The position numbers were made by a program, and so were the translations under genes. Of a DNA stretch of 38,672 bases, positions 1 through 38,672 are shown one piece after another; within the stretch, counting starts at the first letter, position 1; the number at the start of each line of letters is the position of its first letter. The stretch covers positions 1 to 38,672 of the IMG/VR virus record IMGVR_UViG_3300018080_000065; one strand, written 5' to 3'. The notes below the pieces were generated by a model, which saw only the letters and a program-made list of their open reading frames with translations, ran no database searches and was not told the DNA's origin. Source of the DNA: a virus.

Positions 1-123
1 AAAGACTTCCCAGCACGTACAGGGCCCTCAAAGATATTAATCCGTGCTTTCGATTCTCTATATGATTCTATTTGCTTATTACTAAGCTTGTTTAATGCCA
101 TTTAGTACTCGCGGATGCGCCTA
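1..123. repeat. Terminal direct repeat, left copy (contig overlap)
   Basis: These 123 bases are identical to positions 38550-38672. Bases 1-101 encode, on the minus strand, the first codons of the large terminase, whose complete copy is at the right end. Bases 102-123 are its upstream leader. Because the repeat cuts through one gene and only one full terminase copy exists, the simplest reading is an assembly overlap of a circular or circularly permuted genome of about 38,549 bp, not a biological terminal repeat. Confidence 0.9.
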
Positions 124-149
124 TGCGTGGTTAAGGCGTTTATTTTAAA

Positions 150-299
150 TCATTTCATAGTATTTAATAGATAAATAATAAATCCTTTTAACTTAATTAA
201 GATAAATAAACTTAACTTCTTAAATAAAGGATTTTCTTTAAATACTTCTATTACTGTCATAAATAAGATAAAGTTCCAAAATGTTCTTATAATGTTCAT
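150..299 (-). CDS. Small hydrophobic peptide (49 aa), possible membrane protein
   Basis: A 49-residue reading frame whose ATG overlaps the stop codon of the upstream 54-residue frame in an ATGA arrangement, which suggests translational coupling. The peptide has two hydrophobic stretches (about residues 5-20 and 28-45, rich in F, I and L) separated by lysines, so it could be a small membrane protein of holin size. It lies directly upstream of the large terminase gene across the circular junction. No family is recognised. The region is very AT-rich, which favours chance frames of F, I, K and L codons, so the case rests on coupling and position. Confidence 0.35.
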   Translation of the reverse strand: MNIIRTFWNFILFMTVIEVFKENPLFKKLSLFILIKLKGFIIYLLNTMK

Positions 300-460
300 A
301 TTTCTTTATTTAGAATTTCTTTTAAAATAAGAGCTATTTCAGTTATTAATTGGAACTGATTGTAGTTAAATTCAACTGAAGTTCCACTCTCTTTTAATTT
401 TTTAATATTAGCGCTTAAGCTTTTTGCTCTTTGCTTTCTTTTTTCTTTCTTTTGAAACAT
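296..460 (-). CDS. Small basic helical protein (54 aa), hypothetical
   Basis: A 54-residue frame that starts inside the 3' end of the primase-zinc-finger gene (53-nt overlap, different frame) and ends in an ATGA overlap with the next small frame. An AAAGGA sequence lies about six bases before its ATG. The N-terminus is strongly basic and the C-terminus is an amphipathic helix (QLITEIALILKEIL). It resembles the short helical accessory proteins packed between phage replication genes, but I recognise no family. Coding status is plausible rather than proven. Confidence 0.35.
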   Translation of the reverse strand: MFQKKEKRKQRAKSLSANIKKLKESGTSVEFNYNQFQLITEIALILKEILNKEI

Positions 461-854
461 CTGCGTCCTTTGATTTTGGTATATACTTTTCCAAGCTTTT
501 AAATAAAATTTCTACGAAATCATCTGGAATACAGAATTCTTCCAATCTATTTAGGCTGTCGCTTAGTGTTTTAATTTCAAGTTCATACATATCAGCTAAG
601 ACCTCTACAGCTTCATCAAAAGCTAATTCATCGACATTCATTAGAAATCCTATTGTATCTCCACTAGATTGGCACTCCCAACAATAATAGTTAGTATGAT
701 TTCTATCTAAAGACAGCTTGCGATGCCCACAATATGGGCATGTATAGAAAAAAGCAGTATCTACTTCTGGATACCCAAGATACATTCCTATAAAATCGCC
801 CAGTGATGCCTTACTATTTAATTCACTTAAAAAGTCTCTTGAAAAAATCTTCAT
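408..854 (-). CDS. Stand-alone DnaG-type primase zinc-binding domain protein
   Basis: A 148-residue protein whose N-terminal 90 residues resemble the CHC2 zinc-binding domain of bacterial and phage primases. Two cysteine pairs (C39/C42 and C58/C61) bracket a basic strand segment, followed by GDTIGFLM and a helical tail (residues 65-95), the order seen in DnaG. There is no TOPRIM or RNA-polymerase domain, and no other primase part is visible in the genome. The C-terminus is a lysine-rich tail. In the family this domain recognises template DNA, so this protein may guide the host primase or act as a plain DNA-binding protein. The start codon overlaps the stop of the upstream XRE gene (ATGA). Confidence 0.7.
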   Translation of the reverse strand: MKIFSRDFLSELNSKASLGDFIGMYLGYPEVDTAFFYTCPYCGHRKLSLDRNHTNYYCWECQSSGDTIGFLMNVDELAFDEAVEVLADMYELEIKTLSDSLNRLEEFCIPDDFVEILFKSLEKYIPKSKDADVSKERKKKAKSKKLKR

Positions 855-1291
855 ATTTTCCTCTCTTTCCTTTTTTTGTCTCTTTTATTTAAAGCAAGAT
901 CATATTTCTTCCACATATTACTTATGTTAGTTTTAAATAATTTATCTATTTTAACAGCTATATCAAAAGTCAGTTCTTCTTTCCCTGTTTCTATCCTAGA
1001 TAATTTTGATGGAGATATATTAAGTATGTTGGCTACGTTTGCTTGTCTCATCTTAAAATTATTTTTTCTAGTTTTACATATGAAACTTCCCAATAGAATC
1101 CATTTTATTCCTGTATTTTTTAGATAGTTATTAGTCTTTATTTCTTCTTTTTTAAGTTTTTTCTTTTTTTTATATCTTTTAATAGTAGTTTTAGAACTTG
1201 TTTTACTAATGATGATCTCATTAATTACGTTTAATTGCTGTTTAACTATATTTTTTATATAGTTGAAAATTTTAATAACCATAATAAACAC
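851..1291 (-). CDS. XRE-family helix-turn-helix regulator
   Basis: A 146-residue protein with a Cro/CI-type HTH in its C-terminal half, residues about 78-125. The segment MRQANVANILNISPSKLSRI followed by ETGKEEL has the expected helix 2-turn-helix 3 pattern and the typical E.G after helix 3. The N-terminal 60 residues are lysine-rich and low in complexity, and the C-terminus is also basic. It is probably a DNA-binding repressor or modulator of the leftward early operon, lying just downstream of tRNA-Thr and coupled to the primase-finger gene by an ATGA overlap. An internal start would give a shorter protein with the same HTH, and I cannot tell which is used. Confidence 0.7.
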   Translation of the reverse strand: MFIMVIKIFNYIKNIVKQQLNVINEIIISKTSSKTTIKRYKKKKKLKKEEIKTNNYLKNTGIKWILLGSFICKTRKNNFKMRQANVANILNISPSKLSRIETGKEELTFDIAVKIDKLFKTNISNMWKKYDLALNKRDKKRKERKI

Positions 1292-1343
1292 CTTAATTTA
1301 ATGTTCTTTATAAAGCTTATTCATGCCTTATTGTTCTATTTTA

Positions 1344-1416
1344 TGCTGGCAGCAAGGCTTGAACTCGCAACCCCCCGATTACAAATCGGGAGCTCTACCA
1401 ATTGAGCTATACCAGC
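1344..1416 (-). tRNA. tRNA-Thr (anticodon UGU)
   Basis: A full cloverleaf can be drawn on the minus strand. The acceptor stem is GCTGGTA/TGCCAGC, the D arm is GCTCAATTGGTAGAGC, the anticodon stem is CCCGA/TCGGG around a TTTGTAA loop (anticodon UGU, reading ACA), there is a five-base variable loop, and the T arm is GCGAG/CTTGC. The discriminator is A and no CCA is encoded. The first G of the tRNA lies inside the TAG stop codon of the upstream zinc-ribbon gene, so tRNA and mRNA must come from one transcript that is processed. A tRNA reading ACA suits an AT-rich phage whose virion proteins are rich in threonine. Confidence 0.93.
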
Positions 1417-1832
1417 TAAAGTTCTCTACCTTCCTCTAAATAATTAAAGTCTGGCCAATTCCAATCGCTTGTATGACATAGATTAGCTTCTTCACTACAA
1501 AAATCGCAGATTCCTCTATGCCAGGTGCAAACATGACCTCGAGGGGCTACTGCATTTAATTTAATAGCGCAACATCTACAGATATAACCATCCATGACGT
1601 CGCTATCACACAATATTTCATCTATTTTTTGATGGTCATATAATAAATCACTTACTTCTAGTATATAGTCATCTTTCCTACTTAATGCCACTTCGCTATC
1701 TCTTTTTGGTATCACCTCCAAAGTGAAACCACATTCCCAACACGCCATATCTTCATGATAATTGTTATCCACAAAAGTCCTTAAGCAGTAAGGACAAACA
1801 TACCTCCAATTCCTCTTATAAAATTGAACCAT
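1416..1832 (-). CDS. Zinc-ribbon protein, hypothetical
   Basis: A 138-residue cysteine-rich protein. Two CPYC/CWEC-type pairs (C13/C16 and C31/C34) form an N-terminal zinc ribbon. A second cluster (C85, C87, C88, C102, H105, C109, C112) suggests another metal site, followed by a tryptophan/proline-rich tail. It is likely a small nucleic-acid-binding or protein-binding phage factor. I recognise no named family. Its TAG stop overlaps the 5' end of tRNA-Thr. It belongs to the leftward early operon, which contains at least four zinc-ribbon proteins. Confidence 0.8.
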   Translation of the reverse strand: MVQFYKRNWRYVCPYCLRTFVDNNYHEDMACWECGFTLEVIPKRDSEVALSRKDDYILEVSDLLYDHQKIDEILCDSDVMDGYICRCCAIKLNAVAPRGHVCTWHRGICDFCSEEANLCHTSDWNWPDFNYLEEGREL

Positions 1833-1857
1833 TAGTCTCTCCCGCTTAATTTAGCCA

Positions 1858-2046
1858 TCATTTTTTGAGCTCTCTTTTATGTTTTTTTACTTTCTTTTTA
1901 TGAAAGCGTGTCTTTAAAGAAGTAGGATAATCAAATGAATCTGTAGCAGCGTCGCTATAAACTATTTTAGTAATCACCATTAAAAGAATAATTAGAAAAA
2001 TAGGATATACGGAAGCTTCTAGGTTTGTATAAAATATGCTTAACAT
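1858..2046 (-). CDS. Small single-span membrane protein (62 aa)
   Basis: A 62-residue protein with one clear membrane segment at residues about 13-30 (VYPIFLIILLMVITKIVY) and a strongly basic C-terminal tail (KKKVKKHKRELKK). By the positive-inside rule the tail would be cytoplasmic. The gene overlaps the end of the TerS-like gene by 7 nt and is therefore probably translated with it. No function is recognised; a membrane-anchored early protein or lysis accessory protein are both possible. Confidence 0.6.
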   Translation of the reverse strand: MLSIFYTNLEASVYPIFLIILLMVITKIVYSDAATDSFDYPTSLKTRFHKKKVKKHKRELKK

Positions 2047-2504
2047 TTAATGCCCTCTTCTATCTTAGGCAGTTCTTGTTTATTCTTCCTTGCCAATTCA
2101 ACAAGAGCCTCGAAGTCATCGGCCGATCTAATGAGATGCATAACATCTAATAAATTAGATAAAGACCCATTAAACTCTTGCCTTTCCTTTGGGCTGTCCG
2201 ACTGACCGTGTTGCTGTTTTCCAACCCATACCAGCATTGTATTATCACCTTGCATAGCTTTTGAATATTGCTTACCGAGTACCTTGCAATGCCCTTTATG
2301 TCTTTTAAGTTGTCTATAAGCTGTGAAAGTCATACCCTTTTCTTGCTCGCATCTTTGATACAAAGTGTCGGGAGCTACTCCAATAGCGTCTGCTATTTTA
2401 GTGCCCTCACATCCAGCTTCTAAAAAGAAGTCGACCTCTTCCCATTTTATCTCTAAGAGGGGCCTTCCGGTTACCTGTCTTGGTAAAATTCTTTTACGTG
2501 CCAT
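2040..2504 (-). CDS. Putative terminase small subunit (HTH protein)
   Basis: A 154-residue protein with an N-terminal helix-turn-helix (residues about 20-55, with a turn around IADAIGVAPDTLYQRC) and a conserved-looking segment QYSKAMQGDNTMLVWVGKQQ. That segment resembles the Q..KA..GD..M..WLGKQ..G motif common in phage HTH proteins annotated as terminase small subunits. The usual role is recognition of packaging DNA and assembly with TerL. Against the call, it lies about 3.4 kb upstream of the large subunit, separated by a tRNA and regulators, though in the same orientation on the circle. A DNA-binding protein that works with the ParB-like neighbour (which it meets at one base, 2504) is the alternative. 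Confidence 0.55.
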   Translation of the reverse strand: MARKRILPRQVTGRPLLEIKWEEVDFFLEAGCEGTKIADAIGVAPDTLYQRCEQEKGMTFTAYRQLKRHKGHCKVLGKQYSKAMQGDNTMLVWVGKQQHGQSDSPKERQEFNGSLSNLLDVMHLIRSADDFEALVELARKNKQELPKIEEGIKC

Positions 2505-3028
2505 TATTTACACCTCACTTTCATTTTAGCTGATGGAAATAGATCTATGATTGGTTGTAACTCCCTTTCGATATGACGCAAATCATCCTCGTTATCAAAT
2601 TTAATATTGATAGAGAATGCTTTTGGCTTTTCTTTAGGAATTATATCTGTATGAAGTTCTTCTTCGGTGAATCCTGCGCTTATTAAGACATCAGGCTCCC
2701 AACGATTAGCGAGCATATCAAGATCGAAATCCCCGCTAATTTTATTTAGACCAATAGTTAGTTCTTCGAATTCTCTTTCAGAAAGAGCTCTGGAAGGTAC
2801 CGCAACAGAAACTTCATTGATTCCGAATGATCTGAGAAGTTTGAGTCGTTGATGGCCTCCGATGATTTTTCCATCTGGCTGGATGACAACTGGTTGGCAC
2901 AGTCCGAATTTTGTGAGCGAGTTCTTGAGTTCTTCAGCTCTTTTCTTAGTGAGTCTTCGTGGATTGTCCACGTTTTCTGTAAGCTCATCTAACTTCCTTT
3001 TTTCATATTTCCAATATATATCTTCCAT
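2504..3028 (-). CDS. ParB/sulfiredoxin-fold domain protein
   Basis: A 174-residue protein with an N-terminal ParB-like domain: NPRRLTKKRAEELKNSLTKFG, then QPVVIQPDGKIIGGHQRLKL. The GGHQR motif (residues 57-61) matches the phosphate-binding GEHRR-type box of ParB/Srx-fold proteins. In phages this domain commonly occurs beside terminase or DNA-modification genes and acts as a nuclease, NTPase or DNA-binding module. The C-terminal half (residues 115-174) is unrecognised. It lacks the central HTH of chromosomal ParB, so a plasmid-partition role is unlikely. It abuts the TerS-like gene, suggesting one translational unit. Confidence 0.8.
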   Translation of the reverse strand: MEDIYWKYEKRKLDELTENVDNPRRLTKKRAEELKNSLTKFGLCQPVVIQPDGKIIGGHQRLKLLRSFGINEVSVAVPSRALSEREFEELTIGLNKISGDFDLDMLANRWEPDVLISAGFTEEELHTDIIPKEKPKAFSINIKFDNEDDLRHIERELQPIIDLFPSAKMKVRCK

Positions 3029-3139
3029 TAGCGTTCCTATGGCTTAAGGGTTTCCCCCTAGGAATCAAGCTATAAGGATTATTGTGAGAATCTATTAATT
3101 TATATTTTGTTCTCTAATTTCTTTTACTCTATTTCCGTT

Positions 3140-3409
3140 TTATTTTTTTAGTTCTTCTTGTTTAGCTTCAGCTTTTGCTTTCATTTCCTTTATTCTCTCT
3201 TTATCAGCCTTTTTAAGAGCGTCAGTGTACTCATAATGATTATAATGAGTAAAACAATAAGGAGAGATACAAAGGCTTGATTTCTTGCTCTTATCAAAAT
3301 AAGGTTTACTTTGAGTAATACAGTCAATAAGTCTATTCATATCGTCTTCTTCTAATACTAGACTTAAGTTTTTTCCGTTTAAAAAGTAAAAATCTATTTT
3401 AAATTCCAT
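3140..3409 (-). CDS. Hypothetical early protein (89 aa)
   Basis: An 89-residue protein with a mixed alpha/beta N-terminus and a charged C-terminal helix rich in K, E and A (residues about 62-89), likely a short coiled coil. It contains cysteines C29, C47 and C52 without a clear zinc-ribbon spacing. It follows the metallophosphoesterase gene after only two bases, so the two are surely co-transcribed and probably translationally coupled. No family is recognised. The 111 bases between it and the ParB-like gene contain no evident gene. Confidence 0.65.
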   Translation of the reverse strand: MEFKIDFYFLNGKNLSLVLEEDDMNRLIDCITQSKPYFDKSKKSSLCISPYCFTHYNHYEYTDALKKADKERIKEMKAKAEAKQEELKK

Positions 3410-3411
3410 TT

Positions 3412-3918
3412 TTAACCTCTTTTATTTTTCTTATAATTAACAATTAATGTATCTAAGCTAACTGGTTTATATTCCCATGCATTACAAGAGACATTAATAA
3501 AGTTTTTGTTAAATCGTTCTGTGTGATGAGAGTGTCCATGTATATTTATAACTCCATCTATATCTTTGTGACATAAATCAGGCTTATGAGATAAAATTAA
3601 AATAAATCCTTTGTAATTAATAGTAATCTCATCGCAAATACCACAAAATCTAGCTTCCATAAGCCTCTTCATAGACTCATCGTGACTCCCTCTGACTATA
3701 GTAACATAGCCGTTAAGTTGGAAAAATACCTTTCTAATTTGTTCTAAACTTCCGAACCCAAAGTCTCCCAAATGATAAACTATATCTTCTTGACCAACTA
3801 CGTTATTCCAGTTCTCAATTAGGCATTCATGCATATCTTTGATGTCTTTAAATGGTCTTTGATCATAATCAATTATGTTATGATGATAGAAATGTGTATC
3901 GCTAGTTAGAAAAATCAA
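3412..3918 (-). CDS. Calcineurin-like metallophosphoesterase
   Basis: A 168-residue metallophosphoesterase with the full set of motifs for a two-metal phosphatase core: DTHFYH (D7, H9), GDFG (D52), GSHDE at 77-81 (usual consensus GNHD/E, here Ser for Asn), SHKP (H111) and HGHSHH (H128, H130). The size matches compact bacterial and phage YfcE/MJ0936-like enzymes, which hydrolyse phosphodiesters or phosphomonoesters. The stop region overlaps nothing downstream, but its start lies 17 nt inside the end of the RNA ligase gene, so the two are translated as a pair. With that neighbour, removal of 2',3'-cyclic or 3' phosphates from broken RNA before ligation is a reasonable but unproven role. Confidence 0.85.
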   Translation of the reverse strand: MIFLTSDTHFYHHNIIDYDQRPFKDIKDMHECLIENWNNVVGQEDIVYHLGDFGFGSLEQIRKVFFQLNGYVTIVRGSHDESMKRLMEARFCGICDEITINYKGFILILSHKPDLCHKDIDGVINIHGHSHHTERFNKNFINVSCNAWEYKPVSLDTLIVNYKKNKRG

Positions 3919-4537
3919 ACATATCCCTCCTTAGTTTTGCCATTTTACCATCTGGATGATGGAATACGATCCCCTCTCCTACTGAAACTATCGTTTTAAT
4001 CATCTTATTTGTAAAGAGAGACGGCAAGTATCTAAACCATTCTTTGATAGACTCATAAGTCTTAGGATATTTATTTTGACTCCAGGAGTTCCACTTAAAA
4101 CTTCTTTTTAGGTAATCGAAAGGAACAAAATAATGAGCGTCTAAATTATGAAGATTACCATTAATTGTTGGGCCGACAAGTTCCCCGAACACTCTTCCAG
4201 TAAAAGACTTAGCAATCCAACCATGCTTGATACAATTTATAATACCTTCTACAGACCTATAAGATTCTGTCTTCCAATTAGATGAGATACAAGGCTGCTC
4301 TATTAGTCTATTAGTTCTATTATCCACTGCTTGTAATAGCCCATCATCAAAGATGCAGCATATGTTTGTTCCATGAAGTTTATCTACAGCGATAACTCTT
4401 GGGTCTTCAAAAGCCCATTCATAACCTTCTTCTATCTCAGGTATAGCGAGATATTTACCGTCTATATTTTTTCTAACAAAAGGAGACTTTATCTTTGGGA
4501 AATTGATAATAGGATAATCTTTTTTGAATTCTTCCAT
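3902..4537 (-). CDS. RNA ligase (nucleotidyltransferase fold)
   Basis: A 211-residue ligase core. Motif I is VDKLHGTN with the predicted adenylated lysine K53. A motif III-like segment is GRVFGELVGPT (residues 114-124), motif IV is EGIVF (188-192), and motif V is MAKLRR with K201. This order is that of ATP-dependent RNA ligases of the Rnl2/Rnl5-like group, which join 3'-OH and 5'-phosphate RNA ends through an enzyme-AMP intermediate. The absence of a long C-terminal domain makes it compact. It shares one base with the upstream SpoVG-like gene and overlaps the downstream phosphoesterase by 17 nt. The genome also encodes a tRNA, so tRNA or mRNA repair is a plausible role. Confidence 0.85.
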   Translation of the reverse strand: MEEFKKDYPIINFPKIKSPFVRKNIDGKYLAIPEIEEGYEWAFEDPRVIAVDKLHGTNICCIFDDGLLQAVDNRTNRLIEQPCISSNWKTESYRSVEGIINCIKHGWIAKSFTGRVFGELVGPTINGNLHNLDAHYFVPFDYLKRSFKWNSWSQNKYPKTYESIKEWFRYLPSLFTNKMIKTIVSVGEGIVFHHPDGKMAKLRRDMFDFSN

Positions 4538-4872
4538 TAAAAGGAAAACTCCTCTTTATTAATATCACTTTGGGCTTCATTCTTTTGATAGATTTTCTCT
4601 TGAAATATATCAATAGCTTTTTTAACTACTTCACAAAACCTGTGCTTATGATCGCTTTTAACAAACTTTATGTATGGATAATACTTAGACTTTTGATCTA
4701 CAGCGCCTTCTTCCGCAGAAACTATTCTAGCTGGTAGATTTATCCATCTTTTGCCATTTTTTTCGTGTAAAGAGATTCCAGAGATCTCGACCCCCCATTT
4801 TTCTACCAATACCGTAGCAACCCCTAAACAAGAGTTCTTATTAACAGGAGAATATCTAATACATTCAATCAT
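4537..4872 (-). CDS. SpoVG-like small phage protein, putative
   Basis: A 111-residue protein whose core GVEISGISLHEKNGKRWINL followed by PAR and YYPYIKF resembles phage proteins distantly related to SpoVG, in which an SV..HDV..... NGK.W..MPSR pattern recurs. SpoVG family members bind DNA and RNA. Phage homologues typically lie among recombination and replication genes, as here. The C-terminal helix is charged. It overlaps the upstream zinc-ribbon gene by 8 nt and meets the RNA ligase start at one base. The assignment is by pattern only and could be wrong at the family level, although the gene itself looks real. Confidence 0.6.
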   Translation of the reverse strand: MIECIRYSPVNKNSCLGVATVLVEKWGVEISGISLHEKNGKRWINLPARIVSAEEGAVDQKSKYYPYIKFVKSDHKHRFCEVVKKAIDIFQEKIYQKNEAQSDINKEEFSF

Positions 4873-5134
4873 TTTTAGTCCTTTTAAACATAAAATTAAA
4901 AAAATTCTTTAATTTATTAAAGAAATTTCTTTTATATCTGTTTTTATTTAAAATAAAAGACAAATATTCTCTTAAGCTCAAAACATTTTTAAAACAATTA
5001 CTACAAAAATGTTTTGAAATGTTTCTTTTATTAGCTAAAAAGTAAAACCGTTTTACTAAATTAACTTTCTTGCATCTATCACAAAGAGCTTTCTTTTCTG
5101 TGTCATCAAAAGACACGAATTTAGCTTTGCTCAC
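4865..5134 (-). CDS. Zinc-ribbon basic protein (89 aa)
   Basis: An 89-residue protein with one four-cysteine zinc ribbon (CDRC at residues 18-21 and CSNC at 44-47) and a long basic, aromatic C-terminal tail (K, R, N, F rich, residues 60-89). This is consistent with a nucleic-acid-binding role. It sits six bases after the next upstream gene and overlaps the SpoVG-like gene by 8 nt, inside the leftward early operon. No named family is recognised. Confidence 0.7.
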   Translation of the reverse strand: MSKAKFVSFDDTEKKALCDRCKKVNLVKRFYFLANKRNISKHFCSNCFKNVLSLREYLSFILNKNRYKRNFFNKLKNFFNFMFKRTKND

Positions 5135-5140
5135 TTCTAT

Positions 5141-5437
5141 TTAGCCCTCTTCTTTGGCTTTACTGTTTTTGGAAGCTTCTTTCCCTTTGGTGTCTTTTTT
5201 TCGAATTCCTTTGCTAGCTTCGGTTTTTGGCTGTACATAAACTTTCTTTGAGATTGACTCTTGAATGGCATCCTTATTTTCCTCTTTTTCCTTTCTGTTA
5301 TTTAATAAAAATTTACTCGTCTTTGAAGTATTTTCATCTTCCTCGTAGCCGTCGCTTCTTTGGCAGCCTAAACAAGTACCTTGTTCGTTAGCCTGAACTA
5401 CAGCGCTACAACAATTACAAATCATCCAGTCGCTCAT
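5141..5437 (-). CDS. Zinc-ribbon protein with lysine-rich tail (98 aa)
   Basis: A 98-residue protein with an N-terminal ribbon formed by C8/C10/C11 and C22/C25 (CNCC...CLGC), followed by a disordered, highly charged tail rich in K, E and S. It begins 23 nt inside the end of the RusA gene, so the two are likely coupled. Such ribbon-plus-tail proteins are frequent next to phage resolvases and may bind DNA or RNA; nothing more specific is visible. Confidence 0.65.
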   Translation of the reverse strand: MSDWMICNCCSAVVQANEQGTCLGCQRSDGYEEDENTSKTSKFLLNNRKEKEENKDAIQESISKKVYVQPKTEASKGIRKKDTKGKEASKNSKAKEEG

Positions 5438-6017
5438 TAACTTTCTCCTTTAAGCCTTCCACAGCAAAATAAACATGAATCCCATCAGCATCTTCTTCTT
5501 GATAAACCCTAATTAACTGTCTGTTATTTAAACCCAATCTATTGGATTTTTTTATTATATAATTTAAGTCTTCTAAAGACAACTTATCACTATAAGTGAC
5601 AGCGTGTTCGTTCACCATGTCATTACCCTCCGTTTGAAATAGTGTTATCACTACTCCTGGTTTGTCTGAGTATCTCTTTTGAGTATGTAGTTCTACCACC
5701 TGACCATCGTCTTTGTAAGCAATTTCATTGAGAACGTCAAAATAGAATTTAGCAATATTATCTATGTCAGGACGTGACGATTTATAATTTGCTGTTATTT
5801 GGCGCTTTTTAGGCCATGATTTAGGAATCTGGTATGATATGTCTACTATTGCAGAGATAGGCCCTTCTAGAGCCTTTAAATGACCTTGTTGACGAAATTG
5901 ATTAGCGAACTCCCACTTCATTCCTCGTTTTACTTTTGCTTGAGGATCATAAGTCATCCCGTTTGCCGTTCTATGTCTTTGTTTGGCAATTGGAGTTCCT
6001 GAGTGATAAAATCTCAT
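5415..6017 (-). CDS. rusA: RusA-family Holliday junction resolvase with C-terminal extension
   Basis: A 200-residue protein whose first 130 residues are a RusA resolvase. The core shows RPDIDNIAKFYFDVLNEIAY with acidic residues D84 and D86 and lysine K90, then KDDGQVVEL with D103/D104, the metal-binding set that cuts four-way junctions symmetrically. RusA is usually about 120 residues; here 70 extra residues follow with an unrecognised fold. In phages RusA resolves recombination or replication intermediates before packaging, which suits the RecT-like and exonuclease genes on the opposite arm. The gene lies 77 bases downstream of the initiator in the same direction. Confidence 0.9.
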   Translation of the reverse strand: MRFYHSGTPIAKQRHRTANGMTYDPQAKVKRGMKWEFANQFRQQGHLKALEGPISAIVDISYQIPKSWPKKRQITANYKSSRPDIDNIAKFYFDVLNEIAYKDDGQVVELHTQKRYSDKPGVVITLFQTEGNDMVNEHAVTYSDKLSLEDLNYIIKKSNRLGLNNRQLIRVYQEEDADGIHVYFAVEGLKEKVNERLDDL

Positions 6018-6094
6018 ATCTTTATTTCCTTAGTAGCTATTCTTAGTAATACTGTATGTTAAATATTATTTCAACCTTTTTAAATTATTTATTA

Positions 6095-7171
6095 TCATAT
6101 AACTCTTTGATTATAAACTTTTGTTATATTATCAAGATGACTGCATTTTTTATTTATCTGATCTAACAATCCATCTGGAGCTTTATAAACGTCTTTCACA
6201 ATCATCATTAATTCGTTGAAGTTCTTTTTATAAAATCTTCCATAAGGACCTATTATCTTCTTATCTTCTATCTTCAAAGCCCCCATGTTAATCTTAATCG
6301 GATCTTTTGTTACATTTAACAACCAATGATTTACTATACCAACTACTGAAGCTATCTTTTTATCTTCTTCATTATTTATTGGATTAAATTGAGGCTTTGA
6401 AGACTGTTTTTCTTTTTGTATATGGAAATCTATACGCTCATATTTCTCTCTTAAAGAATCAGCTGATTGAACAGCCCAAGTGCTTCCTCGTCTGTAAACA
6501 AAATCTATAGCTTCTATAATCTTTTCCTTTGGAATTTTATCTATCCTTATCATCCGTTCTAATGTTTTATTCCAAGAATCCCATTTTGGTTCCTTAGCAT
6601 TCTTCTTTACTGTCTTTACTTTTTCAAATAAATAATTAGAACAGAAGTGAGCATCTTCAGATGCGAGAGACGAAGTCGGACATATATTATTGCTTTTATT
6701 ATTATTATTCTTATTTATATATGGTATTCCAGTGGATACCTCGAAGGTATTTATATGAATACCTTCGAAGTATCCATTTGAATACTTCGTAAACATTTTT
6801 TTAATTTCTTCTTTAAACTCTTCATCCTTAATGATTTTTGGTATTTGAGCATAGTTGTTTGAAGTAAATATTTTTCTATCCCATTTTAAACCATTTTTTT
6901 TACTAAATCTCTTAATAAAACCAAAATCTTCTAACGTTTTTAATCTACTATTAAGTTCTTTTTCTGTTACTCCAGTTAGTTCAGCTAAATATGAATCTGA
7001 GGCAAAACAATAGCCTTTAATGTTCGATAATGAATTTAATGAACCATACAGCAGCTTTGTAGAATCATCTATTTCCTTATGATAGGCTAAAGACGAAGGA
7101 ATGATTAAAAATGCATTATGAAAGTTTTTTTCTTGATTAAATGATTGCTGATCATTATTATTTATAGACAT
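6095..7171 (-). CDS. Replication initiator-like protein (lambda O / DnaD-type winged helix)
   Basis: A 358-residue protein with a winged-helix domain at residues about 35-95 (STKLLYGSLNSLS, SDSYLAELTGVTEKELNSRL, then EDFGFIKR), as in phage O-like and plasmid Rep proteins. The middle contains a low-complexity asparagine/lysine linker (about 150-165), encoded by an AT-rich stretch next to a palindrome. The C-terminal part (residues 195-358) is helical and unrecognised, possibly the host-helicase-contacting region. Start choice: an AAAGGAG Shine-Dalgarno sequence lies eight to ten bases before this ATG. The same site and ATG are duplicated upstream. No helicase or polymerase gene accompanies it, so it probably recruits host replication proteins. 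Confidence 0.7.
   Translation of the reverse strand: MSINNNDQQSFNQEKNFHNAFLIIPSSLAYHKEIDDSTKLLYGSLNSLSNIKGYCFASDSYLAELTGVTEKELNSRLKTLEDFGFIKRFSKKNGLKWDRKIFTSNNYAQIPKIIKDEEFKEEIKKMFTKYSNGYFEGIHINTFEVSTGIPYINKNNNNKSNNICPTSSLASEDAHFCSNYLFEKVKTVKKNAKEPKWDSWNKTLERMIRIDKIPKEKIIEAIDFVYRRGSTWAVQSADSLREKYERIDFHIQKEKQSSKPQFNPINNEEDKKIASVVGIVNHWLLNVTKDPIKINMGALKIEDKKIIGPYGRFYKKNFNELMMIVKDVYKAPDGLLDQINKKCSHLDNITKVYNQRVI
6687..6800. other. Candidate replication origin inside the initiator gene
   Basis: Inside the initiator gene, arms of 17 bp (6734-6750 and 6759-6775, one mismatch) form a palindrome around an eight-base spacer. Partial copies of its GGATACC/GGTATTC and AATACTTCG elements lie on both sides (about 6721-6730 and 6778-6789). 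Beside it, 6687-6720 is almost pure A/T with a TTATTATTATTATT run. Repeats next to an AT-rich unwinding element within the initiator gene is the lambda O arrangement. The origin assignment is inference from this layout. Confidence 0.45.
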
Positions 7172-7310
7172 ATATTAATCTCCTTTTGAGGTTTGTTATA
7201 TTTATAGGCATATGTTAATCTCCTTTTTGTTTGGGGTTGATACATATGTTAATCTCCTTTTGAGGTTGGTTATATTTATAGACATATTGAGGTTAGTTAT
7301 ATTTATATAT
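7158..7310 (-). repeat. Tandem repeats duplicating the ribosome-binding site and start of the initiator gene
   Basis: Four imperfect direct repeats of about 27-42 bp. Read leftward, three of them contain AAAGGAGATTAA(T/C)ATATG, the initiator's Shine-Dalgarno and start codon, and most continue with TCTATAAATAT or a variant. ATGs fall at 7285, 7245, 7211 and 7171, and only the last opens the initiator frame. The upstream ATGs open short frames that end near or across the next start. The pattern looks like local amplification of a translation-initiation region and may tune initiator synthesis by competition or reinitiation. Confidence 0.8.
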
Positions 7311-7396
7311 GGGATTTCCTTAGTAGCTTTCGGTAAATCCATTGGGATAGCAATCAAATTAATTAGATTTAAGTTCACGTAGAGATGCGTGATCAT
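7202..7396 (-). CDS. Putative leader peptide (64 aa) upstream of the initiator
   Basis: A 64-residue frame starting at an ATG preceded by CGCGAGGACA, the same leader found before the portal and two other virion genes. It ends 30 nt before the initiator start and runs through the duplicated ribosome-binding sites, so its C-terminal half is encoded by the repeats. A longer frame starting at 7543 exists but lacks a ribosome-binding site and would cross a strong hairpin, so I prefer this start. By analogy with the tap peptide of IncFII plasmids, its translation could be coupled to that of the initiator. The composition is unremarkable (I, N, L, T), and a functional peptide is not evident. Confidence 0.4.
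   Translation of the reverse strand: MITHLYVNLNLINLIAIPMDLPKATKEIPYINITNLNMSINITNLKRRLTYVSTPNKKEINICL
7342..7369 (+). promoter_or_regulatory. Candidate promoter for an antisense RNA
   Basis: TTGGGA at 7342-7347 and TAGATT at 7364-7369, separated by 16 bp, give a plausible sigma70-type promoter on the plus strand. Initiation would fall near 7375, right before a run of three hairpins and a terminator. It points against the leftward initiator transcript. Confidence 0.35.
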
Positions 7397-7451
7397 TGTC
7401 CTCGCGGACAATTCCTTGGGGAAGTAGATGGCTCTACTTCCTCTTTTTTTT
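7375..7451 (+). ncRNA. Candidate antisense RNA against the initiator leader
   Basis: About 77 nt that fold into three consecutive hairpins on the plus strand: TCACG/CGTGA (7375-7379 with 7388-7392), ATTGTCC/GGACAAT with a TCGC loop (7395-7412), and GGAAGTAGA/TCTACTTCC with a TGGC loop (7420-7441). The last is followed by TCTTTTTTTT, a textbook intrinsic terminator. The terminator works only on the plus strand, yet no plus-strand gene precedes it. The second hairpin covers the complement of the CGCGAGGACA ribosome-binding site and ATG of the leader peptide, so pairing would block leader translation. This is the size and position of copy-control antisense RNAs. Confidence 0.55.
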
Positions 7452-7588
7452 ATTAAAGTCTCCGATTTAATCATACGTCTAATCATAATTAACTTAATTC
7501 CTTGGGAGGCAATTTCTTTTGCGCACGCATATATGGCTACCATTTTATTTGTAAAACTTTTTAAATAATTTGTATATATTTATTTAAA

Positions 7589-7798
7589 TTATTTTGATTT
7601 TACACGACATTTATCAATAAAATCTAGTGTCTTTTGTTCATCAATTAGTATTCTATTACCAAAACGTCTTACGCATTGCTTCTCAAATTCATCGTTATGA
7701 TAGATTTGCCATCTCAGCGAAGCATAAGTCGCAAACTCATGTTTATCAGCGAATTGCTTCAAGGTCATGTATGTTCTTTGTATGTTTTTGTGTGCCAT
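7589..7798 (-). CDS. Small excisionase-like DNA-binding protein (69 aa)
   Basis: A 69-residue protein with the winged-helix pattern of small phage DNA-binding proteins: MTLKQFADKHEFATYASLRW, then RRFGNRILIDEQKTLDFIDK. The second half (RR.GNRILIDE..F..WID-like) recurs in the N-terminal domain of the HTH-alphaCTD protein at 19975. It is probably a regulator of the divergent early promoters, since it is the first gene leftward from the 7799-7905 intergenic region. Excisionase activity is not implied by the fold alone. Confidence 0.7.
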   Translation of the reverse strand: MAHKNIQRTYMTLKQFADKHEFATYASLRWQIYHNDEFEKQCVRRFGNRILIDEQKTLDFIDKCRVKSK

Positions 7799-7821
7799 TG
7801 TATGTTTTTCCTTTTTTAAAT

Positions 7822-7850
7822 TTGACTAATTAATACATTTTTGTTATCTT
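7822..7850 (+). promoter_or_regulatory. Strong sigma70-type rightward promoter
   Basis: TTGACT (7822-7827) and TATCTT (7845-7850) separated by exactly 17 bp, the best promoter match seen in the window. It drives the rightward recombination operon (7906-9897). Transcription would start near 7857, just upstream of two inverted repeats that could be operators. Confidence 0.65.
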
Positions 7851-7864
7851 TAAGTTATATAGAT

Positions 7865-7895
7865 TTTACAAGGAATTGTAAAGTTAAAATTTAAC
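7865..7895. promoter_or_regulatory. Two adjacent inverted repeats, candidate operator
   Basis: TTTACAA/TTGTAAA around GGAA (7865-7882) is followed at once by GTTAAA/TTTAAC around one base (7883-7895). Both are perfect and lie between the promoter and the GAGGG ribosome-binding site of the first gene. A repressor dimer could bind here; the neighbouring 69-residue protein is a candidate. Confidence 0.4.
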
Positions 7896-7905
7896 CGAGG
7901 GATAT

Positions 7906-8181
7906 ATGATGAATATATTTGAGCCATCCTTGGAGCCATATTGTGATTATGATCCAATGGAAGATTGGGTACACGTCGATGAGCTTAGCAAGTATGATGA
8001 TGCTGAGAGTCTTATAAGAAAAATAATTAAGAACTTATATACAACTGGAGATGTACTTCAGTTTGAAGATGATTTTGAAGAATTGGCAAACATATTTGAT
8101 GTTAATTTGCCAAATAAAGAACCAATTATAGCCAAAAAGAAAGTGTACGATAAAAACGTACATCTTAAAGCTATTAATTAA
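7906..8181 (+). CDS. Small acidic protein (91 aa), first gene of rightward operon
   Basis: A 91-residue, strongly acidic protein (D and E in nearly a quarter of positions), predicted mainly helical, with no recognised motif. A GAGGG ribosome-binding site lies five bases before the first of two neighbouring ATGs. Acidic early phage proteins next to RecT-like genes are often DNA mimics or nuclease inhibitors (lambda Gam occupies a comparable place), but nothing here shows homology to Gam. It ends 11 bases before the annealing-protein gene. Confidence 0.7.
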   Translation: MMNIFEPSLEPYCDYDPMEDWVHVDELSKYDDAESLIRKIIKNLYTTGDVLQFEDDFEELANIFDVNLPNKEPIIAKKKVYDKNVHLKAIN

Positions 8182-8192
8182 CAAAAGGATTA

Positions 8193-9008
8193 ATGATGAT
8201 GAATAAAAATGAAATTATAGTTAAACAAGATAACTATTTAACTGAATTAAAGAACACACAAGAGATGTGCGCTTTATTAATGAAAACACCTCATTATGCA
8301 AAGATGGGGCAAGAAGGTGTTTTTGCTATAATAGAGACAGCCAAGAGCCTTAATATAGATCCCCGTCAAGCATTGGGCGGCGGCCTTTATTTTGTTAGAG
8401 GAAAAGTGGAGATGTCGGCGCGCATGATGAATGCTTTAATTAGATCAAAGAAGCACTCTATTACTAGAGATTCAAAGAGTAATGATCAAATCTGTATATT
8501 ACACGGAAAGAGGGCAGATACAAACGATTGTTGGACTGAAAGCTTTTCTTTAGATGAGGCTAAGAAGGCGGGCCTTTACAGAGACAACGGCCCATGGAAG
8601 ACATTCACTAGAGATATGCTTTTCGCTAGAGCTCTATCAAGATTAGCACGTCAATTATTTCCGGATATTGTGGGAAATTGCTTCGTAGAAGGAGAAATAT
8701 CCTTAGACCAAAACATTAAAGATGAAACTGTTCCTCATGACACACAGACACAAATTGAAGATCAAAATGTAACTGAGTTACAGGATAAGATTTCTGATGA
8801 TGAAGTTAAAGCTTTGATGGATCTTTTTAATGTGATACCTGAGTATAAAAAAGAGATTGAACTATTTTTAAGAAAGAAGGATATCTTAACACTAAAAGAC
8901 ATACCTAAAGAGATGTTTTCTAAGGTTTTAAAGAGAGCAAAAGAAAAGGTTAGACAACATTTAGAAGAGCTGAAAGGCAGGTTTTCTTCTCAAAATGAAG
9001 AGGAGTGA
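8193..9008 (+). CDS. RecT/Red-beta-like single-strand annealing protein
   Basis: A 271-residue protein. The core (residues about 25-180) shows features common in phage RecT-type recombinases: GVFAIIETAKSLNIDPRQAL, GLYFVRGKVEMSARMMNALI and WKTFTRDMLFARALSRLARQ, then LFPDIVGNCFVEGE. The family coats single-stranded DNA and anneals it to homologous strands. The C-terminal 90 residues are charged and helical, probably the host-SSB or exonuclease contact region. Three consecutive ATGs follow an AAAAGGA site, so the exact start is ambiguous by up to two codons. The gene overlaps the exonuclease region and forms with it a Red-like recombination pair. Confidence 0.8.
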   Translation: MMMNKNEIIVKQDNYLTELKNTQEMCALLMKTPHYAKMGQEGVFAIIETAKSLNIDPRQALGGGLYFVRGKVEMSARMMNALIRSKKHSITRDSKSNDQICILHGKRADTNDCWTESFSLDEAKKAGLYRDNGPWKTFTRDMLFARALSRLARQLFPDIVGNCFVEGEISLDQNIKDETVPHDTQTQIEDQNVTELQDKISDDEVKALMDLFNVIPEYKKEIELFLRKKDILTLKDIPKEMFSKVLKRAKEKVRQHLEELKGRFSSQNEEE

Positions 9009-9012
9009 TCAC

Positions 9013-9897
9013 ATGAATTCACATATTAAAAAAATTACATTTTCATCAGAAAAAGAATGGTTGAAAGCAAGAAAAGAGTACATTGGTGCTAGCGATGTAA
9101 GCATAATATTAGGCGTTTCTAGATGGAGAACTAACGACGGAAGGATAAAGACACCACGTCTTTTGTGGGCTGAAAAACTTGGCCTGGACAGCATGGACTG
9201 TGACAATGCAGCTACTCGTTATGGAAAAGTAATGGAAGAGCCAGCAAGGCAAGCTTATCAAAATATGGTAGGAGATGTGTTTGAGCCTATTTGTGTTCTA
9301 AATGAAAAATATCCCCATCTGATGGTATCATTAGACGGTCTTAACGTTACTGATGATAGAGCAGTGGAGATAAAGAACTGTAGTGAATATGATCATATTC
9401 TGGCAAAGGACGGAAAAGTTCCAGATAAGTATTATCCTCAAGTTCAAATGCAATTAATGGTAACAGAGCTACCATATATTGACTACTTTTCTTTTCATAA
9501 AGGAGAAGGAGTCATTATAAAAGTAGAAGCAGACCAAGAATATCAGCTTGAGTTAAATGATAAGCTTAAGAAGTTCTGGAAGTATGTGGTAGATTTAAAA
9601 GAACCTCCTTTAACTGAAAACGATTACATTGAGCAAGGAAAGCAATGGACTGAAATTGCTTCAAAGTTATATGATATTAAACAAAAAAAGAAATCTCTGT
9701 GTGAAGAGGAAAAAGCAATAGAAGAATCTTTAAAAAACCTCTCAAACAACAATAATTCACGTTCAGGTGGTTTTATGTTCACCAAGAGTACCTCCCTAGG
9801 GAAGATAGACTATAAATCAATTCCTGAGCTTTTAAATAGGGATTTGAGTGAATTCAGGGGAAGACCTTCAGAGCGATGGGTCTTAAAAAGGATTTAA
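9013..9897 (+). CDS. YqaJ/lambda-exonuclease-type alkaline nuclease
   Basis: A 294-residue nuclease of the PD-(D/E)xK superfamily. From the chosen start, GASDVSIILGVSRW (residues 25-38), RYGKVMEEPAR with E75/E76, SLDG with D108, VEIKN with E119 and K121, and YYPQVQMQLMV (140-150) match the YqaJ domain in order. The enzyme would resect double-stranded ends to make 3' single strands for the RecT-like partner. I chose the ATG at 9013 because a GAGGAG site lies eight bases upstream; an ATG at 8995 would add six residues and overlap the upstream gene. The C-terminal 90 residues form a charged coiled coil and an extra domain. Confidence 0.9.
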   Translation: MNSHIKKITFSSEKEWLKARKEYIGASDVSIILGVSRWRTNDGRIKTPRLLWAEKLGLDSMDCDNAATRYGKVMEEPARQAYQNMVGDVFEPICVLNEKYPHLMVSLDGLNVTDDRAVEIKNCSEYDHILAKDGKVPDKYYPQVQMQLMVTELPYIDYFSFHKGEGVIIKVEADQEYQLELNDKLKKFWKYVVDLKEPPLTENDYIEQGKQWTEIASKLYDIKQKKKSLCEEEKAIEESLKNLSNNNNSRSGGFMFTKSTSLGKIDYKSIPELLNRDLSEFRGRPSERWVLKRI

Positions 9898-9921
9898 TTT
9901 TTAGATGTTTTTTAAAAAAAC

Positions 9922-9949
9922 TTGAACATATTTTTAAAATAATTATATT
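9922..9949 (+). promoter_or_regulatory. Candidate promoter for a small RNA
   Basis: TTGAAC (9922-9927) and TATATT (9944-9949) spaced 16 bp on the plus strand, 25 bases after the exonuclease gene. Initiation would fall near 9957, in front of two small hairpins and a strong terminator. AT-rich sequence makes chance -10 boxes common. Confidence 0.3.
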
Positions 9950-9956
9950 ATACAAG

Positions 9957-10099
9957 AGTCCTTTTTAGGACCATTGCATAAGTAATATATATATTTTTTT
10001 TTTGAAGACTAGCAGTCTTAGCAACCTATAATTTTTTTAAGGCGGCTATGTTTATTAACTTGAAATTAATGGCCCTTTGTTTTTTAAAGGGCCTTTTTT
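9957..10099 (+). ncRNA. Candidate small RNA in the 3' region of the recombination operon
   Basis: This 200-base gap holds no convincing gene. It contains hairpins GTCC/GGAC (9958-9971) and AAGACT/AGTCTT (10005-10019), a U-rich linker, and the terminator hairpin at 10071-10093. A promoter-like pair lies upstream. The segment could be an independent small RNA of about 140 nt or simply a structured 3' untranslated region of the exonuclease mRNA. Confidence 0.3.
10071..10099 (+). terminator. Intrinsic terminator of the rightward operon
   Basis: Perfect eight-bp stem GGCCCTTT/AAAGGGCC (10071-10078 with 10086-10093), a GTTTTTT loop and a following TTTTTT run. It separates the rightward recombination operon from the convergent late block, whose last gene ends at 10098. 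Confidence 0.85.
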
Positions 10100-10334
10100 A
10101 TGGAGAAAGATCTATATCTGATCCTGTATATTCTTTTATATATCTTTCAACAGCTTCTTCTACCAAGTTATCTTTAGGATATTTTTTTGTTATTTTGTCT
10201 AAATTAGTAAAAGAGATTAATAGAAAAATAAAGCAAGATATAAAGCCTAAAATATAAAACATTATGTATTTTTTTTTAACAGGAATTTCTACCCATATTT
10301 CTGTAAAAACATTCTTGTAATCTTTTATACTCAT
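10098..10334 (-). CDS. Small membrane protein (78 aa), paralogue of the protein at 37082
   Basis: A 78-residue protein with one membrane span (residues about 23-42, YIMFYILGFISCFIFLLISF) and a C-terminal segment KYPKDNLVEEAVERYIKEYT followed by GSDIDLSP. That segment matches the lipoprotein encoded at 37082-37291 (HPDNFAEELIEDAIEKYT, then IDLTP). In this copy the tail is anchored by a transmembrane helix, in the other by a lipobox. The shared tail suggests a common partner. It is the last gene of the late block and stops within the terminator region. A lysis or virion-assembly role is possible; no family name is known to me. Confidence 0.7.
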   Translation of the reverse strand: MSIKDYKNVFTEIWVEIPVKKKYIMFYILGFISCFIFLLISFTNLDKITKKYPKDNLVEEAVERYIKEYTGSDIDLSP

Positions 10335-10341
10335 ATAAATC

Positions 10342-11100
10342 CTATGGTTTGTATTCTTTCACAGTTAAAACAGTTGAAGCTACTCCGCCAAAGAGACGAG
10401 ATCCTGCATATCCGCTTAAATAGAGAGTCGGTCCAGCGTTAAGCATCCCTGCTCTTATTTTAAAAGTAGTTGCTGATGTTGTTCCCGCTGTCATCACGTG
10501 TCTAAGAGAACCATTTAGCAGATATCCTGAGCTTGCTATAGTTCCTAAGCAAGTAGCAGCTAATGCGTTAGCTGTTGAGTCTTGAAATAAAGCAGCGCCT
10601 GTTCCTCCTAATGCTGAAGCATTCAAAAATGTATTAAACTCTATTACTAGTATATTTGTAGCACTAGTAGGAGTAATAGAAACGGTTAGAACCTCAGCTC
10701 CTTCGGTATTTTGAGGAATTGTATCATCTGGAGGTATCACCGAAGATGTCGAAAAAACACTAGTTCTATTGCTTGATTTCTCTTGAACAAAATTTCCTAC
10801 TGTTGAGCTTGCCACCCAAGAAACAACCCCTGATCCATCTGTAGTCAAAACTTGATCCGCAGTTCCGTCTGATGTTGGAAAAGTATAAGCACTATTGACA
10901 CTTAATGCGCTTGGATTTACTGTTCCTGTTCCTTTTGGTGTAATTGTTATATCTATGTTGGCGTCAGTGCCATCTGCTGCAATTGTTGTCCCAGCAATCG
11001 TCATTCCTGCAGCCGCAACATTAGTATCAAATGTAGTTGCATATGATGTAGTTGCTGTAAACTCTTCAGACGCCTGATTTAAAGCATTATTTTGTGCCAT
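10342..11100 (-). CDS. Tail fibre / receptor-binding protein, putative
   Basis: A 252-residue protein rich in G, A, S and T. The N-terminal half (TIAADGTDANIDITITPKGT, GTADQVLTTDGSGVVSW) is a repetitive beta pattern typical of trimeric phage fibres. The C-terminal 140 residues (from about VGNFVQEKSSN) look like a compact beta-sandwich tip domain. It is the distal member of a fibre gene cluster that runs leftward from 17798, with a gap of ten bases from the next gene. Adhesion to the host surface is inferred from composition and position. Confidence 0.65.
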   Translation of the reverse strand: MAQNNALNQASEEFTATTSYATTFDTNVAAAGMTIAGTTIAADGTDANIDITITPKGTGTVNPSALSVNSAYTFPTSDGTADQVLTTDGSGVVSWVASSTVGNFVQEKSSNRTSVFSTSSVIPPDDTIPQNTEGAEVLTVSITPTSATNILVIEFNTFLNASALGGTGAALFQDSTANALAATCLGTIASSGYLLNGSLRHVMTAGTTSATTFKIRAGMLNAGPTLYLSGYAGSRLFGGVASTVLTVKEYKP

Positions 11101-11110
11101 TTTTTTCTCC

Positions 11111-11833
11111 TTAAGTAACTGTTATATTGCCCATCATGCTAATTACATTGAAATCAGTATTAGCTACTGAGCATACTATTTCTAGTGAATCTCCTACGGA
11201 TGATGATTCTAATTGACCACCAGTTCCAACAGTTGTTATCTGATTTCCAATTTGAATATTTTGTAGGGCGTTTTGTTTAATTATGAATCCAGTTGCATTC
11301 TTTGCATTGATAACAAATCTATCACCAACTGAAGCTATAGCTGGAAGAGTAAAAGTTACAGATCCAGCCCCTCTATTGGCAAAGTAACCATTATTTACGG
11401 ATATAGTTTGTGTCGCTGTTGTTATTACGTTCCATGTGAGATTCACAGCATTAGAAGTAATGGTAACTGTATCCCCAGGACCAGTTCCTGTTACTGCTAT
11501 GCCAGTACCGCCTACTATGTTTATATTTCCGACTCCATCCGGTTCTACAGCTGGAGCTCCATCATCTGTAGTAATGCTATCTACTCCGGGACTTCCAGCT
11601 CCAGTAAGAAGTTGTAACCACTGTGCTTCTCCGGATGCGTTGAAATCTGATAAATACCAAAGATCTCCTTCTGTACCAGAAGAAGGATCTTTTCCTATAA
11701 TTATAAATGTTCCTATACGATATTTTACATCTGTAGTTGTAGGTTCCCGTTTAAATACAATTATTGGTATTACATTTGCACCAGGTCCTGTATATCTTAA
11801 TGGATTTTGATAGGGTATCCCCGCTATTTCCAT
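11111..11833 (-). CDS. Tail fibre protein with shared C-terminal tip domain
   Basis: A 240-residue fibre-like protein. The N-terminal 90 residues form a head domain (IAGIPYQNPLRYTGPGANVI), then a glycine-rich segment leads to a C-terminal domain of about 105 residues starting at LTWNV. That domain has NNGYFANRG, VTFTLPAIASVG and FNVISMMGNITV. It is clearly homologous to the end of the 1083-residue fibre next door (LTWNVET, NNGYIGNN, VTFTLPATAAVG, FQVLSSIGNITL). Such domains cap trimeric fibres in aquatic phages and some giant viruses. The gene starts eight bases after the larger fibre gene. Confidence 0.7.
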   Translation of the reverse strand: MEIAGIPYQNPLRYTGPGANVIPIIVFKREPTTTDVKYRIGTFIIIGKDPSSGTEGDLWYLSDFNASGEAQWLQLLTGAGSPGVDSITTDDGAPAVEPDGVGNINIVGGTGIAVTGTGPGDTVTITSNAVNLTWNVITTATQTISVNNGYFANRGAGSVTFTLPAIASVGDRFVINAKNATGFIIKQNALQNIQIGNQITTVGTGGQLESSSVGDSLEIVCSVANTDFNVISMMGNITVT

Positions 11834-11841
11834 TTTTCCTC

Positions 11842-14800
11842 CTATATCAATGTTATATTACCTATTGAAGATAAAACTTGAAAATTAGTATCTGCTACAG
11901 TACAAACAAGTTCTACCGCATCTTTATCATCCGTTGATGTCAATGATCCTCCAATTCCTGTTGTAGTAGCTGAAGTTCCATAATATATTGTTTGACCAGC
12001 ATTTTGGGCAATTGTCCACGAAGCTTGCAATCCAGTAACTCTAATTATAGATCCTACGGCCGCAGTTGCTGGCAGAGTAAATGTTACTCCTGCTGCGTTA
12101 TTTCCAATATATCCATTGTTTACAGACATTGTTGCTGAAACGCCTGTTTCAACGTTCCATGTTAATCCCCCACCAGTGCTATTGACAGTAATGGCTCCTG
12201 CACCATTAGTAATAGAAGTTCCTGTACCTGCTGTTATAGTTACTGCTACTGGGGCTAAACCAGTTGAACCAACTACTAGTTGACCATCTGTTAAAGGACC
12301 TACTTCAGATAAAACACCACTTGCTCCATAAATACTTACTGCATGTTGAGTTCTAGAAGTATCTGTAACACTTGTAGATATAATATCATTCATTCTAGAG
12401 GTGCCATCTCCTCTTATTAAAGAAAGGGTTCCAGCGTTTGTTTCTGTCCCTGTCATTTCATTGACAATTAAGTTTAGTTCTCCTGCTGCTCCTACATTAT
12501 ACGCAGCCGTAGCCGAAAGTTCATTTACTTGAATGTTTATTACACCATTCGTCGCTGTTATTCCTGTTGCAAAACTATCTATTCTTGAAATCTGTAAATC
12601 TATTATACCGGCTAAACAAGTGATAGCTGTTCCGCTTCCTCCACCTGTATCTAATAAATGATCTACTCTTCCAACTATTGAACCTGCATTTGATCTTCCA
12701 ATAGCTAATCCTGTTCCTGCTACGTATATATCACCGCCTTTAATATGAATATGAGATATTGCTGTTGAAAGATCTCCTATTCCTACGCCATTTACTACAT
12801 ACATTCTTTTAAAGATTAAATTAGAAAACCCAGAGCTTGTTAATAGTCCAATAGCGTTTCCAGCTAATGTTATATTATCTATATCACAGAAGAAGTAACC
12901 AAGGCCTACTGTTTTGTTAATACCTGTTTGTCCTGTAGCTACATTTTGAGCTCTAAATTTAACATGACAGTCATCTGCACCCATTATATTTCCAGTTAAA
13001 TCAGCATTAGGAGCAAATATATCTACATATTGAATACATGTAATGTTTTCTGAATAAATTCCATCATCGAAACATACTATAGCAAATCTATTAGCTGCCG
13101 ATGGTATTGCTGCTGCTGCTAAAATTAAAGCCTGCCCAAATGTAAGAACCGCCTTATTAATAGTTAGCCCATCATTAGCATCATTACCATGTTTTCCAAC
13201 GTAATAAACATTTTGATTATCCGTTGTCAATGAGTCAATTGTTGCAAAATCAAGATTACCAGCTCCGTCAGTTTTTAAAACTTCATTAGCAGCTCCGTCT
13301 GCTATCGGAAATTCATAAGCTTCTGATAAAGTTACCGCTGCTGTTGCATTATCTACTGTTATAGCTGCTGTTCCAGCGCTTGGATGTGATGATGTTGTTA
13401 ATTTCCAAGGATCTCCAGCTACCGAGTTATCAACTCCTGCAGCATAAAATAATGAACCCTGTACTTCCCATGAAACCATGCTATCACCGCCAAGAGGTGG
13501 TGTTGATAGTCTTAAGTCTGCTGTTGAAGCTACGTTTACATCAGTATTTGCTATTGATACAGTTCTAGGAACTCCTATTCCTGTAATATTATTAAATGAG
13601 AAGTCTCCATAAGAAGTATTTGACCATGAAGGATCTCCTCCAGTAGTCGATACTAGTAATTCTCCTGTACTTCCAGGCCCAACAGATGTTAAGCTCCCTG
13701 TTGCATTCCCAACTTGAATCGCATGATCTGTTGTTCCAGATACATTTACGGTTAATGTATTTCCAGCGCCAGCTGTTGAGATGTTTGATCCACCTAGAAC
13801 ATTTAAAATATTAAGTGCTGGAGTAGCTGTTCCTGCATCTGTAACAAATGAGGTTGGAGTTGTTGCTCCAGCTTCTAAATTTATACTTCCAGCCCCATTA
13901 GTAATTGCAACTGTTCCACCTGCTGAAGCTAAGTTAGCTGCTGAAGGTGGTAATCCTGTTCCTCCGATTACTAATTGGCCATCTGTTAAAGGACCAACCT
14001 CGCTAATTTCTCCTCCACCTGCATAAACTGCCACTGCATTTGCAGATCTATTTAATAAACGTCCAGTTGCTGCTACGCTTTTTCCGCCGCTTAATGATAA
14101 TGCACCGCCAAAAACACTATTATTAACAAAATCTATTCCAGTAATATCTATAGAGCCAGAACCGCCTACAGCTGGATTATTTGTAGAATTAATTGAAACT
14201 GTTGATAAGATTAAAGGATTGGATGAATTATGAGTAATAGACTGAACTGCGCCAGTATTAAAACTAGAGTTATAAATTGAAACTGATGCATCATCAGATG
14301 TAGTAATATTGAAATCAAATGAACAATTTAAAATTTCTCCGGAAGCGGTTGATTGAAAATTAATAGGACATATACAATCAGCTGTTGTAATTTCAAATGT
14401 TCCTGAAATATTCATAATATTTGCGCTTCCATTTCCAAAACCTGTTGCAAATGCAAAAAAAGAACATCCAGCTGTATTATTTAAAAACCCATCATTAACT
14501 CCACCGTTTCCAATATCAAAAATGGCTATAGATCCAGTCCAATTTGGTAGATTAAAACTATATCCATTTGTAACACTAAAAGTACAATCTTCAATTAAAA
14601 GTGTAGTTGATCCTGCTGCAGCTGAATCAAATATAGAAGAAGCATCTTCGAATGTTATTTTTCTTATATTTACTATTCCTGAATTTGGAGGTGTATGACT
14701 TCCAGAAATTATAGTTCCGCTTTCTGTTTGACCTTCTATAAAAACAGTATCATATAAAGTAAGATCTTCTGTATAGGTTCCATGTCTTACATAAACGGTA

Positions 14801-15093
14801 GCATTTCCACCTGCTGCATTTGCAGCATCTAAAGCAGATTGAATTGTTTGGTAAGAAGTTGCTCCTACAGTTTGATCTACAATATATTTAGAAATATCAG
14901 CTAAATTTGAAATAGTTACTGTATTTCCAGAGGCAGTAGTACTAATATTATTAGCACTTATTAAATTAACAATTCCTGAAGACGGAAGTGCGCTACCAGT
15001 ATCTGCATCTATTTGAGTTATATCATTTCCAACTTCAGCAGAAGAATCGTAATAATCTAATTCTCCTGTAATAACATTATATCTATAGCCCAT
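11842..15093 (-). CDS. Large tail fibre / tailspike-like protein (1083 aa)
   Basis: A 1083-residue, G/A/S/T/N-rich protein. Residues about 60-330 resemble a right-handed beta-helix, with hydrophobic-small repeats such as ATVYVRHGTYTEDLTLYDTV, the pectate-lyase-like pattern of tailspikes. A second beta-helix-like region lies near 640-900, beginning with VYYVGKHGNDANDGLT. The phrase EVGPLTDGQLV occurs twice (around 350 and 930). The final 110 residues are the LTWNV...GNITL tip domain shared with the neighbouring 240-residue fibre. No catalytic residues can be assigned, so polysaccharide cleavage is only possible. The N-terminus (YRYNVITGELDYYD) probably attaches it to the virion. Confidence 0.75.
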   Translation of the reverse strand: MGYRYNVITGELDYYDSSAEVGNDITQIDADTGSALPSSGIVNLISANNISTTASGNTVTISNLADISKYIVDQTVGATSYQTIQSALDAANAAGGNATVYVRHGTYTEDLTLYDTVFIEGQTESGTIISGSHTPPNSGIVNIRKITFEDASSIFDSAAAGSTTLLIEDCTFSVTNGYSFNLPNWTGSIAIFDIGNGGVNDGFLNNTAGCSFFAFATGFGNGSANIMNISGTFEITTADCICPINFQSTASGEILNCSFDFNITTSDDASVSIYNSSFNTGAVQSITHNSSNPLILSTVSINSTNNPAVGGSGSIDITGIDFVNNSVFGGALSLSGGKSVAATGRLLNRSANAVAVYAGGGEISEVGPLTDGQLVIGGTGLPPSAANLASAGGTVAITNGAGSINLEAGATTPTSFVTDAGTATPALNILNVLGGSNISTAGAGNTLTVNVSGTTDHAIQVGNATGSLTSVGPGSTGELLVSTTGGDPSWSNTSYGDFSFNNITGIGVPRTVSIANTDVNVASTADLRLSTPPLGGDSMVSWEVQGSLFYAAGVDNSVAGDPWKLTTSSHPSAGTAAITVDNATAAVTLSEAYEFPIADGAANEVLKTDGAGNLDFATIDSLTTDNQNVYYVGKHGNDANDGLTINKAVLTFGQALILAAAAIPSAANRFAIVCFDDGIYSENITCIQYVDIFAPNADLTGNIMGADDCHVKFRAQNVATGQTGINKTVGLGYFFCDIDNITLAGNAIGLLTSSGFSNLIFKRMYVVNGVGIGDLSTAISHIHIKGGDIYVAGTGLAIGRSNAGSIVGRVDHLLDTGGGSGTAITCLAGIIDLQISRIDSFATGITATNGVINIQVNELSATAAYNVGAAGELNLIVNEMTGTETNAGTLSLIRGDGTSRMNDIISTSVTDTSRTQHAVSIYGASGVLSEVGPLTDGQLVVGSTGLAPVAVTITAGTGTSITNGAGAITVNSTGGGLTWNVETGVSATMSVNNGYIGNNAAGVTFTLPATAAVGSIIRVTGLQASWTIAQNAGQTIYYGTSATTTGIGGSLTSTDDKDAVELVCTVADTNFQVLSSIGNITLI

Positions 15094-15100
15094 TTTTTCC

Positions 15101-15655
15101 TCATGAATAAGTGTAGTTAGTTACTTCTCCATATATTACACTTCCACCTGAGGTGTAAGCTCCATATGTAGTAGTATTAATTCCTAATAACTCAAAAGTT
15201 CCTGCTCCAGCATTTATATTCGCTACTGTATAAATGTTACTTCCGTTAAAATTAACTTCAGTCATTCCTGTAACATCTTGAATTACTATTTTATCTCCGT
15301 TTGTTAAATCTCCTAAAGAGGAAACTGTTACAACTCCAGGATTAGCCTGTGTTATTCCTGTTATTATTAAATCTGTTTCACTATTCCAGATAAATTCAAA
15401 GTCTGCAGTAGCTTGGCCAGAAGCATTAACAGGCCATGTAACGCTGCTTATTCCTTGATTAGAATCATATGTAATTTTACGAATATGCCATTTTTCTTCA
15501 GATTCTAATGTTCCTACTTTAGCTCTTCCTAAAAAAACTGGATTGCCATTATTATCGTTTATAGATCTTATTGTTACTTCTGATTCTTGAACGATAAACT
15601 CTCGTCTGTCATTAGATCCATATTTAAACGGTCTGTTCTGTCCGCTATTACTCAT
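15101..15655 (-). CDS. Fibre-associated virion protein with an E1-FCCH-like beta domain
   Basis: A 184-residue protein. Residues about 120-175 (ITQANPGVVTVSSLGDLTNG, then DKIVIQDVTGMTEVN) match a small beta domain that recurs in the nozzle-like protein (24974, two copies) and the decoration-like protein (29019, one copy). It resembles the FCCH domain of ubiquitin-activating enzyme seen in many phage structural proteins. The N-terminal part is unrecognised. It sits eight bases upstream of the large fibre gene and probably connects or decorates fibres. A minor virion role is inferred. Confidence 0.6.
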   Translation of the reverse strand: MSNSGQNRPFKYGSNDRREFIVQESEVTIRSINDNNGNPVFLGRAKVGTLESEEKWHIRKITYDSNQGISSVTWPVNASGQATADFEFIWNSETDLIITGITQANPGVVTVSSLGDLTNGDKIVIQDVTGMTEVNFNGSNIYTVANINAGAGTFELLGINTTTYGAYTSGGSVIYGEVTNYTYS

Positions 15656-15694
15656 TTTTTTTCTCCGTACATTTTTAATTATTTTTTAATTCTA

Positions 15695-15729
15695 TTAGGG
15701 CTATTTTAGATATTTTAAAACAGCCCTAA
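15695..15729. terminator. Intergenic hairpin between fibre genes
   Basis: TTAGGGCT/AGCCCTAA arms extended inward by A/T pairs form a long stem just after the stop of the repeat-rich fibre gene (leftward transcription). No U-run follows on either strand, so it may be a weak terminator, a processing site or an mRNA-stabilising hairpin. Confidence 0.45.
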
Positions 15730-15746
15730 AGTTATAAAAATAACTA

Positions 15747-17798
15747 CTAGTTTTGTCTTACTATAAAGTAAACAAAGCTAGATTGATCTCCAGTTTCATC
15801 ATTCGCTGGTGTAGATAAATCTTTAGATTCAACTACAAAATTAACTCCGGCTGAAATTGTATATATAATATTACCTAATGCTGTAGAAGCATTAACTGCT
15901 GATCTTTGAATAAAGATTCTGTCAGTTGCAGCAATGTTTGTATTAGCTATTGTTACTTGACCGTTTACTAAAGTAGCTGTTCCAATAAAGTCTGTAGCTG
16001 CTCCACCATTCATTTCAAGTTGAGTCGCCGCAGTACCTAATACAAAATTAGTATTACAAGATACTTTTCCTGTTCCAGCTTCTAGATCAATGCCGCCAGC
16101 AATACCTGTAGCTTTTATAACAACAGCATCTCCAGCTGATTCTGCACCTTCTATATTAACTGAACCACCTGAAGAAGTGATGTCTACATCACTTCCTGCA
16201 CCGGCAGCTGTTATATCTATACCGCCTGCTGAAGCACTGAGTACAATAGCATCTGCTGCAGCTTCTGAAGAAGCTAAATTCATTTGAAGTGCAACATCAA
16301 CGTCTAGACCACCAGCTAAAGAGGTCATTGTAATAGCATTATCAGCCGCTTCTTCACCGTTAAGTACAACTCTACCAGCTGCACTTGATAAAGTTAGATC
16401 AATACCAGCTCCACTTACACCAAAGTTAGAAGCTGCTGCAGCATCTAAAGAAATAGCCCCTGTTGAGTCTATTGTTGCGCCAGCAGTCCCAGCATTTATA
16501 TCTATACCACCAGCAAGGTTTGATGAAGTAATGGTTACAGCGTCTGCTACCGCTTCACCTCCGTCTATTACAACTGATGCTCCTGTAGCTGTTATATCTA
16601 GATCACTTGCTCCTGCTGTTAAATCAATACCACCATTGCTTGCATTAAGAACTATAGCATCTGCTGCTAATTCTGAAGAGGCTAAATTCATTTGAAGTGC
16701 AACATCAACGTCTAGACCACCGGCTAAAGAGGCCATTGTAATAGCATTATCAGCCGCTTCTTCACCGTTAATAGATACACGGCCTGCAGCTGATGAGAGT
16801 GTTAAATCAATGCCAGCTCCTGTTACCCCAACAGATGATGCAGTGTTAGATGTAATAGCATATGCTCCGCCGACTCCGTCTATTGTTAAGCCCCCTGATC
16901 CATAGTCTACATCTATACCGCCTGCTACGTTTGAAGCATGTAGATAAATAGAATTAGCTGCAGCTTCATCACCTACAATATAAACTGAACCACCTGATGA
17001 TGATAATGTCAAATCTTGACCAGCTCCTGTTACTGTAAAATTAGAAGCTGTTGCTCCATCCAAGCTTATTCCTGCTGCTGTATCTATTGATATAGCTCCT
17101 GCTGCTGCTGATCCTACTGCTAAAGTATGAGCCGCTAAACCACTTGCTATAGTGATAGCTCTTGCTGCTGTTCCACCTGCAATATTTACCGCATTAGCAG
17201 CGTTATCCATTCCAATATTAGCAGCTCCGCCTGTTTGTGTAAAAGCTCCTGCTACTGTTAGTCCTGCAAACGTCATACTACCAGTTGAATCTACAGCAAA
17301 TACTTCTAAATCTGCTGAATCAAGAAGGCTTAATTTGTTAAGTCCTCCAGCATCTCCAACTTTTAATACTATATCTTGTCCTGCTGGAGCTGTTATAGCT
17401 ACATCAGCCGCTGAAGCTGTATACAATGGTGAAGTAACACTTGTTGCTAACGTGATTGCTGCATCTAAGTTAAGAGTTACTGTATTTCCAACATTTACAT
17501 CTGTAATATTGGTTCCACCGTCAATTACAATATTTCCTAAAGCTGGAGACAAACCATTAATTGTATCTACGTCTGAAGCTCCAGGGCTTTGAAGAACCCA
17601 TATGGCTCCTCCAGTTGAATTTAATCCACAGAAAACATATGAGCTTCCAGTGTCTACTGTTGGTTTATAAATCCATAAATCACCGATAGCAAATTCTGTA
17701 TCAGCTGTACTAGGTGCCCTAGGGGCGTTAAATGGCATATGAGGGACTTCAACAAAAGGAAGTTCGGCACAATATGCCTTGTATATTTTTTTTACCAT
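15747..17798 (-). CDS. Repeat-rich fibre protein (683 aa)
   Basis: A 683-residue protein made largely of beta repeats. Units such as GAGIDLTLSSAAGRV, EEAADNAITM, LAGGLDVDVALQMNLAS and ADAIVLNASNGGIDL recur with alternating small and hydrophobic residues, suggesting a long fibrous beta-helix or trimeric shaft. The C-terminal 110 residues are a distinct tip (NIAATDRIFIQRSAVNAS...VESKDLSTPANDETG). Start choice: the ATG at 17798 follows ACGCGAGGATA, whereas an upstream in-frame ATG at 17954 would add 52 hydrophobic residues and lacks a ribosome-binding site. A 408-bp internal repeat is 97% identical over 100 bp. It is likely the first gene of the fibre operon. Confidence 0.75.
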   Translation of the reverse strand: MVKKIYKAYCAELPFVEVPHMPFNAPRAPSTADTEFAIGDLWIYKPTVDTGSSYVFCGLNSTGGAIWVLQSPGASDVDTINGLSPALGNIVIDGGTNITDVNVGNTVTLNLDAAITLATSVTSPLYTASAADVAITAPAGQDIVLKVGDAGGLNKLSLLDSADLEVFAVDSTGSMTFAGLTVAGAFTQTGGAANIGMDNAANAVNIAGGTAARAITIASGLAAHTLAVGSAAAGAISIDTAAGISLDGATASNFTVTGAGQDLTLSSSGGSVYIVGDEAAANSIYLHASNVAGGIDVDYGSGGLTIDGVGGAYAITSNTASSVGVTGAGIDLTLSSAAGRVSINGEEAADNAITMASLAGGLDVDVALQMNLASSELAADAIVLNASNGGIDLTAGASDLDITATGASVVIDGGEAVADAVTITSSNLAGGIDINAGTAGATIDSTGAISLDAAAASNFGVSGAGIDLTLSSAAGRVVLNGEEAADNAITMTSLAGGLDVDVALQMNLASSEAAADAIVLSASAGGIDITAAGAGSDVDITSSGGSVNIEGAESAGDAVVIKATGIAGGIDLEAGTGKVSCNTNFVLGTAATQLEMNGGAATDFIGTATLVNGQVTIANTNIAATDRIFIQRSAVNASTALGNIIYTISAGVNFVVESKDLSTPANDETGDQSSFVYFIVRQN
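16263..16362 (-). repeat. Internal direct repeat, copy A
   Basis: One hundred bases that recur at 16671-16770 with three substitutions. The offset is 408 bp, exactly 136 codons, so duplication keeps the reading frame of the fibre gene. The surrounding units are more diverged, which points to recent duplication or gene conversion. Confidence 0.85.
16671..16770 (-). repeat. Internal direct repeat, copy B
   Basis: Second copy of the in-frame fibre repeat at 16263-16362 (three mismatches in 100 bp). Recombination between the copies would add or remove 136 residues from the shaft. Confidence 0.85.
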
Positions 17799-17800
17799 TG

Positions 17801-17811
17801 TATCCTCGCGT
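17801..17811 (-). promoter_or_regulatory. CGCGAGGA-type leader / extended ribosome-binding site (fibre gene)
   Basis: Read leftward, ACGCGAGGATA lies directly before the fibre gene ATG at 17798. The same GC-rich element occurs before genes starting at 28945, 37013 and 7396. It contains the Shine-Dalgarno GAGGA plus a conserved CGC upstream, and CGCG is otherwise nearly absent outside genes here. Confidence 0.6.
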
Positions 17812-17978
17812 GTGTTAAACTGCCCTAATATGGCTCGGGCCTTTAACAATATAATAACATTTTTAACATTTCTTTTATATTGTTGTTTGTAAATAAAGAA
17901 TAATAATGATATTTTTATATCAAAATAAAAACATAAAGATAAAATCAAACACACTTTAATCGTTGGAGCATTTCAAGA

Positions 17979-18158
17979 ATGACTATATGTAATGATAAAG
18001 TCTTTATAATTAGACTTAGTAGAGAAAAGCATACTGAATTAAAAAAACTAGCAGCTGATCATGGAAAAACAATGAACTTTATAGTTAATCAAGCATTGCG
18101 TGAATTCCTCATAAAACATTCTAAAATTAAAACTAAAGACTGCAAAGATACTATTTAA
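17979..18158 (+). CDS. Ribbon-helix-helix (Arc/CopG-type) DNA-binding protein (59 aa)
   Basis: A 59-residue protein with the ribbon-helix-helix pattern. A short strand with alternating residues (KVFIIRLS), helix A (REKHTELKKLAADHG) and helix B (TMNFIVNQALREFLIKH) follow the Arc/CopG spacing. Such dimeric proteins bind operators through the N-terminal ribbon. A GGAG site lies about ten bases before the ATG. It is oriented opposite to the late genes, diverging from the fibre gene and converging with the 125-residue gene (4-nt overlap), so it may repress the fibre/late promoter beside it. Confidence 0.7.
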   Translation: MTICNDKVFIIRLSREKHTELKKLAADHGKTMNFIVNQALREFLIKHSKIKTKDCKDTI

Positions 18159-18532
18159 ACTTTTTTACAGTTTCTTTCTCTTTTTTCTATAGTATCTATT
18201 ATAATAGAGTTAAATTCTTGAAACATTGGAATGAAAAGGTCTTTTGCTCTTAAAAATTTTCTCATTATCACTGAAGTATAGCAATCAATTAGAAATTTTA
18301 TTTCAGAATGCGTAAACATCTCATTAAAAGCTGGGATATATTTTTCTATAAAATTATTTTTTAATATGTGTTCAATAGTAACCTTTATTATTTCATCAGA
18401 TGAAATTTTGCTTCCTCTAGATCCTAAAGCAGCGTATACAAAAGGTGGAATTACTTCATAAAGCTGATCATCATTTAAAGCATAACATTCAATGAGTTGC
18501 TTAATGTCTTTTTTTTTGTTTCTTTCTATCAT
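18155..18532 (-). CDS. Hypothetical helical protein (125 aa)
   Basis: A 125-residue protein predicted mainly helical, with segments DDQLYEVIPPFVYAALGSRG and EIIKVTIEHILKNNFIEKYI. It has no zinc motif, signal peptide or membrane span, and no family is recognised. The 3' end overlaps the convergent ribbon-helix-helix gene by 4 nt. With the small Cys-rich membrane protein upstream it forms a two-gene leftward unit inserted between fibre genes and the recombinase cassette, possibly an accessory pair. Confidence 0.6.
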   Translation of the reverse strand: MIERNKKKDIKQLIECYALNDDQLYEVIPPFVYAALGSRGSKISSDEIIKVTIEHILKNNFIEKYIPAFNEMFTHSEIKFLIDCYTSVIMRKFLRAKDLFIPMFQEFNSIIIDTIEKRERNCKKV

Positions 18533-18602
18533 AGAAATAACCTTCCTTGAATTATTTAATAATATTAATACAAAGAAGGTTTTAAGTTAAGAGGATATTA
18601 TA

Positions 18603-18926
18603 TTAAGGAAGGTTGGGTGCTAGGAAAGGTAGGCAAGCTAATAAACAACCTGCTCTAAAAGGTCCTATTGGCATTCCCATACAACCAGCTACACAAGACG
18701 CATAAGTAGCAGTCCCATAATCAACTAAAGGTCCGCTATTATTTATAGCGCCTTCAGCTGTAGGAATACTATTAAGTGCTACGGCTGTTGCAATAATAGG
18801 AAGGCTTACAATAAGGGCTCTTTTAGCTATGCTTTTAAGAGTAGGACTCCAGTTTTGACCGAAATCATTAAAATTAGGGAAACCAAAGGTTTTATTGTTT
18901 TCCATTATACGTGTTATGTTACTCAT
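18603..18926 (-). CDS. Small membrane/secreted protein with a CX3C-X11-CX3C motif (107 aa)
   Basis: A 107-residue protein. A polar N-terminus is followed by a hydrophobic segment at residues about 36-51 (RALIVSLPIIATAVAL) that could be a membrane anchor or an internal signal sequence. The C-terminal third has four cysteines in the order C78-X3-C82-X11-C94-X3-C98, flanked by G/A/P-rich sequence and ending LPFLAPNLP. CX3C...CX3C is the spacing of disulfide-stapled helical hairpins. A role at the host envelope (lysis, superinfection exclusion, effector or toxin-like) is possible, but I recognise no family. The upstream 240 bases hold the inverted repeat at 19007. Confidence 0.6.
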   Translation of the reverse strand: MSNITRIMENNKTFGFPNFNDFGQNWSPTLKSIAKRALIVSLPIIATAVALNSIPTAEGAINNSGPLVDYGTATYASCVAGCMGMPIGPFRAGCLLACLPFLAPNLP

Positions 18927-19006
18927 AGAACTTCTCCTTTATAAAATATTCTTGAAAATAACGGGAACATATTAGCATCGCTTTAATTAAAAAAGAACAT
19001 TAAAAA

Positions 19007-19035
19007 AATGTTTTATAATAGTGTTATAAAACATT
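19007..19035. promoter_or_regulatory. 12-bp perfect inverted repeat, candidate operator or recombination site
   Basis: AATGTTTTATAA (19007-19018) and its exact complement TTATAAAACATT (19024-19035) flank five bases in the intergenic region between the Cys-rich protein and the serine recombinase. A perfect symmetric site upstream of a resolvase/invertase gene is typical of either its operator or a subsite for strand exchange. The rest of 18927-19169 is AT-rich without a visible gene. Confidence 0.5.
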
Positions 19036-19169
19036 AGGATGATTTTTAACGGCCATAAAATGCACAATATAAATAAATTATTTTAATAAATTTTATCCAG
19101 TAAAATAATTGCGTTTAAATGTCTTTTTAATTAAAATTGATTTTTATTAATTTTGTTGGGTTAAAAATC

Positions 19170-19736
19170 ATGTTAGTAGGATACGCTCGCATTTCAACAG
19201 ACTCTCAAGTTTTAGATCAACAAATTGATGCTTTATTAAAATATGGAATCGATGATCGAAATATATATCGTGAACAAATATCAACTAGGGCTATTAAAAG
19301 ACCAGAACTTGAAAAAGCTTTAGCATTTTTAAAACCTAATGATACATTTGTTGTTTGTAAATTAGATAGACTAGGAAGGTCTGTTGAACATTTAATTCAA
19401 CTCATTAAACATTTTGATACAAATGATATAAACTTCGTGTCATTAACTGAAGAAATAAATACAAGATCGGCAGCAGGAAAAATAATGTTTCATATAATTT
19501 CATCGTTTGCTGAGTTTGAACGTAATTTAATATCAGAACGCACTAAAGAGGCATTGAAAGCAGTTAAAAGAAGAGGAAAATCTTTAGGAAGGCCATTTAT
19601 ATTAAGATCAGAACAAAAAGAGCTTATAGACACATATATACTCAATGGTAGATCAAAATGCGAAATAAAGCGAGTTCTGGGCATTAAATCTACAACGCCT
19701 ATATATAATTATTTAAGGAGTAAACTGAATGTGTAA
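19170..19736 (+). CDS. Serine recombinase, resolvase/invertase type
   Basis: A 188-residue protein with the catalytic domain of small serine recombinases: YARIST with R7 and nucleophile S9, LDRLGRS with R67 and R70, the E-helix (MFHIISSFAEFERNLI, residues 106-121), and a C-terminal helix-turn-helix (residues about 147-180) preceded by KRRGKSLGRP. It breaks and rejoins DNA through a 5' phosphoserine link. The size fits Pin/Hin invertases and Tn3 resolvases rather than large integrases. I chose the ATG at 19170; an upstream TTG would add eleven unlike residues. The likely substrates are unknown: dimer resolution, inversion of a segment, or mobility of the cassette. Confidence 0.92.
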   Translation: MLVGYARISTDSQVLDQQIDALLKYGIDDRNIYREQISTRAIKRPELEKALAFLKPNDTFVVCKLDRLGRSVEHLIQLIKHFDTNDINFVSLTEEINTRSAAGKIMFHIISSFAEFERNLISERTKEALKAVKRRGKSLGRPFILRSEQKELIDTYILNGRSKCEIKRVLGIKSTTPIYNYLRSKLNV

Positions 19737-19974
19737 AAAATTAAATATTTACAGGCAATGTCATCATAAATGTGAAAGATGTGGACAAAGTCATAATTTA
19801 TTAGTTCATCATATAGATCAAGATAGGACAAACAATGAATTTTCTAATTTTAGAGTGTTATGTCATTCTTGTCATGCCATCGTCCATAAGCGTATAATTA
19901 ATATAACAAAGATGAAATATATGTATTTAACAAATCCCCTTCAATTAACTTTTAACTTTAAAGAGAAAATATAA
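19729..19974 (+). CDS. Small HNH endonuclease-like protein (81 aa)
   Basis: An 81-residue protein with a minimal HNH motif: CERCG (C15, C18), LLVHHIDQDRTNN (H27, H28), N40, and CHSCHAIVH (C45, C48, H53). This is the beta-beta-alpha metal fold used by homing and packaging-associated nucleases. Its ATG lies 8 nt inside the end of the recombinase gene and its stop directly touches the ATG of the HTH-alphaCTD gene, so the three are one translational unit. It may nick DNA on its own or help the recombinase; I know of no such fixed pair. Confidence 0.8.
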   Translation: MCKKLNIYRQCHHKCERCGQSHNLLVHHIDQDRTNNEFSNFRVLCHSCHAIVHKRIINITKMKYMYLTNPLQLTFNFKEKI

Positions 19975-20415
19975 ATGATAAAGTATGTATCTATAAATAA
20001 TATCGTAGAAAACGATAAGTATCCTTTTACTAAAGGACAAATACAACATTTCATTACTAAGAGAAAAGATAATGGTCTCTCTTCAAGTGTCAGGAAAATC
20101 GGAAGAAGAATTTATATAAGGGAGGACTTATTTGATGAATGGATTGAATCTCATTTAGAAGATGATATTAAACAAGAAACTAAAGAATTAAATACTTCAA
20201 ATAGATTGCCCATGAGTTTAGAACTATTAAAAACTGAAGAAATGGAATTTTCTATAAGAACATTAAATTGTTTAAAGTCTTTAAATATAAAAAATGCAGA
20301 AGAATTGTCTAAATTAACAAAAACTAAACTTAAAAAAATTAAAAACATGGGTAAAAGATCTATTGATGAAGTTGAAGATAAACTTGTTCAATTAGGTATA
20401 ATTTTAGGAGACTAA
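19975..20415 (+). CDS. Chimeric regulator: winged-helix HTH plus RNA polymerase alpha C-terminal domain
   Basis: A 146-residue protein with two domains. Residues 1-62 form an excisionase-like winged helix (FTKGQIQHFITKRKDNG, RKIGRRIYIREDLFDEWI), similar to the 69-residue phage protein at 7589. Residues 81-146 match the C-terminal domain of the bacterial RNA polymerase alpha subunit: MEFSIRTLNCLKSLNI corresponds to LELTVRSANCLKAE of E. coli, and KNMGKRSIDEVEDKL to PNLGKKSLTEIKDVL. The DNA-contacting residues R265, N268, N294, G296 and S299 have counterparts R95, N98, N124, G126 and S129 here, with R128 for K298. This suggests a regulator that places an alphaCTD at a chosen DNA site. It is the third gene of the recombinase cassette. 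Confidence 0.85.
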   Translation: MIKYVSINNIVENDKYPFTKGQIQHFITKRKDNGLSSSVRKIGRRIYIREDLFDEWIESHLEDDIKQETKELNTSNRLPMSLELLKTEEMEFSIRTLNCLKSLNIKNAEELSKLTKTKLKKIKNMGKRSIDEVEDKLVQLGIILGD

Positions 20416-20430
20416 AAAGGAGGAAATAAT

Positions 20431-20544
20431 ATGATCATCAGGACAATATTATCAATAGGAGCAATAATTTGGTCAGCGTGTACACCTGGTTATTTTGGAT
20501 TCTTATTAGGAATTGGTTCACTATGGGCTATTTGGGATTCTTAG
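20431..20544 (+). CDS. Tiny hydrophobic peptide (37 aa) with a strong ribosome-binding site
   Basis: A 37-residue, almost wholly hydrophobic peptide (MIIRTILSIGAIIW, then GYFGFLLGIGSLWAIW). A near-perfect AAGGAGG lies seven bases before its ATG, far better than most sites in this AT-rich window. It follows the alphaCTD gene by 15 bases and overlaps the end of the convergent ejection-protein gene by 17 nt. A single transmembrane peptide with holin-like, toxin-like or membrane-modulating action is plausible; function is not shown by sequence. Confidence 0.5.
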   Translation: MIIRTILSIGAIIWSACTPGYFGFLLGIGSLWAIWDS

Positions 20545-22249
20545 AGTCCTCATGCTTTTTAGCATTTCTGTCCATCTTTAGTAAATAAGACCTAATGGCT
20601 TTTTTGCTACCTGATTGGACCGCCTTTAAAAAGTTAGAGACATCTCTAGCTCCTTGTGGAGATGTTAACATATAGCCTCTTCCTAATTCAGCTAATTTTT
20701 TACCACCAGCCGCCACCCTCATTATTCCTTTTGGAACTCCAAGCCAACTTAACGCACCATATGTAAGAGATGATTTAATTATTTCTGGTAAGCCTAATTC
20801 GCCTACAAGTTTAAGTTTATTTTGCACTTTACTTAAGTCTTTTGATATTAGTCTTAATTTATCAAAACCTTGTTTTCCTATTTGCTTTTGTAAAACATTC
20901 GCTTTTTTAGGATTTGATATATAGGAATTGAGTTTATTTGCGTTTATAATTCCATTATCAGTAACTGACTCCATTATCTTATCAAATCTTTCAATTCTGC
21001 TAACCTGAGAAAAGTCTTTATTTGCCTCTTTAAATAAATTAGTAAAAGATTCGGGCGTTCCTTCTTCTAGAGTTTTAGTTATCTCACCCTTTAGTCCCTC
21101 ATAAAATCGCATAGTATCCAGTCTTTCACCATGTACAAATTTAGTTTGATATAAATTATTTAAATCTTTATTTATATTTCTAAATTGTTTTAAGTATTGA
21201 GAAGGAGTATAGAATCTAGTTCCTCCTTGTAACTCTCCAAATTTTTCTTTATATTTATCAACTAACTTCAAAATATCATTTTGTTCTCCTGTAGGAACTC
21301 CTCCGAATTGGATCTTATTTTCTATTTCATTGAGATAATCAGAGATTAAAACTGGTTCTATTTTATTCGTCATTTTTGAGGCTATTTTATTTACCTTTTC
21401 AAGGTTTTTTTGAGTTCTTCCGACAACATCAACTCCCTCTTCAATTTCCTTGCTTAAAGGAAGTTTCTCAACTTTAATCTTTCCTATTAAATTCTCAGAT
21501 TGATCAGATACATTTTTATATAATTCTTCTTTCCTGCTTCTAAGCACTTTTGGCTTTATGCCTCTTAGTTTATCGCTAGTTTCTTCTGCTATTTTAGGCA
21601 AATTTAATCCAGATTTTGATGTTATTGGCTTTTTAATAAGATTAGGTAATCCTTTTACAATACTTGGGCCAAAAATACCACCTATCTCAGCTATTTGTTG
21701 GGCTTGTTCTCCACCTCCTAGCTGTTTTACTGCTTCTCCAGCAGCTCCACCTGCTATTGAAGGAGCAACCATTCCTTTAAATGGTCCTCTTCCGTATATA
21801 TCTGCAATTCTTTCAGTTAGACCACTCAAAGCCTCTTCTCCGCTTCCGTAGGGGGTTCCTAGTAAGCTTTCAATTTGGGTTTTTAATTGTTCTTGACCTT
21901 CTGATCCTATTCTTTGAAACCAGTCTCCAATATTTTTTATTGTTCTAGTACCGGCGCCTTTTACCTCTCCAGGTTTTCCTTCTTCACCTAACTGTGACAA
22001 TAACTGTAAAAGCCCACCTATTCCTTTTGCTGGAGCGGATAAAAGAGAGGCAGCTCCACGGGCTCCTATCCTTCCTAATCCTTTAATCGATTCAATGCCT
22101 ACTTCGGCTGCTTGTTTAGCTTTAGTTTTTTCTTTAATGCCTTCCATAGCTTCCCAAGAAAACCCTTCATCCTGATTTACCTGAGAAGTAGCAGTAGTTA
22201 TATTTGTATCTATGCCTTGTAATGAATCCCAATTAAAAGAACTTGTCAT
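20528..22249 (-). CDS. Putative internal virion / DNA ejection protein (573 aa)
   Basis: A 573-residue protein at the place where podoviruses encode internal ejection proteins, downstream of the nozzle and two glutamine-rich companions. The first 200 residues are glycine/alanine-rich with possible amphipathic or membrane-inserting stretches (GARGAASLLSAPAKGIGGLL, PSIAGGAAGEAVKQLGGG). The middle (residues 220-500) is strongly charged and helical. Another Gly/Ala segment lies near 495-520. This alternation of membrane-prone and coiled-coil segments is typical of proteins that form a trans-envelope channel. No lysozyme motif is visible. Its ATG overlaps the upstream stop (ATGA). Confidence 0.6.
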   Translation of the reverse strand: MTSSFNWDSLQGIDTNITTATSQVNQDEGFSWEAMEGIKEKTKAKQAAEVGIESIKGLGRIGARGAASLLSAPAKGIGGLLQLLSQLGEEGKPGEVKGAGTRTIKNIGDWFQRIGSEGQEQLKTQIESLLGTPYGSGEEALSGLTERIADIYGRGPFKGMVAPSIAGGAAGEAVKQLGGGEQAQQIAEIGGIFGPSIVKGLPNLIKKPITSKSGLNLPKIAEETSDKLRGIKPKVLRSRKEELYKNVSDQSENLIGKIKVEKLPLSKEIEEGVDVVGRTQKNLEKVNKIASKMTNKIEPVLISDYLNEIENKIQFGGVPTGEQNDILKLVDKYKEKFGELQGGTRFYTPSQYLKQFRNINKDLNNLYQTKFVHGERLDTMRFYEGLKGEITKTLEEGTPESFTNLFKEANKDFSQVSRIERFDKIMESVTDNGIINANKLNSYISNPKKANVLQKQIGKQGFDKLRLISKDLSKVQNKLKLVGELGLPEIIKSSLTYGALSWLGVPKGIMRVAAGGKKLAELGRGYMLTSPQGARDVSNFLKAVQSGSKKAIRSYLLKMDRNAKKHEDSKNPK

Positions 22250-23391
22250 TTTATTAAACTCCCACCTGCTTCGATAGCTTGTTTTACTAAATTTTTAGGA
22301 ACTTGCTTTATATCTCCAGTTGGAGATAACATCCATATATTTCCAGCTTCTGGTCTTCTTCCAGTTATTCTTTCTTTAGCAATATCCATTGCCTGAGAGC
22401 CAAAAGATGATATATTTCCTTCTTTAATATCCATGATTTTTTTTGTTAAATCTTTAATTTGTTGATCTACAAATGGCTTTAATTGTCTATCAACTTCTCT
22501 TGCAATACGAGCGGGAGGTTCTCTTCCTGCTTTAGCATAAGCATCTAATAATCTGTCTGTTATTTCGACTTTTTTCTTATTTTTTTCTAAATCAAATTTT
22601 TGGGCTTCTAAAATTATTTGATTGTTCTCTGGGCTTTTCAATGGTGATTCAAGAGCTGATAGTAAGTTTTTCTCAATAAACTGATTCAATCTAGATCCAG
22701 AAGGAAGCGATTTTAGATCAGCTACAAAAGCATCTTTAACAGCTGACTTTAGTTCATTTGCAGAAGCTGTAGCTATATATTCAGGCGGTATTTTATTTGA
22801 AAAAACTTCGGACGCTAAGTTTCTTAACGACCCAAGATCTTTAGAGTTTAATACATTTCCGATTCTTAAAAGATTTACTTCTTGGTTTGGGATACTATTT
22901 CTTAATGTATCAACTTCTTTAAAAAATGGCTCATTAGATTGATACGCTCTTTTTTCTTGGGCTAATTCTCTTTGTTGTTCCATTTTTTGTTGTGTTAATT
23001 GATTTTGTTGCAACATACTAGCTAATTGCGGATTTCTTTGAGCAATTGCAGCCAATTGTTGCATATTATATTGAGGAGTTGCGCTTTGAGCTTGTTGTTG
23101 CTCTTGCTGTGCTTTTTGAACTGATGCGTTCCACATAAAATTTACTTGTTCAGGATCAACCATTTCGCCAGTTTCGTTTTCATATTGTTTTAGAACATCT
23201 AGAAAATTGTTCCTAAAACCTTCATCATTAGCAAAGTCTTGTGCAGATTTAATATTTTGAGACCCTTGAGGATTAAGTATATTTTTAAGTTGTTCATTAG
23301 CGCTTCTAATCTTTAAGGCCTCTCCTAGAGCCGCTCCTAAACTACTCAACCCTTGACCTAATCCAGAATCATAAGTTAATTTAGTAACCAT
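22246..23391 (-). CDS. Putative internal virion protein, glutamine-rich coiled coil (381 aa)
   Basis: A 381-residue helical protein. After a glycine-rich start (LGQGLSSLGAALGEALKIRS), residues about 105-160 are extremely glutamine-rich (QKAQQEQQQAQSATPQYNMQ), followed by long charged helices. It lies between a 163-residue Q/L/S-rich protein and the 573-residue ejection protein with 1- and 4-nt junctions, so the three form a compact ejection module like those of P22-type podoviruses (gp7, gp20, gp16 by position). No sequence match to those proteins is claimed. Confidence 0.55.
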   Translation of the reverse strand: MVTKLTYDSGLGQGLSSLGAALGEALKIRSANEQLKNILNPQGSQNIKSAQDFANDEGFRNNFLDVLKQYENETGEMVDPEQVNFMWNASVQKAQQEQQQAQSATPQYNMQQLAAIAQRNPQLASMLQQNQLTQQKMEQQRELAQEKRAYQSNEPFFKEVDTLRNSIPNQEVNLLRIGNVLNSKDLGSLRNLASEVFSNKIPPEYIATASANELKSAVKDAFVADLKSLPSGSRLNQFIEKNLLSALESPLKSPENNQIILEAQKFDLEKNKKKVEITDRLLDAYAKAGREPPARIAREVDRQLKPFVDQQIKDLTKKIMDIKEGNISSFGSQAMDIAKERITGRRPEAGNIWMLSPTGDIKQVPKNLVKQAIEAGGSLIK

Positions 23392-23392
23392 T

Positions 23393-23884
23393 TTATATTC
23401 CTCCTAAAAATCCACCACCTAATTTACCAAGCATATCTATAATATTGCCTAAAATACCTTGTTGCTCATGTATCATTGGTGAAAAAGTTCGTTGTCCTGC
23501 TACACCACCTAATCCTTGCAACGCACTTAATTGTCTGTTTTGACCTAAGTTATATTGGTTCATTAATTGAGAACCTAATGATGTACTTAGATCTGTAGCA
23601 CTTTGTGATAAAGCTTGATTTAAAGCAGATGATCCTGTTTCATCTAATCCCATAAATTGTTCTTTTATTCCAGGAATTATTTGTCTTTGCAATAACTGTT
23701 GAGAAGGATCAACAAAAGACTGTTGAAACATATTTTGAAATTGTTGTTGATTTTGTGGCTGAGCCATTTTACTAAAACCACCCATTGCCTGGCTTAGATA
23801 ATTTTGTTGTTCTGGCGAAAGCAAATCTAAATTTCCTTTATTTTCTACGCCTCCTAAAAGTGTCTGTCCTATAATTACCTCCAT
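23393..23884 (-). CDS. Putative internal virion protein (163 aa)
   Basis: A 163-residue protein rich in Q, L, S and G, with helical stretches (PQNQQQFQNMFQQSFVDPSQ, SALNQALSQSATDLSTSLGS) and a C-terminal glycine-rich hydrophobic tail (NIIDMLGKLGGGFLGGI) that could insert into membrane. By size and place it could correspond to the first ejection protein of podoviruses. The call is positional; no family motif is recognised. Confidence 0.5.
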   Translation of the reverse strand: MEVIIGQTLLGGVENKGNLDLLSPEQQNYLSQAMGGFSKMAQPQNQQQFQNMFQQSFVDPSQQLLQRQIIPGIKEQFMGLDETGSSALNQALSQSATDLSTSLGSQLMNQYNLGQNRQLSALQGLGGVAGQRTFSPMIHEQQGILGNIIDMLGKLGGGFLGGI

Positions 23885-23914
23885 GCAACTTTATGTATAA
23901 TGTGTTGCTCATTA

Positions 23915-24418
23915 TTAGCTAGCTATAGCTTCTTTTTTAATTTCTTCTTTTTTCTCTTTCATTTTAGCTGATGGATCATATTCCATTAATATCTGCTTAG
24001 AAGGAGAAAAACCATATCTCATACTATGCTTAGGATAAGGAGTTAACCAAAAAACTTTATTTAATTTTGCTTTGTTACGAATCGCCATAACATGATCTAT
24101 AAGTTTCTTTACTGCTTGTCCTCTACCCCAATAATCTTTGTCTACTGAATATGTTTGTATGATAATATCCTTTGATAAAGGATCAATTGTTAACCAAACA
24201 AACCCTTTAACTAAATTTTCAGTATCAGCTAATATATAAACATGATTAAATGGGTTTAATTTAATTCCCTCTTCTCCCTGCATTAATAAGTTTAGCTGTT
24301 GATATTTATAAAATTCTTCAACAGAGTAGGTTCTATGCCTAACCTGTTCTACTAAATAGTTTGGTAAATGCTCAATGGTAAATATTCTTACCCATCTGAG
24401 TTCTTCTATTTTTTTCAT
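23915..24418 (-). CDS. GNAT-family acetyltransferase
   Basis: A 167-residue protein with a GNAT fold. Strand-helix segments lead to the acetyl-CoA loop SVDKDYWGRGQAVKKLIDHV (Q/R-x-x-G-x-G/A-like WGRGQA) and to a late strand FWLTPYPKHSMRYGF. GNAT proteins occur between tail and ejection genes in several podoviruses, where they may acetylate a host or virion target. I prefer the start at 24418 (AGGA upstream) over an in-frame start at 24445, which would overlap the upstream gene. The C-terminal tail is lysine/glutamate-rich. Confidence 0.8.
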   Translation of the reverse strand: MKKIEELRWVRIFTIEHLPNYLVEQVRHRTYSVEEFYKYQQLNLLMQGEEGIKLNPFNHVYILADTENLVKGFVWLTIDPLSKDIIIQTYSVDKDYWGRGQAVKKLIDHVMAIRNKAKLNKVFWLTPYPKHSMRYGFSPSKQILMEYDPSAKMKEKKEEIKKEAIAS

Positions 24419-24425
24419 ATTTTTC

Positions 24426-24974
24426 CTATTCGGATTCAATCCCAATATATTTAAGATAAACTATTAAACGGCCAGACGCTGGTACTGCTAGATTTGTTGT
24501 AGCAGCTCCTGATCCTATTGACCAAATCTCACCTTGATATGTATTGGGTATTGCGTTAATAACTAAATTTGTTTTTCCTGCTCCAAATGATATGTTTGAA
24601 GCTTGTACTGTTCCTACAAAAGGCATTCCTTCTGAAAAAGTTACTAAATAGGGCAATTCTAAGTATAAGCTTCCCCCAGCGGTTGTCGATGTCCATGTAA
24701 TATCAGCAAAAACTTCAGTATAAATTCCTTGTCTAATAGACCATCCATATTGACTAGTGTAAGTAAATGTTCCTGGAGCTGTTCCATTAAGTGTTGGTAG
24801 CCATTGTGATTGATCTATATCTGCATTATTCCGTATGTAACCATTTATGTTATCTGTAAGGTTTTCATACATTCCCTGTAATTCATACACTAAATCACGA
24901 AGATATCTATCTAGATCTTCATCATTTTTATAATCTACTCTTAAAGGTAAAGTTATATTTGATGGTAAGCTCAT
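24426..24974 (-). CDS. Tail-associated structural protein with beta-sandwich tip (182 aa)
   Basis: A 182-residue protein. A helical N-terminus (DEDLDRYLRDLVYELQGMYE) is followed by a beta-rich domain with alternating hydrophobics (WSIRQGIYTEVFADITW, GRLIVYLKYIGIES). The helix-then-beta-tip arrangement is common in short tail fibres or needle-like accessory proteins that attach by their N-terminus. It shares one base with the nozzle-like gene upstream, implying translation together. No specific family is recognised. Confidence 0.6.
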   Translation of the reverse strand: MSLPSNITLPLRVDYKNDEDLDRYLRDLVYELQGMYENLTDNINGYIRNNADIDQSQWLPTLNGTAPGTFTYTSQYGWSIRQGIYTEVFADITWTSTTAGGSLYLELPYLVTFSEGMPFVGTVQASNISFGAGKTNLVINAIPNTYQGEIWSIGSGAATTNLAVPASGRLIVYLKYIGIESE

Positions 24975-27130
24975 TAGTTTGTTGTTCTCCTTCCTATTGG
25001 TATAAACTTAGGAGAAAAACCGTGAATTCTAAATGGACGGTTTATTCCTTCTGAGCTGAATTTCATAATATGCTGGAATCCAACTCCTCCCGCATATACT
25101 CTTTTCCATGTCTTAGTTTTAAAAAACAATTTTTTATAAACCCCGCCACCATTTGAGAATACATTGAAACTTGTTCCGTCTATTCCGTCTAATGTAAAAT
25201 TATTAGAATCTACTACTGTCACGGTGTAAGAAGTAGAGCTTTCACCACTATTTATTTCTTCCATTCCTTCAACCCCATAAATATATATCTCATCACCTGT
25301 TGATAGGCCATGGTTGGGCGCTTCTAGGCTTACAGGATTAGTATTAGTAGCTCCTATTATTTTAGTAATAAAATGTAAATTTGGTAAGAAATCTATTTGT
25401 CTTGTTATATATGGTGATTGATCAGTATCTTTATAAAAACTAACTGATCCTTTTGTCCTAACATCTGTATCAAAATAAATGTCTACATATTGAAATCTAG
25501 CTTCCTTGTTTTGATCTTTATAAGGATTCCATCCAGCAGTTATAAATTCTGAATCTATTGATGATCCATCATCAGAAGTTCCTGATTCTAACTGATATAT
25601 TGATCCAAATATGTCTCCTCCTAAAAAGATTTCTTGGTTATCTAAAAAGAAATAAGACAGTAAAGTCTCGTCACTAAACTCATCTAGTGATTTATCAAGA
25701 TTATTAGCTAACGTGAAATCATCTAAAGTATAATCTATAGATAAATTTCCATATCCTAAACAATTCATATCTATTTTATAAGTAGAAAAGGCACCTGAAT
25801 CATCGTCATAAATCAAAGCTGATTCATTTTCAGTACTAGATGTATCCTTTTTATTATATAGCGTCCACCATCTCTTTTCATTATAACTTCTTTCGCAAAA
25901 AACCTTTTCAAATTCGTTTACATTAATCTCATCTATACAAAAATCGCTAATTCTTTCGTCTATTCTTCTTGTTTCTACTCCATCTGTAGCTGTAATTCCT
26001 CTTATTCCTAAAGATGTAGCATATCTATCATAACCAACAGATGCCATTTTTCCTTCAGCAGCTCTAAAATTATTTATTCTCTGCCATTTAAACGCCCTAT
26101 TAGGATCGGAAGTCGGAGTTAATGACCAAACAGAATTGCTGAAAAAGACAATTATTTGATTTTGCAATTGTCTAGCCGAGATGATCTGGTCGCCAGTTGC
26201 AGCATCCGTAAATCCTCCTCCTCCTGCTACTACGTCATTCCAATTTCCTGGATTTTGCTTAGCGCACCATCTAGCCCGCTGAGGATTGTATGTAGTAGCT
26301 CCCGTAGAAGCATTATATTCATATGTTCCCAGTACTATAAGACGTTGTCCTAAAGAAAAAATTAATTTACCACCATCTAAAATTCTCTGTACTGCTGGAG
26401 CGGCTGGACTTAATACTGGATTAAATGCAGTTGTAGCCGTAGTACTTACTGTAGAATCATAGTATCGAATGCCATCTACAGTGGCAGCTCCACCTGGAGT
26501 TCCGGCTTTACCATTAGTAAAATATAACCTATTAGTTCCGCCGCCCGACTGCCAATTAGCTGACCATATAAAATCATATTCATCACCACTCAATATATCA
26601 GCTAGATCGAGTTGCACAAATATAGCAGGAGTAGCTGCTGTATTAAGTCTATATGCTCTTTTTGTATTAAAGGCTATTGTAGTTTTTCCTCCAGCTGCTT
26701 CTATATACCTAGTGATTCCCATTACTCTATCTGTAGTATCATCTATTAGAGCTGATGTGCCAGCTCCTGCATAAGGAGTTAAACTTGTTGTATCAATTCC
26801 CAGGGCGAATGTTGTTGGACTTAAAACTGTTATTGTAAATATCTTGTTATTTACTTCGGTCATTCCTAAAACTGAGTCAATATAGACCTTATCTCCAGTT
26901 GTATAACCGTGAATACCTGTGGTAACAACTCCATTGCTAGCGTTTGTTATATCAGAAATAGCTATACCAGCTGCCATCGGCTCTAAATCAGCAAATTTTG
27001 TAAAACCTTCTCGCTTTTGAAGATACCCATGTTTTATATGTATATTATCTAATACACTAAATGAATCAGCAGGAGCTATCCAAGGCTCCATATCGGTATC
27101 TAAGCCAGTTTTAAATGGAGAAATATTCAT
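24974..27130 (-). CDS. Tail nozzle-like protein (718 aa)
   Basis: A 718-residue protein beginning ISPFKTGLDTDMEPWIAPAD and SVLDNIHIKHGYLQKREGF, a start pattern common to podovirus hub/nozzle proteins (P22 gp10-like or T7 gp12-like by role). The centre has beta-propeller-like strands (GQRLIVLGTYEYN, NQIIVFFSNSVWSLTPT). Two copies of an E1-FCCH-like beta domain are present, one near residues 60-125 and one near 590-660. The role would be to close the tail tube and hold fibres. It lies downstream of the adaptor-like gene, as expected for the tail module. Confidence 0.7.
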   Translation of the reverse strand: MNISPFKTGLDTDMEPWIAPADSFSVLDNIHIKHGYLQKREGFTKFADLEPMAAGIAISDITNASNGVVTTGIHGYTTGDKVYIDSVLGMTEVNNKIFTITVLSPTTFALGIDTTSLTPYAGAGTSALIDDTTDRVMGITRYIEAAGGKTTIAFNTKRAYRLNTAATPAIFVQLDLADILSGDEYDFIWSANWQSGGGTNRLYFTNGKAGTPGGAATVDGIRYYDSTVSTTATTAFNPVLSPAAPAVQRILDGGKLIFSLGQRLIVLGTYEYNASTGATTYNPQRARWCAKQNPGNWNDVVAGGGGFTDAATGDQIISARQLQNQIIVFFSNSVWSLTPTSDPNRAFKWQRINNFRAAEGKMASVGYDRYATSLGIRGITATDGVETRRIDERISDFCIDEINVNEFEKVFCERSYNEKRWWTLYNKKDTSSTENESALIYDDDSGAFSTYKIDMNCLGYGNLSIDYTLDDFTLANNLDKSLDEFSDETLLSYFFLDNQEIFLGGDIFGSIYQLESGTSDDGSSIDSEFITAGWNPYKDQNKEARFQYVDIYFDTDVRTKGSVSFYKDTDQSPYITRQIDFLPNLHFITKIIGATNTNPVSLEAPNHGLSTGDEIYIYGVEGMEEINSGESSTSYTVTVVDSNNFTLDGIDGTSFNVFSNGGGVYKKLFFKTKTWKRVYAGGVGFQHIMKFSSEGINRPFRIHGFSPKFIPIGRRTTN

Positions 27131-27139
27131 TTTAAATCC

Positions 27140-27670
27140 TCAATTTCCTATTGCAATATAATATCCAGCTTCACCTGCTGGAGAAACAGCAGTAAACTTA
27201 TTTACTGTTAATAATGTTGGTTTAATTACATTAGTAGGCTGCGCAGTATTAGTTCCAACTGGAATAACTACCCAGCAAGCATTAGGAAAAGGAGTTGTAA
27301 AAGTATTAATTAAACCTGCGCCGTTAGCATTACAAGGCCCCCATTTTATAATAATTCCACCAGGAAGATTAGATGATCCCGTAGCCGCTCCTATAGGAAG
27401 ACCAGTAGTCATTTGTATCACATTAGAAGAAGGATCTATAAAATAAGCTTGAGGGTTTCCCGCTGCATCTTGCTTTGAATATAAGATTACACTATCAGCT
27501 ATTGCAGTTGGGTCAGAAGCTATCGCTAAAGCATCCCTATCAGCAAGATTCAAAGCCTGCGGCAAAAAAGTTGAATCGGCTGTTTCGATTGCATCCCAAT
27601 TAGGAGTTATTACATCTCCTAAATTTCTTATTTTTGTTGATCCCTGGGGCAAAGTTTTATCCCAAGCCAT
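27140..27670 (-). CDS. Tail fibre protein with gp53-like C-terminal domain (176 aa)
   Basis: A 176-residue protein starting MAWDKTLPQGSTKIRNLGDV, a common N-terminus of short phage fibres (one turn predicting the attachment helix: PNWDAIETADSTF). The C-terminal 80 residues (PGGIIIKWGP, FTTPFPNACWVVIPVGT) match the tip domain of gp53-like fibres, in which G..I.WG...F...F......V is typical. It sits between adaptor-like and nozzle-like genes, so it probably attaches to the tail neck. Confidence 0.7.
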   Translation of the reverse strand: MAWDKTLPQGSTKIRNLGDVITPNWDAIETADSTFLPQALNLADRDALAIASDPTAIADSVILYSKQDAAGNPQAYFIDPSSNVIQMTTGLPIGAATGSSNLPGGIIIKWGPCNANGAGLINTFTTPFPNACWVVIPVGTNTAQPTNVIKPTLLTVNKFTAVSPAGEAGYYIAIGN

Positions 27671-27687
27671 AATTCCCTCATTGTTTG

Positions 27688-28584
27688 TTAAAAGTTAGGC
27701 ATAGCCCTTGTATTTAATAAATCTTGTTCTGTTCTTGTTAGTATATATCTCACCTGTTCTTTATATAACGCAGTTGTCTCTGCATATGCATCATTCTCTC
27801 CATAATCAGAGAAAATATCTCTAGAAGCTCCGTATGCTATACATGGACCCCATTCATTTAAGTCAGGAGTATCTGTTGCGTTCACAAAGGCCGTTACAAT
27901 TTTATAACCAGACATTTTAATAACATAAGTCTGATCAGGCACTGGATATAATTGAAATTGATTGTTAAAATATAAGATCGCCTCTGGCCTATTAGATTTG
28001 AATAATACATAATTTAAGTATATATCTTGCCCAGAGGAAGGAGCGGCATTAAATGTAACTGATACTACACCTGTGCTATAGTTAATGGTCGCTGTACCAC
28101 CGTCTGACCCTGTGAGATCAATATCAGAGGTTGTGTAAGTCGTTGTTGTGTCTTCAAATGTTTCTGTATTATCAGAAATAGTTAAAGTGGACGGATAAAT
28201 AGGGAATCCGCTAATAGTTGTACTAAAAGTAACGGTAGCTCCATCACCCGTCCAAGGAGTAGAAAATGTATATTGAAGAGGATTTTCCTCTTCAAATTTA
28301 GCTCTATCTTGGTACCAAAGCATCGATAAGTTATTTACAGTAGCTGGCGGTTCGTAATTAGTATATGTTGTATCCGGAACATCATAAGTAGCTTGATTCG
28401 CTATAGTTTGAAATTCATAATACGTATGTTTCTGTTCGAGCTTTACTTCTGCTGGAAATGTATATAAATAATATTTATTTATATAATCATCTAGTTGATT
28501 GTTTGATAAATCGTCTTCACTAAATCTGCCAGTTACTTGTCTAACTTTTTGACGTATTTCTGCTAAAGTCCAAAGATGGCTCAT
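27688..28584 (-). CDS. Head-tail adaptor-like protein (298 aa)
   Basis: A 298-residue protein. The helical N-terminus (MSHLWTLAEIRQKVRQVTGR, SNNQLDDYINKYYLYTFPAE) and the C-terminal helices (CIAYGASRDIFSDYGENDAY, ETTALYKEQVRYILTR) resemble the helical-bundle adaptor of podoviruses (gp4 of P22, gp11 of T7). Between them, a beta insert (TWTGDGATVTFSTTISG-like, residues about 105-200) is predicted. The adaptor docks beneath the portal. The role is inferred from fold pattern and from its place between capsid and nozzle genes. Confidence 0.6.
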   Translation of the reverse strand: MSHLWTLAEIRQKVRQVTGRFSEDDLSNNQLDDYINKYYLYTFPAEVKLEQKHTYYEFQTIANQATYDVPDTTYTNYEPPATVNNLSMLWYQDRAKFEEENPLQYTFSTPWTGDGATVTFSTTISGFPIYPSTLTISDNTETFEDTTTTYTTSDIDLTGSDGGTATINYSTGVVSVTFNAAPSSGQDIYLNYVLFKSNRPEAILYFNNQFQLYPVPDQTYVIKMSGYKIVTAFVNATDTPDLNEWGPCIAYGASRDIFSDYGENDAYAETTALYKEQVRYILTRTEQDLLNTRAMPNF

Positions 28585-28585
28585 T

Positions 28586-28945
28586 TTATCCTCCGTATAC
28601 TTGTCTCATTTGAAACCTAGGATTTCTTCCTATTAGTTTTTTAGTCAACCCTCCAACTCCATCAGGACGCCAATCCCAAATAGGCGTAGTTCTTGACTCT
28701 ATCCAATGCGCAATAAATCTAGGAAGTTTATATTTACCCCCATGAAATAGCGTAAAATTATGGTTTCTTTTTGAATTTCCATAAGGAAATCTATGAGAGA
28801 GACCAGGTTCTTCAATATTCATGAACTCAAATTCACAGATCTCCCGAAGGAATTTTTCTTCCTTTTCATCCGCTGGTTGCTTACCAATGATAGGCAACTT
28901 TTGAAGGGATTCTAACTTTACTTTTTGATGTTCTAATTGACTCAT
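28586..28945 (-). CDS. Hypothetical structural-module protein (119 aa)
   Basis: A 119-residue protein rich in R, K, F and W (GLSHRFPYGNSKRNHNFTLF, then KLPRFIAHWIESRTTPIWDW). No membrane span or known motif. It is the first gene after a strong terminator and is preceded by ACGCGAGGATA, the same leader as the portal and a fibre gene, so it probably opens the tail operon. It ends one base before the adaptor-like gene starts. Function unknown. Confidence 0.65.
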   Translation of the reverse strand: MSQLEHQKVKLESLQKLPIIGKQPADEKEEKFLREICEFEFMNIEEPGLSHRFPYGNSKRNHNFTLFHGGKYKLPRFIAHWIESRTTPIWDWRPDGVGGLTKKLIGRNPRFQMRQVYGG

Positions 28946-28948
28946 TTT

Positions 28949-28959
28949 TATCCTCGCGT
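28949..28959 (-). promoter_or_regulatory. CGCGAGGA-type leader / extended ribosome-binding site (gene at 28945)
   Basis: ACGCGAGGATA read leftward, four bases before the ATG at 28945 and directly after the terminator hairpin. Identical over 11 bases to the leader of the fibre gene at 17798. Confidence 0.6.
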
Positions 28960-28991
28960 TATAAAAAGGAAGAGGATACTAGATCCTCTTC
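28960..28991 (-). terminator. Intrinsic terminator after the decoration gene
   Basis: Perfect nine-bp stem GAAGAGGAT/ATCCTCTTC with a five-base loop, followed leftward by CTTTTTTAT. It separates the head genes from the tail and fibre genes, so full late expression needs read-through, antitermination or a new promoter here. Confidence 0.8.
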
Positions 28992-29018
28992 ACTTATGTT
29001 TTTATATAGATTTTAAAT

Positions 29019-29621
29019 CTATAATACTACGTTAGAACCAATAGCAACTGCAGTCATAACATCGTTATTTCCGCCAACCACGCCTGTTCCAAGAGTAATT
29101 CCTAGGATAGCCTGGTTTTCTAAAGCAATTGGTGTTCCATCAGTATCGCTAACTCTTGTTACAATACCGCCAGATACATAGACACTGTATCCAGTAACTG
29201 ATGTATCTTCAACAAGTGTAATAGTCGTTGCAGTTACAGAAGCAACAGTGAATGTATTATTCAAGCTCTCGTCTCCTGTTAAATCATCAGCTAATTCTGA
29301 TACTTTTATTGTATCTCCAGCAGCAAAACCAAATGTACTAGTGTCATTAACTGTAATAACACCTGGTGATGCGTTAGTAAAACCACTTATCGTAGCTCCA
29401 ACTGCTGTAGATTGTGCTAATGGTGTAAAACCATTAGATGTTGTTACCACTCCAGTATCTACTGTTACGTAGTAACCATTTGTCATTGATGAATCCCAGT
29501 AATACTGAACTCCATCTGTTACGTTAGTTACAGTGATTTGATCTACTGTAAATCCTATAGATTCATTCCTAACAACCGCAGCTGCAGGATTAGTCCATGT
29601 CCAAACTTTCATCTGTGTCAT
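29019..29621 (-). CDS. Putative capsid decoration / head fibre protein (200 aa)
   Basis: A 200-residue, S/T/V/G-rich beta protein located next to the capsid gene. An E1-FCCH-like domain covers residues about 75-150 (ISGFTNASPGVITVNDTSTF, AAGDTIKVSELADDL). The C-terminal 40 residues (NQAILGITLGTGVVGGNNDV, VAIGSNVVL) look like a beta-roll end. Position and composition suggest a head decoration or minor head protein expressed in high amounts. A strong terminator follows the gene. Confidence 0.6.
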   Translation of the reverse strand: MTQMKVWTWTNPAAAVVRNESIGFTVDQITVTNVTDGVQYYWDSSMTNGYYVTVDTGVVTTSNGFTPLAQSTAVGATISGFTNASPGVITVNDTSTFGFAAGDTIKVSELADDLTGDESLNNTFTVASVTATTITLVEDTSVTGYSVYVSGGIVTRVSDTDGTPIALENQAILGITLGTGVVGGNNDVMTAVAIGSNVVL

Positions 29622-29637
29622 AATTTTAACCTCCTTT

Positions 29638-30102
29638 TTATGTTAATTTAGAATGACATACTTTGCATAACCATATAATTTCGAGCTTCTTTGTATAATC
29701 ATGATGATGAGCTTCAAGTCTTCCTGAAGATCCGCAAACTTCACAAAGTTGCTTAGGAATAATTTTCCCTGATTTAACAGCACGTTCGACTGCTGAATGA
29801 GCATGTACTTTATCTCTATTTGCTTTTTTCCATTGTAATGTAAGTTCAGAATGTCTTTTCTTAACATGTTCTTGAGATCTCCAAATACGTTTACGTTCTG
29901 CAATTTTTTCACGATTATCTTCATGATATTTTGCATTTTGCATTTTACGTTTAAGAACCCAAATTGGATCTGTTTCACGACGTTTTCTATCCATTTCAAG
30001 ACGACAAAGCTTACAGATACCGTTGTATCCATCTTTTGTCTTCTTGTCTTTATAGAATCCGTCATAATCTTTTTCCTTTTTACATTTAGAACATTTCTTC
30101 AT
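29638..30102 (-). CDS. HNH homing endonuclease with N-terminal zinc ribbon (154 aa)
   Basis: A 154-residue nuclease. An N-terminal ribbon (C4, C7, C30, C33) is followed by a basic helix-rich linker and a C-terminal HNH motif: C120/C123 (CEVCG), LEAHHHDYTKK with H132/H133, and WLCKVCHSKL with C146, C149 and H150. It is free-standing between the capsid and decoration genes, in their orientation, with a GGAGG site before its ATG. HNH genes of this type are mobile and often cut homologous genomes at the matching intergenic site. It is the only apparent non-structural gene between these two head genes. Confidence 0.85.
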   Translation of the reverse strand: MKKCSKCKKEKDYDGFYKDKKTKDGYNGICKLCRLEMDRKRRETDPIWVLKRKMQNAKYHEDNREKIAERKRIWRSQEHVKKRHSELTLQWKKANRDKVHAHSAVERAVKSGKIIPKQLCEVCGSSGRLEAHHHDYTKKLEIIWLCKVCHSKLT

Positions 30103-30192
30103 TATACCTCCAACAATGTTGTATGGTATAACCTTATATTCATTTTTTATTCAAATCATCATTTTTTATTCAAATAATTCATAAATTATTAA

Positions 30193-30823
30193 TTACGAAT
30201 GAGTTGCCATTAAATTTAACATGAAGGCATCATTTAAAATACGAGCTACGAAGGGGTGCGACCAACCCACGCTTCCTCTTTGATGTAAAGGATCAGCGCT
30301 TCCACCTGATCCAAGTGGTTCTACATAGAAATCACCTGTTTCAGATTTTAGATGAACAACTGCATATGCTTCTTTACCAACAATCACATTATTGTATACT
30401 GGTGTAGCTGCTGCGCTTACAGAACCTGCTGATGTATATAACCATCTAACGTTGCCTGTAGAGCCCCATTCTGCATCTAGAACAGTTTGTTGTGACGCGT
30501 AGTTACTTGAGTTAACAAAGTTAGCGCAAGCTTCTAGATCATCTAATAAATCAGTATCCATATACCCCCAGAATGCAGGTCTTACTGGGCTAGTTGCATA
30601 AGCATTAGTACCAGTTACTACTTCTGAGATCATTTCAGCATCATTACCTAATAAAGTTTTAACTGCTGCATCAATATCAGCTTTAGTTAATTCAGTTGGT
30701 GTTTCACCGTTAATACCATTACTACACAGTAGTACAGAAGATGTACTAGCAAGTACGTCTCTTGTTACTTCGTCCATTGTTTGTGCTAAGTTCTGCGATA
30801 ATAATCTTGCAGATTCGTTTAAG
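30193..30823 (-). CDS. Major capsid protein, exon 4
   Basis: The last exon: one base completing a valine codon, then 209 codons and a stop. It begins at CTTAAACGAATC after the G that ends intron 3. An apparent longer frame reaching back to 31065 translates intron sequence and has no family resemblance there, which is why the exon boundary is placed here. It holds most of the shell domain and the conserved C-terminus. Confidence 0.88.
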
Positions 30824-32825
30824 CATTCTGTTACTTTCGGCTTAGCTACGCCTACTGACCATATTACTATGGCGGGGAAAACTCTTCGGTTCTCCCTCTC
30901 TTCCTTTACAGAAGAGGTCAGACTGTCGCTTCCCATTCGGGTTTTCTCGCTCAGTCGTTTAGCGTGGTATTTAATATTGTTTTCATTTCTTAAAATATCT
31001 AACAATTGCATGGAAGTACTTGAATGGATTCTTAAAACATTTGGAGGCAGAATAACTAAATACAATAAAAATCGATTGGAAATGAGAGGAACGATTTCTC
31101 GAACAGGAAGTTGCGGACCTATTAAACAGCCTCCACATATCCTTGAAGTACGAGAAAAACCTCGTCATCAAATGACTCAACCTAACTCTAGATTTAAGAA
31201 ACATACTTATACTAACCATTTTAAATAACCTTCGCCCATGTTGCCATATTACGCAGCTTCCTGAGTAACGTAGGTGTCCATGTCAATCAGAGAAAATTTA
31301 TACAGAGCCTTTACATTAACCCTGTCTTCGCTTCCTGTTACTTTCAGTTTTTACACCTACTGACCATATTACTATGGCGGGGAAAGTTCTTCGACTCTCC
31401 CTCCAACTCTTTCGTAGCTGGATCAGACTATCGCATCTCCTATAAAGGAGCCCTTTCGTTTAGTCGTTTATCGTCCCCGAGGGGTTCGACCTTGTCGCCA
31501 CCGTCTTTACGCTGCGGCTTCCAAGCAATTAGAAAAGGTTTTATAACCGCCTAAGTATGAAACGGTTAACTGAACTTGATTAGTAATTGTCACGAAATTC
31601 TTTTTGTTACTACTCTTTCGAGCGACCAGTAATTTCTTCTGGTTCCTATTATTACTAATAGGTTCGGACTATATCTTACACGTTTATTAAACATGTGATT
31701 CCTCTTGTTTATTCAATCGACTATCATGATAGCATTTAGAGCTACAAAATTTACGTATTTTTCTATGTCTATATTCAACATCAAACTCTTTGCCACAATG
31801 GTTGCAGTTTAAAGTAAAGTTTTCACCTCTATCTGCTCTTGGTCTCTGTCCATCATCTTTTAATTTATATTCCATTGAAGGATGAATATATGGTCTAATT
31901 AAATCATAAAATGGTTTTCTGTCTGATCTTCTTAGTCTCATACAAAAATATTCACCATGTCTATTGCATCTCCATTGCAATCCAAATTTTTTCTGAAGCA
32001 TACGACACATCATTTCTACTTCAGTTTTGGAATAAGCATAAGTATAAATAACAGGAACTAAAAAATTATCATTTTGATATAAGGTACCATCATCTTGATA
32101 CCATAATGCTAATCCTAATGGCGTTAAACATTTCATTATATGTTCATCAACTGTACGTCGTTTGTCGAAATACAAATGATCCATTAATTTTGTATAAAAT
32201 GGATGTGATTTTGTTTGCATCTTATAATTTTGAAATACTTTACCATCTATGGTAGAAGATCCCTCTTTACTCCAACATGATGTTAGATGTTCTAGCATTT
32301 GTATTTTGTACATCATATATTCTTTTTGTTTTGTGCAGTGAGTCATGCTATATTGAGCATTTATTCCTCCTTTCGGTATTCTTAGATGCCCATCTCCTAA
32401 ACACATCCCTATTACTGCTCCTTTAAACTCTAATCGATTTTTAAACATTTAGTCTCTACACCTTCCTTTACGGATTGGTTCGGGATTGTCCTTTGCGGAG
32501 TTTCCCCGAATTCAGAATCATTTTACTACGGCAATTTCTAAGCTGCAAAGCTTAAATCACTTTTACCGTAAAAGCTGACACGAGCCTTGATATCTGTAGC
32601 AGAAAGAGGTGCTCCTGGAGGAGAACGTCCATCCACTAAAGGAATAGGCACTGTGTCAAGTTTTGAATATCTTCTAAATACAATGGTGTCTCCATTTTTT
32701 TCTGGCAGAATTCTACGTTGCGCAAATTTCGTATGAATTAGCGTAGGATACGCTGTCATCAATAATAAACGATCATAGTATTCCCGAACCGCTGGAGGCA
32801 ACACTGTTGTTGTTGTCATTGTCAT
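30193..32825 (-). CDS. Major capsid protein, N4-gp56 family, split by three group I introns
   Basis: The mature frame is a join of 32565-32825, 31562-31599, 31319-31330 and 30193-30823 (261+38+12+631 = 942 nt, 313 residues). Exon 1 carries the N4-gp56 N-terminal pattern (VREYYDRLLLM, KFAQRRILPEKNGDTIVFRR, PLVDGRSPPG). Splicing gives the continuous core FYG-NFVTITNQVQLT-V-EDR-V-LNESARLLSQN, the expected YG..V.ITDQV.LT..D.VL.E...LL.QN signature of the family. Exon 4 continues with DEVTRDVLASTSSVLLCSNG and ends RILNDAFMLNL. The protein builds the icosahedral shell on the scaffold encoded just upstream. Unspliced RNA would yield only a 95-residue fragment, so splicing is essential for virion production. 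Confidence 0.9.
30824..31318 (-). ncRNA. Group I intron 3 in the capsid gene (495 nt)
   Basis: The predicted 5' splice site follows CAGGGT. P1 pairs CAGGGTT with the guide GGCTCTG, with a U.G wobble at the cut. P4/P5-like elements (GGAAGCTGCGTAA and GGGCGAAGG) follow, then a roughly 260-nt insert. P7 is GACTG/CAGTC (near 30950 and 30922), and a 3' domain is shared with intron 2, including a 30-base identical block (30851-30880). It ends AGAATG before exon 4. The insert contains the antisense relic of a LAGLIDADG gene. Confidence 0.8.
30961..31228 (+). pseudogene. Decayed LAGLIDADG homing endonuclease, antisense inside intron 3
   Basis: On the plus strand this segment reads LKISNNCMEVLEWILKTFGG then RITKYNKNRLEMRG and ILEVREKPRHQM. 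This is the pattern I associate with the middle of LAGLIDADG enzymes (...ISNT..EVLEWI...FGG.I..., later PYL.VKK.QA). The N-terminal LAGLIDADG helix is missing: upstream sequence in this frame is the conserved intron core. The frame is open to a stop at 31226-31228, but the second motif is absent. I read it as a truncated remnant inserted opposite to the intron. A chance open frame antisense to structured RNA is the alternative. Confidence 0.5.
31319..31330 (-). other. Twelve-nucleotide capsid micro-exon (exon 3)
   Basis: CGAAGACAGGGT read leftward. Its first base completes a valine codon begun in exon 2, then GAA GAC AGG encode EDR, and GT is completed by the C of exon 4. It is bounded by G of intron 2 on one side and a GT/T 5' splice site on the other, the same boundary sequence as exon 2/intron 2. 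It restores the family core LTV-EDR-VLNE. Without it the reading frame is kept but the conserved acidic residues are lost. Confidence 0.8.
31331..31561 (-). ncRNA. Group I intron 2 in the capsid gene (231 nt)
   Basis: A compact intron without an open frame. P1 pairs AACCGTTT with the guide AGGCGGTT, with U.G at the cut after GT. A TAATTGCTTGGAAGCCGC core segment is followed by P7 arms GACTA (near 31464) and TAGTC (near 31429), and a P8 hairpin CTCC/GGAG lies between them. The 3' domain is homologous to that of intron 3 and includes the identical block at 31356-31385. It ends AGGAAG before the micro-exon. The P7 pair is A-U here and G-C in intron 3, a compensatory change. Confidence 0.85.
31562..31599 (-). 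other. Major capsid protein, exon 2 (38 nt)
   Basis: Encodes NFVTITNQVQLT plus the first two bases of a valine codon. It follows the terminal G of intron 1 and ends ACCGT at the intron 2 splice site. The residues fit between the YG that ends exon 1 and the EDR micro-exon in the N4-gp56 pattern. Confidence 0.87.
31600..32564 (-). ncRNA. Group I intron 1 in the capsid gene (965 nt) carrying an endonuclease gene
   Basis: P1 pairs TACGGT with the guide GCCGTA, with U.G at the cut. The core is classic group I: CGGGGAAACTCCG and GACAATCCCGAACCAA, then P7 5' strand in GTGTAGAGACTA (32450-32460). The 3' strand is AAGATATAGTCC (31666-31677), a perfect match to the consensus S element. A LAGLIDADG gene fills the loop between the P7 strands, its ATG four bases after GACTA. 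The intron ends with the G at 31600 before AATTTCGTG. This is the best-defined of the three introns. Confidence 0.92.
31687..32448 (-). CDS. LAGLIDADG homing endonuclease with C-terminal zinc ribbon, intron-encoded
   Basis: A 253-residue intron-encoded nuclease. The first LAGLIDADG-like helix is AVIGMCLGDGHL (residues 11-22) and the second LGLALWYQDDGTL (111-123), so a monomeric double-motif enzyme with one acidic residue per motif for catalysis. It resembles the LAGLIDADG_2 type. Residues 212-245 add a zinc ribbon (CNHC at 215-218, CSSKC at 235-239) like the repeats in the HNH protein at 34217, likely for DNA targeting. The enzyme should cut intron-less capsid genes at the exon 1/exon 2 junction and so spread the intron. 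It lies wholly in the P8 loop region. Confidence 0.92.
   Translation of the reverse strand: MFKNRLEFKGAVIGMCLGDGHLRIPKGGINAQYSMTHCTKQKEYMMYKIQMLEHLTSCWSKEGSSTIDGKVFQNYKMQTKSHPFYTKLMDHLYFDKRRTVDEHIMKCLTPLGLALWYQDDGTLYQNDNFLVPVIYTYAYSKTEVEMMCRMLQKKFGLQWRCNRHGEYFCMRLRRSDRKPFYDLIRPYIHPSMEYKLKDDGQRPRADRGENFTLNCNHCGKEFDVEYRHRKIRKFCSSKCYHDSRLNKQEESHV
32565..32825 (-). CDS. Major capsid protein, exon 1
   Basis: Eighty-seven codons from ATG to GGT. The N-terminus is threonine-rich (MTMTTTTVLPPAVREYYDRL). The exon ends VSFYG, and reading on into the intron gives eight more unrelated residues before a stop at 32538-32540, so the frame visible without splicing is artificially 95 residues long. An AGGAG site lies about nine bases before the ATG. 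Confidence 0.9.
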
Positions 32826-32846
32826 ATAATTGACTCCTAATTTTGG

Positions 32847-33527
32847 TTATCCCAAATGCCTACTTACAGCTTGTTTAAACTCACTATCAGACATGTCCTT
32901 CCATTTCTTAGCTTGAGAAATTGGCGAAGTAGAGCCCATGCTCGATAAACTTCCTGCCCTATTGGCATTCTCAACTATGCGTTGTGCATCAGCTGACTTC
33001 TTACTTTGCCTTTTCTCACTTCTATAATTTTCAGAATTCTTAGCTAAGTAATATGCAAGTTCATAGTCCTGAGTTGTTTGTAATGTGTTTTGTAGACCTG
33101 GGTTTTGTTTCAATACATCGGGTAAATATTTTGTAATGACTTCTTGATAGTCGGGATGCTTTTGGGCCATTTTAAGTTCTTCAATCGTCATCTTGAATTT
33201 ATTTGCCATGCTTCCAGAGAGCTTTTTAAACTCTCCGACTGTCATGACATCTCCATCATCAAGACCCTCAAAATCATCTTTTTGCTTTTGAGTTACTGGT
33301 TGCTTAACTTGACTAAGGGCCAAATGATCCTTTATCATTCGAAGTTCATCTTCCATCTGCTGTCTCTTCGCTCTTTCAGATTGCAAAGCAGATAATGGAA
33401 CACTCTGATTTTGATCTGATTGTTCTCTTTGATCTGATTGCCCTGCTTGAACTTGATCAGCTACAGCTTCTGGTGGAACGGCGGCTTCCTGACTGTGATC
33501 GCCCGAAACGTTATTTTCTTCTGTCAT
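32847..33527 (-). CDS. Capsid scaffolding protein, putative
   Basis: A 226-residue, charged, mainly helical protein directly upstream of the capsid gene. A disordered Q/S/E-rich N-terminus (residues 1-45) is followed by a coiled coil (LQSERAKRQQMEDELRMIKD) and a basic C-terminal helix (KKWKDMSDSEFKQAVSRHLG), the usual capsid-contacting end of scaffold proteins. Size, composition and position fit; sequence conservation in scaffolds is poor, so no family motif is expected. The leader reads ATCCGCG immediately before the ATG. Confidence 0.75.
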   Translation of the reverse strand: MTEENNVSGDHSQEAAVPPEAVADQVQAGQSDQREQSDQNQSVPLSALQSERAKRQQMEDELRMIKDHLALSQVKQPVTQKQKDDFEGLDDGDVMTVGEFKKLSGSMANKFKMTIEELKMAQKHPDYQEVITKYLPDVLKQNPGLQNTLQTTQDYELAYYLAKNSENYRSEKRQSKKSADAQRIVENANRAGSLSSMGSTSPISQAKKWKDMSDSEFKQAVSRHLG

Positions 33528-33601
33528 CGCGGATATCTCCTTTTAACTCGCCCGTTATGGCTCCTGGTGGCTTACAGGTTTAATAGCCAGTGTCGGCGGC
33601 A

Positions 33602-33973
33602 CTATTTTGTTATATATGCTCCTGGTATGGATGTAGTTTCTACGACTACCTCATCACAGGACTTTGCTCCTACTAATTGAAGCGCATCAAAATCAAACGG
33701 TTTTTGAGGCATATTGACATCCCAACTTATTGTTCCTTTGGTATTGTCAACCTCTCCAACGATCATTCCCACACTTGGTGGTGGTTTAATGTTGTACGCT
33801 TTAATAATTTTTACCAATGTGGGCTTCCCATCTACGTTAACTTTGGACGGTTTAGCAAATATAACAATCCAATATGGATCTCTTTTGTCCTTATTAGATT
33901 GAATAATTGCCTGTATTTCTTTATTATCGTCTTCAATAATTGCGTCGCGGGTTTCCCCAGTCTCTTGGACCAT
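33602..33973 (-). CDS. Hypothetical structural-module protein (123 aa)
   Basis: A 123-residue mixed alpha/beta protein with YWIVIFAKPSKVNVDGKPTL and a C-terminal beta segment (DEVVVETTSIPGAYITK). It lacks membrane spans and cysteine motifs. It lies between the 59-residue gene and the scaffold gene, in the same direction. Proteins of this size are common between portal and scaffold in podoviruses, without known function. No family is recognised. Confidence 0.6.
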   Translation of the reverse strand: MVQETGETRDAIIEDDNKEIQAIIQSNKDKRDPYWIVIFAKPSKVNVDGKPTLVKIIKAYNIKPPPSVGMIVGEVDNTKGTISWDVNMPQKPFDFDALQLVGAKSCDEVVVETTSIPGAYITK

Positions 33974-33982
33974 AATTTCTCC

Positions 33983-34162
33983 TTAAATACTATTTGGTAA
34001 TGCTTGGGAAGAGTATCCCTTAGTACCACAAGAGTATTTTTTTATTCTTTTAACGTCATACTGTTCAGAATTAGTGTTAATAGACTTAACAGGACTTGCC
34101 TGTGTATTATCTTTTAAGTTCATTCCTTTGGCAGATGACTTATCACTTTTTACTTTGTCCAT
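33983..34162 (-). CDS. Small basic conserved-type protein (59 aa)
   Basis: A 59-residue protein with a lysine/serine-rich N-terminus and a C-terminal KKYSCGTKGYSSQALPN segment that looks like a short conserved motif of phage structural modules. A clear GGAGG site lies six bases before the ATG. It sits between the portal (across the inserted HNH gene) and the 123-residue gene, in the late direction, nine bases from its neighbour. Function unknown; a portal- or scaffold-associated role is possible from position. Confidence 0.6.
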   Translation of the reverse strand: MDKVKSDKSSAKGMNLKDNTQASPVKSINTNSEQYDVKRIKKYSCGTKGYSSQALPNSI

Positions 34163-34216
34163 CTAAACCTCCGAAGGTTGTTGTATTTTATTCGTCCATC
34201 TTGTATAGTTATGTTT

Positions 34217-35014
34217 ATGATTACTCAATGTGCTAATTGCAAAAAATCTATAAACGTTTATCCATATCAAATTAAACGACATAAAAACTTGTTTTGTTCT
34301 AGAGAATGCCAGGTTAAATTTCGTACCACAAAAACTGAAAAAACGTGTGGAATATGTGGAGAAAAATATCTTGTTCATCTTTCTAGAATTAAAAATCAAA
34401 AAGAAACTTTTTGTTCTAAGAAATGTGCTGATAAAGCTCTTGAAGTAAAAAGAATTGTTTCTAATTGTGTTGTTTGTAATAAAACTATAATTTTTAGACC
34501 TATGCTTCTTAAGCATGGAGACAAACGATATTGCTCTCAAAAATGCTATCGAATTGATCAAATTAAAGGAGATATGAATATATGTAAGAACTGTGGATCG
34601 GAATTTCTTGCATCTCCTTATAAAATTAAAAGTGGTAGAGGAAAGTTTTGCTCTAAGAAATGTGTAACTGCATTTTATTCTAAAAATGATCATCCTAATA
34701 AAAGTAATGATTCTATGTTTTTTAAACAGTTCGCTAAAGAAAACAGAAATAAACCTTGTGAAATCTGCGGGAAAAAGAAAGTTACAGATACTCATCACAT
34801 AGATGGAAATAAAAATAATAATGTTAAAGAAAATTTTATTAATGTTTGCAGGAGTTGTCATATGACTATTCATACTTCCTCCAAAAAACATAACATCGAT
34901 TTAATAACATCTCTAAAACTTACTAGATTCATTGTGACACTCCCGAGAAATTCTTATCGGATAAAGGCTGTACAGGAGCGGATTGGTCAAGAGGTAAAGA
35001 ATCTTCTTTCTTAA
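34217..35014 (+). CDS. HNH endonuclease with four tandem zinc ribbons, antisense to late genes
   Basis: A 265-residue protein. Four zinc-ribbon repeats of about 40 residues come first, each of the form CxxC...(K/R)xxFCSxxC: C5/C8 with C27/C31, C44/C47 with C66/C70, C84/C87 with C106/C110, and C123/C126 with C145/C149. Then an HNH domain: CEICG (181-185), DTHHIDGNKNNN (H193, H194), N209 and CRSCHMTIH (211-219). The ribbons would read DNA along several sites and the HNH would cut. It is encoded on the plus strand inside the leftward late operon and overlaps the portal 3' end by 86 nt. No good ribosome-binding site precedes the two nearby ATGs. Confidence 0.85.
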   Translation: MITQCANCKKSINVYPYQIKRHKNLFCSRECQVKFRTTKTEKTCGICGEKYLVHLSRIKNQKETFCSKKCADKALEVKRIVSNCVVCNKTIIFRPMLLKHGDKRYCSQKCYRIDQIKGDMNICKNCGSEFLASPYKIKSGRGKFCSKKCVTAFYSKNDHPNKSNDSMFFKQFAKENRNKPCEICGKKKVTDTHHIDGNKNNNVKENFINVCRSCHMTIHTSSKKHNIDLITSLKLTRFIVTLPRNSYRIKAVQERIGQEVKNLLS

Positions 35015-37013
35015 TATTTTCTGCTTGAGAAGTTACTTTTGCACCTATTAATTCACGGTCTAAAGTTTCCTGTCTTTCTAACTCGTTTACGAACTGCCAT
35101 AGTTTAAAAAGCCTTTCGTCAGACATTTGACCTATTTCTGTTATAGTCTTTGCTCTATTTAATGCAGCCATAGCGCGGTTTTCTTCAGATTCAGAAATTC
35201 TTTCAGTTGATAGAGCTAAGTCACTATGCAGCCTTCCTCTTCTTTCCGAAGCACTCGACAATTTTTCTATTGATCCTGCTTTATTTAGCTCTAGTTGAGA
35301 GTTAAGGACTTGCTGTTGTATCTGTTGTTGTTGTTGAGCTGCTTGTTGCTGAGCTTTATAGTTTTGTTCTATTTGTTGGTTAAACTCTGATTTACCTTGA
35401 AGCGGCGCTGCTTTAGCTAGCATATCTGGTGTTACTATGCTGCTTTGAGGACCTCCAGTAAGCTGATAAAGGTCTGTAAGCTGTCTGAAGTAGATTTGCT
35501 TCTGTGTGTCTGTTAAAACGCCTTCTTGGACGCTTATATCGTATTTTAATGAATCTTTTTCATAAAACTTATCACTTACTTTTTGATTTATTATTCTTTC
35601 TATCTTTTCTGGCTTCCATGTTTGTATTAACTTAAGTGCTTTTTTAGATATTTGCTCTTGAGCAAATCTTAAGTTGTCAAACAAGTCTTGTAAATTGACG
35701 ATGGAAGCGCCTTGTCTTAACATCATCATCAATCCTGACTCTTGATTGTTTTCCGTCATTCCAAAGGCGGCATCATTTATCCCTGCTATATTCATTATAT
35801 CTTGGTCAAATTGCTTTTGAAGCTCGAACATACCTTGTGGTATTTGAGCTGGTTGGATTTTTTCTATATCTCCTGGCTGTGTATCTTCTTCTTTCCAGAT
35901 AACTTTGCCTTGAGATGTTTGAAATAAGGACCTTGGATTTATTACAGAAGATTTTTTAGCTAACCACCCTGAGTTGATATTAGAATCCAGGACATCTATC
36001 ATCTGGGAGCGTCTTTTGTTAGCTTCTCTTTGCGGATCAATTTGACATCTGACTAAAGACTGTATCTTTAAAGCCCATGAGTCAGATTCAGGCTCAAATA
36101 AGCCTACCATTGGAACGAAAGGATACTCATTTAAACCAAACTGATTGCGTTCGGTTCTCATTAGCTGGTCATTTACAATAATATTGCATTCAATATATTT
36201 TTTAGGCTTTTTAACTACTTTTAATTGAGGATAATTTTTTAAAAAGAATCTAAGTCCTTCATCATCACCACCCCATTCAGTGAATTCTCCGGTTTCTTCG
36301 TCAACAATCATTGGGACTGATTCCCAGCCTTGTTTATAGTATTCATTATAAGCTACAAACTCTTCTCCATTAGGCTGTCTCTGATATGGTAGCCAAGTAA
36401 ACTTATCGTCTCTAGACCATCCTTCTTTAGCTAAAATCTTGAGATCCTTTTCTTGGCCAGGCAATAGAGACATCGCTTGCTGCATACTAAGATATTTACG
36501 TTTAATTACATATGAACAATCTGAAAAATCTAATTGAGTGAAATAAGGGTCGGTAATAAAACCAGAGTAAGGAGTTCTTCCAAATTTGACATCACCGTTT
36601 ACTGGATCATCTCTATAGTCCATCCAAATGTTTAATAGATTGAATCCAGTCTTTAAAGCACCACCAAAAGCTTCTGAAATAGCCCTGTATCCATTTCCAT
36701 AATTAAGAGCATATAAAAGTAATTGAGAGCGTTGATCAGCTGATGCTTGGTCTGAGTTCTCAGTAGGTACTACAATGGAACTTAAACGGTTCTTTCTCTG
36801 ATATCCAGATAGTAAGTTGATATTTCTTCTAATATAATTAAAGACAAGGGCACTTCTACCCTCTTCAAAAAGCTTTTGCTTTTCCTTTTCATTCCACTGG
36901 TCTCCCAGAAATGCGCGTAAATCTAAATCTGCTAATGGATAGAAGGGATTCCATGCAAGATAAGCTTCTTCATATCTCTCATCGTACTCACGCACAATAG
37001 AATTGTCTGTCAT
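34929..37013 (-). CDS. Portal protein
   Basis: A 694-residue protein directly downstream of terminase, with a portal-like N-terminus (FYPLADLDLRAFLGDQW, RSALVFNYIRRNINLLSGYQ), a wing/stem region (NEYPFVPMVGLFEPESDSWA, VRCQIDPQREANKRRSQMID) and a C-terminal glutamine-rich coiled coil (KAQQQAAQQQQQIQQQVLNS, residues about 555-580), the barrel helix typical of P22-like portals. Twelve copies would form the DNA channel at one capsid vertex. Its ATG follows ACGCGAGGACA. The 3' end is overlapped on the other strand by the inserted HNH gene. Confidence 0.88.
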   Translation of the reverse strand: MTDNSIVREYDERYEEAYLAWNPFYPLADLDLRAFLGDQWNEKEKQKLFEEGRSALVFNYIRRNINLLSGYQRKNRLSSIVVPTENSDQASADQRSQLLLYALNYGNGYRAISEAFGGALKTGFNLLNIWMDYRDDPVNGDVKFGRTPYSGFITDPYFTQLDFSDCSYVIKRKYLSMQQAMSLLPGQEKDLKILAKEGWSRDDKFTWLPYQRQPNGEEFVAYNEYYKQGWESVPMIVDEETGEFTEWGGDDEGLRFFLKNYPQLKVVKKPKKYIECNIIVNDQLMRTERNQFGLNEYPFVPMVGLFEPESDSWALKIQSLVRCQIDPQREANKRRSQMIDVLDSNINSGWLAKKSSVINPRSLFQTSQGKVIWKEEDTQPGDIEKIQPAQIPQGMFELQKQFDQDIMNIAGINDAAFGMTENNQESGLMMMLRQGASIVNLQDLFDNLRFAQEQISKKALKLIQTWKPEKIERIINQKVSDKFYEKDSLKYDISVQEGVLTDTQKQIYFRQLTDLYQLTGGPQSSIVTPDMLAKAAPLQGKSEFNQQIEQNYKAQQQAAQQQQQIQQQVLNSQLELNKAGSIEKLSSASERRGRLHSDLALSTERISESEENRAMAALNRAKTITEIGQMSDERLFKLWQFVNELERQETLDRELIGAKVTSQAENIKKEDSLPLDQSAPVQPLSDKNFSGVSQ

Positions 37014-37017
37014 ATAA

Positions 37018-37028
37018 TGTCCTCGCGT
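37018..37028 (-). promoter_or_regulatory. CGCGAGGA-type leader / extended ribosome-binding site (portal)
   Basis: ACGCGAGGACA read leftward, four bases before the portal ATG. Its core CGCGAGGACA is identical to the element before the leader peptide at 7396 and differs by one base from those at 17801 and 28949. Confidence 0.6.
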
Positions 37029-37081
37029 ATGCCTGACTCTTCCTTTTACAGGGTGGCTTAGAGTCTTTTTCCTATTTGCTT

Positions 37082-37291
37082 TTACTCGTTGCTATAACCC
37101 CCAACATAAGGGACTTGTCTTTCTTTACCAGTAACAGGAGTTAGATCAATTTCTTTTTCTGTATACTTTTCGATTGCATCTTCAATTAATTCTTCTGCAA
37201 AGTTATCAGGGTGCTTATTTTGCCATTTTAAAAGTACGGAACAGCTAGTAAATGTCAATGCTATCAATACTAACATTATATTTGTTTTCAT
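37082..37291 (-). CDS. Small lipoprotein (69 aa), paralogue of the protein at 10098
   Basis: A 69-residue protein with a short signal sequence and lipobox (MLVLIALTFTSCSVLLKW, probable lipidated C17), then NKHPDNFAEELIEDAIEKYT followed by EKEIDLTP, and a tail VPYVGGYSNE. The central segment matches the C-terminus of the single-span membrane protein at 10098. It lies between terminase and portal, where related podoviruses often carry a small membrane protein. An outer-membrane spanin-like or assembly-related role is possible, but the acidic helical tail is not a typical proline-rich spanin. Confidence 0.7.
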   Translation of the reverse strand: MKTNIMLVLIALTFTSCSVLLKWQNKHPDNFAEELIEDAIEKYTEKEIDLTPVTGKERQVPYVGGYSNE

Positions 37292-37402
37292 TTTTAAAAC
37301 TCTCCTCCTTACATTGAAGCAAAATCAACGTAAAGTATTTCGCTACTATTAATGTTAATTATAACTAAATTTTTAATTAAATTCACCTAAATAATAAATA
37401 TT

Positions 37403-38650
37403 TTAATGATACAGTCTTTCAAGTTCTTCAGCGTCTCTTTCTGTAAACTCTGGTCTTAGATTTTTATTAAAAAAATGCGTATAGCATTGATACCTAATGC
37501 TATCCATTAAATGGTCATTCTTTTTAATCGGCTTGTCCTCTCCTCTCTCGGAAGCCTTAGAATCCCATAAATAATTACTAAACTCTTTAATAGTTTCTAC
37601 ACAATTAGAACATATCTTTAAGGTTCCATTAGAAATAAGCTGACCAACAAATCTTATTCCTGGTATCACGTCATTAATAGCGTCTGTTACATTAAAAATG
37701 CCGTTACGTCTAAGCTCTTGCTTAAATGAAGCAGCAGATGGATCTATATAAATTCTTTTTACATTATAACCTCTTATGAATTCCATCATATCTAATGCAT
37801 AATCATAGTCTGATTTTTGGCGTAATTCTTTTTTTGAATCATAATAGTATTCCTTCTCTAACCACATATTTGGATAAACACCAGGGTTATACCCAATTAA
37901 GGTAAAAACACAAGGATTAGTAGTTCCATAATCCACTCCAACGATATAATAATCCGCAGGAGCAGGAGGCATTTGTATTGTATGAAGTTCTTCATCAAAG
38001 AAATCATAAACAGCCCCATCAGCTAAAACCCATTCCCCAAGTATGTACCTCTTATACCATAGCCCTTGATACTCAGCAGATAGGTCATCTATATATTTTT
38101 TAGTTAATGTAGGATTATCATGAATACTATAAGAAAAGACTTTTAAATCTAGTTCTTTCTCTCTATCTATGAAATCCCTTTTAAGCCAATGATATGGAGA
38201 ATCTGGGTTAGTAGAACAAAATAATTTAGATTCAGGAATAGAAAGCCTTGATAAAAGCATTTTAAAGAAATTCTCGGGGAGAAGAGAAGCCTCGTCGAGT
38301 AATGCTCCTGCGAACTCCGATCCTCTGATTTTAGCTTCAGCTCTATCATCATTGGCTCCGACAACATACATAGTTCGGTTATATAACGTAACCTCTCCCT
38401 TTCCAATAGAATACTGTACATCGTTACCTACGATCTCCTGCAGTGGACTTATAATATTTCTTTTAATAGTTTTATCAGTCCTGCCACATATAATCAACGG
38501 TCCTTTAGGTCCTGAGCTACAGAAGTCTAACCATCGTAGGAGGGCGATGAAAGACTTCCCAGCACGTACAGGGCCCTCAAAGATATTAATCCGTGCTTTC
38601 GATTCTCTATATGATTCTATTTGCTTATTACTAAGCTTGTTTAATGCCAT
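37403..38650 (-). CDS. Terminase large subunit
   Basis: A 415-residue packaging motor. The ATPase shows Walker A GPVRAGKS (residues 26-33), Walker B ALLDEAS (116-122) and a coupling motif STNPD (146-150). The RNase H-like nuclease shows VDYGTTNP (D240), YIDPSAAS (D303) and DHLMDSIRY (D379, D383), the three metal-binding sites that cut concatemers. Length and motif order are normal. The start follows ATCCGCGAGTACTAA. The first 101 bases of the window repeat the start of this gene because the contig overlaps itself. Confidence 0.95.
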   Translation of the reverse strand: MALNKLSNKQIESYRESKARINIFEGPVRAGKSFIALLRWLDFCSSGPKGPLIICGRTDKTIKRNIISPLQEIVGNDVQYSIGKGEVTLYNRTMYVVGANDDRAEAKIRGSEFAGALLDEASLLPENFFKMLLSRLSIPESKLFCSTNPDSPYHWLKRDFIDREKELDLKVFSYSIHDNPTLTKKYIDDLSAEYQGLWYKRYILGEWVLADGAVYDFFDEELHTIQMPPAPADYYIVGVDYGTTNPCVFTLIGYNPGVYPNMWLEKEYYYDSKKELRQKSDYDYALDMMEFIRGYNVKRIYIDPSAASFKQELRRNGIFNVTDAINDVIPGIRFVGQLISNGTLKICSNCVETIKEFSNYLWDSKASERGEDKPIKKNDHLMDSIRYQCYTHFFNKNLRPEFTERDAEELERLYH

Positions 38651-38672
38651 TTAGTACTCGCGGATGCGCCTA
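38550..38672. repeat. Terminal direct repeat, right copy (contig overlap)
   Basis: Exact copy of positions 1-123. Joining the two places the small coupled frames at 150-460 directly upstream of the terminase gene and makes all leftward genes one continuous arc from 7798 round to 10098. Confidence 0.9.

Follow-up and report, generated by a model that had tools for sequence, protein, structure and literature searches.

Introduction

Among the described systems closest to the present locus, orf142 of Staphylococcus phage Twort possesses three group I introns, two similar ones of which are separated by a 23-nt exon, and inclusion and skipping of this exon both occur (Landthaler and Shub 1999, cited in PMC10136302). 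The present gene resembles it in that one phage structural gene carries three group I introns, and in that introns 2 and 3 are alike and surround a short exon. The short exon of Twort, however, has 23 nt instead of 12, the gene encodes an Orf8-like virion structural protein and not a capsid, and splicing and skipping were demonstrated experimentally. The capsid gene of mycobacteriophage LittleE contains an intron with a bottom-strand LAGLIDADG frame that is spliced in vivo, and intron-less relatives exist, as is the case here; it differs in that the intron is a single one, in that its splicing was detected by RT-PCR, and in that the capsid protein was examined in virions (PMC3706429). A group I intron also resides in the major head protein gene (mp4) of Lactococcus phage Tuc2009 (NC_002703), in which a stretch near the 5′ end shares 84% identity with intron 2 of this study over 44 nt, although it is a single intron with an HNH endonuclease. 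In placozoan mitochondrial cox1, RNA-seq demonstrated an exon of 1 nt with a group I intron on either side; like the phage exon, it was isolated when a second group I intron inserted beside the first, whereas its length of 1 nt, its group IB introns, and its mitochondrial location are different (PMC5436844).

The gene analyzed here is the major capsid gene of the viral record IMGVR_UViG_3300018080_000065, of which the whole stretch of 38,672 nt is hereafter called the window. It is a shorter phage variant of the known arrangement, located in a capsid-gene intron hotspot. The original prediction regarded a micro-exon between self-splicing introns as exceptional, which holds for its length, shorter than the 23-nt and 34-nt cases, but not for its kind, already known from Twort orf142 and placozoan cox1. 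As far as our searches reach, no shorter exon flanked by group I introns has been proposed outside mitochondria, the earlier phage and bacterial examples cited in PMC10136302 having 23 and 34 nt.

Results and Discussion

Organization of the Capsid Gene

The capsid gene occupies the minus strand from 32825 to 30193 and consists of four exons of 261, 38, 12, and 631 nt, between which introns 1, 2, and 3 of 965, 231, and 495 nt are located as follows.

32565–32825, minus strand: exon 1, 261 nt
31600–32564, minus strand: intron 1, 965 nt, group I, assigned to the td/IA type from the P-Q-R-S strings
31562–31599, minus strand: exon 2, 38 nt
31331–31561, minus strand: intron 2, 231 nt, group I with a complete core and no ORF
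31319–31330, minus strand: exon 3, the micro-exon CGAAGACAGGGT, 12 nt, fused to exon 4 in relative L085 and to exon 2 in relative L083
30824–31318, minus strand: intron 3, 495 nt, group I, of the intron 2 family
30193–30823, minus strand: exon 4, 631 nt including the stop codon

The capsid frame had been predicted to lie in four pieces that rejoin in frame at 942 nt, and the joined exons indeed give 942 nt encoding 313 amino acids plus a stop. This spliced product matched the NCBIfam model TIGR04387 (N4-gp56 major capsid) with 213.4 bits against a cut-off of 60 (E = 4.7e-63, residues 4–306), as well as Pfam PF25209. The predicted product is one N4-gp56 major capsid protein. The frame is undamaged in all exons, which are conserved at the protein level, and portal and terminase genes are located near the capsid gene. 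An alternative 15-nt exon 3 (AAGCGAAGACAGGGT), which likewise follows a G, was rejected, as it adds a Ser present in no relative. An AlphaFold2 model of the capsid obtained with a 24-row alignment had a pLDDT of 34 and was set aside.

Group I Identity of the Introns

The T before every 5′ cut and the G before every 3′ cut were found at all three introns as originally predicted, and the complementary guides claimed with them were recovered in the P1 pairings listed below.

32527–32532, minus strand: guide of intron 1 (GCCGTA), pairing with the exon 1 end TACGGT
31545–31550, minus strand: guide of intron 2 (GCGGTT), pairing with the exon 2 end AACCGT
31555–31551, minus strand: P10 strand of intron 2 (CTTAG), 4 of 5 pairs with exon 3 nt 1–5 (CGAAG)
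31302–31308, minus strand: guide of intron 3 (GCTCTGT), 7 of 7 pairs with exon 3 nt 6–12 (ACAGGGT)

Intron 1 contains P, Q, R, and S strings of textbook form (AATTCGGGGAAACTCC, GGACAATCCCGA, GTAGAGACTAAATG, and AAGATATAGTCC), from which, together with a P1 bearing U·G, a P10, and the omega-G, its group I character was read in the sequence. Its P10 comprises 6 bp, in which GAAATT upstream of the guide pairs with the exon 2 start AATTTC. A homologous intron occupies the same site in L085 (85% identity over 958 nt), and the Rfam group I model RF00028 gave a fragment at 31647–31677 (E = 2.2e-4). Intron 1 is of another kind than introns 2 and 3, the last 71 nt of which are 86% identical to each other. 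Both of these introns exhibit 7/7 P1 guide pairing with U·G at −1 and a G as the last intron base.

A core alignment was constructed for 19 introns, namely introns 2 and 3 and 17 others, from which endonuclease inserts were trimmed by hand. Its P3/P7 pseudoknot, P8, P9, and peripheral stems were paired in 96.9% of the cells, compared with 34–51% when slid, and the pairing reached 99% for P3, 100% for P7, 100% for P8, and 99% for P9. Both sides had changed in 27 of the 34 pairs, and all seven P3 pairs covary. Together with the uninterrupted and partly interrupted relatives described below, the P1 and P10 pairings, the omega-G, and, for introns 2 and 3, this covarying core support the prediction that group I introns split the N4-gp56 capsid gene at three places and leave a micro-exon of 12 nt. 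A model built from this alignment, R1, scored 193.7 bits for intron 2 and 169.7 bits for intron 3 in the window, both of which belong to its training set, and hit 78 places in 61 pattern-derived loci and 5 in the initial set of 80 relatives. Weak hits outside the training set were the group I intron annotated for the head gene of phage Tuc2009 (E = 0.0027) and three places in Twort orf142 (AF132670; E from 0.002 to 0.05). Another R1 hit of 28 bits was located in L091 (7179–7405, minus strand), a locus without a recognised capsid gene, and may stem from a member of this intron family that resides in a different gene. Up to five consecutive R1 hits were observed in the capsid loci L117/L123, L102/L124, L115, and L109, although some neighboring hits could stem from a single intron that an endonuclease gene divides in two.

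An Infernal search with RF00028 had been suggested as a check, and would have looked negative: neither the window nor any of 11 relatives gave a group I hit at the gathering score, and intron 2 reached 26.6 bits (E = 1.5e-6) versus a gathering score of 50. This score is an operational cut-off and not a structural feature, and the structural features were found in introns 2 and 3. The miss was not taken as a negative because the comparison of relatives and the covariation were positive. RF00028 at its gathering score hence overlooks a family of capsid genes that is rich in introns.

Uninterrupted and Partly Interrupted Relatives

When 2.9 million viral contigs were scanned, 80 capsid relatives were obtained, the best of which is 97% identical across its whole length. 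None of the 80 is interrupted at any of the three intron sites, and their residues across the junctions equal the predicted spliced product; the junction reads DIKARVSFYGNFVTITNQVQLTVEDRVLNESARLL in uninterrupted relatives that are up to 97% identical. Of the residues in the micro-exon region, V100, E101, and D102 occur without exception in these genes (80/80), and R103 is present in 73/80. Some of the 80 are interrupted elsewhere, near residue 16 (L011, L016, and L017), residue 23 (L039 and L064), and residue 35 (L015 and L082), and the occupied intron sites across the relatives lie near residues 16, 23, 35, 88, 104, and 290.

Partial carriers were found by pattern scans for intron ends. L083 has a single intron exactly at site 3, with exons 1, 2, and 3 fused, whereas in L085 and L086 only sites 1 and 2 are occupied, with EDRVLNES continuous and the micro-exon fused to exon 4. 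Site 3 is also occupied in the close relatives L103, L105, L107, L109, L115, L120, L125, L130, L133, L139, L142, and L143. None of the relatives scanned had site 2 occupied and site 1 empty, and the full three-intron arrangement with the 12-nt exon was seen in this one metagenomic contig only. The relatives either read through the sites or carry subsets of the introns; the 12 nt are therefore exonic and coding, and the introns are independent insertions, each gained or lost separately. The uninterrupted and partly interrupted relatives thus bear out the claim that the spliced junctions rebuild the family core, and they fix both edges of exon 3 at the 12 nt originally assigned to it. Because the flanking introns occur separately in relatives, an origin of the micro-exon by stacking of mobile introns is directly readable.

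The exon flanks of site 3, GACAGGGT|CTTAAA, were present in 13/13 close carriers for which both flanks were read (window included) and in 0/80 uninterrupted genes, a comparison of related, not independent, rows that is a description and carries no probability. This pattern is as would be expected of flank co-conversion or of a guide constraint. The co-conversion signal across exons was weak and was not relied on. Separately, a capsid gene of 81% identity is present in L146 (JAAKFB010000001.1), a contig of 36 kb that was assigned to a Chlamydiae MAG by binning, which may be a weak hint at the host.

Geometry of the Micro-Exon and Predicted Splicing

The P10 of intron 2 (nt 1–5) and the P1 of intron 3 (nt 6–12) abut on the micro-exon with zero overlap, and nt 1–5 of exon 3 stay free when the isolated segment is folded. 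The anticipated use of exon bases close to the first 3′ splice site by the second P1 helix is evident here, as the P1 of intron 3 is formed with exon 3 nt 6–12. This geometry suggests a lower limit for such an exon, namely the P10 of one ribozyme plus the P1 of the next, or 5 + 7 nt.

Very probably, three mobile group I introns entered the capsid gene one after another, and would splice themselves out to give an ordinary 313-residue capsid. This explanation draws on observed gene structure, homology, conserved core, pairing, and presence/absence alleles, from which we infer self-splicing and its order. Introns 2 and 3 are members of one family with different guides, which would recognise AACCGT and ACAGGGT, two target sites that appear by chance to lie 12 bp apart, so that the intervening stretch would have become a 12-nt exon. 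In the transcript, every intron would fold its own core and use its own P1 with U·G at the 5′ cut, and self-removal with exogenous G would join exons 1 to 4 into the message for the 313-residue protein. The bases of the micro-exon would just suffice for the P10 of intron 2 plus the P1 of intron 3. Either order is equally conceivable, intron 2 first or intron 3 first, because each half-spliced state is a natural arrangement (L083-like or L085-like).

It is unlikely that the 12 nt function as an alternative exon over which two sister ribozymes compete, with inclusion (VEDRV) and in-frame skipping yielding two capsid isoforms in a ratio that matters to the phage. Very unlikely is a micro-exon that is mostly or always skipped, in which case the 5′ site of intron 2 would be joined to the 3′ site of intron 3 to give an in-frame protein without EDRV. 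The 12 nt preserve the frame, introns 2 and 3 have common 3′ parts, and the tandem group I introns of Twort and Coxiella skip exons of 23 nt and 34 nt, respectively (PMC10136302); nevertheless, V100, E101, and D102 are invariant in the uninterrupted relatives, pairing with exon 3 is intact for both introns, and the P10 of intron 2 fits exon 3 (4/5 pairs) somewhat better than exon 4 (3/6) in a hand count.

Endonucleases and Proposed Intron Mobility

Two endonuclease-related reading frames were located within the introns.

31687–32448, minus strand (sense): LAGLIDADG_2 homing endonuclease ORF in intron 1, 253 amino acids, intact, Pfam PF03161 (E = 2.7e-35)
30989–31228, plus strand (antisense): LAGLIDADG_1 homing endonuclease remnant in intron 3, within the ORF 30869–31228 on the plus strand

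The ORF of intron 1 scored 122 bits for Pfam LAGLIDADG_2 against a cut-off of 25, and is a putative LAGLIDADG homing endonuclease. The antisense remnant in intron 3, which is absent from the original prediction, corresponds to a C-terminal part with deletions, having lost the LAGLIDADG motif at its N-terminus as well as an internal stretch. It was judged against the intact ORFs of L103, L105, L115, L130, and L139, with Pfam run on the L103 copy. The intron 3 ORF of the window itself had no Pfam or PHROG match; the LAGLIDADG motif is present in L103 and other relatives. In site-3 introns of approximately 800 nt, the strand opposite to the capsid gene carries a LAGLIDADG_1 ORF, which is intact in most of them; such ORFs were observed in L103, L105, L115, L120, L130, L139, L142, and L084, that of L142 being split by a frame break. 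A free-standing endonuclease gene (PHROG 2340, E = 6.8e-34) was also observed at 29638–30102 on the minus strand, immediately downstream of the capsid gene.

The decayed endonuclease of intron 3 and the low RF00028 scores would suit a dead capsid gene whose introns no longer splice, in a phage that is defective or uses another capsid gene. We consider this very improbable, as the exons are conserved as protein and free of frame damage, introns 2 and 3 retain an intact P1, P3, P7, and omega-G, and portal and terminase genes lie close by. Likewise very improbable is an assembly chimera that joins an intron 1 + 2 allele with an intron 3 allele: both allele types exist separately in nature and their combination is known from one contig only, but exon identity has no sharp switch (whole gene 82% to L085, 82% to L003, and 76% to L083, with no break at the intron 3 site), and the exon 3 features fit both adjacent introns.

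For the successive insertion of mobile introns that we prefer, homing by the encoded endonucleases is the presumed route. The target of the residue-23 introns (GACAGGCT; L039 and L064) is nearly identical to that of site 3 (GACAGGGT), which suggests that introns may have moved between look-alike sites inside one gene.

Short Intervening Sequences and Exons in Distant Relatives

In distant capsid genes, the intron 1 site, after Tyr-Gly, was found to hold intervening sequences of only 29–53 nt with the form TACGGT|AAA...GTGCCGTA...TG|AC, the second search pattern for which itself demanded TGAC. They occur in L132, L104 (=L175), L099, L247, L122, L154 (=L218), L164 (=L196), L191, L208 (=L253), and L255, and have a P1-like hairpin and a final G, no catalytic core, and in-frame stops in those read. 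Longer introns with the same P1 occupy this site in L173, L192, L195, L240, and L243. Nearly every locus with a 29–53-nt sequence has at least one R1-type hit elsewhere, which is weak in L164/L196 and was not found in the short piece L175. These sequences may be coreless introns spliced in trans, or may be passed by translational bypass or re-initiation. If the preceding 53-nt sequence is removed, a 15-nt exon (ACGTATATCATCCTT) is left at about 986–1000 of L122. In L173, a 26-nt exon (ACATGGGTAGAAATGAATGAGCAGGT) lies between two full group I introns at 4345–4370.
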